A stretch of 64,000 nt of DNA from Ceratodon purpureus (lineage: Eukaryota > Streptophyta > Bryopsida > Pseudoditrichales > Ditrichaceae), in NCBI GenBank assembly GCA_014871385.1, contig CM026429.1, positions 8,557,342-8,621,341 on the forward strand, read 5' to 3'. The notes below the pieces were generated by a model, which was given only the letters and a program-made list of their open reading frames with translations, made no database searches and was not told the DNA's origin. Positions 1 through 64,000 of the stretch are shown in pieces. The number at the start of each line of letters is the position of its first letter. Position 1 is the stretch's first letter. A program made the position numbers and the translations under genes.

Positions 1-2350
1 ACCGCTAGGAGGGTGCGCTGCACGGTGTTGCCGAAAGATCCTGTAGCGAGGGCCAGGGCGGAGTGTCACATGGCGGCGCGTGAGAGAGCTGCACAACTCT
101 TTCCAGATGTGCCGTACTCAGCTGCCCCTCCTACGCCAGGCCCACCGCCGGGGCTTTACGCACTCGTCCATTGCACCGGTGACATCCTCCCACTGGAGTC
201 TCTGAAGGACCTGCATGCACCTGTGGATGCTCTTCGGGGACTGCAGGAGCTAGGGCAGTTGGGCCGAAAGGTGGGCAACGCATGGGGGGCCATCCAGTTC
301 AGCCCTGACCTGCTGGTGAGCTTCCCGACTTCGTGTTTTTATTTTTATTTTCCAACGCCCTCTGTTCTTTCCTGTTTATGTCTAACCGGGTTTGGGTGTC
401 ATGTAGGACAAGTTGCCGGGTGCCACCGTGGAGGCTGTGAACAAGTGCGTGGCCGTCTTCATGACTAAAAAAGCAGCAGACATTGAGAAAGAGATAGAGA
501 AGTTTTACCTTCACCATGACGACGTCCTCAATTACCCGGCCCGGCAGGCGGAATACATTGAGTCAATTCGGAAGGTTGAGGAGTGTCGGGCGGGTTACTT
601 GAAGGAAGAACTCAAAAAGTTTGAGACCGGCTTGAAGATTGAGGCCGAGGCAGCTGACTGGGACTGGTCCCCACTCTACGCGAACTTCATCCTGAATCCC
701 ATGCCGACCATCCTAAGCCGGCCTTTCAGCCACACCAAGGAGGAATTCGATGGACTGCTCGACTGGCTTCGAGACGAGGGGAGCCGGATTGGCCTAGCGA
801 ATCCCCCGCCCCACTTCGCACGGGCTCTAAAGCTGTTCAGACGGAGTGAACTAGGAGCACGGACACCTATGCTGTGCCCAGTGAAGGGCTTGACGGCTGC
901 CACTCTCAATGCTCGACCCCAGCAGGTGCTCTTTGCTATGGAAGAACTGATTAGAGTTGGGAAAATCTACTTCCCTACACTCGATACACTAGGGGAGGAC
1001 TTCGCGGATTTCCGGGTTGTCTTAGACTCGGGGAACAATACGGGCGAACAGGTCGAGAAGTACACGGCCTGGAGAACGAATACCTTCATCAGGGCTTGTG
1101 TGGACATGGTTGCTTTGGACCAGGCGGGCGTGATGCGCGACATGTGGCTGCACCGGGAGGGAGTGGACCGCGAGGCTGTTTGCAGGTCCTTCAGAACAGT
1201 TCTCCGGGGGGAAGCACAATAAAGTGGACCACCAAGTGCAATATGTGATCACTAGGAAGTGAATACGAAGTGTGCTGTTTTTTATAGCTCAAAGCTGATT
1301 TTGAGCATTTTGGTGTAGTTTTTGAGCATTTTAGTCACTTTTTAAGGTGTCACAAGGTATCTTACACACATCTCCATGAAAAAAACATCTTCAATTGAAA
1401 CTTAATTTGACCCCTAGTTCTAAATCATGAAAATGAACTTTTCCAAAGTCTTGATTTCTTCATTTGGGGCCCTCTATTGTCTTTAGAGGAAGTTTTTTCC
1501 AATTTTAAAAACAATGTTCGGTGAAAAAAACCTCACGAAAAGTTTCACCGAAAACAGTGTTTTAAAAGCGTCCCGGGGATACTTTTTGCCAGTCTAGGAT
1601 TGCAAACACGGCCACTTGGATCATTTCTACAAGCGTAATGTACAAACAAAGGGCCCCACAAAGTCAAAAGTGATTTCTGTCAAAACTACAATGTAATACG
1701 GTCACTTTTCCAAATGACTGCATTCACTTTGTTCAACTTTGTGGTGTTCATAGAGGTGTCTCAACTCAACAACTACGAACGCAAATTTCGGAAGTTGTAG
1801 TACATCAAGTCTACTTTCTGTATCACAAACTTAATTTCCCATCAAGAAGTTTTAGATGCCACTTTGTAGCGTGTTTACACAACAAGCTGAAATTGGCAAT
1901 GAGCTAAGCACTTTTGTGGTCCACTTTATTGTGCTTCCCCCCCTCCTTCTTTGAGAAAATATTGATTTGGAGTACTGCCTAGGCTCCTTGGAGTGTACCG
2001 GTGTTTGGCCGAAGGCAGGTGAAGAGTTCTTCGAATCCGCGAAGGCCATGCGCAGGGAGAGCTTAACTATTTGCAAGTCGAAAATAAGTGCGTGGAATTT
2101 GACAGATAACCTGGAGGACCTCGACGACTTCCGAGCATCCCAAGTTCTGTGCACTTTTGATCAGGCGAAATTTGAAGGAGCATGGGCAGCATTGTCGCCC
2201 CAAGAGGAGGGCTCCCACGGTTCGGATAAGGAGGGCTGGAACGATGTTGCATCACAAGGCGAGGGGGATGGCGTATCCGGTGTAGGGGAAGAACTAGAGT
2301 CGGCCACTACGTCAATCTCTCCTGTAGTTGTTTTCACCGGGGCTCCATAG
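1..2350 (+). pseudogene. Unrecognised two-exon gene, 5' partial, split by a transposon
   Basis: Exon 1 is open from the window edge to 315 (donor GTGAGC). Exon 2 starts at 407 after ATGTAG and runs in the same phase to 1205, where an inverted-repeat transposon begins. The present stop (TAA, 1220-1222) lies inside that transposon. The protein is acidic and helical (KKAADIEKEIEKFY, ECRAGYLKEELKKFE) and ends in RSFRTVL. Beyond the transposon, an open frame in the same phase runs 1955-2350 and ends in an acidic Gly/Ser-rich tail; one TGA (1952-1954) separates the two. I do not recognise the family. It could be a host gene or an accessory ORF of another mobile element. The insertion is clear; whether 1955-2350 was once the same protein is inferred from phase only. 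Confidence 0.5.
1206..1942. mobile_element. Non-coding DNA transposon with ~35-bp terminal inverted repeats
   Basis: The left end GGGGGGAAGCACAATAAAG is matched in reverse at the right end (CTTTATTGTGCTTCCCCCC, ending at 1942). The match continues inward over GTGGACCAC to about 35 bp with few mismatches. The host base runs beside it read CTCC on both sides (1202-1205 and 1943-1946), a possible 4-bp target duplication. The interior is AT-rich with no coding potential. The 737-bp size suggests a non-autonomous element or large MITE. The superfamily is not clear from the ends. Confidence 0.8.
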
Positions 2351-3093
2351 TACTAATCAGTGCTGGTCTGTTCGTTAGTACAGGGTGTCATGTTTCTTGG
2401 TATCCCCGTCTTTCAGTAGTTGATCGTTTGGATAAGTTCTTGGACGATGTTTGATATTACTGTATAGTTATATGACTGTTAGAAGATGCCTGCAACTGTA
2501 TATTAGGACAGGCGCTGTATTATGAACAGCTGGTACCGTTACTACTGCTGAACTCGCACTTCTGAATGCGTAGGGTTTTGGGTGTCTCAGACTATGGAGA
2601 CCAGAGGACTCATGCTGTGTTTGTGTAAACGTTTGTTAAAAAAAAAGGAAAAAAAAAATTGCGGACATGAATGACTCACGTCTGAAGGTACGATGTAATT
2701 GTGGCATGGGACAATACAATGGGGGTAGTGGCAAATAAGAAAACGACACATAGTTATGATTTGCCCTTAAAGTGGAAGACAACATGAAAACCCGTAAACC
2801 ATTTACAATCTGGAAGCTGAAAACCACGAAATAATATACGTAGTCACGCACGCATTGAGAGTACATGTACGGATGTAACTTTTTAGGACAGACCTGTCCT
2901 AAAGACAGTTTACATGTCACTGCCGACTACCAAAGAGCATTACAATCTGATCACCCTATACCTATCTCAAACAACGTTACCAAGCATTACGAATGGAATA
3001 CTGTGAAGTACACAGCTAGGCACTGTCTTTACAGCAGGGAGTGATTGTTCCCGCTGTCCTAAGAATTCACCGAACAAAACAGAAACTACAATA
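2351..3093. other. Intergenic stretch without a gene
   Basis: There is no supportable ORF. The stretch holds A-rich tracts (2637-2660), one TTAGGACAG motif at 2503, another at about 3054 in reverse, and a perfect palindrome at 2882-2903. The palindrome has 10-bp arms TTTAGGACAG/CTGTCCTAAA around AC. The region is probably the 3' flank of the MULE gene. Confidence 0.5.
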
Positions 3094-6000
3094 CTACCTA
3101 GCTTGACTGGTCCTAGTACTCGTTTTCTTCCTACCAGTCTCAGAGCATGCCTTAAATCGTCGTAGATTCTTAGGTCCAGGCCCAACCTTAAAGGACGGCT
3201 GGGATAGTGGGTGAAGAAGCCCCTTCTCCTTCTTGGCCCTAAGGGCAGACATCTTTCCTTTAAACTCATGTGCAAAAGCCAGAAAGTGAGACCGCAGGTC
3301 ACTGTCTTCTTCAGCCACCCCTTCCGCTTCACGGAGAACTGCTTTGAAGTCTAATAACAACTTCTCCGGATTTTCAGTTCTCTGAGTACCTGTCCTTGTA
3401 TCCGAGGCAAGGTCAGCTCGTCCTGGTGCAGATACAACATCAATACCACCTGAAGCATACCCCATCTGGATAGTGCCCCTCAAGGACCCTGCATAACGAA
3501 CAATGTCTCCAGGATGCACATCAGTGTTAATCATCCTGAATACCTTCATAACGTGTTTACAAATGTTCCCCCTCATGCCCAAGGGACAGTTGCAGCTGGC
3601 CCAATCAGAATTCGGACTGGTGATGACCCAGATTACTGGAAAATTGGTCTGTGAGGCCACGTAGGCGACATCTTCCTCTTCACAGATTCTAACATGCTCG
3701 TCCGGAATTTCTTCTGCCCTAATCACAGCATTTGCCACAACACCCTCAGCTTTACCGTTCTTTATAAAACCATACAACTTGCATTGCACTGCATACCAGT
3801 AGTGTGTTAGGACGTCCTTCACCAAATGGTAAACCAACCAATCCACACGCCTGCCGTCAAACTTCTGTCTGCTTGTCCTAAGGATTGCCTTCAGATTTGC
3901 GTGATAGCTCTCCACAGCTGCATTTGTGTCCTGATTGGCATGGGGGATGTTTCTGAATCCCTTGACCCACATCTCGATTTTAGGGATCCACTCCTTTTCG
4001 AAGTAGTTAAAAAATACCTTCGCCTGTGGGTATTTCGCTTTCAGGTGTTCGAACCTGTCCTGAGCAGCTTTGACAGCTAGGTCACCCTGTAAAATTCCGT
4101 TTCCATACATTAGGTCTGCACAAGCACTAAGTACCTCTGCTCTTAAATAGTTTGCCTTTATCTTCTGAGTTGCATTTTCCAACCATGCTTTTCTAGTATG
4201 CCACAGACAGAGCAGGATCTTCACGTCATCGTTAGCATGTCCCTCTATCGTTTCTGTCTCAGGCCAGACCTCCCTGTTAGACATAGACGAAGCGTCCACA
4301 GTTAGGACAGAGGATTTTAAACCCTGGCTGTATACGAAACTGAATTTCAGTATGAAGTTTCATGGAGCATTACCTGATAGCATTAAGTTCCGCATCATCA
4401 TTATCGACTAAAAATGAAGTAGGCTTCCAGTCTGGCTTGATTGCCTCGCAACGCTCTTTTAATTTCCTTAGCCACGGCACAATGTCGACTTTCCTGGACC
4501 TCCCCTGTATAGTAAACGCCACTGGTATGCCTTGCTCCCAATCATCGAACACCATGACAGTGTAAAGTGGGTACTACAGGACCACAGAGAGAGGACGATC
4601 AAAATAAAGACAGGGTGTCCTAAAGAAGGTAATGGCAGAATAGAAAATGACAGGGAACTTAGAAAGTCTCCTGACCTTAGGAGCGTTGGTTGAGAATGTC
4701 GCGTCCATAGACAGGGCTTTGCGATGTCCATGCCGGACCATCATCTCCAATTGCCAATCTGTCTGAATGGCTAAGCAGAAAGGGTCATCCTCATCAGGTG
4801 CTGGATCGTTCAGTTCTATATTCCCATACTCCTTGTAGTGATAGAAGGATTCTGGATTCTCATCAGTCCACATTCGGACACTCATTGCGTCCCTGGGATG
4901 TTTTTCCCAAAGCTCCTTTGCCAACTTGTTAGCTATGTTGTAGACATCACTGGGCATGACGAAAGTGTCCCTCGTAGCTGGTAAGTTGTCCCGGGCACAC
5001 CTCAGAACCTCTGCTTTGTGATCTGCCATGACCTGGGCTGGTGACTTGCCTGCCCTAAGGGAGTCTGTAATCCACTGTTTTGTCGCAGGTGACAAATGGC
5101 CAGATAATCCAGCTCGCTGTCCTCCGAACTGCTCGCCATGACAGGGCTTCCCGGCTTTGTCAGTGTGTGTCATGCAGTGAAACTGAATTGTGCACAGCTT
5201 CTCATCAATCTGCAGTTGTTTTGCTACGAAGTTACATTGGCAACCTCTCTTCATAGACATCCCAGCACGAATTTTGCCCACTCTTGTTTTCCTCTTAGGT
5301 TTCACAGCCGCATCCAGTAAAGCTTGTGCCTCCAATAGTCTCTGTTGCCCCTCCTTGACCCTGGCATGCTCTTCTGCGTCTTCATCAACTGGATCTGCGT
5401 TCAGGTCCACCGGGGGATCTTTCTTTCCTTTCTTCTTAGGACGCGGTTTCACTGCAGCCTCTTTTGCTGCCTTGTCCACGATCTTCTGGGCACGCTGGAG
5501 AATTTTTCGATGGTTTGTCGAATTCTTCTTCTGAGTCAAACAATGTGCAAAAGCTTTCTGCACCTCTACCTTGTAGTGCTTAGTGTAATCCTCAGGCCCA
5601 AATTGACACCAGTAACTGCAATTCAACGGAAAATTGTATCAATCAACATATGTTGCAGTCTAATCCATTATAACAGCAAATTATAGGTTTAGGACAGGTC
5701 GAGGACATGGAAGAGGACAGACCCGGACTACTCAGAGGTTTACCTGATCTCCTGTACAGCCGAATCTGCTCGCACTTGCTTCCTGTCATCCTTCTTGATG
5801 CATTTCCTTGCTTCTTCTACAAAGGTGCATGGATGCTGCCTTGCAGACATTTCCCCTTCAAGGAAGTCATCCAGTCTGTTCCAGGGTATAGTGGCCTTCT
5901 GAGTTTCTCGGCGTCGACCACAGCCTTGATTAGACTTAGTCTCCCACTGCAGATCAGTTCTGCTGAAGGGCCCTGGAGGTGGAATCTGTACTGAAGCCAG

Positions 6001-6459
6001 CACCCTGTCCTTAGGAAATCTCCAAGACGGCCTAGGCTTCTTAGCAGTCGCCCCAGCCTTCTCAGATCTCCCTCCCACTCCAGTGGTACTGTTCTCTACT
6101 TTTATGGTGTGCCGCACTGAATCTGCAGCATCTGGTACTTCAGCATCACAACCGCTGCCTTGGACATCATCGCCCCTCAGCCCAACACTCTCTCCGGATG
6201 ATTCAGCACTGTCTCCGTCCCTGTTCCAGTCAAAGCTATCGTATTGGGCAGCAAGATCCACAACATCAACGTTCAGATCTAACATAACCTGATGTCCTGA
6301 AGTCGTTCGAGTTTGGGGTAGAACTGCGATAGACTCCTGCTGCAACTGAACTCCTGGATCTCCATCGAAATCCCAGGCATTGAAGTCCTCCATTTCATGA
6401 AAGAGGACCCCTGGATGCGCAGACGTCCCCCCCTCCTGGTTAGGACCTTCGGCCTCCAT
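3094..6459 (-). CDS. MULE (Mutator-like) transposase with SWIM zinc finger, 1011 aa
   Basis: Four exons join at GT-AG sites: 6459-5744, 5615-4676, 4573-4374 and 4273-3094, giving 3036 bp in one frame. The Asp/Ser-rich N-terminus is followed by a DNA-binding-type region (YWCQFGPEDY; CQCNF with later Cys/His). The catalytic core comes next: D543 in LSMDATF, YPLYTVMVFDDW at the exon 3 start, D609 in FLVDNDD, the MULE C-x2-H motif LCLWH (C641, H644), and E740 in NAAVESYHANLK. A SWIM finger follows (C846, C848, C857, H859), then a basic tail. MULE transposases cut and paste DNA in the nucleus, and some are domesticated as FAR1/FHY3-type regulators. I could not find terminal inverted repeats or a target duplication, so domestication cannot be excluded. 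The start is the first ATG of the open frame, below a GC-rich upstream tract. Confidence 0.88.
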
Positions 6460-6779
6460 CACAGGCGCAGCGACTCACAGATCTGAGGTCGTCTCCACCC
6501 TAACCAGCAACGATCCGAGCACCATCACTGCGAATTGCGACGTGAACCAACATCCAGACCTCCACCGACCTGGTCCCCACAAGCAATACAACGCATCCCA
6601 TGCAAAGAAGAAACACAACCCTGTCCTAAACCATCGCAGGAACGTCCCTGGTAGTGACGCCGCCATGAAGCTGAAGACGCTGCAGCCGAATACAGTGACG
6701 GCTGCATTGATTGCGATTGCAGACGCGGGCGGCGAGGGGAGAGAGACGACGCCGACGGAGATGCACTGGATGAGAACTG

Positions 6780-6960
6780 TGCCGGGTGGAGGACGGGACC
6801 GGGCGGGCGGGGGCGACAAGCACGGGCGGGCGGGGGCGCACGGGGCCGGGGAGCCATCGCGGGGGGTCGGGCGAGGCCGGGGAAAGGGTCGGGCCGGGCG
6901 TGGGTCGGGAGGGCGGAGGGACGGGGAGGAGCGGGCTGCCCCTGCCCTCGAAAAAAGGAA
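6780..6960. promoter_or_regulatory. GC/CpG-rich promoter-like tract upstream of the MULE gene
   Basis: About 180 bp are dominated by GGGCGGG, GGGTCGGG and GGCCGGGG words, in contrast to the AT-rich DNA from 7040 onward. The tract lies some 320-500 bp upstream of the MULE start codon. Open frames across it are low-complexity G/R/P products and are not taken as genes. A promoter role is inferred from position and composition. Confidence 0.35.
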
Positions 6961-7356
6961 CTGCTACGCTCGTTGGGGGAAACTAAAGAGACCCCCATAT
7001 CAACAAGCTACTCCAAACTTAATGATGCCATCCAACTAAAACTGAACTCTGGTCCTAGCTTCAAATTGGGTTGAAGACTCCAAAACTACCAACTCCCCCA
7101 AATTTGAATCATAGACTTCCATTGAAGTCATCACAATAGAGACTATAAACCAAAACAATGGCAACCCAAGCATACATAAAATATGATTAGTGATTTTTGA
7201 TAACTTCATTGTTGATTAAGAAACTAGCACCACATAGTGCCGCATGGATGACCATGTATATTGATAGTACATTTAGCATCCATTTCACTTTAAAAATTTG
7301 TGTTAATATCAATTTTCTAAATGAAAATTTTTAATATCGTAATATTATGAATTTAA

Positions 7357-8100
7357 CCCGTAAAGGACGGAGGGGTATTTCCACAGTTTTTGAGTAAAAA
7401 CAGTGACATATCTGTATCTTCCAATGTGAGACAGATTTGAGAAACACCATTAGCAATTTAACCGTAAGATCTTTGAAAGTAGTTGGCTACCAAAATCTGT
7501 ACCAAATTTTGGTTTTGAAGAAGTAATGGATTGGGAGATAATAACATGTGAAGTTAAGAAGATTAGTGAATTTCTGAAATACTAAGAGTGAGTTTCCGCG
7601 TTTGACTGAAAATTACAACTTGAGAAATTTATAACAATTTGGTGAAAATGGGTTTGACATAAGTGTCACTCTGAATTTGATTTTTTTCAACATAGAGTTG
7701 TTCTTGCATTTTTTGGCAAATTTAAAAGGATAAATCCAAAACGGTGAAGCCATGAAGTTCTGGTCATACAAGCATTCAAAAAAAAAAAAAAAAACGCTAA
7801 AAACAAAAATCTAAGAGCAGAAATCCTCATTTCAGTGCGCAGTGTGTTCAAAGTACAAGGAAATGCAATGTTCAATATAATATATCAAATACAGTGCTCA
7901 TACGAGTAGAAACACCCTTACCACCCGACTTATTTCTTTAAGGGTGCACTATCTTAGTGAATTTACATCGTATCCTTCTTGCCTGCTTGATTCTAAAGAG
8001 GTTAGGAACAAAAAAACACTCAAATCTGATCCTTCCCAGCATTTTACTGTGCTTTCTATTTTTGGCGTAACCCAAAAGTGGTTGCTTCATCCTTTAGGGG
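7357..8100. mobile_element. TTAA-flanked piggyBac-like non-autonomous element (copy 1)
   Basis: Flanking TTAA sits at 7353-7356 and 8101-8104. The left end is CCCGTAAAGGACGG and the right end reads CATCCTTTAGGGG, an imperfect ~14-bp terminal inverted repeat beginning CCC/GGG as piggyBac ends do. The 744-bp interior has no transposase. It contains TAACCGTAAGATCTT 102 bp from its left end; the same 15-mer lies 101 bp into the element at 45193-46043, so the two are one family. The AT-rich DNA from about 7040 to 9180 around it holds no gene. Confidence 0.7.
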
Positions 8101-9183
8101 TTAAGTTCTAACAATCACCTTTTTTGGGATATAAAATCATTTTATATTATCCTATTTTTGGTATGAATAAATGGTTGTATCATTGGTCCAATTATTAATT
8201 TAGAAATCCTTAATTTTTGTAGTGTCTTACTTTTGTTTCATATCTTTTCAGTTGCAAATTTTTTAGTTTTTAGACCTTTAAAATTTACCAAAAAAAAAAC
8301 AAATTCTAAGAAACATGAATTTGCTGAGATCCATCTGCCCTATGATTCCCCAACCTGTGTAAATTTTATCACACCAATTGTGCCATTTAACCAGCAAAAA
8401 GGCTCCAAAAGTAACGGTTTCTCGTGCTACTACCTTACCTTTTACTTCTGGGGCACGTAGGCTTGAATCCCCTGACACGTGCTGGCATTGGATTCTGCAT
8501 GATGAAGCAGTGGCAGTTTTAAAAACTTAAGCTAGACGGTTAGTACACGTTAAAAGATTGAATTATAAAACTCCCAAGTACAAGGACCCGCTCAGTCACG
8601 TTGATGGGCAGTCACACACTGTAACTAACTCATGTAACAATGCCAGGGCCCAGGTAATTTGAAAAAAAATAACTATATAGAATAGAGATTCTAGATACTT
8701 GCCTATCTTTGATAACAACGTAGACTGTGCCTACTGTGAGAAAGGGGTATTATTTCAAGGATTCCACCAGATTAATTAACTGCGAAAGTGATGTTTTCCC
8801 TTTTTAAATTTTGTTTTGGCGGAGAATGGGTGATGTTTCCCTTGCATATTCAGTTTTGAAGAATTCAATAAAAGAATGTTATTGGGGCCTCCCAGAATCC
8901 ATTGCATTGACAAGTCCAGACTTCATACTGGTTTCAAGTGCAGCCACCCATTCCACTCTAATTAGAATATAGTTGAACCACTCTATGAGGCTTGGTCCAA
9001 AGCTCCAGGTTGTCAAGTATGGTTCAGTCAACTTGAACCACAATTTCCTAACTCTAGTTGAATTCCAGGAGGGAGAGAAGAAGTTAGATCTTTAGTTTTA
9101 AAAGCAAACCCATGTAAATAATTTAAATGTTTCTATGTTGCACTTGAAGCTTCTAGACTGTGTCATAGGTTGTTAGTAACATA

Positions 9184-9446
9184 GGTTACTAGCAGCTTAG
9201 GCAGAAAATAATTATTTTCAAATCTGCCTAAATTTTCTAGAAATTCTTGACTCTATTTGCCTAACTTTGAGATATTATTATCCGACTTTGAGATATTGTT
9301 TGCCCAACTTTGAGGTACTATTGCTCCATAATACTTAAAGAAATTTAAAAATGCCCAATTTTGAGATATTATTTTTTGAACTGCCTAACCACTTTTTGCA
9401 CTTTAATTAACTATTAAGCAAAACAATGCCCAAGCTGCTAGTAACC
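9184..9446. mobile_element. 263-bp MITE with TA flanks
   Basis: Inverted ends GGTTACTAGCAGCTTAGGCA and TGCCCAAGCTGCTAGTAACC match at 19 of 20 positions, with TA on each side (9182-9183, 9447-9448), as for a Tc1/mariner- or Stowaway-type insertion. The interior carries diverged copies of CTTTGAGATATTAT. No coding. The neighbouring stretches 8105-9180 and 9450-10128 are AT-rich and I see no gene in them. Confidence 0.75.
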
Positions 9447-10128
9447 TACAGTATGCAAGTGTGAGCTCTTAAAGAATGTACTTGAACATCAATCCGTTGT
9501 TTAATTACTTTGTAGGGTTAGTATTTAAAAATCTTGGACTTGAGTATGGATATGTTTTTGACAAAAAAATTACATTCATTTGTTTGCGTAATGAAATGGT
9601 TTTTAAAACATATTCCAAATTTTTTTTTTCATTGCACTTTAAATTAATTTTTTCATAATCATGTAGATTCATTATTTTGTTGGATTTGTATAATTAACCA
9701 AATATTTCAAAAAATGAATTGATAGATTTAGAACTAATAGCTTATTGAATACAATCACGTGTAAAAACACAATGTATAATTTACACTAGAAAATGAATTA
9801 GCCATTATTTCTTGAAGGTTTAGAAGACAGTTGAGAAACATGCAAGCATTACATCCTTGTCAACATACCCCGCTATTGACCGCATTTCTACCTTATTCTT
9901 TTTAAAAGAAGTGTGAACAAGTGATTCAAAATTCATACATTGAAATATAATTATCCACTCCCGTCAAAATGATTATGGATAATATAATTCAAAGGGTACT
10001 AGTTGAATTCAAATATATTCCCAAAATTTTGACTTTTCGTGTCATGCAGTAGTACAACCTAGACTATTAAGGGGCTCTTTTATGAACCGTCGCCACGTGT
10101 AAGGTAATAGTCATCACTGGAGTATACA

Positions 10129-10545
10129 TTAGGGGAAAAATGGGGTCTCCAAAGGGCCTTGTAAGACAGCCCGAATCAGGTGAGCTTCCTGCCCGCTGAC
10201 ACTTTTCTGCGAAGTCTCATTGGTGGATATCTTGCCCGCTGACAACAAAATTCGCCCCGCTGACAACAAGATCCGCTACTGTCCAATGGGGTGACAGCAG
10301 TGGGCACACGCTCGTTGACAGTGCCATTACTGCTTGTATTGTCCAATGGGGTGACAACAGTAGGCAACGCCTTCGCTGCAAGCGACTGGCTGGACCCCTC
10401 AAATGCCAACTGCTGGCACTGCTGGCAGCATTTGGCGACCTGCTGGCACCATTGGTGCCAACAGGTAAAGTGCACGGGCATGGCCTAATTTTCAGGCACG
10501 GATTCCGACCAAAGGCCTTTTGGAGACCCCAATCTTCCCCTAATA
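10129..10545. mobile_element. 417-bp MITE, family A copy 1
   Basis: The left end ATTAGGGGAAAAATGGGGTC continues TCCAAAGG. The right end is its near-perfect reverse (CCTTTTGGAGACCCC, then CTTCCCCTAAT), so the arms are ~28 bp. The interior is GC-richer than its surroundings. It contains a diverged tandem duplication of TGTCCAATGGGGTGACA (about 60-bp period) and several GCTGACAAC words. A second, older copy in reverse orientation lies at 11523-11851. Open frames here are low-complexity and not believed. Confidence 0.82.
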
Positions 10546-10939
10546 TAGGCGCTTTATCGTAAAACCTATTCAAAATTCCTTGTCACACCTCAAGAATCAA
10601 ATGGTAACGGAAAAAACAAATGATCTACCAATATAAAACACTATGGCGGCTTTCCAATTTTCAACCTAAGTGTTTCTTTAAAGAACATGCATAATACAAA
10701 CTCTGTAGATGGTCTTGCACATCCCATTCAAATGCCGTACAACAAAGTAACTTGCTGGGATGGCTTAGGCAGCTCCAATAAACAAATCCTTTATATACTT
10801 GTCTTTTCACTTTAAGTTTGAAGGAAAGAAATTGAGCTGTTAGAAATATCACCTGCTCTCATAGAAGTTCTGTCACTTGCTTGCCGAGGATGGATTATAG
10901 TGTGCAATTGCCTTGAGATCTAGGAACCACAGCTACAAG

Positions 10940-12319
10940 ATGAGTCGGAGAAGGATTGAGCGAGGTGAAGAGCCATGGTTTGGATTGGAAGTTGGGCTTC
11001 CAATGGATGGATTGGATCCAACGAAGGACTGCAACCACGTATCGAATGAGGAGTTGCGCTTCATATTTGGAGACAAGGAGATGCATACGGGATACATCTA
11101 CACATCTATGAAGATCGACTACTTGAAGATGCGAGTTGAGAAACTTTATACTGCTATTTGACAAATTGAGTCTATTCCCGAGGTCAATTACATCCCAAAG
11201 AGTTTCGCCCACGCTCTCATATCAGAGGTGTGCCATCTTTACCCTAAGACCTGGGCAAAATATGATGCTGACCGCTGGAATGTAAAGAAGTCGGAGCAAA
11301 GGAAGGTACCAACAGTGAGATTCCAGAGTTACATATCACAGAATCTATTCTTGGATGCAGTGCTCGAGAAGTTCGAGGACGAGATAAAGGTAGTACACCA
11401 AGAGCATGGAAGAACCGCCGCAGCTCATCATGCTGAAGTCAAGAAGGTGGAAATGCTAATTTCAGCACAACGTACATTAGCCAATTCAATTCCAAAGTGA
11501 ATAGAGAGTCAGAGGAAGCTGCATTAGGAGAAACTTGTAGTCTCGAAGGGGCCTTTGACATTTATACGTGCAAAAAAATTTGACCCTCAACTGTGCACTT
11601 TTAATGGTGGCACCAATGGTGCCATTTGATTGACAATAGTGAAGTTCTATAGGTCTAGCCAGGGGTCCAGCCAATCAACGTTGCCAAGGCTGCCAACACT
11701 GCCATTATTGTCAGCATTGTAGATTCTGATGCTGTAAGCGTGCAGTGACATGCACCAATAGACTTTTATGGGTCCGACGAGTGTGTGGATAGCAGTTCAC
11801 CTACCACGGGTGGTCTTAGATGGCCCCTTTGTGACCCCATTTTTCTTCTGCCGCAGTGAGGACGAGGATTTGCACGTTGGAAGATCAACTCAAGGTGATC
11901 GACTATGCCGTGAAGTCCGCGGCAGAGGAGGAGAAGTGCTTAAAATCCTTGAAAGTGGAGCAGTGGTCACGTATTCAGGATCTCAAAGCTCGGCGGATTT
12001 AATTCGACGACAGTCCAGATTTACGCTTTTCCGATCTCCAAGCAAGTTCATTGAAGAACCTGATTACGCGATAGAACCATCCACCAATTTGCCATCGATC
12101 CATGTATTCCTTTGTGCATTGTGCAGGTTAGGTTCCTCAAATATGGACATAGTTGTTGCTCCATGTCTGTGCACGTACCATCCATGGTGCGTGGTAATGC
12201 AGACTTGGTCACATGAGAGATGCACAAATGTGAGTTGCACAAAGATTTTCCCAGATCCATGGAAGCGGAGCTTTGGTTTATCCATTGTCCCTCGTAAGTA
12301 TCTGCCGCCTACCTATTAA
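10940..12319 (+). pseudogene. Decayed gene: helical region, coiled coil, RING-like Cys/His cluster
   Basis: An ATG at 10940 opens a frame (MSRRRIERGEEPWFGLEVG) that continues to 11500 in one phase, broken by one TGA at 11159-11161. The second half contains a probable coiled coil (KFEDEIKVVHQEHGRTAAAH). After a MITE-bearing intron-like gap and an acceptor-like GCCGCAG (before 11864), a heptad-like stretch (LEDQLKVIDYAVKSAAEEE) appears in one frame. The C-terminal part runs in another, with CALC, CLCTYHPWC, ERC and VSC, a C-x2-C...C-x-C-x2-H-x2-C...C spacing like a RING or related zinc finger. The frame change and stop suggest decay, or a locus that needs transcript evidence. I do not recognise the family; a RING-type E3 role would be a guess. 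Confidence 0.45.
11523..11851. mobile_element. MITE family A copy 2, reverse orientation, in a gene gap
   Basis: It aligns end to end with the reverse complement of 10129-10545: the end ATTAGGAGAAAC...TCTCGAA, the shared GGCACCAATGGTGCCA core, GGGGTCCAGCCA, and the far end GACCCCATTTTTCTTC. It is shorter and more diverged than copy 1. Its right end runs into the pyrimidine tract of the acceptor-like site before 11864, so it may supply part of that splice site. Confidence 0.7.
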
Positions 12320-12359
12320 AATTAGGTCAAACATAACGATAAACGTGAATAGTTCTTAA

Positions 12360-13300
12360 CCCTTTATTGCCCAAGCGACCAGTTTCTGGTCGCTGGGGCA
12401 CCTAATTTCGAAATGCTGTTCGGAGGGTTGCTTGAAGGATTGGGTCCAAATCGGGACGGATTGGGGCGGGGTTTCAAGCTACATCATCATGCAAAAAAAT
12501 CTGGAATCGAACCATCACAGGTAGTCCAAATACCATGAAATACGGTCTGGTCGTAGGAAAGAAATGACGTTGCGGGGGGGGGGAGGAAGATGAGTGCGAG
12601 ACATATGCCTAGCCTGAGACATGCACAGAGGTTGCTCACAGGTTTGGAAAGAAGTGCCACCTGTCTATCCATGAGTGGGGGAGTTTTCACCGTCAAAGAA
12701 ATGTACGCTCCGAAGCACATGTACTGGCCCATTTTGGTATTTTGCTTGTTTTTGAGGGAGATTAGAGTGTTTTTTGAGGATTTTTTCAGATCAACGTAGT
12801 TAGTGTTGGCAAGGTGGGATTGTAGCCGTCCGGATTTTTGAAAATGACTTTGTAGCCCACCCATTTCACTCTCCGAAAATCTGCTGTGCACTGTAGAGCT
12901 CTCCCTCTTTTCTGCTCCAATAATTGAATATCAATTCCAGAAAAAACATTTTTCCTCATTCGACTTTCTCATGCTATCGTTGTATGGGTTAGATTGCGCG
13001 TCCAAGTGCCTGCATGTTTTTGTGATTTTTTTCGGCATGTATTTTCCCGGAATCAAGCTCGGTGCCTAAACTGTATGCCTCATTTTGCAGTCCATTTTGT
13101 GCCCAAATACACGTCAATGTTTATCAATTCCGCAATTTAGACTCCCAAATTTCTCAAGCACATTACAGACGTCCGAGTTGGTATCCATTTCCTGCGATCA
13201 GATCTGCAAAATGCTTTCTTTGGCCGATGCCACCAGCGGATTCAGGACACGGGGTCGTCAAAAACCTCTTTCTCCTCAAAACAGGCCGGGCACTAAAGGG
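12360..13300. mobile_element. TTAA-flanked piggyBac-like non-autonomous element (copy 2)
   Basis: TTAA occurs at 12356-12359 and 13301-13304. The termini CCCTTTATTGCCC and GGGCACTAAAGGG match at 12 of 13 positions. Just inside the left end is a perfect hairpin, GCGACCAG TTT CTGGTCGC (12375-12393). The 941-bp interior encodes no transposase. It has the same end grammar as the elements at 7357 and 45193 but a different interior, so it is a related subfamily. Confidence 0.75.
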
Positions 13301-13304
13301 TTAA

Positions 13305-14690
13305 ACGTCTACTGCTCTTAATCAGAAGATGAGTTCTTGTATATGTTTTCATGTGGCTGACATATGCTCCGATGTATGTACACTTAGATTCGTACGTTGC
13401 ATCGCCAAGCGCAAACAGATCGAAGGGACACCTGAACTCGGATATTGGCGGGTTAAATTACAAACGCAAGCGCAAATCAACTGGCGTCAACTACATCAAA
13501 CCGTAAATTGAAGATGACCAGGACAACCATGGACGTCAGACGCAGACATGGGCCTCACAGACTGGAGAATGAGGCACACCGCATCTAAGCTTGGCCGAAT
13601 TAGGTGCCCTTTCGAATATCTCGCCGCGGTTTATTAGATGCTCAACACACAACACACAACTGCTTATAAGATAGTTTGATTGATGCACTTGAGTCGTAGA
13701 ACTTGTGAAAAACATAAACGAAACTATTGCCAGTTATGAAGTTTTTTAATTACCCGCATTTTAATCATGTACTTTCTCGTATTTCAAGTCGAACCCTGGT
13801 TGTGGAGGTTGTATCTTGAAGCTATTTCTTGAATCTGGAGGAGGGGTTTCATGGACGTGCTTTCAGCTGAATTGGTTGTTGCTGTTGTTTCCACTGAAGA
13901 ATATTAAATCATTAGCAATGTTTGTGTGAGATTAAAACATGAATTCAATGGTGAGCAGCTTGCATTCATGTCACCTTCATCAATTCAATGCACGAGGGCA
14001 GTTGCACACCAAGGTGCACTAGTTTACCATAGCAGTATTTATTAGATCAATTTTCAAATGCAAACCCACATGAGGATTGATCCATTGAAAAAATACTGCC
14101 TCCAAAAAACAGAGCACACCATTGTGTGTAACCACATGCACAAAAGAAAGCCTGAGAGGTGCACATTACAGAATTTGCTCTTAAATGATAGAATCAGGGT
14201 ACAAAAATATACAAAGCTGCTTCACTACTCACAATCAATCCACATGTTCCACATCTACTCCCAAACTACAAGAGCATCCACTGCAGTTAAAAAACTCTAA
14301 CTTTCAAAATCACTCCTGGATGTCTGTCTCTGATGATCTGAACAAATGTAAAGAATGTGAAAGTTGCAGAGGAAATGGCATAGGGCAAAATGCATGCAAT
14401 TTGCCATGAAACCATCTTGTGATCCATCGATCAAGGCACTACACTGATTGAAGAGCACATCGGCTAGATCAGTGACGCAATGAACAAATGCCCTTATGTC
14501 TAATTACAATAATACTACAATGGCTAACTTCTATACATACAGCTCCTAATCTAGATCACCGAACTCACTACGTTGTTGAAGGCATTCAACATATTGACAG
14601 AACTTGAGCGTTGAAGGTGAGGTCGACCAAGTGCTCTGTCAATGCGAACAGAACCAGAGGCCAACAGACTGCACAAATGAGTAGCATTGT
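13305..14690. other. Intergenic, no gene seen
   Basis: Only short random frames occur. The last few hundred bases are probably the 3' untranslated region of the aspartic protease gene, whose stop is at 14697. Confidence 0.5.
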
Positions 14691-14696
14691 CTGCAA

Positions 14697-16552
14697 TCAG
14701 ATCGTCTCGCAGTTGGCGGCTTTGAAGCCGACGCGCTTGTTCACTAGATCGTGCACGATCAAGTGATCTTGCTGCTGGATGTTGCCGAAGATGCTGAAGC
14801 CGGTGCTGCCTGCCATGGCCAAGCACGTCGTGCCCTCCAGGTCCAGCGCCACGAAGATGTTCGCCGGATCCAGGTTGTAATCAGCGCCCTGGAAGTGGAT
14901 CACCATGTCTGGGTAGACTGGGTTCGCAACGCCCGCCGTTGTGAAGCAGTACTCGAGCCCGAAGAACGATCCGTCCGCGTCAGGATACGGAATCGCTGCC
15001 TTGAATGCCTGCTCATAGAAAACATCATCAATGTCAACAAGCTCACATGTCAGTTTCTCATTTCGATCCAGAAGAGATCTGCATTTTATCTCACAGCTCT
15101 GTTCAACATTCAAGCTAGCTCATGGTGTGAGATTCATGACAACAGTGTAGGATTCATGCAGTTGGGTTCATCGGATGAGGATTTGTACCGCGAGGACAGG
15201 ATTGAATGCGGCCGTTTCGAGGTACGTGAGAGTGGTGCCGGAGTCTAGGATCATGCCGCCAGTTCCAGCGGCATCGATGTCGAATGTTCCGGCGGGGTAG
15301 TTCACAGCCTTGCCAGCGACGGTGATGCCCGTGACGCCGGCGTAATAGAAGGTGGGGTTAACTTTGTTGGCGAGCATGGGAGTGTAGGCGACGCCTGCGG
15401 TGACGGCAGAGTCGCCGATGTACAGGGGGCTCGTCTTGGCGCTTCCCAGGGGCACCAGGCAGTAGGAGAATTTCTTCGCCGTGACGCCGCCGAGTTGGGA
15501 GATGAGTGAGAGTGGGCCTTGGCCGAGTCCCACGAGCCCGCCCGCGCCTGCGAATGTGCCGAGGTTGCTGTGGCCGCAGCCGAAGGCGACGTTCGGGACG
15601 TTGCCCGTGCCGATGGTGACCGTGTCGGACGACAATGCGCCGCTGGTCGACGAGCCGTCGCCGTAAAGGTAGTCGTACTGGCAGCTCGTGGTGCAGGACT
15701 TGTAGGGCAAGTCGTTGCAGAGGTTGTCCGCGCAGCCGATGGTTTTGTAGGTTTTCGATTTCGTGGGGTCGAATTTGGCGCTGTCGGTGGCGTAGCAAGC
15801 TTCGCAGGGGAGGCATTGGACCCAGTTCAAGTCGCTTCCGGTGTCCACTATGGCGGAGGATTTCTGGGCTGGAGTTCCGAAGGAGATGTCCACGATGTAT
15901 TCTCCGTTTCCGGATGCGACCGGAGTGGTGAATAACCTGCCGCCAGCGAGCATGTGCTGTGCGAGCTTGGTGCGACGTTCATGGCCTCTCTTCACAGCAG
16001 CGAGGAAGATTTCGCCGGTGGTTTTCGGAGTCGCTGATTTCAGAGACGAGGATGCGTGTTCTCTGTGAATGAGGTCTATCCGAATCACCTGGAATATGAA
16101 AATGAAACGGTTAATGATGTGCTTGGTCGAAGTTTCATCATCTGTTCGAATTAGGTGCCATCATGGATTTCAGAAGATGAAGCTTCCCTACTCGCTTATG
16201 TGATGCGAGAAAGCAAACAAAATGCAGCAAAGAGATTTGCATACGAGTAGTACATTTGTCAGCTTGGACTCTAAAGGGACTTGAGTTCACTGGCAACTAA
16301 TACCCTGACTCGTTTCAGAATTTGATAGGTTTGGAAGCATGCATTTGACATCGTGATCCAGTTTGTGCGATGCTGGGCATGAACAGAAATCATATGACAT
16401 CAAGAGAAACATTTCATTGCACTTTGTGAGCTTGTGAGGGGCTTGAGAAACCTTGCCTTATCGTTAACTGACGCAGAATCTCTAGCTGCAAGAGCCACTG
16501 ACAAGAAGAGAAGCGCCGCCAGCACCAAAGCGTGACACCGGATGGCTTCCAT
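14697..16552 (-). CDS. Nepenthesin-type (A1B) aspartic protease, 431 aa, secreted
   Basis: Three exons: 16552-16469, 16088-15189 and 15008-14697, all phase 0. Exon 1 encodes a signal peptide (CHALVLAALLFLSVALA). The mature part has two catalytic motifs, DTGS at residues 110-113 (VDTGSDLNWVQC) and DSGT at 310-313 (ILDSGTTLTYL). The plant-type Cys-rich insert lies between them (CLPCEACY, CADNLC, SCTTSC), as does the flap-side YGDGSSTSG. This is the pepsin-like A1B architecture of plant nepenthesin/CDR1-type enzymes, which cleave proteins at acidic pH in the apoplast or vacuole. The C-terminal lobe is complete (VNKRVGFKAANC). The exon 1 donor (TCA|GTTAAC) is non-ideal and is the least certain junction. 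Substrate unknown. Confidence 0.92.
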
Positions 16553-19500
16553 CTCTCAAGGCGCACAACGGAATTTCAGCTGCAGCTATAGCCCCTGGAA
16601 GGCTCGTAATAACAGGGAGCGACGAAACAGCATGGGTACAGGATCGGGACAATCCAAAGGAAGGAGAAAGATACAACGAGAATTGAAAGCTCTCTCAGCT
16701 AGAAGAGAGAGAGAGAGAAGCTGCACCTCGGGGTACAAGATGGATGTCCAACCAATTAATGAATTTTCTGGAGAAGTTGCGGGAAATATGTACTGATCGA
16801 TCCGAGAACTTGAGAAAGATTTGCATGGTTCTGACTGCTCGTCTTTCCACTCAGCCGCCACAAAGTTGTTGGCAAGATTCGCTCTAGTTTAGCTTGCTGC
16901 TCTGACATCCTCGGATAATTTTTCAGCACTCTGAATTTTGCCCGTCCCTGTCCACAGAACTCCACCAATGGGTCAATACTCCCGGAGAGCACCAACACCT
17001 TGGCGTCCATCATTGGCTTCTGAGTAAGCTTGATCGCGATGAAATCTTCCTCGGGAAAATAAACGGCATTCAGTGCTGAAGATGTTCATTATTATGAACG
17101 CTCAAGGTTATGGAGGTATTGAGTATCCGATCTATAGTGCCAATTGTCGGTCAATTTTTCGATAAGTGGAGTTTAGCTGACAAGTTTTGTGTTTACCATG
17201 AACAATCGCCTTGCATCGGATGTACCATAGCTATTTTACAGTTTATCATACTGACGGTTGTGAGTTGTCATACTCGTTGTCCCACAAAGTTTACTAACAT
17301 CCCCTATGTTTGGGAATTGAAGCTCGGTGAGTAAAGAATTGGCTGCACGACCTGGTAAGTTGTGTGAACACCTTTGCAATAAGAGAACATTGTTCTCCCG
17401 TACATGCCACGTAATAGACTCTTGCGAAACCCAAAAGAACGACTTTTCCATGATCCAAATGCTTTTGCAAAATAATTCGGTGGCCCACGGGCTGTAGCAA
17501 TCCATTGTCATTCTCGTGGGAATTTTCCAGGGATTGTTTCCAAACCGGAAGCTGTAGTATGCTACTTGACTGCCCCTTGACGCCCTTGTGAGGTCAACTG
17601 TATTTTGTACGGGAGGTACCGTGTGATGATTGTCGGAAAACTAGGTGCAACACGCATGGATTTATGTATCTCGTTTATTGATAGGAATTGCTTCAAGTCT
17701 CCGAATGCGTCGAAACTTGGAACTCCTGTCCCAATCTGCTGCACGCCCTTTCTCTCACATACAAACTGCATTGCAATTGAAGCTTTCAATCGAACAGTTC
17801 GACCACGACATGCGAACCAACGTTGACAAGGCTCATATTTGTGAAGCCTATCTTAACCCGAAAATGGTTTTCCCCCAAAATTGGTGCAAAGAGAAGCTAG
17901 TCTAGAGCTTCGTGAACCTGCAATCATCTGAAAGGGAAACAGTCTTCAACTGCAGAGTGGGCTTGCATAGAACAGAAATAATGTCAGTGACTGGGACTTA
18001 CGAAATTGCTGACATGGATAATGTACGTGGTATAGGAGACACCCCCTGATCGCGCACCAATGATCATCAGAGGTTGGCGTCAGAAATTGGTCTCTACGTG
18101 AACTAAATCGAGTAGAAATGACCTCGTCGAATACGCCCCCATCGACACAATATACGCCAAGCAGCTGGCTGATGATACTGGCGGACGCTAGAAGTTATCT
18201 TCTACTATTAAACTTTGATCTATCATCTATACAAGAGTACGTCAAGATTCTCGAAATGATTGAGGTACTTGTGTATGTCGTATCCTCTACCTTTGACGCC
18301 GTTGACGCCTTTGACAAGTTAGTCAACTGTGTCTGAGTAAGCAAGCATTACCACTGGGCCAAGCGTTAAATTCTATGAGTAATCAGTGAACGGCAAACAC
18401 CGCTTTCATGTCAGTTGGGTTAGCCAGCTCGGCACCTCGATTGTTGTAACATGGAGTGTTGTTACAATAACATAAGTACAAGTGCAATCTTAGAGCTTAA
18501 TCTGTAAACTGATTTGGGGGCAAATGACGTATCTGAGTGCAGGCCGAGTGCTTTCGATGAGGCTTCGCAATGGGTGGGGCCATGAGTCCGAATAGTACTT
18601 TTTTTGTGAGAGAGAGAAAGTGTAAAGGTCTACAAACTCTTGATTGAATCGCTTGTTAGTTGGTCTGAATGTTGTTGTTGGTGTGACCTTCGTTCGCAGA
18701 AGCTGGCTGTTGCTGGTGAATGTTGAGGACGAATACAGTGTGGGCCACAACTCCTTTCACCTCCAAGTGTCATTTGCAACCATGCAAGACAAGTATTTTC
18801 ACTATCCCAAACTTTCACAACAACCGAATGACATAACGCTCCACTGGTAGGAGATGGGTCGTTTCTGATCCCTTCCAACGCGGATCCCAGACGCTTTTGA
18901 TTCAGGTTTCCTAAAATTAGTCTCTGGGCCTTCCCCGAGAAGAGTGGTCAGTGGGGCCACCGTCTTGTTCCAGTGGTATTGCTTCGCGGCACAATGCCTC
19001 CTTCGAAGTCCATGGCGGGGCCTACGACGTGGTGAAATGTGTATACTTTGTACCAAGACATTCTCATTATTGTTTTAACTGTGGTGATTCCGCGTAACTC
19101 GGTGGACAATTGCAGTGAATGTTGCGACACGTGTGCCATACGGCAAGAAGGGACGTGGACAAACGCGTATGTGATGAAGGAGATGTCGAACACTGGAGAC
19201 TATGGACTTTCTGGACTTGGAATTATAATAGTCAGTGTGTGGTATTGGATGTGCTCGACGACTGTCATTGCAAGTTTAGAAGCACTGCTCATGAACATCC
19301 ATTTCATTCCGAACTTTGTCCATCGAGGAACACAGAGAGTACTTTAGAAATTAGGTCACTCTTAACAGAGTTTGACACTCCCAAAACAAACATGCCTGTA
19401 TATGCATCGAACTGTTTTTCCACTTGCACGTGAGAATTTAGTTCATCCACTGTCTTAAAAGTTTAGCAGTACACTCTAGAACTAGTGCTGAGTATATACC

Positions 19501-20128
19501 GGTGGCATCACGATGTACTTAGTAAACTATAGTTGGGGGACTCTAAAACTAGAATTCCAATTCGACATACGTTTATGGCAGGGACGCTACTGGCATTGCA
19601 TTATACTTGGTGTAGGGTAGAAACTGAATTCCCCTCTTCTCTTCTCTTACGCAATAAGGGCTGCATGAATTTCTATCCAGACACCCCAGGTCCATCTTCG
19701 TCGCTGGAGTTCAATTCTGCCAATGTAGTAAGGTCATCGGGTTAGAATCCGTACTGTACAGGTGAACAGTACTTGAAAGAAGAAAAGCACACGAGTATTT
19801 CTAATTTGGAATGAATTATCTTGTGAATGTACCTGCTTCGACTCTGGCACCGACGTCATTTGAAGTACCCGCAGCGTTGTCGTTTCTTTTCTTCGAAGTA
19901 CCTACACCGACGTGGTAACCTTGATTGTTAATTCAGAGTTACAATTCAGATGTCCGAATCTTCGATTCAGGACGACTATCATTCCAGGCACATGTTCCGA
20001 AAGTATCCTCTTCGAGATATCCTTACAATTAACAAAGGAAATGACGGTACATGCTACTAAGATTATGTTATATGTACCATTGACTCTTGGCGGTGCTTCA
20101 ATTGCTATGCTCTTCCTTTTACGCTAAT
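16553..20128. other. Long stretch with no supportable gene
   Basis: 16.55-16.85 kb is the protease promoter side, with a GA-rich tract (16704-16721). From about 17.0 kb the composition resembles the transposon land to the right. The many short frames on both strands have no recognisable motifs. It may be the outer arm of the CACTA-bearing element or older mobile DNA. Confidence 0.4.
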
Positions 20129-20818
20129 CTAATTCCATCGAATACATTCAATGACGCCAAGGATATCAGAGTAGGATGCGGGGAAGGGAAATGTACGTGG
20201 AATGCGCTGCGATTTGCCGTAGATCGGGCGGTCAATCACGGTGGTTGGCTTCGGGTTCAGATCACGACGGATGTCGAACTCGGGAACATGGTGCCCGGGA
20301 AAAGCCTTGTACTGCCGATTAATATTCCAATCATCTTCTGCACCTTCTAGTTCAGCTTCTCCTGTGTTTCCTCTTGAAGATCCCTCGCCCTCAGGGAGTT
20401 TGCTCTTCCAATTGTAGATGTCATACTTCCCCCGATGGCACTGCTTAAAAGCAAAATCGGCCCAGTTCACAAGGTACCCTTTTTTCTCTGCAATGAGCCC
20501 ACGGGCGAAAGCAAGTCCCACCACTTTCGTTGACGGGAATGGTCTCTGGTGTGTTGCCCTGTACAGATTCTCAATTCTGCGGATCATCCTTGGGCTCTCA
20601 CTCCAGCCTCTACGGTTCATCTTGAACCCCCCGTGTGTCTTCTTGCCCCAGCGACGGATGCAGTCTGCTTCGTTCGCGATTACCTTCGGCAAACAGCACT
20701 TCTCTGTTTCGCGGATCCCAGGGATAAAACCGCGATCGTTCAGGCCGTGCTCGTGGTGGAACCAGGGGACAGTTGCGTAGATGATGGGCGTGTACACCTT
20801 CTCCCGAAGTGAAGCCAT
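20129..20818 (-). CDS. Hypothetical protein, ~229 aa
   Basis: I take the ATG at 20818 (MASLREKVYTP) inside a longer open frame, because the N-terminal extension beyond it is low quality. The product is basic and aromatic (YATVPWFHHEHGLNDRG, GWSESPRMIRRIENLYRA, LVNWADFAFKQCHRGKY) and ends in an acidic to Arg-rich tail. It looks like real coding sequence in length and composition, but I recognise no family. Position and orientation (3' of the CACTA transposase, same strand) would fit an accessory or captured ORF. Confidence 0.4.
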   Translation of the reverse strand: MASLREKVYTPIIYATVPWFHHEHGLNDRGFIPGIRETEKCCLPKVIANEADCIRRWGKKTHGGFKMNRRGWSESPRMIRRIENLYRATHQRPFPSTKVVGLAFARGLIAEKKGYLVNWADFAFKQCHRGKYDIYNWKSKLPEGEGSSRGNTGEAELEGAEDDWNINRQYKAFPGHHVPEFDIRRDLNPKPTTVIDRPIYGKSQRIPRTFPFPASYSDILGVIECIRWN

Positions 20819-21195
20819 TGTGGGTGCGGCCGAATGTGTGTTGCTTGCGGTACTGTAAAAAACCTCAATCAGTGTTAGATAACACATTGAATTTACAATG
20901 TCCATAATGTTCGAATTCCTATCTTCGGAACAGAGAGTGTACAGTACTCGAGGATTACACCATGACCATGATCCTCGGATTGAGGTAACCCACTCGTACG
21001 AGGGAAATTGGAAATCACAAATCATTACATTATGTACGTAAACAGAGAAACGGTACTGTAATAAATATATGACGACCGTGTCACACTCAAGAGCAACGAC
21101 GTTTACAACAACCGAGAAGTCCATAAATGGAAACGTACGACTTCACCCTATGAACCCCAGATCACTCTCCTCTCCCGAGCATCAACGATACGACT

Positions 21196-21520
21196 AACGA
21201 CTTCAAGGACGGTAATCCACGGCTGATGACACAGAGGACATGGCTACGCCCACAGAACACAATTGTGAACACGCAGTTCGCACATGAACGTGTTAAAGAA
21301 AGAGACAAAAACAACATGACAGACGACCACAGCTGGAGATGAATCATACTGTAGAAATGAGGATTAAGGCAACCATAACCATGACAATCGTTACAGAATG
21401 AAGTGAAAACAGTATAATACTCCCTAACAAAAGCAGTTCTCTCTTCATGGACATCGTTTGCGGATTAGCACGCACAACTTCATGGACCTAATCCCCGACT
21501 GATGACACATATCAGAAGAC
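21196..21520. repeat. Diverged ~30-bp direct repeat, two copies
   Basis: The segments at about 21198-21235 and 21478-21512 share ACTTCA-GGAC-TAATCC-CG-CTGATGACACA and lie about 280 bp apart. They may be subterminal repeats of a mobile element. The rest of 20.8-22.1 kb has no clear gene. Confidence 0.4.
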
Positions 21521-22159
21521 CTCGCACACGCAATACTCATCAGAGACAGAGCTTCTAGGAAATCGAATAAAACAAATCTCTCCGAAGGGACGACGGTATC
21601 AGAACCTACTCCCAGCGTCAAAGATGTAACCCGACTGTGGCGACAAACAAAGGGACCATGACGGTAAGACATACACTGCGAGAGAAAGACTTGCAGACGC
21701 ACCCCGAACCTCCTGTGTAGGAACCCGGATCGAATGAAATGGCGAGAGCTTCATTGCAACCGTGCTTCTTATACTCTCCAGTACGTAGGCACCGTCTGAC
21801 ACTTCCCGGGAACTTCACATCGATTGAAATGAGGAACAAGACGTTCTGCGGACCTCTGATGATGATAAAAACACCCAAAAAGTTGCTGACAGAACCGAAT
21901 TCGACTGAAAGTTGATGTTCCGCACCTTATGATTATTACGATTTCGACTGCAGTTCTCGAACATGTTCCGCCATTACGCGATGCATCATTGAAATTGATG
22001 GGGGCAGTCCAACATTTTGGACAGAACATCTCCCCCACTCGCAGCCGTCTCGCGATGTGAGATTTACTGGAGAAGAGGAATGTCTGCATCTGTGGAGGTC
22101 CCGTCATGTGAGACAGGTGCATCCAAATGTGTTGGATTTCAATAGCGCCAGTGACGGTT

Positions 22160-22738
22160 CTACGCGCGTTTCCGAAAGCCGCCTCTCCAGTGCATAGTCC
22201 ACGGGATCTTCCTCTCCAGACGATAATGGACGAGGAAGCGCGAGGAAGCAGTGAGATCGCAAATCCCCCACGGACACTGCACCTCCACATTCTGAGAGAG
22301 AAGGTTCGCTATACCGTAGTCTGCAATATGTCCGTGCCTGCTACAAAGAACAGAGGAGGGTTGTTCACATTGAATGTTTAGATTCGTAAGAAATTCGTAT
22401 GCATTGACGATGCGATACTCCTCAAATATAATGTTCGGATGAATCGAGAAGTGAAAATTGGGTACCTCATAAGGTGATTGATATGGAGCTTCCTCGGCTT
22501 CTGTAGCCCCCCCAGGCTGTGACGCTGTAGAATGTAAGGGAAACCCATGAGGAGGCTGCAATTCGGTTTGGAGATGAGGGGCCGTATCTCTACCGGGTAC
22601 CCTGTGCGAGAGCATTGCTGTAGTTCGGTCCGGCGAGGTCGCGCGACAATACCGTCGCGGTCGGTTGCGCTTGCGGGACTTCACGTAAGCAATTACGATT
22701 CCCATCGAAATGTGCTTATTCACCCACTCATTCGACAT
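22160..22738 (-). CDS. Hypothetical ORF, 192 aa
   Basis: An ATG at 22738 begins MSNEWVNKHISMG. A basic segment (VKSRKRNRPRRYCR) is followed by a Pro/Gln/Ser-rich linker and a hydrophobic C-terminal half. No recognised domain. It could be one exon of a longer transposon-borne gene or a chance frame. Same strand as its neighbours at 20129 and 25121. Confidence 0.25.
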   Translation of the reverse strand: MSNEWVNKHISMGIVIAYVKSRKRNRPRRYCRATSPDRTTAMLSHRVPGRDTAPHLQTELQPPHGFPLHSTASQPGGATEAEEAPYQSPYEVPNFHFSIHPNIIFEEYRIVNAYEFLTNLNIQCEQPSSVLCSRHGHIADYGIANLLSQNVEVQCPWGICDLTASSRFLVHYRLERKIPWTMHWRGGFRKRA

Positions 22739-23923
22739 GTCTGCGGAACCAACATACTGCCGTCAAATTTTAATTTCGTATAGTTAAGCCGAATGCACTT
22801 TCACTGAATGAAGTAGGATATAGGGTTCCATTATGCAATGTTCATTTTCGCTATTTGTTTAGGGTTGAATGGGGAAAGACAACTTCCTCTCTTTTTAATG
22901 AATTGAGTACATGCATTTTCGTTACACCAGGGAATGACCTCCACCGGATTTATTTATACCTTCCAGCGTGACAGAAGAAGGCTGCGCTTGAGGGGGGAGG
23001 GGGAAGGAGCGTGATCTGCTGGGTAATTCCGAAAACGATATAGCCCACCTCTGAGCCGGAGGTAGCCATTGCACAGAAATCCAAGTCGGTAAACATTAAT
23101 TGGTAAATGAGGCTTTCGAAGTTCATCTGTTACTCTCGTGTTGATTACTTATACGTATCACATAATACTAACGCCAACCTCTTCATTGAAGACAGAGTAA
23201 ATCAACTGAGAATTAGAAACATAGAATTCATACTCACATGCAAGAGTAATCACCTTGTCATAACTACTCACACGTACCGACACAGTCCCGGCATGTGGAA
23301 GGCAGTCTGAATTGATCTCCATGGGGCAAGTAACTCCATGTCCACCCTGTATAGATTAGATAATACCTCACCGTCACAATGAATTCAGGAATCTGAGTCC
23401 GTAATTGAACTGCTGTCGATAAGTGTCCTGGTTGTGGTATATCATTAAGGTTATCTGCACAAAGTCGTTCACGACTCCTACGGAATACATATCCGGTGAG
23501 AGTAGGCTATTTCTTGATTTAAAATCATATGCAATGGTATTAAACACTTGAAGGGGTTCAGTTAGTGCCCTCCGTACGCATTATTAATCTCATTATAGTT
23601 AGTCAATTATACCTACAATCTAACTCCCTGTCAGTCATACGTCGAGTAGAATCCCGCGGCTGTAAAACCTTCAGCAAAAAGCGTTGAGCAGACGGGATAG
23701 AGACGATAATATGAATACTAGAAAAAATCGTTGTCTCATTCCACCATCACCAGTCACGACTGCAATTCATATGAGATTCCCTGATATAAATCATCTCTAA
23801 AGCGCCAGGAGGAGAGTCAGTGAGTGATTAGAAGGAGATGCTACCGTTCTCAGTATTCGCCCAGTTGATGTCGGAGCTGCAATTGCGGTATGTTGAGGAA
23901 CATAACAACCTTGGCCTTTTGCT

Positions 23924-24845
23924 CTACTGGATGGTGCCATTCAGTGGGTTAGATTGGTCACGGTAACGAGCCAGATCCTGCAGTAGGAAAACCAGGTTAG
24001 TGACATGATCATCTTCGAGAAAAAAAGCAAATGTGTTATTAACAGGATGAGATTCATGATGCAGGGGTAGGCTCTAACCTCTGTCAAAGCGTAGACAATC
24101 TGCACTGTTGGCCCAACTGGACTTCCCCGGCGCATAAACTCAGCATCCTTGAGAGTGTAAAGCATGGGAATGCCTGTTGAGAGCTCAAGTTCGATGACCT
24201 CCTTCGGTGTGAGCTTATCCTAGTACATGATGATAGCACGCAAGGAATTGCCATGGGCTGCGACCATGATGTTCTTCCCACCTTCCACCTCTGGAACAAC
24301 CTGTTTGGTTGACATACCATCACTGTGGTTCAGAATCTAGCTCTCCATGGACGGTACTCATGAAAGCAACTGAAGAGTAGACTCTCGAAGGGTAGGGTAG
24401 ACGGTGGTTTTGGATTCTTACAGTCTCCACGAAATACTTGACAGCACGCTGTGCACACATCTCTAGACTCTCTCCATTGGGAGGAGGGATGTCGTAACTC
24501 CGGCGCCACTCTTTCACTTTATCGGCGCCGAACTTGTCTGCCGTTTCTTGCTTGTTCAAGCCACGCAGTTCACCATACCTGCATACCAGGAACAACAAAG
24601 TACACATACACGGATTACTTTCTTCTATGGAGTTTGACATCCTTCGAACCATTCAGAAGTGGCAAGACAAAGTCTACTAGATTCACATGTCACAACCTTA
24701 ATTGGACTCGGATGCGAAGTGATTGAAAAGCAACAGATGCACGTCAAGGTATCGTATCTCCTTCAACAGAGTCCGTTATCTGCAACTTCTGCGTTCATGA
24801 TGCTTCGACACATGCCACCAGAAGGACCCAAGTACATATGACGAC
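23924..24845 (-). pseudogene. Phosphoglycerate mutase (cofactor-dependent) 3' fragment
   Basis: Exons with retained introns are readable: 24578-24422 ([36 protein letters not shown]), 24300-24079 (AAHGNSLRAIIMY, LELSTGIPMLY, RRGSPVGPT) and 23977-23924 (DLARYRDQ, stop). A poorer upstream piece near 24740-24840 resembles the CRAQMTA segment. These are hallmarks of the chloroplast/bacterial-type dPGAM of glycolysis, including the second catalytic His in AAHGNS. One in-frame TAG replaces a conserved Leu after IIMY, and the N-terminal half, with the first catalytic His, is missing. Introns show it came from genomic DNA, not retroposition. It lies just 3' of the CACTA transposase, on the same strand. 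Confidence 0.82.
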
Positions 24846-25120
24846 TGGATCCTGAAAAGAACATTAATGGAATATGACTCTGTTGTCTGAAACTGTGACT
24901 GGAATCCACTAAGTACACATAGTCATTGACCTCTTATCGTTGCAAATCCATTTAGTTATCCTTGTGCTTTCCTTATATAAAAATCCACATCATACCAGGT
25001 CGACTGCAAATACATAGCATCGAAGCATGACGCGTCGTCATGTAACAGATGATTACTTCAGTGCCTTACACATGAATCACTCCACAGAAGTCACTTTGAA
25101 TACTACCAATGACTGACGAT

Positions 25121-28100
25121 TTAGTGCATTTCGTCTTCTCCAAAATCACCGTCATCGTCCTCCAAACCGTCTACAAAATCAGTGTCCGCGTAAGGGGCTT
25201 CCTCTCCGTCGCATTCCTCTCCCGCCATAACATGTTCGACCTCTGTCCTCGAAACTGGTTCAGCATGACCGGTCCATGCGCGATTCATGTTCTCTCTTCT
25301 GTCAATGCCGGACATGGTAGTAGCATCAATCCTCCCAGCTGCGCTTAACGTCTGTCCCTCTGACTCCGAAGTTACACGTCTTGACCGGGGTTCTCTTTGG
25401 CGCACGACTTTCCACTCGGTTTCATTGACATCACTGACGAAGTATACCTATACAGAAGAAGTCTACCTTCACTTAGAGAGAGAAATACGGACTTCTACTA
25501 CGGCGATGCTTACCATTGTGATAGGAAAGTAATACAACATAAACAGAGCCGTACCTGCTGGATATGATTTGGAAGAACATAGGGTTCTACGTCGGGGCTT
25601 TGTCTCGCATTGTATTTCAGTGACCAAAACCCATGCTCGTCCTCACGCATAGTTCTAGCACCTTCTTGATTAGGTTTCACCCATGAGCACTTAAGCGCTG
25701 TGAATTTGTGTGCCCCGTAGTCGACATGTACAATGTCCCGAATAATCCCTACGTAATTCAAAGATGCCTCCACAGGGTTGCTGTCTGCTCTTGAGGACCT
25801 ACACTCCTGAGTAATAATTGCAGCTACACCAGAGTCGAAGGATACATGTGACCTGCCCTGCTCGTCATCCGTTCTAAGGTGGTACCCGTAGGCCCACATC
25901 GAATTATAGTGTTTTACAACCGGTGTTGGCAACCTCGACATTGTCTGCAACGAGATGTCCGGGTTTAAGCCATCTCGGACCATGGATTTAACTCGTTCTT
26001 TCAACCAGTCATTGAAATATGGAAACCGTCGGCCTCTTCTTGCATCATGCGCGTCCCGTGCTAGACTGTATTCACTGCACAGACATGATTCAGTTTTGCT
26101 TCTTCCCAATTCGCTACAAACTGGAACCTAAAATTTTAAAATTCAGAAAACGGAATTAGCCACATCTACACAGGACTGCCGGGTATCTGTAAGACAGTTT
26201 CTCCCGCAGAGATGTTGCTTTCTATGACTATACCGTAGTTGGCAACTGGATTATGAAATAACATTGTCTACATGAAGTGTGCCTAAAAGTATACTACAGA
26301 GTGCAAGGTTTCAGGGCGGACCTTAAGTATGGAGCAGTTATTATGTTGTGACGAATTATGAAGTCGTGCAGCTGAAGCAGCTCCCCATGCTCCCATTCTC
26401 TCTCTTTTGGCTTACCTTCGAGTACTTCACCCGCGTCCTTCTCCTCCTCCTCCATGTCCCAGATAACACGAGCTAACCCTGGGTATAATCTAAAATGCTC
26501 TGTTACAAAACCCAAAGCCTCCTCGTACATGTATCCCATGGCTATCAAACCTTCCGGTCTGGCTTTGTTCCGTATGAGGGACTTGAGATGACCCAAATTT
26601 CGTTCAACCCCATACATCCACCTTGAGTGTACTGGGCCACACCAGTATAGTTCACGAGGAATATGCACGGTCAAGTGAGGCATGACGTTCCAGTATCCTG
26701 GTGGGAAGTGGAGTTCAAGTAATGAAAGTGTTTCCGCTACATAGTTCTGTAGGTCTGTCATTCTTCTTCGGTCGATGACCTTTTCACAAAATCTTTTAAA
26801 ACAATGCGCAAGTCTGATAATGGCCACGCGAGGGCCTTCTGGAAGTGAAGACCGCAGAGCCACTGGGAGGAGTTCTTGAAGCAGAACATGCCAGTCGTGG
26901 CTTTTCATGAATTGTAACTTCTCTTTCTCAAGGTTTACTAGTTTCTCGAAATTTCCACAGTGCCCGGATGGTGTCTTCACACCTCTTATAGTCTCCAGAA
27001 CCAGCCTCCGCTCATCGGGGAGGAGTACATATGGAGCTCTTGGCTTTAGGTAATTCTCGCCGTCACCCTGTCTGACCATATGTATCTCGTCCATGACTCC
27101 TGCTGCCTCGGCATCTCTTCGGACAGCCACGGTGTCAAGTTCACCTAGGAGAAACCCCATCGTTGTAGCGGCCACATTTTTCTCGATGTGCATCACATCG
27201 AGGGTGTGCCTAACAGGGAGGTCCTGAAGTGCGATTCAGACATTCACACCGTACAAAGTTAATGTACTATACTGTTCATAAGAAAGGATATTCCCAATGA
27301 CAGTCAGTCAGGAACTTCTCCCACAGCAGACATTACTCCGTTCTAACGCGGGTCATATCGAGTCACCTAATATCTCCTCCGCCAACCCAGATCGATAATA
27401 ACCGTGACGCCTTCATTTGTATAGTACCAAAGCATGTGGAGCAGAATAGTTACAGACTGAAACACTGCACTTCATTCAGTTCAGCCAACGCACTTCATTC
27501 AGTTGTTCAGAACTCACATGGAAAATGTGATTCACTAGGAATACTGACTTCGGTTTCTCATTTGTCGAATTACAAGAACCCTACAACTGTATCTATGAAC
27601 TCTGATTACATCGCACAGTCCAGGCGATTCCTCATATAAACATAAAGCGAACGCAGTGACTGTCTAATCTGTCACTGGAACATCGAAATACGGTACAGTA
27701 ATATAGGACGGCCACGAAAGTTATGCATTGACGACCGGTAATTCTTTTCCACGTGAGTTACGCAAAATCGCGTGTACTACATATGGGAGGGTCACTCCCG
27801 AATAAGGAGCAATTCGCATACAGACATATGGATTATGATTATTAGAACTGTATTCATGGTTACTTAATCTCATCGACGAGTGCAGTAGTATCGCTCACCC
27901 AAACATCACTCTACAGCAGATATCATGCATGCTATTCAATATAGCCATATGCGGCGTGCATCCTGCATTCTAAGGAACTTATTTAGTCTTCGTTACTGAC
28001 GTAGTAAGGGGAAGCGTCACTGGAGAAATATAAAGAGGGAACTCCGGATGACGCATCGACATTTCAAACAAACACTGGTTACGATAACACACCTTCCAGT

Positions 28101-30307
28101 AAGGTAGGCGGAACAAGCCTGACACGCGCTTAATTCCGGTTCTCCTAACCGGGTCTGACTCCGGTCGAGTGCCTCCTTCCCGAAGCCACCGCGCTCTTTC
28201 CTCGCCCCATGCTTTAACTTGGGCACCGGTAACTGGTTCAGGCGCTGGACGATGCTCTCTTGAGCCAAACCTAGCCACGTCGTCGCGTAGATGATGGCCA
28301 TCGTGTAACCATCTTCTAGCACATCCGCAGAATACGTTTTTATGCAAAGCCTTCGAACGTCGAGAGCGGAAACCCTCCCCACAGACCGGGCATCCCACAA
28401 ATCCCTTCGTCACACATCCCGCCATCATACCGTACGCTGGGAAATCCCCTATGGTCCATATGAGCATTGCCTTCATCACGAAGTGCGAAGATTGTTTATA
28501 ACATGCCGCATCCATGCAGTAGACGCCGTAGTTCCACAAATCCAGGAGCTCGTCAATCAATGGGTCCAAGTAAACATCAAACTGCTCCCCCGTCACAGAC
28601 TTCGGTCCAGGTATAAGAATGGCCAACATCATAAAATACTTCTTTGTGGACAGCCATGGCGGGAGGTTGTAATTCAACAGAAGAACGGGCCACATTGAGT
28701 ACACATTCCGCTTGTCACCAAAAGGATTAATGCCGTCTGCAACCAGAGCCATCCTCACGTTGCGGTCTTCATAGCCAAACTGTTCTCTGAAACGACTGTT
28801 TATGTATTTCCACTGCTTGGATTGGGATACATGCCTCATCAGATTACCATCGAAGTTCTGCATAGCATGCCATGTCATGGCTAATGCCTGTTCCAAACTT
28901 GCGAACATCCTCTTTAAACGCGGAGTCACTGGGAAGTACCGTGCAACCTTCTGCGGCACTTCGGACCGTCCTGCCCTTCTCTTCCTTGGAGCCCTGCACT
29001 TGGGGCAAACCCGTGCATCAGTCAGTTCGTGTCTGAACAAGACGCAGTTGTTGACACATGCGTCGATGCTCTTGTATGAGTGTCCGAGTTTCTTCAAGTA
29101 CTGCGAGGCATCGTGATAGGATCGAGGAAGCGAGTTCGGCTGGGGAAGAATGGTCATGCTCAAAGTGCGGAACAACTCGTCCATGAAGGTATCTGTGCAC
29201 TTGTGGAGTTTACCTGAACTTAGCAAAAGGTAAGTCGCGCCCATCATAGAGTGCTCTGCTCCAGGGAATAGAGGAGTCGCTGCTGCTTCCTCCAGCGCGC
29301 GGAATGCTGCTGCGTCGTCATCGTTACCATCTCCCCAGGACAGTGACTCTTCATCCGAATCATCGTCCAGAACAGCGTCCGAATTTGCAGTGGGAGGTGA
29401 CACGGGCGGGTGCTCCTCAACGCCTTCCATATTATCCACGGGATGTTCGCCTGTTGATGCAGCGGCGTTTGGTGTTCCTTCACTGGCGACCTCTGGGCCC
29501 GTCGGAGGAGGGGGCTCCTCTGCAATTGGAATTGCGTCCTCTGCTCCATAGTTCCCCGTAATATTTACTGGCGATGCCCTTTCATCTGCAGTACCTACAT
29601 CTCCATCGCGACGACATTCACCATTGTCATAGTGGCCACGTACACCGTCACCACCAGCATATGTTGGCTGTCCATGTGCGTCACCTGCGACTTCCCTCTC
29701 CCGTTCGAGAGTACCCCGTGCCGTGTCTGCCTCTTCCCGTATCCTGTCCCCGAGACCAATTGTCTCTATCACCATCTGCTGGAGGTCAATCCCGTGATCA
29801 AGTTGATGTAGTTGTCGCCTGTTTGCAGGATCGGTTGATTGAGCGCCATAGTACCAAAGAATGTGGTCGTCCCATTCTTCGTCGGACTCATCAGATTCAA
29901 AACCCTAGAGAAACCATACAACAAATTATTGTATTTCATTACACCGACAGTGGAATGTATATTCAAGTCGCACACCCAGACAAGAATCACCATCATTGAG
30001 TTCGACAGACTACGGAGAATCCACGGAGAGAATATGAATTGAGCAGAAATGACCATTGCAACGATACACTTATACTTACCTCAGAGGAACCAAAAAACCA
30101 TGGGTGCCGTCTGTTTGCTTGAAGACAACGACGGTAATTCACCAAGATTTTCCTCGAATGTTGCTCCTTCATACACCATTTGCAGGGGCAATACAGCTTC
30201 GATATCCCCTGACTCTCGGCGTGACGAATTTCACGGTCCAGAAGTTTTGCCTCACGCGCACGGATTCTCCTTTCGCTGGGACGTGAACGCCTGATAGTCG
30301 CCTCCAT
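25121..30307 (-). CDS. CACTA (En/Spm) tnp2-type transposase, 1262 aa, intact
   Basis: Five exons join in frame: 30307-30080, 29904-28093, 27223-26322, 26074-25555 and 25447-25121 (3789 bp). Domain order is that of plant CACTA transposases. An N-terminal transposase-associated domain (YCPCKWC, residues ~39-45) comes first, then an acidic linker. The tnp2/Transposase_21 core follows (CPKCRAPRKR, YFPVTPRLKRMF, VALVADGINPFGD-like segment, NYNLPPWL, DFPAYGMMAG). A DUF4218-like region comes next (HTLDVMHIEKNV, KSHDWHVLLQELLP, HFPPGYWNVMPHL, GPVHSRWMYGVERNLG). Last is a DUF4216-like C-terminal part (SFDSGVAA, VHVDYGAHKFTALKCSW, YFVSDVNETEW). No stop or frame break remains with these junctions. The enzyme would cut and paste CACTA elements in the nucleus. 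The exon 3-4 junction (AG|GTCCGC to TGCAG|TGAAT) is the least certain. Confidence 0.92.
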
Positions 30308-30969
30308 GACACCTACAAACACCAGCGACAATGAGCGATATGTAGAACTGGAAAATCAACGGCGTTTTGCACTTCCCTGCCAAGATAGCAATAATTCAAC
30401 CGTCATAGAAACCCTAGAAACCATCCCCGTGAAATCACTCTGATACCGCTCCCTCCATAGTACACGTAGGCATCGTCGTTATTGAATTGACATTACAAAA
30501 GTTGTGTGCTTCATACATATACACTACGACAGGACTCGGCAATCGCCACAACACAGGAATTGGAATTCAAAATATGGACGGTCCGCTGTTGCAAGTACTC
30601 TCGGGTCATTTTAATGCCTGACAGTTTCTCAGGCCGGCATTACGAACATACCTCTGCACAACGTATGCAGAGACAGTAGACACTGAAGGTGCACCGTCAT
30701 CGTTCTCCATGGTCGTTGGCCTCAGACAAATAGATGTGAATGGGCAGTACTCACACGAAAACCTACGTTCCAGAACAGCTTACGAAATACACAGGAGGGT
30801 TCTGAAATAGCATTGCTTTATTGGCACAATTTTCGTAATGACATTGTGAACCCTAATTCTGTGCACTCTGCGGTAGTAAGGCAATATGTAATGGACAAAT
30901 TACTACCGTAGAAGGAGCGCTCTGTTCCCCTTCACCTATGCTCTCAAATTACATTGAGTCTATTGCGAA

Positions 30970-31722
30970 TCATGAAGAAGGGTTCCCTCTGGACACCCTC
31001 TTCACTATTTGTTCTCCCAGTGATGCAGGGTAGAACCTTTTAGAAGTTGAAGAGGACGCCGTGTCCACCAAATCGTCTTCAGAACTGAGGACCGGACCGT
31101 CTTCGCTGACGTGGACTTCTGTCTGAAGAGGCGCTTGTACAGAGGTATTTCTGGCGGGGACGCCGATGCTGTGGAAGTCTATAATCGTATTCCCATCATC
31201 TGCTTGTTGAGCGGGAGTTTCGGGCTGCTTATGATTTGCATTTAGCGCTAGCCATGGCGGAATTCCCAGGGATTCGTCGACACTGAAGCCCTCGCTGTCC
31301 GTCCCGTCGGGATAGTAATCCATGTGGAGTAAGCGACTGTCCACGCGTTCTAGGTCATCCAGGAGTACCTTCTGCGTGGGAAATATAAGAAAGCATTTGC
31401 ACTCTAATGATGGAGGGAACCTGTCCACGGAGGGACGGCAATTGCATCTCCACCACTTTTCTCTCATCGCAGCGTCTAGTGTGAGTGCTCGACTGCAGCG
31501 CCGCAAGAGCTTGCACTTGCAACTACGATCGTTCAGCCACTGTAATCTAGTGCAGGATATACATTCGCAGGCGCCGTTGCAAGCGTGGTGCGGCCCGTGC
31601 ATATCCGTCTCATATTCCATTATCGACGACTCAATCCAACGAGGCTGTCCATCGAAACGATCTCTCTGGAGAGTCCGCTCTCCGTAGAGGACATTTTGGT
31701 ACGTTATAATAAACTCACTCAT
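30970..31722 (-). CDS. Cys-rich hypothetical protein of the CACTA cluster, ~250 aa
   Basis: The frame starts at ATG 31722 (MSEFIITYQNVLYGE). It has a dense cysteine region (CNGACECISC, CKCKLLRRC, WWRCNCR, ECKCFL) suggestive of metal binding, then an acidic Ser-rich half (VSEDGPVLSSEDDLV) and a basic end. It lies 660 bp upstream of, and on the same strand as, the transposase. No family recognised. The segment 30310-30960 between them is non-coding. A splice donor-like ATG|AGTGAG near the start means the model may be incomplete. Confidence 0.5.
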   Translation of the reverse strand: MSEFIITYQNVLYGERTLQRDRFDGQPRWIESSIMEYETDMHGPHHACNGACECISCTRLQWLNDRSCKCKLLRRCSRALTLDAAMREKWWRCNCRPSVDRFPPSLECKCFLIFPTQKVLLDDLERVDSRLLHMDYYPDGTDSEGFSVDESLGIPPWLALNANHKQPETPAQQADDGNTIIDFHSIGVPARNTSVQAPLQTEVHVSEDGPVLSSEDDLVDTASSSTSKRFYPASLGEQIVKRVSRGNPSS

Positions 31723-32359
31723 CACTACAATTATCACTAACTTCCGGGAGGACAGAACCTTCTGCTCGAAAAAAAGTGGTGAGGGATATAGGCTATACTA
31801 TTGCAGTGACATGAAAGTTAGAGAGAGGACGGAAAAAGAGAAGTCCATACCTTCTTGTTGAAGGTGTTGATCCTGTAATAGCGTGCATTGGAAAATAGGG
31901 AATCCGGGGATCAGAATTTGTACTCCATGGTTACTTATGGGAAAGTAGCTCGAATAAGACAAAATGTGTTAATGCGCGCACGCAATGCCGTCGAACTCCT
32001 CTGTAGTCCTAAGGGGCATTAGGGTTAGGAAGTCCGGATTTGGAACAGGTACCTGGGGACGTGCGCGTCGGTTTAGTGTCGATAATATCTCTCTCCACTT
32101 TGCAGCCGCCGTGGCCAGTATTTGTATTCTTTATTTGTTGTATTACCTTAACTCTTCTGCAAGAGGGGTTTCTATAATTCAACCGGAGGTCGTGTTTAGC
32201 ATCTGATTTGTCTTGAGAGCAGCGAATGTTTTGGTTTACCTGGCCGCCAGCAATAACTGTTGACAGGAAATTTATCTCTCGGCCGGCGAATCTGAACGGA
32301 GGTGGCCTTATCCGCCTCTTTTTCCTAGTCTAAACGCTGAGGCAGCAGCACAGATCAGC

Positions 32360-32943
32360 ATGCTGGCATGGAATGCCTATGTACACCTAGGAGGGCAGCA
32401 GCTCTGCGTGAAAGCGGAAGCCCCACCGGTAGTGGTAGGTGCGAACTTCAACTCAACATCTGCAGACACAGACATTGTGCCCCAGGTATACTTCTGCAAC
32501 CCTTGCCCTGTCGTCTTCGTTTGTAGTTGACTGTTTAGAATTGTCTGATTTTTGTTTACGCGTGGGACATCATGCCTTTCCGAGGATTCAACAACCCTGA
32601 AATCTGGTGCGTCATCATGGACTTGGATTCCGATGACAATCCTGTGGAAGGAATAAACGGAACTCTTTTCATGCACCCTGTGGAGTCCGAGCCGGTGATG
32701 CAAGAGGCATTCTTTGGAGAGTTTCCGGACTCTATTGTACTCGGGGAGATTTGGCCCCGTCTAATGCGAGGAGAGAACATAATAGAGAACTTCATGATAT
32801 GCTCGTCTCTCAGGGGAGTATGCACGGCGTGGTACAACTTCGTAGACGAGAGGACAGAGTGGCGTGACGGAATGGATGCGTTTAACCTTTACCTGGAACA
32901 GCGAGATAGCGAATCCTCAGGGGACAAAGACAGTGATTTCTGA
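32360..32943 (+). CDS. Small F-box-like protein 1 of the CACTA cluster (two exons)
   Basis: The C-terminal exon (32539-32943) reads FPDSIVLGEIWPRLMRGENI, then RGVCTAWYNFVDERTEW. This F-box-like pattern (P-x-x-hydrophobic, IWPRL, then R-x-VC-x-x-W) recurs at 35398-35919. A first exon, 32360-32485 (ATG, ends CAG|GTATAC), joins in phase at TTTAG|AAT to give 176 aa; the single-exon alternative starts at 32572. F-box proteins recruit substrates to SCF ubiquitin ligases. The match here is by motif pattern only, so that role is inference. Acidic, with a DSESSGDKDSDF tail. Confidence 0.5.
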
Positions 32944-33612
32944 GAGCGCAACATGTTCATGTCATAACGCAATTTCGCGTTACCCTAACAGAATTAGGAG
33001 CAGTAATATGTTGAACATCGTAGTGAGGACATGCACCACCATTGAGTGATGCTGATACTTTCCTAGAGTAGTAGACGCCACTTAAGACACAATAGATCTA
33101 TATGCCTCCCCCAGTGGTAGAGGATTATGTAGCAGAGCGTTGGAATCCGGGTGGCACGAAATACGTTGTGCTTTCAGAGAAAATGATACCGTTCATTTGG
33201 ATTCATCGTGACCTTTTAATATACTGCACTGTGCAATTTAAAAACGGAATTGAGTATCCCTGAAGTCTTTGTGTTATTTTGCTTCCCCTGTTCTATCATG
33301 TTAAATATCCGAGAACGATTTTTGGAAATGGAGGACATGTTCGGTGTTTAACCTGTTGGAAGTACGGGCGGTGGCAGGAGGACGCGCACACATTTGTATT
33401 CGAAGGTACCGTAGACTTCTCCACACACTGTCAGTTCGTCTTCAGCATGGACTCCAGTGGTTTAGCACCTCAGAAGTTGTCTGAGCAGGTACGCCCGCTT
33501 ACTCTCTCCTATACATTATACGGAGCTCTGCCTTTTCTCGTAGATCTTTAATTTCACTACTATTTTTCCTTCATATGAATTGCAAAGAGGAGACGGTTTG
33601 TCCATACCTTCA

Positions 33613-36600
33613 ATGACGCTCACCCTCATGCGATTTACAATGACGGGGTTTGAACAGACACAGAGGAGCTCTGCAGTGCCAGTCGTACCACCTTACTCAC
33701 AGCGTCCACTGTACGTCCAGCATTGGCCGGGCAGCATTTTGTACTCCGGCAACGTCTCGGAAGCGGGAACGGGCTCCACACTAAATCCCGTTCAGTACGT
33801 CTACTCAGGATACCCTGCGTCATCAGGGAAACATCCCCAAGATCAGGAAATCCATGGCCATTCACGGAGCACGGGTTCCCAGTCACTTGGACCGTCGCCA
33901 ATCTCCCAGAACAATGTTGGATTGCCTTTCATGGGTTCTTCAGGATTTGTAATGCCTCCTTCGCAATTTATTACAGCTGCAGCGCCGAGTGCAATGTCTA
34001 GGGACAGTTCCAGCACTCAGAGCGGAGGTTATAGTGGGGTGGCCGGCACACAGTGTTTCAATTCGCTCCCTCCCGTTCTGTCGAAGACCAGTACAGATGG
34101 AATTCGATGGCCGATATGGATGGGCAATGCGAATGTCCCGTTGGAGATGCAGACGACACCACCTTCAAGGATTGCCGACAGTCATACACCTGTGAAACCT
34201 GGAACAATAAATACGGCAGTAGACCTCGCTTCGGAAGATATTACGGCTAATAGAGGTGACCTCTGGCAGGACTCCAAAAGGACACGGCAAAGAAAGTTGC
34301 AACGACTGGCAAAGAGCAACTTCAAAATGAAACTTGGCGATAGCCCAATGAAAGTGCCTTGCACTGCATCTGGGGAGATAGAGGAAGGATACAGAGTCTA
34401 TGTGCACCGAATGTTTAGGGCCCAAGCGAGGAGATTTCTCAAAATCGAGGTGATAGCTTTTTCGGATCACCCCCCGGAAGACGTGCAAGCAACGCTGGAG
34501 CTCATTCGAATGCAGTTCGAATTCAACCCTCCTCTGCCAGACGAGGCGATATGCGATTACTTACAAAAAGACATGAGTGCTTGTAGGTACCAATGGAAAA
34601 AGTTTTGGCAGAGCACAGGTAGAGGGCAGAAGCATGAACAGTGTCCTGCAGAGTCTTTTCCATATCTAGTGAAATACTGGCTCACAGTCGAGTCTGAGGA
34701 GGAAAGCCGTGCTCTGGAGCATGAGAGAAGAGAAGTCCGGGCTGCGCGTCAAGTGAACAATTCGCGGGGGGAGACTTCACAGTCGATTAGCGCAGACACC
34801 TGGGACGTAAGGAATTCATATTTCATGTTATTGTTACGAAGCCTTACTGAAGTTCTGTCTGTGCTAATTTAATGCTCTGCCTGAAGGCCGTATACCTCAT
34901 CATTTTGGGCTTCCACATTCCTAGGACTGTTGTTAAGGGAAACTTGTCCACATCTTTTTGTCCACATACAATGTAATGCTTGACGGATATGTGGAGTTTG
35001 CAATTCTATATTGCAGCCCCTTGCACAGGATGACAGCCACGATTCCGTAATGTGGAACGACCTGGACCTCAACTCGGAATCCGAAACATTCGCAGGCCAG
35101 GCAGTATTCATTGGGAAAATCAAGGGGGACGTGCAGGTATGGTTCGAAATCCATTTAAGTATGCATGTCGTCTTCATGAAAGATCGGGCTCCCGAGAATG
35201 TCGGATGTGTGTGACGGTTATTAGGTAATGGTCTCTGGTATGTAGGCCTTGTCGCAGACGTCAATGGTCATCCAGTTTATTTCACACCAACATCCCCCTA
35301 TACGGACAGAGTTACTATTCCGTACGTACGAATGGACTTTGTGCTGTAAGGTCGGAAGGACCTGTTCGTAGTCATTCATACTGTCAATGTCGGAGGCTTG
35401 TTCGTGAAGTCCGAAATGTCGTCCGCTATTAGGGTATTCGTGAAGGCCTTGTGCATGTGTGTTGCAGTTCATATTTTCTACCCTCCTACTATGCTTCCAC
35501 CTGTTATTGTTGTGCTGGGAGCGTGGTTCACTTTGGGTTACTGTTCCGCTAAGTGTAGAGGGCAAGTCTCCACGCAGGATGAGTTTGGACAGGGTGCCAC
35601 TAACAGGAACTCCTTGAAAGCAAATGACATTGACGTCGACTGGGAACGTGTTCGTAGAATTCTGCTCCATGAGCCTACCACTTTCTCTTCCATTCCGGAA
35701 GACGTCATCGTCATGTGTATCTGGCCAAGGGTAGTGGAATCAAACAAGAAATTCGCCGACACTTGCAAAAGTATCGCCATAGCGAGAGAAGTGTGCACTG
35801 AATGGCGTGAGTGGGTAGCAACGGTACCCGAGTACCCCGATTTCGTAGAGTCCTGGGTGGAAGATCTATTACAGAAGGATAGCATGACGACCCATAGACG
35901 CCGTGATTTTTTCCTCTAGAGAAGTAGGACACACGATACGAGGAATATACCAGTTACTTTATCGAATGTACGAAAATCCATATTTAATGAAATGCTATTA
36001 CGTTCCCTTTACTCAGGCTGTAGCGTCGTTATCCAAACCCGCACTTGATGGAACGGTCTCTGCCAGTCGGGTAAGTCAGTAATATGAACTGTGCATGTAA
36101 TGCTGACCCCACGAACATGGAATAACCTGTACTTCTTATTGCGCAGAATGCCGGTGGTGTCGAATTTGGTGGAAGTCCACTTCACATCAAGAATCGCGTA
36201 GGTGGAAGGCAGGATGACGTCAACGGACACGGAAGTCCTGGAAGCGCTCAGGAATCGGCGACAGCGCCAGTACGAGGGTCCTTGGATTGGAACCGAGAAG
36301 TAGAGAGACGAATTGAATCGACCGCCACTGAAGTCTCATCCATGAACAAGAAGATTGACTATATAATCCAGAGGCTTATGCAGAAAGGTGGTACAGGGGA
36401 AAGGGACACAGCAAGAATGCCAGTCGCGGAGAAGAACAACGCGGCAGTACCACATCCACGTCCTACCAACAATAGTAACGTAGACGCTACCGTACATGAG
36501 GCATGTTCGGCGTCCGTTGTCTCCCATGAAATCGGCAGTGGCATCCACGAACGTGCGGAACCAGGTAGCATCTATGGTGGCCTATCCCACCTTCCATTGA

Positions 36601-37930
36601 ATGTCCCTTCACTTCGAAGCACTGATTAAGAGGTACTGAATGCAGAACATGCACTGTACTGAGGAAAGGGTTCCTGTAATGTCGGTGATGTTGATGTTCT
36701 TTACGCAGGTGGTGGATGTGAGTCGAGCGCTCAGAAGTGCCCAAAGATCCCCGAGCAGTCAAAGAGTACAGAACATCGAACCCTGCACTCCGACAACCCA
36801 GAACGGACTCATATGATACATATGGACTCGTGCGAACTAACACCTCCTGCTACGAAGAGAAATGAGAACTCCGGAGGCCGTTATAGTGCCATGCAAGTAG
36901 CGTTCGGTTCATTTGACGATGAGATATTGTGCACGCAGAGGCCGACTCTAAACACGGAGACAGGTGAATATGGCTTTACTGGGACTTTGTAAACAGTGAG
37001 ATTTTCTTTAAAAAAAAATGTCGCGAACAATCATGTGAGTCTGTATCGGTTTACACTGTCATTACATTCGTGGTGCTTGGTGTTCTGTTACAGAGGAATC
37101 CGATCAGATAGAACCATCCACGAAGAGACAACGGCTGGCATCAGAAACTCGTAAGGACGACTTCTTTTATTTATGTCATTTCAGGTGACGAACATGTACT
37201 CTGTATTTGTTGCCCCTAATGTGTGTTGTTTATGATGTAACGGAATCTGCAGGTGTTACCACGTCTATACAGAATACCATGGGACCGCCGAAACCGAAGG
37301 TGAGCGAGGTTGTTAAAGATGTTCATGGGGACGGGAAGGCAGTTGCTCCAGTGCGGGAGAAAAGCAAACGAAGAGCAAAGAAGCCTTCGAAGTATTTAGA
37401 GCATACACCCCCCTCAGAGAATCGCCCTAGAGTGGAGAAGGTACATGCACATTCTCTTAAAGCATACTTCTGTGAATCCAGTAATGTAGGAGCTCCGTTG
37501 CTGGACCGTGCACATGAAGTCCGTTTTTTTAATCTTATGAACATAGTCTGGAATGCGCTGTAAGGAATTTGACGAAAGTGAAGATTTCTTTTTATAGGCT
37601 GGTCCATTGCACCCCAAGCGGTATGTCTGGCTTCTGCATCCAGATCATCCAAATGAAACAATAGCTCTCGGACAGACCTCTTCGCATTGGAAATCCGGGA
37701 GAACGAAATTTGTTCCTAATGTCAGTGGTGTGCTCTGGGAAAATGGAATGCAACAAGTCACGGTTGAGCATGTCTACCCACAGTGGACACATGTCATACC
37801 GCTGTACCCTGACCAACAGCGTGAAGGACTGAAGACCATGGGGGACGTCCTGAAAGGAGACTACGCGGAGGATTCAACGATATTGTGGAGAACAAGATTT
37901 TTGAATTATGTGCAGGAGGCAAAGAAGTGA
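33613..37930 (+). CDS. CACTA accessory (TnpA/DUF8039-type) protein, 872 aa, eight exons
   Basis: Exons 33613-34806, 35017-35136, 36017-36070, 36147-36564, 36709-36963, 37094-37150, 37253-37440 and 37598-37930 join at GT-AG sites in one frame (2619 bp). The N-terminal third is Ser/Pro/Gln-rich. A basic, helical region follows (KRTRQRKLQRLAKSNFKMK, YRVYVHRMFRAQARRFL, ACRYQWKKFWQSTGRG, then a charged helix near HERREVRAARQ). This resembles the DNA-binding part of plant TnpA-type proteins. A coiled coil (EVSSMNKKIDYIIQRLMQ) and a nuclear signal-like KSKRRAKKPSK come later. The last exon (WLLHPDHPNETIALGQ, VTVEHVYPQWTHVIPLY) resembles the DUF8039-like C-terminal domain of CACTA-encoded proteins. 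Likely role: binding element ends and helping transposition. Exact family is from memory of patterns. Confidence 0.75.
35455..35919 (+). CDS. Small F-box-like protein 2, nested in an intron
   Basis: The open frame has ATG candidates at 35455 and 35491; the latter follows a hydrophobic stretch poorly (LPPVIVVLGAWFTLGYC). The C-terminal 85 residues read FSSIPEDVIVMCIWPRVV and REVCTEWREWVATVPEYPDF, aligning with the F-box-like part of 32360-32943. It lies wholly inside the 880-bp intron 2 of the accessory gene, same strand. It could be an independent nested gene or an alternative exon. Confidence 0.45.
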   Translation: MCVAVHIFYPPTMLPPVIVVLGAWFTLGYCSAKCRGQVSTQDEFGQGATNRNSLKANDIDVDWERVRRILLHEPTTFSSIPEDVIVMCIWPRVVESNKKFADTCKSIAIAREVCTEWREWVATVPEYPDFVESWVEDLLQKDSMTTHRRRDFFL

Positions 37931-40416
37931 TCAACATCGGCGTTCTGCAAGAACAAAATAGAATAACCTTACAGACATTTCCTGTAATTCCCGTGGCAAA
38001 TAGCATAAGAAGACTGACTTCGGGAACAGCGAACAGAGTGTCGTTTTGAAGCCATTCCGTAGAAGTATGAAGTCGTTGGAAACGTAGCTGGAGGTGAACA
38101 GAACTAAACAACTACGACATGAAATGGAGAATGTCCTCGCTGTCGACGCACAGAGCAGCCGATTGAGTCGAACAGTGGAGATTTCGTAGCAGACATTGGT
38201 AGGTCAGACTGTGGAATTGTTTTTCCTGTTTGTAGTTTCATAACAACTTAGGGTCCTCCTGAGGTAATCAGTACTCTGAGACCGTCCGTGTATTACCCAG
38301 ACATTCTCTTTAAATGTGGTTTGATTTCAGTAACTTTTGTATTGCTTATGGAGATCAGTCGTACATGTGCTGGATTGAGATGTCGGAGAATCATTACGCC
38401 ACTGCATATATGCACGTTGACAATGCTATCGGCATCCGTAGTGTCGATAATACGATTCGGTAATTATATTGTACAGTCGTAGGGATACAAATACCGCAGT
38501 ACGTGCTCGATTATCAACCGCACATATATGGATTTAAATTAAGCATTCCACGTGGTCTGAAAGAAGAATATTCCCCGTGCAATATAAGAGTATCGGAGGA
38601 ATAATCCATCTGGAAGAAATATTTAATCCATGGTACATTCCACGTCATCGACCGAATAATCAGGCATCGCCGGAAACATCTATAGATACAAGACACTTGT
38701 AACAATCCTGAATCAAATCTGAAATGTTATGTTCATGTCCTGAGACCTGAACCTCTCCGTGAAGGCCCGAATTGAAGGACCATGGACCTCACCATCCAAT
38801 GAGTGCGGAATAATCGGACGGTGGATAACAGAAGGACCCTAAACCAAGCCCTGGAATAAACGTTCACAGTTCAAAGTAATTTCAACTCTCCGAAGTAACC
38901 ACGTAATACAACGACTACAGATTACCGGGACGATGCAAGACGATGCAATCGAAGCCCTTCAATCGGCCTTTCACTTCCCTTATCCACGACGGAAATCAAC
39001 GCCGCCCCTCCCGCTGCAGCGGGCCTCGACTCTTGTCTGTTGTGACGCAATCGAACGGGTCTTTCCGCCCCTCCCGGAACCAGGCCTCTCGAGAAATATG
39101 GCGCCCTCTGATCCCTTTATACTATAAACAGGAAACTAAAACGACGCTTATTCTAGCAGTGCTCCTGAAGTAAGTAGTGCCGCTAAGAAATTCGTGTAAA
39201 GCTAGCCCTAAAATTCTAGTTGACTCCGTTTTCTTCTATCTACTTACTTAGATATTTGTGCAACCTATCTTCTATGAAGGCCTTGTTGATGATTAAACAC
39301 ACAAAGCTCGAAGCCTCGAGGATTAAGATTTCCTTCCCTACTCTTATGTTCTCTCAAGGTGGAGATAAACAGAATCTTCAGTTTACTTAATTATGATATA
39401 CAGTGAAGGGCGGAAATATAAGAGTCGTTTGAAGCAATACTTAAAGCCTCTGTAAATTCCATCTGATTCATTATGGTTGTTCATTTAAGAACATTTTTTG
39501 GAACGAACTTATACCTTTCCAGTGGCCATGATCAAATGTTTTCGTTTCAGAAGATGCACATTTCAGAAGGGTTGCTTCTGGTACCTCCATTTCAGCTAAT
39601 GAATTGAGGCTCACTTACCCTTGCTGTTGTGTGTACATCCCAGGATTTCCAGAGATCCCTGGCGTGAATGTTGGTGACTGCTGCAATTCGTGAATATGAT
39701 TGGCATGGTGTCTTGACGAGATGCATCAACAGTGGGTGGAAGATCCTGCCCTTTCGGAATATGACAATCACCAAAATTGGATGCTACCTAAAAATTCCGT
39801 TTTGTCGAAAGGAGCACCAATTGTGAGTCTCATCCCTCTGCGAGACATGACGACATGACCACACAATCTTGAGCCACATGAAAATAATTGTTGTAAGATA
39901 GAGAACTTGTTGCTGTCTCATCTGCAGAAACCGATACACGGCTTTGCTCATAACCGGAAACTGATCACCTCTACAACTTCAATGCATGTACCGGTGAATT
40001 CCTTTAGGTAGTAGACAGCTTAGAGCATCACAAGCACAAGATCTCAACATCAGTGCATATCCCTGATATTGATAAGTGTGTCTATCTGGGTGTGTGTCTA
40101 CCATGGCTGTGTGAGACAATTACTCTTGCAATCCGGGCTTCTCCGAAGGGGAAGAGTGCAGTGGTTGGCAATGCTTGTAAACTCAAAACCCTCATAACCT
40201 ATTTTGTCTACATTGGAGTGATTGAAATCTAAAAATCTGAAAGATGGTGTCGCTATTGCGGGGAGTGTTGCTTTTGCGCAGGCTTTGTTGAGGAGTGTGT
40301 TTCCGTTTCGCGCGGTCAGTTGAATGTTACGAAATTATATTGAGGATTGAAGGAATTTGGAACAGAATCCGGAGTGATCAGGTGTAGAGTTTTGAGGTTT
40401 GTTTCGGAGGCATAAC
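37931..40416. other. Intergenic; outer arm of the transposon, then promoter side of the PTRHD1-like gene
   Basis: No gene seen. It holds a GC-rich patch with a perfect 14-nt palindrome, CCCGCTGCAGCGGG (39010-39023), and a TATA-like TATACTATAAA near 39118-39128. From about 39.2 kb the composition shifts to that of host flanks. Confidence 0.45.
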
Positions 40417-41279
40417 ATGATCACCTCACATGTTTTGCAGAATCCTTGCGTTTCATCGAATGCCCACCACTGTCTGCTGCTCGCATTGCCTGCTGGGTCT
40501 CTGCGGCCTCGCATTGCCACGTTCCTGAGCTCGTCAAATGGGGTTCTGCGTTTCAGTCGAGCCTTGAGTTCTGAGATTAGTGCTCGCAAGAGTTCCGTTG
40601 TTGGTGTGTCAGGGTTCCGTAGCAAGCGTGGGTTGGAGAGCAGGGTTTATGGTCGTCAGGGGATTAGGGTTTTGTCTTCAGGGATCTTCAGTTCTAGATT
40701 TTCAGTCGCGGTGAGAGCTTCGATGGAGGCGGTGGCGTCAGCTGATGTGAAGGATTCGAAGTCCGAGGAGGTGCCGAAGGTTGATCCTATTGTGCAGTAC
40801 ATAGTGCTCCGGAAGGATTTGGTTGAGACGATGAAGTGGCCGCTTGGGAGCGTGATTTCGCAGGGATGCCATGCGGCCGTTGCGGCCATCTGGCTTTTCA
40901 AGGATGATCCCGTCACGGCTGAGTATTGCTCGAGCGAAAACCTGGATCACATGCACAAGGTTATTGCATGTAGCTCTCTTGCTCTGTGACTTGTAAGAGA
41001 TTTGGAACTTGGAAGTCGAAATTTAGGGCATTGTTTGTTGTTTCAATTGGCATTGGGTTAGTGATTTTATTGATTGGATTAAAATTGCTTACGCAGGTCA
41101 CGCTTGAAGTGAAGGGAGAAACGCAGCTGACTAACCTGGCTAAGAAACTGGAGGCTGGTGGGGTAGCGCATAAGCTGTGGATGGAGCAACCAGAGAACTA
41201 TCCCACTTGCCTTGCTACCAAACCTTATCGTAAGAGTGAGGTCGCTTCTGTTTTTAAGAGTCTTAAACTGTGTAGATGA
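40417..41279 (+). CDS. PTRHD1-like putative peptidyl-tRNA hydrolase, organelle-targeted, 241 aa
   Basis: Two exons: 40417-40959 and 41097-41279 (AAG|GTTATT ... ACGCAG|GTC). The first ~100 residues are Ser/Arg-rich and almost without acids (MITSHVLQNPCVSSN), like a plastid or mitochondrial transit peptide. The domain follows: VQYIVLRKDLV, MKWPLGSVISQGCHAAVAAIW, NLDHMHKVTLEVKGETQL, GGVAHKLWMEQPENYPTCLATKPYRK. This is the PTRHD1 branch of the PTH2 fold, which is related to enzymes that release peptide from tRNA; catalytic activity of PTRHD1 itself is uncertain. The start is the first ATG, since upstream codons are non-ATG. It converges with RPL10. Confidence 0.9.
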
Positions 41280-41826
41280 TAGTTTGCGTCATTTGTAGTA
41301 GTGTATTTGAAAGGAATATAATCACATTCAGTTTTGCCACCCATGTTCATTGCCCATTGCTAGGCTTATGCCAATTGCATGTATTGAATGTCGTTCTGTT
41401 ACGTTCTGAAATGGAATATACAGAGAGATAATCACAAACTCAAGGTAGTGTTCCTGTGAGTCTGACCATACTAACCAAGAACAACAACAGCTCTGTTTCT
41501 GAATTTTAACCTAAAATCTTCCACCTGTCATATAGCAAACCTCAAGGATAAGTGTCTAGCATGGGGCGTTTATTGTGCTTGTCAGAGTTGACAGGTCGAC
41601 GTTCTAACTAGATCGTCGCTGTTGGGAGTCTGTGGAGCCTATTAGCACATACGATAGTAAAATTGGGCTAGAGACGTTCCATACAGTTGTCTCTATTGGT
41701 ACCAACTTGTTACGATATTCAGCAGGTTGTAATTGCCAATTCCATACGTTGCCGATCTTGGGAAGGCGACATTGATCTTGTTTCTTTGTCTTATTGAAAA
41801 GTCACTCTAGGCTCAAATTCTCTCTT
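41280..41826. other. Convergent intergenic region, 3' untranslated regions
   Basis: Between the PTRHD1-like stop and the RPL10 stop there is no ORF of note. It should hold both polyadenylation sites. Confidence 0.5.
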
Positions 41827-43001
41827 TTATTCATCGGTGTCTTTTCCCTTCCAATTGGTCTGAGCTTCAACCTTGTGCTGCGATCTTCCGCTTTGATATG
41901 TTATTGGAGCAGGGACAGGGGAGTTTGCGAAGGCTCTCCCTGGACCTCGCTTCTTGAGGGGTCCATGGCAGCCAAGCACCTATGCATTTAATATACCCTC
42001 ATTTGAGTACGTAAGCATTCACACTTCCTTTACAAAAAAATGCGAGTTGCAGGGGAAAACAGGTATGGCTATACTACCCACAGATGGTAGTCATAATGGT
42101 TGACATAATTTTAGGGTACCTTGGCATTGACTCCGTCATTAACGATTCGGTTCTCTTCTTTCCACTTGAGGTAGTCCGAGCGTGCAAATTTTGTAAAACC
42201 CCTGCCATGCCACAAGTAGCAACAGCGTCAATAAATCCATGTAACTCATAATCTGTACAACTTCACATCTGTCAAGTGCCTGAGAAGGATTGATCGTGCA
42301 TACCACTTCCTGCTCACAATGATCTTCTGCCGTCCAGGGAACTTGAACTTCGCACGACGGAGCGCTTCTTGGGCATGGATATTGTTGTTATCCTTACATC
42401 TCACAGACAACAACACTTGGCCAATGCTCACCCGGGCGCATACACCTTGAGGCTTTCCAAAAGCCCCTCGCATTCCCGTTTGCAGACGATCAGCTCCAGC
42501 ACACGACAGCATCTTGTTGATACGCAGCACATGGTAGGGGTGCACCCGGACTCGCAGATGGAAAGAATCCTTCCCTGCAAACTTGGTCATGTACTTGTTA
42601 CAAGCGATGCGAGCTGCTTCCAGCGCCTCACTGGACACATTCTCCTTCTCCCAGCTCACGAGATGCACACAGAACGGAAACTCATCCACCCCCTTCTTCT
42701 TCATGCCCACATCATAGATCCGAAGCTTGGGGTCCGGGACTCCTCGACAGAAGCGTGACTTGGGGTAGGGCTTGTTCTTAATCTGGCGATAGCATCTTGC
42801 AGGACCTGCACATCGATCACACAACCACCATCGTGTCAAAATCCACAGGTAAAAGAAACATCTGAGCACTGCCTATGTTCAAACGTTCAAACAACATAAT
42901 TCATGATTAAATTAAAAATGCAAACAATGGTGCACAGAGAGATGATTCTTCAGGAGGTGTTCAATCTGAGGAGAGATGTGAATTCTCTTACGTCGACCCA
43001 T
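41827..43001 (-). CDS. RPL10: 60S ribosomal protein uL16 (RPL10/QM), 248 aa
   Basis: Four exons: 43001-42992 (MGRR split codon), 42805-42304, 42201-42120 and 41979-41827. The early intron after the first ten coding bases is typical of plant RPL10 genes. The protein reads [92 protein letters not shown], then [20 protein letters not shown] and [14 protein letters not shown]. It binds the large ribosomal subunit near the peptidyl-transferase centre and the 5S RNP region and is needed for 60S maturation. The C-terminal tail ([20 protein letters not shown] and onward, ending KGKDTDE) is about 25-30 residues longer than I expect. That tail rests on exon 4 as drawn. Confidence 0.95.
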
Positions 43002-43753
43002 GATGGTGGCAAATCGATAGAGTTCGAGGGGATGTGCTTGGAATTGACGCTGTGAGCTATATTTGTTTGGGTGGAGATGAAGGACCGGAACGCCAACCGT
43101 CTTAACTGCCATCTGTCTTGGCGTCCTCACATGCGTATACATTACAAATCCTGGCCAAGATTTTTCAGATGCTTACAGTTGGTATTTCTAAACTATCTAT
43201 GATATAATACAGCTCAGTTTGTGTCACTCAATTGTTCCGTCCTGGAATTCGTCGAGGAGACAAACCGAGCTTGGTCAATGTGCCCAACGGCACGGGTCCC
43301 ACTTGTTACATTATAAAATAAATAGCGGAAGGTACCATGACAATCAACATTTTCTTGCTAAGGGTATTGGAATTAAACTAAGGTATTTTTATTTTTATTT
43401 ACACGCATACTAAGTTTGAGCCTAGTACTGGAAGTGAGGTCATGGGGAGTACATAATACAATACAATGATAGATTCTCTCATTTTTGTTTTCTTATTTTT
43501 TAATTCAAAAAGTGAGATAGTTTTAATAATTCACCGTTAATCAAGGAATATTATTTTCAAACATGTAATATTGTATGTGCTTTGCATTATAGAGCACAAA
43601 ATTGATTCATGGATCTAATGGAACGAGAAAAATCTAAGTTGAGCAAAAAAATGAAGGAATCAAGAAAATTAGTATGTAGAATGTTTATTGTCTTGGATGA
43701 TGTATAGAGAAGATCTAAGAAGTATCATACCATACGTAAAAGTACATACATAT

Positions 43754-43791
<38 letters not shown>

Positions 43792-43900
43792 GATTTTTTT
43801 GAAGAGTGAAAAAAGTTATGTTATTGAATGACATTTTTGTAAGAATTACATTTTAAAATATATTCAAAGTCTTTGTTAAAAACATATAACAATAAAGATA
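43002..43900. other. RPL10 upstream region, no gene
   Basis: The first 400 bp carry promoter-side sequence. From 43.4 kb the DNA becomes strongly AT-rich. A CA/TA microsatellite (ACACACACACATATATA and on) spans about 43755-43791. Confidence 0.5.
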
Positions 43901-43933
43901 TCTACTTTAAAATCTATAACTTCAAAATGTAAT

Positions 43934-44183
43934 GACCATTTTCGTTATTTTGAGACAATTATTGAACTTTGAGACTTTTTTACTACAATTTCAACAATTG
44001 TTTTGAGACAATTTGAATTTTTTTTTACTTTCTAATTATAGATTATCCTCAAGTCAAGGATAATCTTCCTATATATAGTCAATTTTTTTTGAAAAATTTA
44101 GAATCAATCAAGAAATCAATGAAAAATCTACAGTCAAGTATTAAATTGAGACTATGAAAAGTCTCAATTTAATGAATATTGTG
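43934..44183. mobile_element. Hairpin-bearing MITE, family B copy 1 (diverged)
   Basis: Imperfect inverted ends (GACCATTTTCGTTATTTTGAGAC against GTCTCAATTTAATGAATATTGTG, each 23 nt) match at about 17 positions. Inside is a hairpin, GATTATCCTC...AAGGATAATC (44041-44065). Size, ends and hairpin all agree with copy 2 at 52099-52351. Confidence 0.6.
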
Positions 44184-45192
44184 TTTGTATCTTTAAATAG
44201 TGAAATGTTCAGATATGCTAATATAATTTTAAAATGTCTAAATGTCTTTAAATTTATACTTTTTAAGATATTTAAACATTTGTCTTTAAATATAATAATA
44301 TCTTTAAAAAATCATATTTTATCATTCTAAATATATTAAAATATATAAATATGATATTTTAAAACACATTTTAAAACATATGTTAAATATTTCATTAAAA
44401 TTATCACTAATAATTATTTTGAAAGATTTTTTTCAATTATATAAAGGTTTCATTTCAAGAAAGCTTCCACATTTTGGCATTTGTGACCTTGATTCTATAC
44501 AAACAATAAGTATTTCAAAAAAATTAAAAATTAAAAAATTAAAAATTAAAAAATCAGAAAACTAATATGATGAAATTGAATTCCGAAAAAAATAAAATAC
44601 TTGCCACCAATTCAGATTAAATTTTGGTAACTAAAATAAGTATTGTATACTAGTATTGTTCAGGACTAATGAAGGTGGTCTCAATTCATTTTGTCGATTT
44701 TTTAATTTTAAGGTTCTTGAAGGATCTTTAGCTAAAAAATTAGCCTTTAAAGAGAGCATTAGACAATGTGGTACCTTACTTTAAGTTAATTTTAATGAAT
44801 TTTTTTTTCTCCATATACACGTTTTATAACAAATTAGTACCTTTAATGTACGTTTAAAAGCAATCATTATTATTCTATTTGTCTTTATTTCTTCTTGATG
44901 ACATATTTATATCATCTATATGTCAAAAAACACCCTCAGTAACTTCAGATTAGGAAGAATGAAGTGTTGGATGATTAAGATACAGCTTGAAATTTGATAA
45001 TTCTTATTTGTATTAACTAGTATAAGATTCAACATTATCTAATAATGCATAGATAAACTTGCAAGCTATCTTTGGAAGAGGACCCCTAATATAATCATCT
45101 ACTATTTTATATTCCTTGTGAGTTTTTTATCAGTACCTTTATGAGCTACAATATCTCCTACAAATTTAAGGTAGTTGGTCATGTTTCATTAA

Positions 45193-46043
45193 CCCCTAAA
45201 CGGCCAAGGGTGTTTTTCATCAAAACTGCCTGAAACCAGCCCCTCTTCAAAGCAAGGTGGATTTTGCAAAGTTGAGGTCTTAATTAGTACATCTAACCGT
45301 AAGATCTTGTAGCTAACTTCTATGTCTACATGTCCACCAAATCTTACACACTCATTCCTCACCAATTGCAAGATCATAACGTTGAAAGTTGAAAAACAAG
45401 TTTTTTTCCCTGCGTAAAAAGGGATCAGCAGAGTTTTGAAGGCCCAAAAAACCATTTTTTTCCATTATGGATTTTAGGGGTTTTGATGCACGTCAAAGAA
45501 GACTGAGTTAGCTAATTGTGTTAAAAAAAATTGTATTCAAAAAAGTTGTGGAAGGTTGCCAAAACAATCATTTTCCGCTAGGGGGTGTACTGAAATTCAC
45601 AAACAAAGGCCGTTTTTGGACAATAAAAATAGCATATGAAACAAATTTGGATTAAAAATCCGAACGGTGATAACATGCTCTACTACCTTATCTACAAATA
45701 GAAATTTTTATTTTTAAAAAATATCAAAATCTCAATTTTTGGTGGAATTTCAAAGTTTCGTCTTTAGGCAGATTTGGGCAGATTTGGGCAGTTTCGGGCA
45801 GTTTTGGGCAGAAATTGCTGCATTCACAGTGGCTGAGAGCCTGCCCGTGGAAGGGCGTTTTATGCTCAGAGGAGCATAACTTTTTCTCACTTCATCCAAA
45901 AAAAATAAAAAAAATATCCCCATAAACCTCTTGAAAAGACCTTTTACCACAAAAATTTTCAAAAATTTTCAAGTAAATTTGAATTTTTAGGAACCTGCCC
46001 AAATTTCAAAAACACCCATTCTAGGACAATGGCCGTTTAGGGG
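45193..46043. mobile_element. TTAA-flanked piggyBac-like non-autonomous element (copy 3)
   Basis: TTAA at 45189-45192 and 46044-46047; ends CCCCTAAACGGCCA and TGGCCGTTTAGGGG are a perfect 14-bp inverted repeat. The 851-bp interior has no transposase. The 15-mer TAACCGTAAGATCTT sits at 45294-45308, at the same offset as in the element at 7357-8100. A short GGGCAGTTTT/GGGCAGATTT tandem lies near 45777-45810. The perfect ends suggest it is the youngest of the three. Confidence 0.8.
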
Positions 46044-47317
46044 TTAATTTCTCCACCCATTTTGCCAGTTACAAGATAAGTTGAACCAGTTTTAAACTCT
46101 GACTTGATGGTTATATTTTGAACTCTTGAATTTGTGGCGTGACTCTAGATAGCCGTTGTCTTAGTTACTTCCAAATTGTGCACCTTTCCAAAATGAAGAA
46201 TATATGTGGCAAACTCCTTGTTTGTGCATTAAATTGAAATTTCAAACAATCATGATACTAGGCAAAAGTTATCTTTGGCTAAAATATCCAATTCTTATGG
46301 TTTGCGACTTTCTCTAAGATAAACATTGTCCTTCAACTTTACAAGTATGCCTCTTTTTTTATTGAATAGAACAATTTCAAAAAGAAATTATTACATCATG
46401 TTGAACATAAGTCTTTATAGCTTACTTATGTTGTTTCAAATAGTAGCTAATTAGAAAGCAAACTGAAACAAATTAAAAACATTGCCGGTGGAACTCATCT
46501 TTTCAAAATCATCCTTTAGAATAGTTGTCATGATTACTTTCTTTGAATCATTACAAACATTTGATGTCACCAAAACACTTTCATCTTCAAACCCACTCCA
46601 ACAATATCAAAGATGGTGTATAAGTTTGAAAATACAACTTAAATTGCCATCAACTTTGTATCAAACCTCTAAGCCACAATATTACCTTTAATCGCTCCAA
46701 AAATCTTGCTTAAACCACCTCTAATTTTAGCTTATTTAAATTAGATACATGAAACATATACAACTAGAAATGGGACACGTTTGGTTCCGAAGACTAATTT
46801 CTTGAAAAAAATTAGTGAAAGAGAATTGTTACGAGTTGGAGTTAAATCAATAAACTAACAGTACCTCATGTGAAGACATTTTTAGTAAAAACTTATAATG
46901 ACATTTAGAGCACAATGACGAGAAGTCCTATGCTGATATAAGAGAAGTAAATTCCCTTTTGATGTTAGAATTCAATTTTGATTGAGTATATCTAACATTA
47001 ACTTAAAGATGTCATGAGCAAAGAAGTTGCTACCTAGATAGATTGGTATTTTGAAGGTATTAAAAGGGTGGACAATATGGCTTGTACAAAACAAAGTTGC
47101 TAAGATTCATTGAAATAACAAGATGTATTTCAAGTCTCACTTCCAATGTCATTAAGGACACCAAGCAAAGTACAACACTGCCACCACCAATCCTTGTTGA
47201 TGATGAATTGTGGTTTGAAGTTAAACGTGCATCCATAGTAATGAAGTAAGAGGTAGTTGTACATAGCCTCAAGACTTTACCTCATTAAGTGGCTTGGATT
47301 TGGACTTGAATTATATT

Positions 47318-48260
47318 ACCGTATGTTAAGGGCAGCTTTGGCGCTCTCTTGCCAAATATTTAATTTATTTATAATTTTAGTGTTCAGCACCAAAATATAG
47401 TATATTCAAAATTTTGGCATCTTCCTTTTTAAATTTTTAAAAATTCGACTTCAATCATTCTTTAAATTTCTACTTAGGTTTTTATCATACACAACACTCT
47501 TGCATTGAATGACACGATAGATGTGGATGAAGAAGAGAGAATGCTCTCTCTTTTTTGTAGGTGGAGTGGAGTTGTGTCCAACAATGCATATGGGATATGT
47601 AAACTTTGAGGTGAAGCACTAGTTAGTCTTCTTTTTTATAATACGCATAACTTTTGCATAGAATCTTCAAATGACGTAAAATTTGTTGGAGATGAAAGAT
47701 TACTTGATTCATAAACTTCTCTCAGACCAATAAAATTTCAAAAAAATTAATCTTCTATGCAAAAATGACCTCCAAAAAACTGTTATGAATGCATTTTGTT
47801 TTTTTGATCTTTACACGGCTACAATGATTTGTTCATATCGTTTGCATAAAAACTTATTTTAACACAAAACTTGTTGGAGGTGGAAAAAGGATTAATTTCT
47901 CAACTTTTGTTAGTTGAACACAATTCTATAAAACTTCATCTTCTATGCTCAATTGGACTCCAAAAATCTGTGTACAACACATTTGAAAAGCCTCACTTAG
48001 TATTTTGCTACTTCTTAACCCATATTCTTTGAGAACTAATGTGAGTGAGCTTGGTTACAAAGAAGCACATTCTCATCCCTTCAATTCACACATGCTTCCA
48101 CTATAAGCAAAATCCTAGTGAGAAGTAAAAAAAAATTATTTTTCGGCAATTTTGAAAAATAATTAATATTATATTTGGCAAAAGATGCCAGTAATATTCT
48201 AAAAAAATTGGCATCTATTTTTGGAATTACTTTTTGCCAAAGCTGCCCTTAACCTACGGT
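47318..48260. mobile_element. 943-bp inverted-repeat DNA element
   Basis: Left end ACCGTATGTTAAGGGCAGCT continues TTGGC; the right end GCCAAAGCTGCCCTTAACCT continues ACGGT. The arms are 25 bp with one mismatch. ATT lies on both sides (47315-47317, 48261-48263), a possible 3-bp target duplication; the internal TTAA at the same place on both arms is an alternative boundary. The interior has two diverged ~185-bp units (about 47640-47800 and 47825-47985) sharing GCATA, TTTGTTGGAG and CTTCTATGC. Non-coding. The gap 46048-47310 holds no gene. Confidence 0.75.
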
Positions 48261-48525
48261 ATTCTTGAAAGCCAAGAAAATAATTGAGTTTGGAAGTGCT
48301 CAACAAATATTGGAACACCATGGAGCATTCTATTAGAATGGCTAACATAAACAAGGTGTTGAGACTGTTAGTATATCCAATAAGAAATTGATTAGAAGTT
48401 ATAATCAATTGAAGCCTGTGGATTAGAACTTTAAAATCTAAGATTCAATCTTGATATATATAAGATTTTAAGAAGATTTCTTAGGATCATTTGAACAGAG
48501 AGGCTCAAGATTAAATGGGGAGGAG

Positions 48526-48957
48526 TGTAGCGTTGGCTATGATAAGTCAAAACTAAGTTAATTTAGCTAAGAGGTAGTCTAGACTAAGATATTAGTTGCA
48601 CTAGAACTAAGAGAACTAAGAAGGTTCTAGAAGGACTTAAGATTAGGGAAAGTATTTTTACTTTAAGAAGTAATTGTACCTTAACTTTAGAAAGCAACTA
48701 GACATGGTGGGGAGGTATATAAGACCCTCTAAAGCTAAGAGGAACCTACTTTATATTTTCTCCAATATATATATATTTGTGTTTAAGTCTTGGGGAGTAT
48801 TTTGTGGTTGGGTGGTTTATGCCAAAGACACTTAGAAGTTGGCTAGGTTTGTCTAGAGTTCTAATTGACTTAAAAGATATATATGTTACAATAAGTGTCT
48901 TAACTTGCATATATAAGACTAAATTATTTTCAACACAACTTGTGTTTCAAATTTACA
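48526..48957 (+). mobile_element. Fossil LTR, probably Ty1/copia-type, isolated
   Basis: A polypurine tract (AAATGGGGAGGAG, 48513-48525) directly precedes TGTAGCGTTGG. About 170 bp later comes a TATATAAGACC promoter-like box, and the segment can be closed at an ACA near 48957. This is the layout of a 3' LTR. I see no partner LTR, gag or pol beside it, so it is a broken, old remnant, possibly a solo LTR. The family assignment is tentative and the right end approximate. Confidence 0.4.
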
Positions 48958-49279
48958 TTTAGACTTTTGAATTGTAATTTTTTACTTTTTTCTTTAGTTT
49001 TTTGATTGATTTTTCTTCAACCCATGGAATACATCACCCACGATTTCACAAAATATCATCCAGTTGGATATCTTTTGATTTTATAATACGTTGTTTTTTA
49101 ATTTAATAAGTAAAAGGATTCAATTTTTAAAATTATTTTAAAGCAAAAGACCTTGTATTACTTTTGATAAAGTATTTAAAAATTGTTTGTATATATTTAA
49201 AAAGTATATAAGACCCACAAAGTAGTTTGGATTATATAATTGGTTTTTTTATATAAATATTCTCATGTATTGGTAACAA

Positions 49280-50937
49280 TTGAAAGTTTGTAAATATGAC
49301 ATCCAAAGACGTGAGCCAAGAAAGATGTGGTGTACTTGTTGGTTTCATTATCAACCACAGAGATTTGTAATGAAAACTACTGGCGACAAACATAAGGAAC
49401 AAGCTTTGAGATATACATCAAGAGAAGTTGAAAGAGCCTTAATTCCTAATACATTGCAACTAGCAACATTGGAGATCCAATTGCAAGTCCTCCCATAAGT
49501 CCTCCTAGAGATGAATATGGTAGGGCTCCTGAGGCACAAGGTGACAACTCAAATAACTTGGGCAATGAACAGCCTCTTTCATTTGATATGAATGAAGAGG
49601 TAGAAATTGGTTTAGCTGACATGGATAAAGATGTGGCCAATGATGTGGCCCATATGATGGAGAAAAAGATAAAGGTGATGTAGTAAAGGATGTGATGGTT
49701 CACATGTCCTTGTATGCCTTAAGACATGCATTTATCAAAATGCAAAGTGAGTGGGACTCCTTCAAGTGCCCAATTGCGTGTGCTTAATGAGAATGAAGAC
49801 ATGGATTGTAATTTATTGGACATGGGACTATGTTTTATAGATATTGCACACTACATATTTGACGAGACTCGAAGAATGGGGTGGACAACTGTAGACATGA
49901 GGAATGTAAGGTTTTTGTTTCAAGCATGGAGGGTTTTTTCATAGGACTATAATGGGCCGAAAGGTAGGCCGCTTGAGCATGTAGTCCGTGCAGACCACAT
50001 CTTAGAGAACTTCAAATGATTTGGACCCTAGAGGAATATTGAGGCTTCCCATATGAGAGGGAAGTCCAAAGATATCAAAACATACACTCCAACAACAAAG
50101 AAGTGGAAGAAACTTTGAGGAAACTTTCATTAAGTTTTCTACTCGTAAACAGTTCTAGAAAGATGAAACCTGCATCTGCTCTGAGAATGATGAGTTAGAT
50201 ATCTCTAAACAAATACTCATTGAACTTCATGAGTATCTAGATCTCCATGACAACGTAAGTGAGCACGTTGTTTACGACATATCTTGTTGTTCCTAGTGGT
50301 ATAAGAAAGATGTCTTCTACTACAGCACCATTGAAAATACCATAGTTATTAATAAATTCCTGAATAGAGTGTCTAGTAGTGAATGCGCATCCACATCAAG
50401 CTGCAAAGGGATCCTAATCGAAACACAAACACTTAAGAGAGTTTGTTCTTATGCAACTGATACAAGGCAAGCTAGTTACTCATAACAACATTTTGCTATG
50501 GAGAATTTGGGCATCTACTAGACACGTTAAGAAATGCATGTTGCGAAGAATACTTTATGAAATTGGAAATGTCGTCATTATTCAACCAAGGGATTTTAAA
50601 TGTGTACCAATGAAAGCCAACATTACACAGTTCATCTATTTGTGGTATAAAATTAGAAAGATGCATGTATTTTTTGGAGCAACTCTTTATTACCTTTATA
50701 GAGCATTTAAATCAAGTGGCACTTGAGTTTGTCGAACCAATCACATGCATGCATATGATAGACACAGATCAAAAAATTGAATTTGATGAAAATTGTTTTT
50801 GGCCTATGAGCTCATTAAAGCATAATTTTATGAAGATTGGACCTACTCATGATAGGTATAAACGGAATGGCTTGAGAATTGCTTACCAAATGTGTGATAG
50901 CTTAAAGCGTGAACGTCATAATACTAGAAATACATAG
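49280..50937 (+). pseudogene. Decayed coding tract of unknown family
   Basis: Consecutive plus-strand fragments have protein-like composition (CTCWFHYQPQRFV, RYTSREVERALIPNT, FDETRRMGWTTVDMRN, IQPRDFKCVPMKANITQF, DRYKRNGLRIAYQMCD) but are broken many times. No family is recognised; an old transposon protein is the likeliest source. The AT-rich flanks 48960-49270 and 50940-52098 contain nothing I can name. Confidence 0.35.
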
Positions 50938-52098
50938 AAGAGTCACTTGAAGAATAGAAATGTGAGATGAAGCTAGTAGCCATTATAAAAGGATGCATGT
51001 AATGAGTACCAAACTGTGAAATAAATATATATATTGATTTCAGTCTGGAAGGCATCTTACTGTGGCATATTACTTGTATTAATAAAAATGATGCACTAAT
51101 GATAAATAATATAGTTTATTTTAGCTAATTGTTTTTTACCAATGTGAAATCTATATAAGGTTTAATGAAATTTACAAAGTCCAACTAAACTTATGCACCT
51201 TGTGTCAAGAATTGCTAAAGAAACTATGTACATTAACTTATCCAATCTACTTGCCTTTGGTATGCATAGTGTAAGACATTCCACCTTATACAGTCATCGG
51301 TGTAAATAATAATGCTTTCAAATCTTAAGAGTTCACTTAAGTTTCAACAGAAATGTATTATTTGATATTCCTTTTAGAATATATATTGTACATTGTAGAC
51401 TACAGAAAGAAGGAATATCTGATGTGAATTATTATTTCATGTATTATACAAATCTGGTTACAGATGGTTGAATCAAGCCTATTTTAGCATCAGTGCAAGA
51501 AAATTAATACTTTATATTCCTCCTTCACTATAAGGTGTTTGTAGACTACAAAAAGAATATTTGATGCAAATTATTATTTCATGTGTTACAAAAATTTAGT
51601 TATTAATGGTTGAATCAAGTTTGTTTTAGCTTCTTGAAACAGATTGGGTCATAAATAAAATTATCATCAAATTGAACTATTTCAAAACTAGATCGATATG
51701 GTCAATATCTTTCAAAATGAAAAAGATCTAAAGTAGCCATCATTTTTGAAGTGTATGAAAACTTGTTGTTTGAAGGAACTAATGATGTTTCAGAGATTGT
51801 ATTTCATGTGTTTTTTATGTCTATGATACAACTTATGATTTAACCAATTACAAAAAAATTACATACTAAAAATAAAATTGTAATCATGATAAATTTTTAA
51901 ACTAATTGACATGTTTTACATCTTTTTTTGCAACAAAATCCATTGGAAGTATGGAAGTCACATACTATAAAGCATCTAAGTTTTGCAAAATACATCTAGT
52001 TCTTTGAAGGTTAAAATAAAATAAAATGAAATAAAGACTAATGGATAACTAAAAACAAAAACATGTCATTGGTTTTCAAAACCAAGATTGTAACTAAT

Positions 52099-52351
52099 GA
52101 CCATATTTGTTACAGTGAGACTTTTTGCTGATTTTGAGACAAAATGCTTATTATTAAAAAATTCATTTAAAAATTAGATAAATGAAACCAAAAATAAATA
52201 ATACTCAAATAGTAATCCTAAAATAAAAAAAAATTGAATTTTGTATTGTTATCAATCAATAGAAAACTACTAGTAAAGAGATTAAGCCGTTTATCCTCGA
52301 GTCGAGGATAAAAATGAAAGTGCAAAAGGTCTCAATATAACAAATATGGTC
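52099..52351. mobile_element. Hairpin-bearing MITE, family B copy 2
   Basis: Ends GACCATATTTGTTA and TAACAAATATGGTC are perfect inverted repeats, extending through TGAGAC/GTCTCA. A near-terminal hairpin, TTATCCTCGA G TCGAGGATAA (52291-52311), has perfect 10-bp arms. 253 bp, non-coding, no clear target duplication. Confidence 0.7.
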
Positions 52352-53709
52352 TTATTAGTGTAATTTTTATTTTAAATGGAATATTTTTTACATTTTTATA
52401 GCACATAATTTGGAAACAAAAATCACAAGCACATTTAACAATTGTGCCCATCCCACTTGAAATGGGTCACAATTACTGGAGTCATGAATTTTTAATACTT
52501 TGAATTCAAATGTGATTGATGTGGCTAATCTCAAAGTAAGGGACTTAAAACATGGAATTATGGACTTTTAACATCTAGAGTTCAAATGTGACTAATGTGA
52601 CTAACTCGTATTTTGGTTTTTTTTTCTTAAGTTGCTACAAGTGACCAACATTCATATGCACTAGAAGTTTGAACATGAAACCTTGCAAACCCCTTCTAAA
52701 AGTGGTCTATGATCGTAAAATATGACGTCTACTAGCTCCATGTGTGAACTTATCACAAATTGCTAGGCTCTCCATGACACTTTTATCCTTGCATGACATG
52801 CTCTCAAATGACCATTGCAATACCCCTTTTATCAAGCAGATGCTTTGTTACTATATACACGAGGCTCCTATTTACAGTGCAGATCTACCATATTGTGCAA
52901 GTCCTTGATGTTTGTTCTCAATCAGCCATCTCTCACCCACCTCTCGTTTGTGACTAACTCATATTCTCGCACAAGTTGTCCCTTCATGCCGTGTGGCACT
53001 TTGCGGTAAGTCACGGCGCTCCCTCTTTTCCTAGCCTAGCCCGACTCCTCCCAATGTCCCTGCCGCGACTACCTCCCTCGTTGCTCCTCCGTTGACGCTC
53101 CCAAGTGCCTATGCTCCCAGCCTACGGTCCCCTACTATACAATAAACTTCACTTTTACTTGGTAGTAAAGTAGGCAAGGTTCCTTGCGAACAATAATAAA
53201 ATTCAAGATTAGTGGACAACAAAATCAGTGTTGGCTCCCTCCAATCTATAATTTACAAGGATATTCATCTCACCTCAATTCTGTCTTTGCGGCAACCCAA
53301 CTTGTTTGTGCTCAACCCAATACCCTCTATAGAGTACGTCAATAGCGAAAGTTCGGAGTGTATGGGTTACTCCATGGAGTAGGTAAAAAATAATTTGATT
53401 TACATTGGATTGGAGGAAAAAAGGAGAGAAAACAAACAGAGGCATAGAGTATTCACAAAATTAGGGTTTTAAATGAACAGAGGCTATTCCTGCATTATGT
53501 ACTGTGCTTGAACAATGAACAAGACAAACACAACCCACAACCGACCCCACCCCTAAGCCCGTCACCAACACCACATAATCCCTAGATTTTACTCTCCCAA
53601 GTGTAGCCCCTCTGAAGAAAACATCGGATTAGAGATATAGCCCAGTAACGGAATTTGGATACTCCCTCCCGTACGCCGCCCAGACTTCAATGTATGGTGT
53701 GCAGCGAGC
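52352..53709. other. Upstream region of the HAD gene, no ORF supported
   Basis: AT-rich to about 52.8 kb, then mixed. Two similar words near 52500 and 52570 (TTCAAATGTGA-T-ATGTG) form a short diverged direct repeat. No gene seen. Confidence 0.45.
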
Positions 53710-53716
53710 TATAAAG
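53710..53716 (+). promoter_or_regulatory. TATA box of the HAD gene
   Basis: TATAAAG lies about 190 bp upstream of the ATG at 53903, followed by a CA-rich leader and a GGA repeat just before the start codon. A plausible core promoter by position and sequence only. Confidence 0.5.
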
Positions 53717-53902
53717 ACAATGCAAACCCACAATTAGACACTCAAAACACAAACCCAAACACAAACCCAGACACACTCTCAAGCACACAGACCACATCGA
53801 TCGCACGAGGCTTGGAGCTTCAGGGATCGACTCACAGCAGCACCGGATTTGCAAGGATCAGGCAGCTGGGGGGAGGAGGAGGAGGAGGAGGAGGGGAAGA
53901 TC

Positions 53903-56472
53903 ATGGCAGACAAGGTGCTCATCACCTTCGATGTGGACGGCACTCTCATGCAGAGCACGGGCTTGCTGGCCAACCAGCTGCACAAGAAGGCCTTCTCGCA
54001 CGCGTTTCTGCAAGTGTTTGGGGTTGAGGGCACCATCGATGCTATCAAGGTCAGACTGGGATGTAGGATGTGTTTGGGGGATTGGTGGTGATGGATAGTG
54101 GAGTTTTGGGATGCATGGGTGTTGAGGCTATGGTTGTGGAGCCGAGCCGAGCTTGATGGATGTGATTGGAAAGCAATGGCAGGTTTGGGGATGTGGTTTT
54201 GGTGCTGTGATGATGGAAGGGAATTTGGTGGTTTGGTTTTGGAGTTGTATGAGCTTTTGGTGGGGTTCTCGGAGAGAGTTGGACATGTTGGACCCTAATT
54301 TTGTTTTATTTTTGTGGAATTATGGAAGGTCTGGTGTGTGTTGAGCATAGTTTTTGGAGTTTGAAATGATGAGAAAGAATTCCTGTTCTTTGACATGTGG
54401 TTATTGTTCTATTGCGAGTGTCGTCTGGAGCTGAGGTTATCTTCAGGGATGGTGATCGAGTGATGAGGGTTTTGTTTTTCGTTCTTGTTGCATGTGTTTG
54501 TTGCTGAGTTGTGTCGGGGATTTTGTCGGGTGTAGCATCATGGGAGTACTGACCCAATGGTCATCCTCAACACGCTGGAGCACTATGGCATTCCACAAGA
54601 GGTATTTTTGTTGTGCTGATAATCTAGGGTGATAATGTGTCTTCTTTTAGTGATAGGTACTCTTTTGGTTGATGTTAGAACTATTTGAGGTTGGTGACGT
54701 CAAAATCTGTTGCTTCGTTATATGATAGTACTAAGCAGACTGAGGTTGAGCATTTTCATTCAGAGGATGATCAGCATTGAGGGTCTGAAATTCTCTGCTC
54801 ATCCATTAGAGTTATGAAATGTGATATGAGTGTCCTAATTTCCATTCAAGTCCATCTGTGTAGAGTTTGAACTTACCGAGTTTGAGTGTGGTTCCCTGGC
54901 TGGAAGTGTTTAGTTGTGATGTAAAGCAATTTAGTGCACACCAGGGACAATGTCGAACTGACAGCTCTTTTTTTGTATTTTGTCTGACTAGCTCAGTGTG
55001 GTGAATGATCTCAGTGCTTTTGTGACCATGGCAGACAGCCGCCCCAAAGCTGGGAGAGCTGAAGGCCAAGATGGTTGAGTATGCGATGCAGCATGCAAGT
55101 GAGGTCGGTGAGGGCCTAGAGGTCCTTCCTGGAGTGCGAGAGCTGCTCGAGGTTCTTTCTAGACAGGAGGAGGTGATTATTGGACTGGTACGAATCTTTA
55201 CTTTACTTCGTTCAATTTTATTGATGTGCTGTTCTTGCAGCATAGCTGGGATTATGTACCCATGTATGCAGGATGCGGTAATTTAAGGATATAAATTACA
55301 TGCAGAACTCTGGTGTTGAGGTCAAAACTATATGGGGCTTTGTGTGACTTCACGAAAGGCATCTTTTGGTGCCATATATTTTGGTGCATCGACTAGAGTT
55401 TCCATTCTTTGGGGAGCAAGTTACTCATGGTGATGGTTTGTGTAGATTTTAAAGTATTCAATATGCTTGGGCGTTTGGATTTCAGGTGACAGGCAACCTG
55501 GAGGATATTGCCTGGCTCAAAATGGAAGGTCTTGGTATTCGTCAGTTCTTTTCAATTCCCAATTTTGGAGGGTAATCACCTGACTCTTGGCTGTACGCTT
55601 TTACCATTCGTAACGTTCTCATAGACTTTTGCCACAAACAATGATACCAAAAATCATACTCTAAATGGGTCTGCTCGAAGGGAACGGGGCATGTTCTCAT
55701 CTGAAGGTGCACATGTTGCAGATTCATGTTTGTGAAGTATGTTCACTTTTATAGAGTCTGGGATCAAGTTATTTTTCTCTTCTGTTGAGCCATGTTCAAT
55801 TTTGCAGATTTGGAAGTGATCACAGTGACAGAGGAGAATTGGTGAGAATTGCTGCAGCTCGTGCTGATCAAATGTTTCCGGGAGGCTTTCGCTTGCGTGC
55901 TCATGTTGGAGATACGGTAAGTTAAATCTTGTGTGCTGCAAGTTCTTGCATTTGTCTTGGCTTTTTTTGATTGCTGGTGCTTTTCCTCTGGTTTGACGAT
56001 GAATATAGGCAGAGATAGTAGGTGGCTTCAATTGTAGCATGTCTAGAAAGGAGATGTAGCGTGGAGCAAAAAATATTGTGTGTTCAGTTTTCAAGGATCT
56101 GTATTCTTCGTTGAGCACATTCTAAAGTCAGGCCTGAACACGCCTCATCAGATCATTTGGAAAAGGAATATATTGCTTAATACGGTGTAGTGATGTGTTT
56201 GCACTGCCGGATGCTGTCACCTCTTGTTTTAAAAAGCAGATATTTGAAACTTGTTTTGATGAATATGTAAACATGTGATGGAAATACAGCCAAACGACAT
56301 CCGGGCAGCAGAATTTGGTGGAGCCTTGGCAATTGGCGTCTGCACAGGGATCTTCACTCAAAAGGACTTGCGTGAGGCTAGTCACAGTGACACACCTGCC
56401 ATCATACTAGATAATCTTCTGAATGTAATGAATTTCATAAATGTACTTGGCGTACGATGTAGAGATTTCTAG
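53903..56472 (+). CDS. HAD-superfamily phosphatase (phosphoglycolate-phosphatase-like), 247 aa
   Basis: Six exons: 53903-54049, 54536-54601, 55035-55187, 55486-55571, 55808-55916 and 56290-56472, all GT-AG and in frame. Motif I is FDVDGTL (nucleophile D10, acid D12), motif II GLVTGN (T124), and motif IV HVGDTPND (D186, D190). A helical cap sits between motifs I and II (HHGSTDPMVILNTLEHYG, VGEGLEVLPGVRELLEVL). These are Mg-dependent phosphatases acting on small phosphorylated metabolites. There is no transit peptide, so it is probably cytosolic. Exact substrate unknown; the closest general type is the Gph/β-PGM-like cap group. The last exon runs into a short non-conserved tail, so the final ~15 residues are less certain. 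Confidence 0.9.
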
Positions 56473-57433
56473 TGCATTCTATTTCAGCTTCTGTGCCTCT
56501 CTTTTCTGACTATACACCTGAACTATAAACCGAAGATTAACGGGACGGTGGACTTGGTGACCACTGTACATAGCAATTGACTTGTCTCAAAGTTAGATGG
56601 GAGTTTTGTTTAATTTCATGTCACCCAACATTTTTCCAGTGAACATCAGTTGATATTTACCTCACTTGGCTCAACTGCATTGTTTTTGATGTAGTTGGGA
56701 ATAAAATATTATAGTTCGGCTAAAACCTGTTTTACAGTCCTCAGGGTGACTTAGTTCCACAAGGATCGGTCTTCATGGAGTATAATCCACGTTTTAAAAA
56801 CGTTTCTAGAGGATGGTAATCTTTCACAGGCCATAGCTGAAGGTAGAAGTACTGAAAACCGAGTGAATTTCAGATGTGCATACTTAGAACAGGGGTACAA
56901 ATAATTTAGAATTTTTGGATGGTCTGCAAAGTTAGTGCAAATCCATTCCAAAAAAAAAACACATTTTTTGAGTAAGTCTCTAATTTCTTACGAATTTTTG
57001 AGTATGCAGTCTTAGATGGACCACTAGGTGAGCATAGAGTCCTAACTTCTCTGAGGGATTGGTCCCTATAATTGTTGACTGAATGTGACTGAACGAAGTA
57101 AAAAAGTGGCCCTTTATCACTCAAAAAAAGCCATGAACTGTATAGGGCGGTTTCTAGTGATGGCTGCAGGGAGTGGGGCGTCCTACCATCCAATGCTTCG
57201 AAAACCATACCAGCAGCCAGAAGAAGCAATCGAAAACAGTGGGCAACTTGAGTGGGTGGTGCTGAAAGTCCACTTCACTTGGCATGGAGAGTCCGTACAA
57301 CGGGGTGCGTTGGACCCAGGTGTAATGTGTCGAGATCTGCTCCCAACTGATCCTTTCCTCGACGATTTTTAAACCCGTGGACGCCGTTGCGTTAGGCCTT
57401 CCCGCCCACCTCCGATCCCCCCTTGCGCTAAAC

Positions 57434-57434
<1 letters not shown>
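56473..57434. other. Intergenic, no gene seen
   Basis: The 3' flank of the HAD gene. The frames at 57085-57435 on both strands are mutual shadows without motifs. Confidence 0.45.

Positions 57435-57467
<33 letters not shown>
57435..57467 (+). repeat. 33-base poly-C homopolymer
   Basis: An uninterrupted run of 33 C follows AACA and precedes GGCCCTC. Overlapping proline- or glycine-rich frames are artefacts of the run. Its true length may be uncertain in assembly. Confidence 0.95.
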
Positions 57468-57469
<2 letters not shown>

Positions 57470-58047
57470 CCCTCACCTCATTCTGCCCCAGTGCCTCGTA
57501 TTCTTCCCTCCCCGACCTCTCTTTCACCATGGATTCGTTGCAGCGCCCCACCCCTCACCTTCGCTCTACAACCTCTCTTGTGCTCTCTTCTATTCCTCCT
57601 TACTCACATGATTGAATTATGGAGTGCTTTCGTATGCATGTAGGGGGTGGTGGAATGTCTTGCTTGGGCGAGGGTTGTAGAAGCTAGTGTGCATTCCATG
57701 AACCATGTGCAGGTAGTTGTGAATAGAAGGGGGGTCGTCATTCGATTGTGAGGGTGACAGTTGCGAGCCTCGAGGTGTCGCAATGCCTTCAACTCCCTAC
57801 CTTCGCCCAGCAGTGGAGACGGAAGGCGTGCGAGCTCGGGGGAGGGAGAGACCCTCACCCAAAAATTGGTCCAAATCTACTTGCCATCAGAGGGTATGGA
57901 GAGGGCCGCGGAGGTGCGAAGGCGGTGGTCTAGAGGGGGGGAGTACAGACTCGTTGGCTGTGAAGCCCAGCAGTCCTCCCCTTTGCCGTGATCTGCTGCT
58001 TGAGAGGTGAGTTGCAAATAGGAGGCCGCTAATTCAAAGATGAGCTA

Positions 58048-58905
58048 CTAATGAAAGGCTGACGTTATGCGGGGAGGGTGCCTCGGCAGCTGCAAACCAA
58101 GCTCCCTCCCTCTCTCTGTTGAGGGTATGATACCCTCATCCTCGCCACCATCACTTGATGCAGCTGGCCGCAAGTCTTCACCCCGCCCTCCTCCCCTGCG
58201 ACTTCGACCAAGTAAGTTTCTTGCAGCCTGTTGAAGTTCCTTCTCATGCCTTTTTTGTGCTCTTTGTGCTGCACATTGCTCTTTCACTTTTTGTTGTTGT
58301 TCCTTTGCTAGCTCACTTTGTTCCTTGGTAGCCTCCATTTTAATTTTTTTTAATTTTTTTTTTTTCCTGGATGTAGCTGCATTTGCCTCTTTTTTAGCTA
58401 GATGGTCTTCTAATCCTTTCATGTAGTCTTGTGATGTCAAAATTTTGCTGTAGGTGTAGTCAAGAAGTGGTTGTTGTCCCTTTCTTTTCCTTGCCGAAAT
58501 GAGGTCAGGGAAGCACAAAAATTGAGTGATGTCCTCCTCGTTTCCTCTTTCCATCTCCTCCATGGAAGTAGGATCTATGCTTACATGTTGCTTATAAGTG
58601 TCATAATTACTATCATGTGGGTTTAAAACATCCACATAAAAGTGTCGTGTTGTTGCATGCAGGTGCTCCTCTCCACTCTCAGATCTAGATTTAAAGGGTT
58701 CCTCCCTTAAAGTCCTAGGTTTGTCCCCCTCCCTACTTTGCCTTTCATATGCACCTTGCTGATCTCTTAGAAGAATAGTCACCAAGCTTGTGAGCCAAGC
58801 ACCTACACAACTAAGTTGCGCTTCTGGTTTTTTTTTCGCACTTTGCAAACCATCTTCTATCCCTTAAATCTTGCCACTGCTGTTTTGTCTGGTTAGTTTT
58901 TTTTT
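58048..58905 (-). pseudogene. Decayed ORF with Lys/Glu/Gln coiled coil
   Basis: An open frame from about 58848 to the stop at 58048 has a central long charged helix (KKKKLKKIKMEATKEQSELA, KVKEQCAAQRAQKRHEKELQ) and a Gly/Arg-rich end. Just upstream, in another frame across an A-run, reads QQWQDLRDRRWFAKCEKK, so a one-base shift in the A-run splits the protein. The pattern of a W-rich segment then a coiled coil resembles trihelix/Myb-like or NAM-associated proteins, some carried by PIF/Harbinger elements; this is a guess. No ATG is available in frame. Confidence 0.35.
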
Positions 58906-59504
58906 AATAAAATGTGCAAGCTGTAGATTTTGAGTCCATAAGTGTCTCCGCGTGTGCAGGCTGCGTGTAGGAATGGGTGAGTCGCTCACCTGTGTGCAGG
59001 GTGTGTTCAGAGTCGTCGCTGAATTGGTGAGTCCACTACTTGCGTAGTACACATTCAGTTAGTTTTTTTTTCAAAAGTTGTAAAGTGCAGATCTAGAGTC
59101 TAACATCGTTGCTACGTTATTAGGCCGCAGGGAGGAATGGGTGAAATGTTAGCTTTTTAAAAAAAAAAAATTAAAAACTGTAGATTTAGTGTTAGAATCC
59201 TGTGTGCCGCTGTGTACTGCCGCTTTGTCTCGAGACTGCGGGGAGGAAGGGATAAGTCATTGAGGGAGATAGGGTGAGGAAGAAGGTGGAGGAGGGAGGA
59301 GCGGAGCTAGAGCTAACATGTTAAGGCGACGAGAATGGTAGAAGGGGAGGGAAAGCCTTGGCGTGGGGCTACTATTAGCCGCAACGAGGGAGGCCATTCT
59401 TGTCATCTTGTCATCGTATGATAACTAGGAAGCACATGATCACGATTTTGACAACCACAAGGAGGATTTGAGTTTTTTTGAACAGAAGAGGTAAAAGGTA
59501 GAGA

Positions 59505-59657
59505 CACCCATCCATACCCGATCAGCCACCCATCCATACCCGATCAGCCACCCATCCATACCCGATCAGCCACCCATCCATACCCAATCAGCCACCCATC
59601 CATACCCGATCAGCCACCCATCCATACCCGATCAGCCACCCATCCATACCCGATCAG
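59505..59657. repeat. Minisatellite, 7 x 22 bp
   Basis: The unit CCACCCATCCATACCCGATC plus AG is repeated seven times; the first copy lacks one base and the fourth has A for G (CCCAATCAG). The flanks 58910-59500 and 59660-60410 show no gene. There are no spacers, so it is not a CRISPR array. Confidence 0.95.
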
Positions 59658-60417
59658 TAGACTTCTCCATTTCCAAGAAGCTTTAAACTCATCTTAGAGA
59701 AGTTTCAAATTCAAAATTTAGGGAGATCTAGAAGAGAATACCAATCTAGTTGAATCATGTTGATTCTACTTGCGTTGATATTTTGATTGCTTTAGAAATG
59801 CAAGAAAGATTGTATAATATCTCTCCAACCCTTGTCATGCGTACATGACTTTGACCTCACCTTGGATTCCAACATCTCTAATATGATGAGTGAGGAGCTT
59901 GAAATTGCAGTGAGGAATTATTCCTGATTCAGTGAATGCGGATGTCAAATTGCAATGTATTTTGAAGATTGCTCACCGAAGGTTCTTAGCAGGGATGCCA
60001 AGCTCTCTCAGCTTTCTTCGGAGTCTATCGTTGCTGCCGCTGTTTGCATGACCATAATTCTCTTGGGCAAAATGAAAGGATTCATGGGCAATGCCATGTT
60101 CACAGCAAGCTTTGAACTGATTTACAAGCAATGATCAGCTGAACACTTGAAGAGAGGATTTGCAGGACCTGTGGAGTTGTGAATCAAATGCCCCTCAGGA
60201 TTTCAGTACTCGGAGCTGTTTATTTTAATGTATGCAATCTGCCATTCCGGATCCTCCATTGTTGCTCGCAGTTGGTAAATTAAGAAAGGGTAGTTTTCAT
60301 CTGCAAATGCCATGACTCTTGAAATGTCTGGCACCACTGCTAATTCCCGCGTCCATGTGAAGGTGCTAATTTAGGTCTTTTGGAAGCAGAGGTGGAAGGC
60401 TTAGGTATTACAGGATA

Positions 60418-60642
60418 CGTAACCCACGGTTGGTTGACGTGTTCGCTTCCGATTTGCTCAGAGACCGTAGGTTATAACCCGTAACCTCCGCATACTCCGG
60501 AAAGTGCAAAAAGTGCAGCGAATCAGTACACCAACCGTGGGTTACGAACGGTAACCTGGGGGAATCGGATGGTTAGGGGGATTTCGCCTCGTCCTGGCGG
60601 ACTCGGCTACATCCCGTAACCATCCTCTTCCCCCAGGTTACC
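60418..60642. repeat. Two adjacent perfect hairpins built on GTAACC/GGTTAC
   Basis: Arm pair 1: CGTAACCCACGGTTGGT (60418-60434) with its exact reverse at 60530-60546. Arm pair 2: GGTAACCTGGGGGAA (60550-60564) with its exact reverse at 60628-60642. The word GTAACC or its reverse appears about seven times in 225 bp. No coding across it. Confidence 0.85.
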
Positions 60643-60957
60643 TAGTTCATAACTGGCTAATGTTGGTTTGCGGGAAATCTTTGAAAGAGGGTTTTGTGAG
60701 AATACAAAAATTTATAGTTTAGGGCCTTCTTGAGTGTGAGCCCAAACGCCCGGTTGCAGGAGTTAAGTGGGCCTCCTTATTGACATGGGTACATAATCGG
60801 TGGAACGAGAGTATGGCGCATTTCTGAATCATCTCCAAATTTTTATACTTCAAAGCCAGAATTGCGTCACCGATGATCACATGCAGGTGGTGGAATGACG
60901 CACTAAACCAATAATGCATGGAAGCTTTGTCCTTTCCACTGTTATGTACTAGCTAGA

Positions 60958-61030
60958 TAATGCAAATTTGGAGGTGCGTCACAAGAAATAGTTGAGTTGC
61001 TCCTTGTGTTACTCCTCCAAATTTGCATTA
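60958..61030. repeat. Fold-back hairpin
   Basis: TAATGCAAATTTGGAGG (60958-60974) pairs perfectly with 61014-61030 around a 39-base loop. Weaker pairing extends outward (GTTATG/CATAAC) and inward (ACAAG/CTTGT). It may be a small fold-back transposon or a structured RNA segment. 61031-61687 holds the promoter side of the LRR gene. Confidence 0.7.
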
Positions 61031-61687
61031 CCTAGCATAACTTCAATCCGAGACCACCTTATCCTTCACACGTCTTCTTGTGATCTTGGGTCCATGTCAC
61101 AATTGAGTTGGTGAGCCTAGAGATATGTCCATGAGACTAAAACATCGGTTATGGGAAATAACACAACCTGCTCATATCCAATCAGATTAGCACTATGGCC
61201 AGACAAGTCTCCAGATTTGGAATTATGAAATTACGTACATGGTCTAAAGGAAAAGCAACAACTTGCACGTACGTGAAGCAGTGAGCAAGAAACCTCGGTC
61301 AGTGTTCTGACAGACCAGCTGCAGCGTCTTGCAGTTGTCTGAATGGACCATGAGACTCCGTCTTCCAGTCGCTGCTAGCAGTTGACCGGTCGGTAGATGA
61401 TTCTCCAGTTTATGATCACATTCTAGTGACACTCCCAACAATCACGGTCATTTGTAGTCAAGGTCACCAGAGTTCTCCCAGCTTGCTGCATTGTAGGATT
61501 TATTAACATTGTACAATAGCTCGTCCGCCATAGCTCCAAGTGTGATCAGTTTCTTGGTTCATGAGAGTTTTTTTTATCATCTCGAACAGAATCAATCGGG
61601 TGCAAACTGGTGTAAACGTACTCGGTGACATTGATTATATGTATAGACCAAGTATCAGAACCCACTTTTGCTCGCAACAACGTTCAA

Positions 61688-64000
61688 ATGGACATTGTGA
61701 TACAAAACTGCGAGAAACTGAGACGGGCGCTACATCACATTCCCTTTGTAGTGTTGTTTCTCTTCTGTTCTCTCAGGCTCACGGATGGGCAGAATACCTC
61801 GATGACAATGTTATACGCTCCTGAGACATGTGAGTAAAACATTTTCTGGTGCAAAATGATCCCCTCATTCTTATATTGCTAGCTTGGGTAGTACATTACG
61901 ATGATTAACTGTTGCATGTGCAGAATAAGCTTTGTGTTTGAGTGACGCAACTGAAAATGTTGCTCGGCCTGAACAATCTTCATGAACAATATCGTTTTCG
62001 AATTGTGAACTGGATTAATGTTTTTACTTTTCATGTGCTTAGCTAGAACTGATTTTCATGTTCGTATAATTGGGCTTGGCAGTGGATGCTCTGCAAGTTC
62101 TGTGGGGGGCATGGAACACGACTACTCCAAACGCTGCCAACAACTTGGCAGGCTGGAGCTCAACTCAACCATATCCGTGCTTGTCCAGCGCGGTAGAATA
62201 TCTTCGAGAACCAAACTGGCGAGGAGTGTATTGTCTCGAGAACAGCTATTGTATTGATAACGTGTGCCCCGTCTTTATCAGTGGCATGTAATGTCTTCTT
62301 CCTTTGAACATAGCATTTTTTTAATTCGTTGAGCTCTGTGCACATGGGCAGAAAATTCGTCACTGTAATGTACAATCAAACGCACAGAGCATTCATCAGC
62401 TCCGGTCCTCGCTCGATATTAGGTCTTCACATTTATTTTTTTATTTTTTTATTGGAGCACACGGATTACTCTTCACATTTGTATCGCTGTAACACGTGTC
62501 TGAAAATTCTCAGACCTGGGCTAGACCTGTGGCTAGGATACTGCTTCTCCTGTAATTAGAATGCTGGTACAATGGTAAGTGATGTTCTTGGATCATTTGT
62601 TGCTTTCATGCTCTGAAACAGTGATCGCTTGCAGATGCTGTGCTCAAAGAAAACCTAATTAATTTGTCTGAGAATGTTTGGGGACAGAACTCTCAGAAAT
62701 GCATCAATCACAGGCATTTTGCCACCAGCGATCGGAAACATCACCACTCTAACTACCTTGTGAGTTCTCCAAGTACCCAAATCGTTTTTGCACGCCTTTA
62801 AAGGACGCGAAGTCTATGTATGTAATGGACACACCTGGGGCACATACATGACATCCCTCCGCATTGACAAGAAGTCTTGCATGATGCAGGGAACTGACTG
62901 GAAATCCAGAACTGTCTGGACCCCTGCCCAAAGAGATTGAAGTCCCTTCCCTATATGTCTTGTAAGCTGAACTATTTCTTGCCTACAAGGAGCCCATTGT
63001 TTACAGACTTTAGGGTGTGTTCACTTGCTGAACCACGTCATGATTATGCAGTAATTCTAACTATGAGGACGCGACATGCATTAGGATTTAGGGTTTAAGT
63101 CCCTGGTTCTAACTGCGCAGGATTCTGCACTTGATTCTATGTGACAGGGATCTCCATGACAATGCGTTCAGCGGAAATCTTCCAAACCTCCCCGATGCCT
63201 GGAATCTTCTGATAGTGTAAGCTTCAAAAATGAACTGGAACGTCTACTTGTGTCGATTGAAGGAATTGAAACTTGGATTCAGAATGTGGTGATAGAATGA
63301 TGGCTTCAGCTTGTTAAAACTTCCACTAATGTAAGTAATCATTTTGGAATTCCTTCAGAGATCTTAGTGGAAATCGATTCAATGGGACGTTTCCGCTGCC
63401 TCAAATCCAAACATGGGTTTCTCTCCAGTCACTTAAGCTAGCCAGGAACTCTTTCACCGGAGGCATTCCTCAGCAAGCTTTTGAGAATATGACCCAATTG
63501 GCCACTCTGTAAGAACCTCGATGCATTTCGTATTTATTTGACTTCTCATGGAATCCATGGTCACTGGTCATTTCTGCGATTGGTGCAAGAGCCAATTGCT
63601 CTTCTATTTGAAATCTGCTAATCAGATTGTGCGAGAGGGATGTTGCTAAAAGTGTCTCTTAAATATTTAGTAATGCTACTCATCTCTTTTGTTCCCTCGA
63701 AGTAGTATTTGTGAGCCACAGCGATTATATACCAGGATTAACTGTGGGTTATTGAAGGGACCTATCTTCGAACGAGTTCACTGGAGTTTTGCCAAATCTC
63801 ACTATGATCAAGGGCTTACAATATTTGTAAGTACCATTACATTACATTCCAGATCATCAATCTTCGTTCTAAACGAATTCTAGATCGAAATTTTGCACAC
63901 TATTTCTCATCAACCTCGAATATCAATAGGGGCCAAGAAATTGGTCAGAAAAATCATGCGAGTTTGACCTCGTCTTACTAATGAGACCGACTTCCATTAT
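61688..64000 (+). CDS. LRR receptor-type protein, 5' part, cut by the window end
   Basis: Exons: 61688-61829 (signal peptide, IPFVVLFLFCSLRLTDG), 62083-62287 (N-terminal cap: LDALQVLWGAWN, NLAGWSS, PNWRGVYC), 62688-62759, 63148-63216, 63359-63508 and 63758-63826. LRR exons carry LxLxxNxFxGxxP repeats (LDLHDNAFSGNLP, DLSGNRFNGTFP, LKLARNSFTGGIP, LDLSSNEFTGVLP). From exon 2 on, introns sit in phase 2 at a conserved Leu or Ile, so repeats are encoded in whole units, as in plant LRR receptor kinases. It would be a secreted or plasma-membrane receptor ectodomain. The transmembrane and kinase parts, if present, lie beyond 64000. Confidence 0.85.

Follow-up and report, generated by a model that had tools for sequence, protein, structure and literature searches.

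Structure of the element

We have analysed a stretch of 64,000 nucleotides from the moss Ceratodon purpureus, which we will call the window. An initial annotation, made from the letters alone, had recognised a CACTA transposon in its central part. This is correct: the window contains one complete element with its tnp2 gene. The element was delimited by aligning the window with six other genomic copies, in blocks of 100 or more. The homology begins at 18842 in the copies of contigs C1 and C13, and it ends at 39161-39162 in the copies of C1, C13 and C2 and in one copy of C6. An unrelated stretch near 56.8 kb is also matched in this alignment. The ends of the element are the following:

18842-39161: complete element of the CACTA (En/Spm) type, with a length of 20,320 bp, defined by its homology edges and termini
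18839-18841: left target-site duplication, CTC
39162-39164: right target-site duplication, CTC
18842-18867, plus strand: left terminal inverted repeat, which starts with CACTG; 19 of its 26 positions match the right end
39136-39161, minus strand: right terminal inverted repeat, which starts with CACTG on the minus strand, so that the sequence of the element ends in ...CAGTG

A target-site duplication of 3 bp is a trait of the CACTA family. The letters which flank other copies show it as well, TCT in C1 and AGA in C13. This duplication, the presence of CACTG at both termini and a tnp2 gene (Transposase_21) place the element in the family. The minus strand carries the transposase gene and its neighbours:

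25510-26109, minus strand: DUF4216 exon of the tnp2 gene (E 0.0016, under the cut-off)
26294-27196, minus strand: DUF4218 exon of the tnp2 gene (E 3.5e-29)
27979-29775, minus strand: main exon of the tnp2 transposase (PF02992, E 3.7e-63)
29993-30331, minus strand: conserved ORF directly 5' of tnp2 (dN/dS 0.05-0.06 against the C1, C8 and C13 copies)
30970-31737, minus strand: Cys-rich conserved ORF between tnp2 and ORF-A (dN/dS 0.08-0.25, three copies)

The ORF at 29993-30331 is probably the first exon of tnp2; the Pfam scan gave no family above the cut-off for it. No Pfam family was found by the same scan in the Cys-rich ORF, nor in a further conserved ORF of 331 amino acids at 20129-21124 of the minus strand, which has a dN/dS of 0.10-0.15 in the two copies compared and did not turn up in the C8 stretches examined.

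On the plus strand we find ORF-A, a TnpA-like ORF, ORF-B and then other conserved stretches up to 37930:

32572-32943, plus strand: ORF-A, F-box-like protein of 123 amino acids
32710-32883, plus strand: F-box-like core of ORF-A, residues 47-104
33580-34806, plus strand: main coding exon of the TnpA-like gene; the ORF extends to 34872 and the GT at 34807 is conserved
35017-35136, plus strand: second exon proposed for the TnpA-like gene, with a conserved AG before it and a conserved GT after it
35416-35919, plus strand: ORF-B, F-box-like protein of 167 amino acids from the first ATG, with a hydrophobic N-terminus
35683-35856, plus strand: F-box-like core of ORF-B, residues 90-147
37607-37930, plus strand: exon of the plus-strand gene with the strongest conservation among the stretches measured (dN/dS 0.02-0.04 against the copies of C1, C8 and C13)

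The TnpA-like ORF is large and conserved, is placed beside tnp2 and is predicted to have introns. Neither this ORF nor the stretch 37607-37930, which is probably the C-terminal exon of the same gene, has a family above the cut-off in the Pfam scan. Elsewhere in the window there is a tandem array with a 22-bp unit (59480-59680) and, at 3094-4299 of the minus strand, an ORF which presumably resembles a MULE-type transposase.

The two F-box-like proteins

ORF-A has the TnpA-like ORF on one side and tnp2, which is divergent, on the other. The open frame of ORF-B is listed from a TTG at 35398, with its first ATG at 35416. It is flanked by the conserved GT after 35136 and by a conserved AG before 36147 in the three copies compared, which suggests that ORF-B is nested within an intron of the TnpA-like gene. 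It may be an alternative last exon of this gene or else a separate gene. The position of both ORFs among the transposase and accessory genes had been pointed out in the initial annotation, together with their shared motif IWPR[LV] followed by R[GE]VCTxW and their acidic or charged tails; all these features are confirmed. The two halves of the motif are ...IWPRL...RGVCTAW... in ORF-A and ...IWPRV...REVCTEW... in ORF-B. The F-box-like core has the pattern F..LP.diV...IWPrlm, about 20 residues, and then R.VCr.Wr.wv. The tail of ORF-A is acidic, with Ser and Asp, and that of ORF-B is charged and basic.

The two proteins are homologous: a single BLASTP comparison of ORF-A with ORF-B gives E 1e-7, and a single profile-profile comparison of the A and B families gives E 1.1e-13 with a probability of 98. 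A likeness by chance between A and B was also considered; it is ruled out by both matches and by the two clades of the tree described below. Outside the core, several A lineages share an N-terminal segment W.V.M..D.dg.P.E, which is kept within lineages, and the B proteins have a conserved segment Y.DY.ESW. A hydrophobic N-terminal stretch, defined by a best 19-residue mean hydropathy of at least 1.7, is present in 13 of the 21 B proteins and in none of the 18 A proteins, so that A and B may act in different places.

Comparison with F-box domains

The F-box nature of these proteins had been proposed from the motif, and it is upheld only in part: profile comparisons and the Pfam tally favour it, but no member checked reaches a Pfam cut-off and the structural models give little or no match. 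The F-box pattern (LP ... I-F/W ... VC..W) is present in both A and B. A profile-profile comparison of the family with F-boxes gives a probability of 91; the spacer between the motif halves exceeds that of the eight F-boxes used. In the three profile comparisons made, 0 of 300 permuted controls are as high as the real score. Of the 21 B members, 14 touch the Pfam family F-box, more than touch any other family, with scores below the cut-off in the members checked. DUF3097_C is touched by 6 of the 21 and has the lowest single best E (0.0013); the best values are 0.0021 for F-box-like and 0.0064 for F-box. In the A members the lowest best E is that of DUF7730 (0.016, one member).

The picture is different for single proteins. 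ORF-A and ORF-B of the window have no Pfam F-box match at E<=10, and the sole Pfam match of ORF-B is DUF3097_C (0.1). Ten members (7 B, 3 A) were scanned one by one and none reaches the F-box cut-off: the best scores are 18.2 bits against the 24.3 needed for F-box-like and 15.6 against 20.5 for F-box, with no match of any kind for the three A members. We file A and B only as F-box-like because their scores are under the Pfam cut-off.

The structures predicted for A and B have a modest confidence. In Foldseek the only PDB match of the A model is Fbw7 (E 3.9, TM 0.30), which is not significant; this model also has a weak match with Fbs1. The B model, searched with Foldseek and VIA, has no F-box match, only a mitoribosome chain; the VIA match covers residues 1-58, which correspond to the hydrophobic N-terminus. 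Profile searches of the PDB sequences with either family alignment did not find any F-box protein, only unrelated matches (E 0.38 and 4).

It might then be thought that these are helical proteins specific to the lineage, with no kinship to F-boxes and a motif which is similar by chance. Such a view would agree with the modest confidence of the models, with structure matches which are absent or not significant, with the lack of a match among PDB sequences and with DUF3097_C, which gives the B members their lowest single E. It is difficult to reconcile with permuted controls which stay below the real score in all three comparisons, with the 14 of 21 B members which touch the Pfam F-box family, and with the single structure match of the A model, which is an F-box protein. 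We consider a chance similarity doubtful, although it has to be kept in mind. Each of the tests is weak, and they support the F-box reading; the cores of A and B may have the three-helix F-box fold.

Copies in the genome

All copy searches cover a single plant genome of 362.5 Mb, in which the window occupies C9:8557342-8621341. ORF-A has at least 150 relatives in it (150 scored among 468 first-look candidates) and ORF-B has at least 68 (the matches among 150 scored of 216 candidates). Whether other copies also have both genes had been set beforehand as a test. We have read 19 elements directly, the window and 18 others, and both proteins are in open frames in 18 of them, which refutes their absence elsewhere. 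The A frame of one element (L042) is in pieces, and the B frame of another (L048) is shortened by a stop near its end.

The order of the genes is also fixed. Among the matches listed, 47 of the 68 B matches are preceded by an A-type gene of the same orientation, 0.8-8 kb upstream, and 7 more have one at 8-28 kb; none of the 68 has an A-type gene downstream or on the opposite strand. Two of these 68 coincide with A-type places and two are parts of a single locus (C6:13991664 and 13991767). A similar result is obtained from tnp2, for which the best 108 of 2275 candidates were scored: a divergent A-type gene is found within 6 kb (3.0-4.6 kb) in 85 of the 108, at 6-20 kb in 8, and none was found in 15. 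In no case do tnp2 and an A-type gene share a strand within 6 kb, nor is there an A-type gene on the other side of tnp2. Among TnpA-like matches, of which 64 of the 104 listed were used and compared with 98 of the 150 A matches, 15 have neither A nor B found.

Two families, followed through their A-type proteins, seem to have multiplied in recent bursts which left the A gene intact. One of them is more distant (L054, for example C9:5227533-5228075) and has at least 62 copies with an A-type protein identical over 181 residues, when 150 of 482 candidates are scored and the best 150 of 174 matches are listed; 22 of the 62 identical copies are on small contigs and may be assembly duplicates. Nearby there are equally scoring groups of tnp2 and TnpA-like matches, and the burst of this family would be very recent. 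The other one (L051) has at least 22 copies, identical over 115 residues of the A-type protein (150 of 436 candidates scored).

Contig C6 (110.5 Mb, about 30% of the assembly) has 75 of the 150 scored A matches and 36 of the 68 B matches, among the matches listed. We take C6 for a sex chromosome. In Ceratodon purpureus the U and V chromosomes exceed 100 Mb each, or about 30% of its genome (PMC8000587). The share of A and B matches on C6 may thus bear on how this putative sex chromosome has grown.

Descent and selection

A tree of 42 cores, built on only 62 columns, separates 21 A and 21 B proteins in two clades (100/99). Across elements the A proteins have about 30% identity. When the distances between 18 elements are calculated from A and again from B, the two sets are in agreement (Mantel r 0.887; 0 of 9,999 permutations). 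The simplest account would be that A and B arose by one duplication, older than the divergence of the elements, and were then inherited together.

Fragments of host genes are known in CACTA elements (PMC13317346), and a recent capture of a piece of a host F-box gene, as in Pack-CACTA elements, might be proposed for the pair. We find such an origin very improbable. The genes are present in deeply diverged elements, their order is fixed and they go back to one old duplication; furthermore all the host-type F-box matches scored have 42.5 bits or more, and the A and B members scanned fall well below this. We set recent capture aside on account of the age and deep divergence of the pair: A and B are old genes of the CACTA lineage, which does not agree with adaptors picked up on the way.

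The dN/dS values against the C1, C8 and C13 copies are 0.06, 0.08 and 0.13 for ORF-A, 0.10, 0.10 and 0.11 for tnp2, 0.13, 0.13 and 0.18 for the TnpA-like ORF, and 0.36, 0.36 and 0.39 for ORF-B; they are rough values, since several of the comparisons have almost saturated synonymous sites. In the core of B pN/pS is 0.31-0.33 for the same three copies. A close pair of copies in C6 and C8 has a dN/dS of 1.02 in B and 0.18 in A, and the value in B counts against the adaptor reading given below. ORF-A is constrained like the transposase; purifying selection acts on A and is weaker on B.

This constraint, equal to that of tnp2, would also be expected if the F-box-like helical module were a structural subunit of the transposition complex, bound to the TnpA-like protein or to TNP2 and with no role in ubiquitination. 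The genes indeed stay beside tnp2 and the TnpA-like gene, and their F-box similarity is below the family cut-offs. However, conservation falls on the residues of the F-box pattern (LP, I-W, VC..W), and the hydrophobic N-terminus of many B proteins would be odd in a nuclear complex. A purely structural role appears unlikely to us.

A possible function

We favour, with a probability of roughly 0.56, that A and B are ancient paralogous core genes of these CACTA elements which code for F-box-like adaptors, probably diverting the host SCF ligase, with a putative docking on SKP1. The F-box-like core of A or B would dock on the host SKP1, and the docked protein would bring a client to the host SCF ubiquitin ligase. 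A, a soluble protein with the acidic tail of Ser and Asp, and B, whose N-terminus is often hydrophobic and membrane-like, might serve different clients or different places. As a guess, the client could be a host factor which limits the element or a protein of the element whose dose must be limited. We have not recognised any substrate domain in A or B; no WD, LRR or Kelch was found.

Short proteins without a recognised substrate domain, coded by two genes per element and by very many copies per genome, are also what might be expected from decoys which dock on SKP1 with no client and weaken the host SCF ligases, for example those acting on silencing or on the transposase. Yet W.V.M..D.dg.P.E in A and Y.DY.ESW in B are conserved outside the core, which suggests a partner other than SKP1. 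Decoys seem to us quite unlikely.

The adaptor reading may be taken further: one soluble and one membrane-anchored adaptor of the lineage could turn SCF against silencing factors, such as Argonaute, RdDM or chromatin components. They would have been carried for as long as the tnp2 genes of the lineage have diverged. The adaptors would then be the equivalent, in a transposon, of the P0 strategy of poleroviruses. This proposal, based on analogy, is speculative and rather unlikely as it stands; if true, it could help to account for the bursts, in which dozens of copies are identical. More generally, ubiquitin-ligase adaptors as core genes of transposons would, if confirmed, offer a testable route to escape from silencing or to the setting of copy number. 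A and B would be natural variants of the F-box, and their targets could reveal host proteins which keep CACTA elements in check. The conservation of the pair as genes of their own suggests, without proving it, that these elements steer the protein-disposal machinery of the host.

Comparison with known systems

To our knowledge few plant transposon proteins are known to act on the host: VANC, TnpA and captured Ulp1. In the literature on F-boxes encoded by CACTA elements or other transposons, with subscription papers mostly outside its scope, we have found no report of F-box genes as standard CACTA genes. The word F-box does not occur in the accessible text of the paper on soybean Tgmt* (PMC2613891), of the survey of CACTA transposases (PMC4158355) or of the 2026 review on gene capture (PMC13317346). 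In PMC10625261 both CACTA and F-box are mentioned, in unrelated places. The reverse case is known, since some host F-box genes have acquired a transposase domain (PMC12062965).

The P0 protein of poleroviruses is a viral F-box protein which directs the degradation of AGO1; on the host side there is FBW2 (PMC9035678). A and B may work like it, as F-box-like proteins of a genetic parasite, but here the carrier is a DNA transposon and not a virus. The VANC/KIU proteins of VANDAL MULEs (PMC10398659, PMC5735166) are also products of an extra gene in a plant DNA transposon. VANDAL elements have VANC anti-silencing genes, some of them with a Ulp1 domain (PMC13317346). They differ from our case in superfamily and domain, and VANC acts on the DNA of the element. 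Some fungal DNA transposons code for a TET/JBP dioxygenase (PMC12730594): these lineages also have a gene which could counter silencing, but it is an enzyme acting on DNA, in fungi, and not a ubiquitin adaptor. These three parallels are analogies and not evidence on the target of A or B.

When compared with F-box proteins (PF00646, PF12937; for example SKP2, FBXW7 and TIR1), A and B share the LP...I(F/W)...VC..W pattern and a helical nature. They differ by their longer spacer, by an almost invariant IWP and by the hydrophobic N-terminus of many B proteins. The element as a whole is similar to the En/Spm elements of maize and to soybean Tgmt* (PMC2613891) in its CACT-type termini, its 3-bp duplication and the presence of tnp2 and a putative TnpA-like gene; with Tgmt* it also shares a length of about 20 kb. 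It differs from the known CACTA elements by the presence of two additional conserved F-box-like genes, and its tnp2 and TnpA-like genes are divergent.
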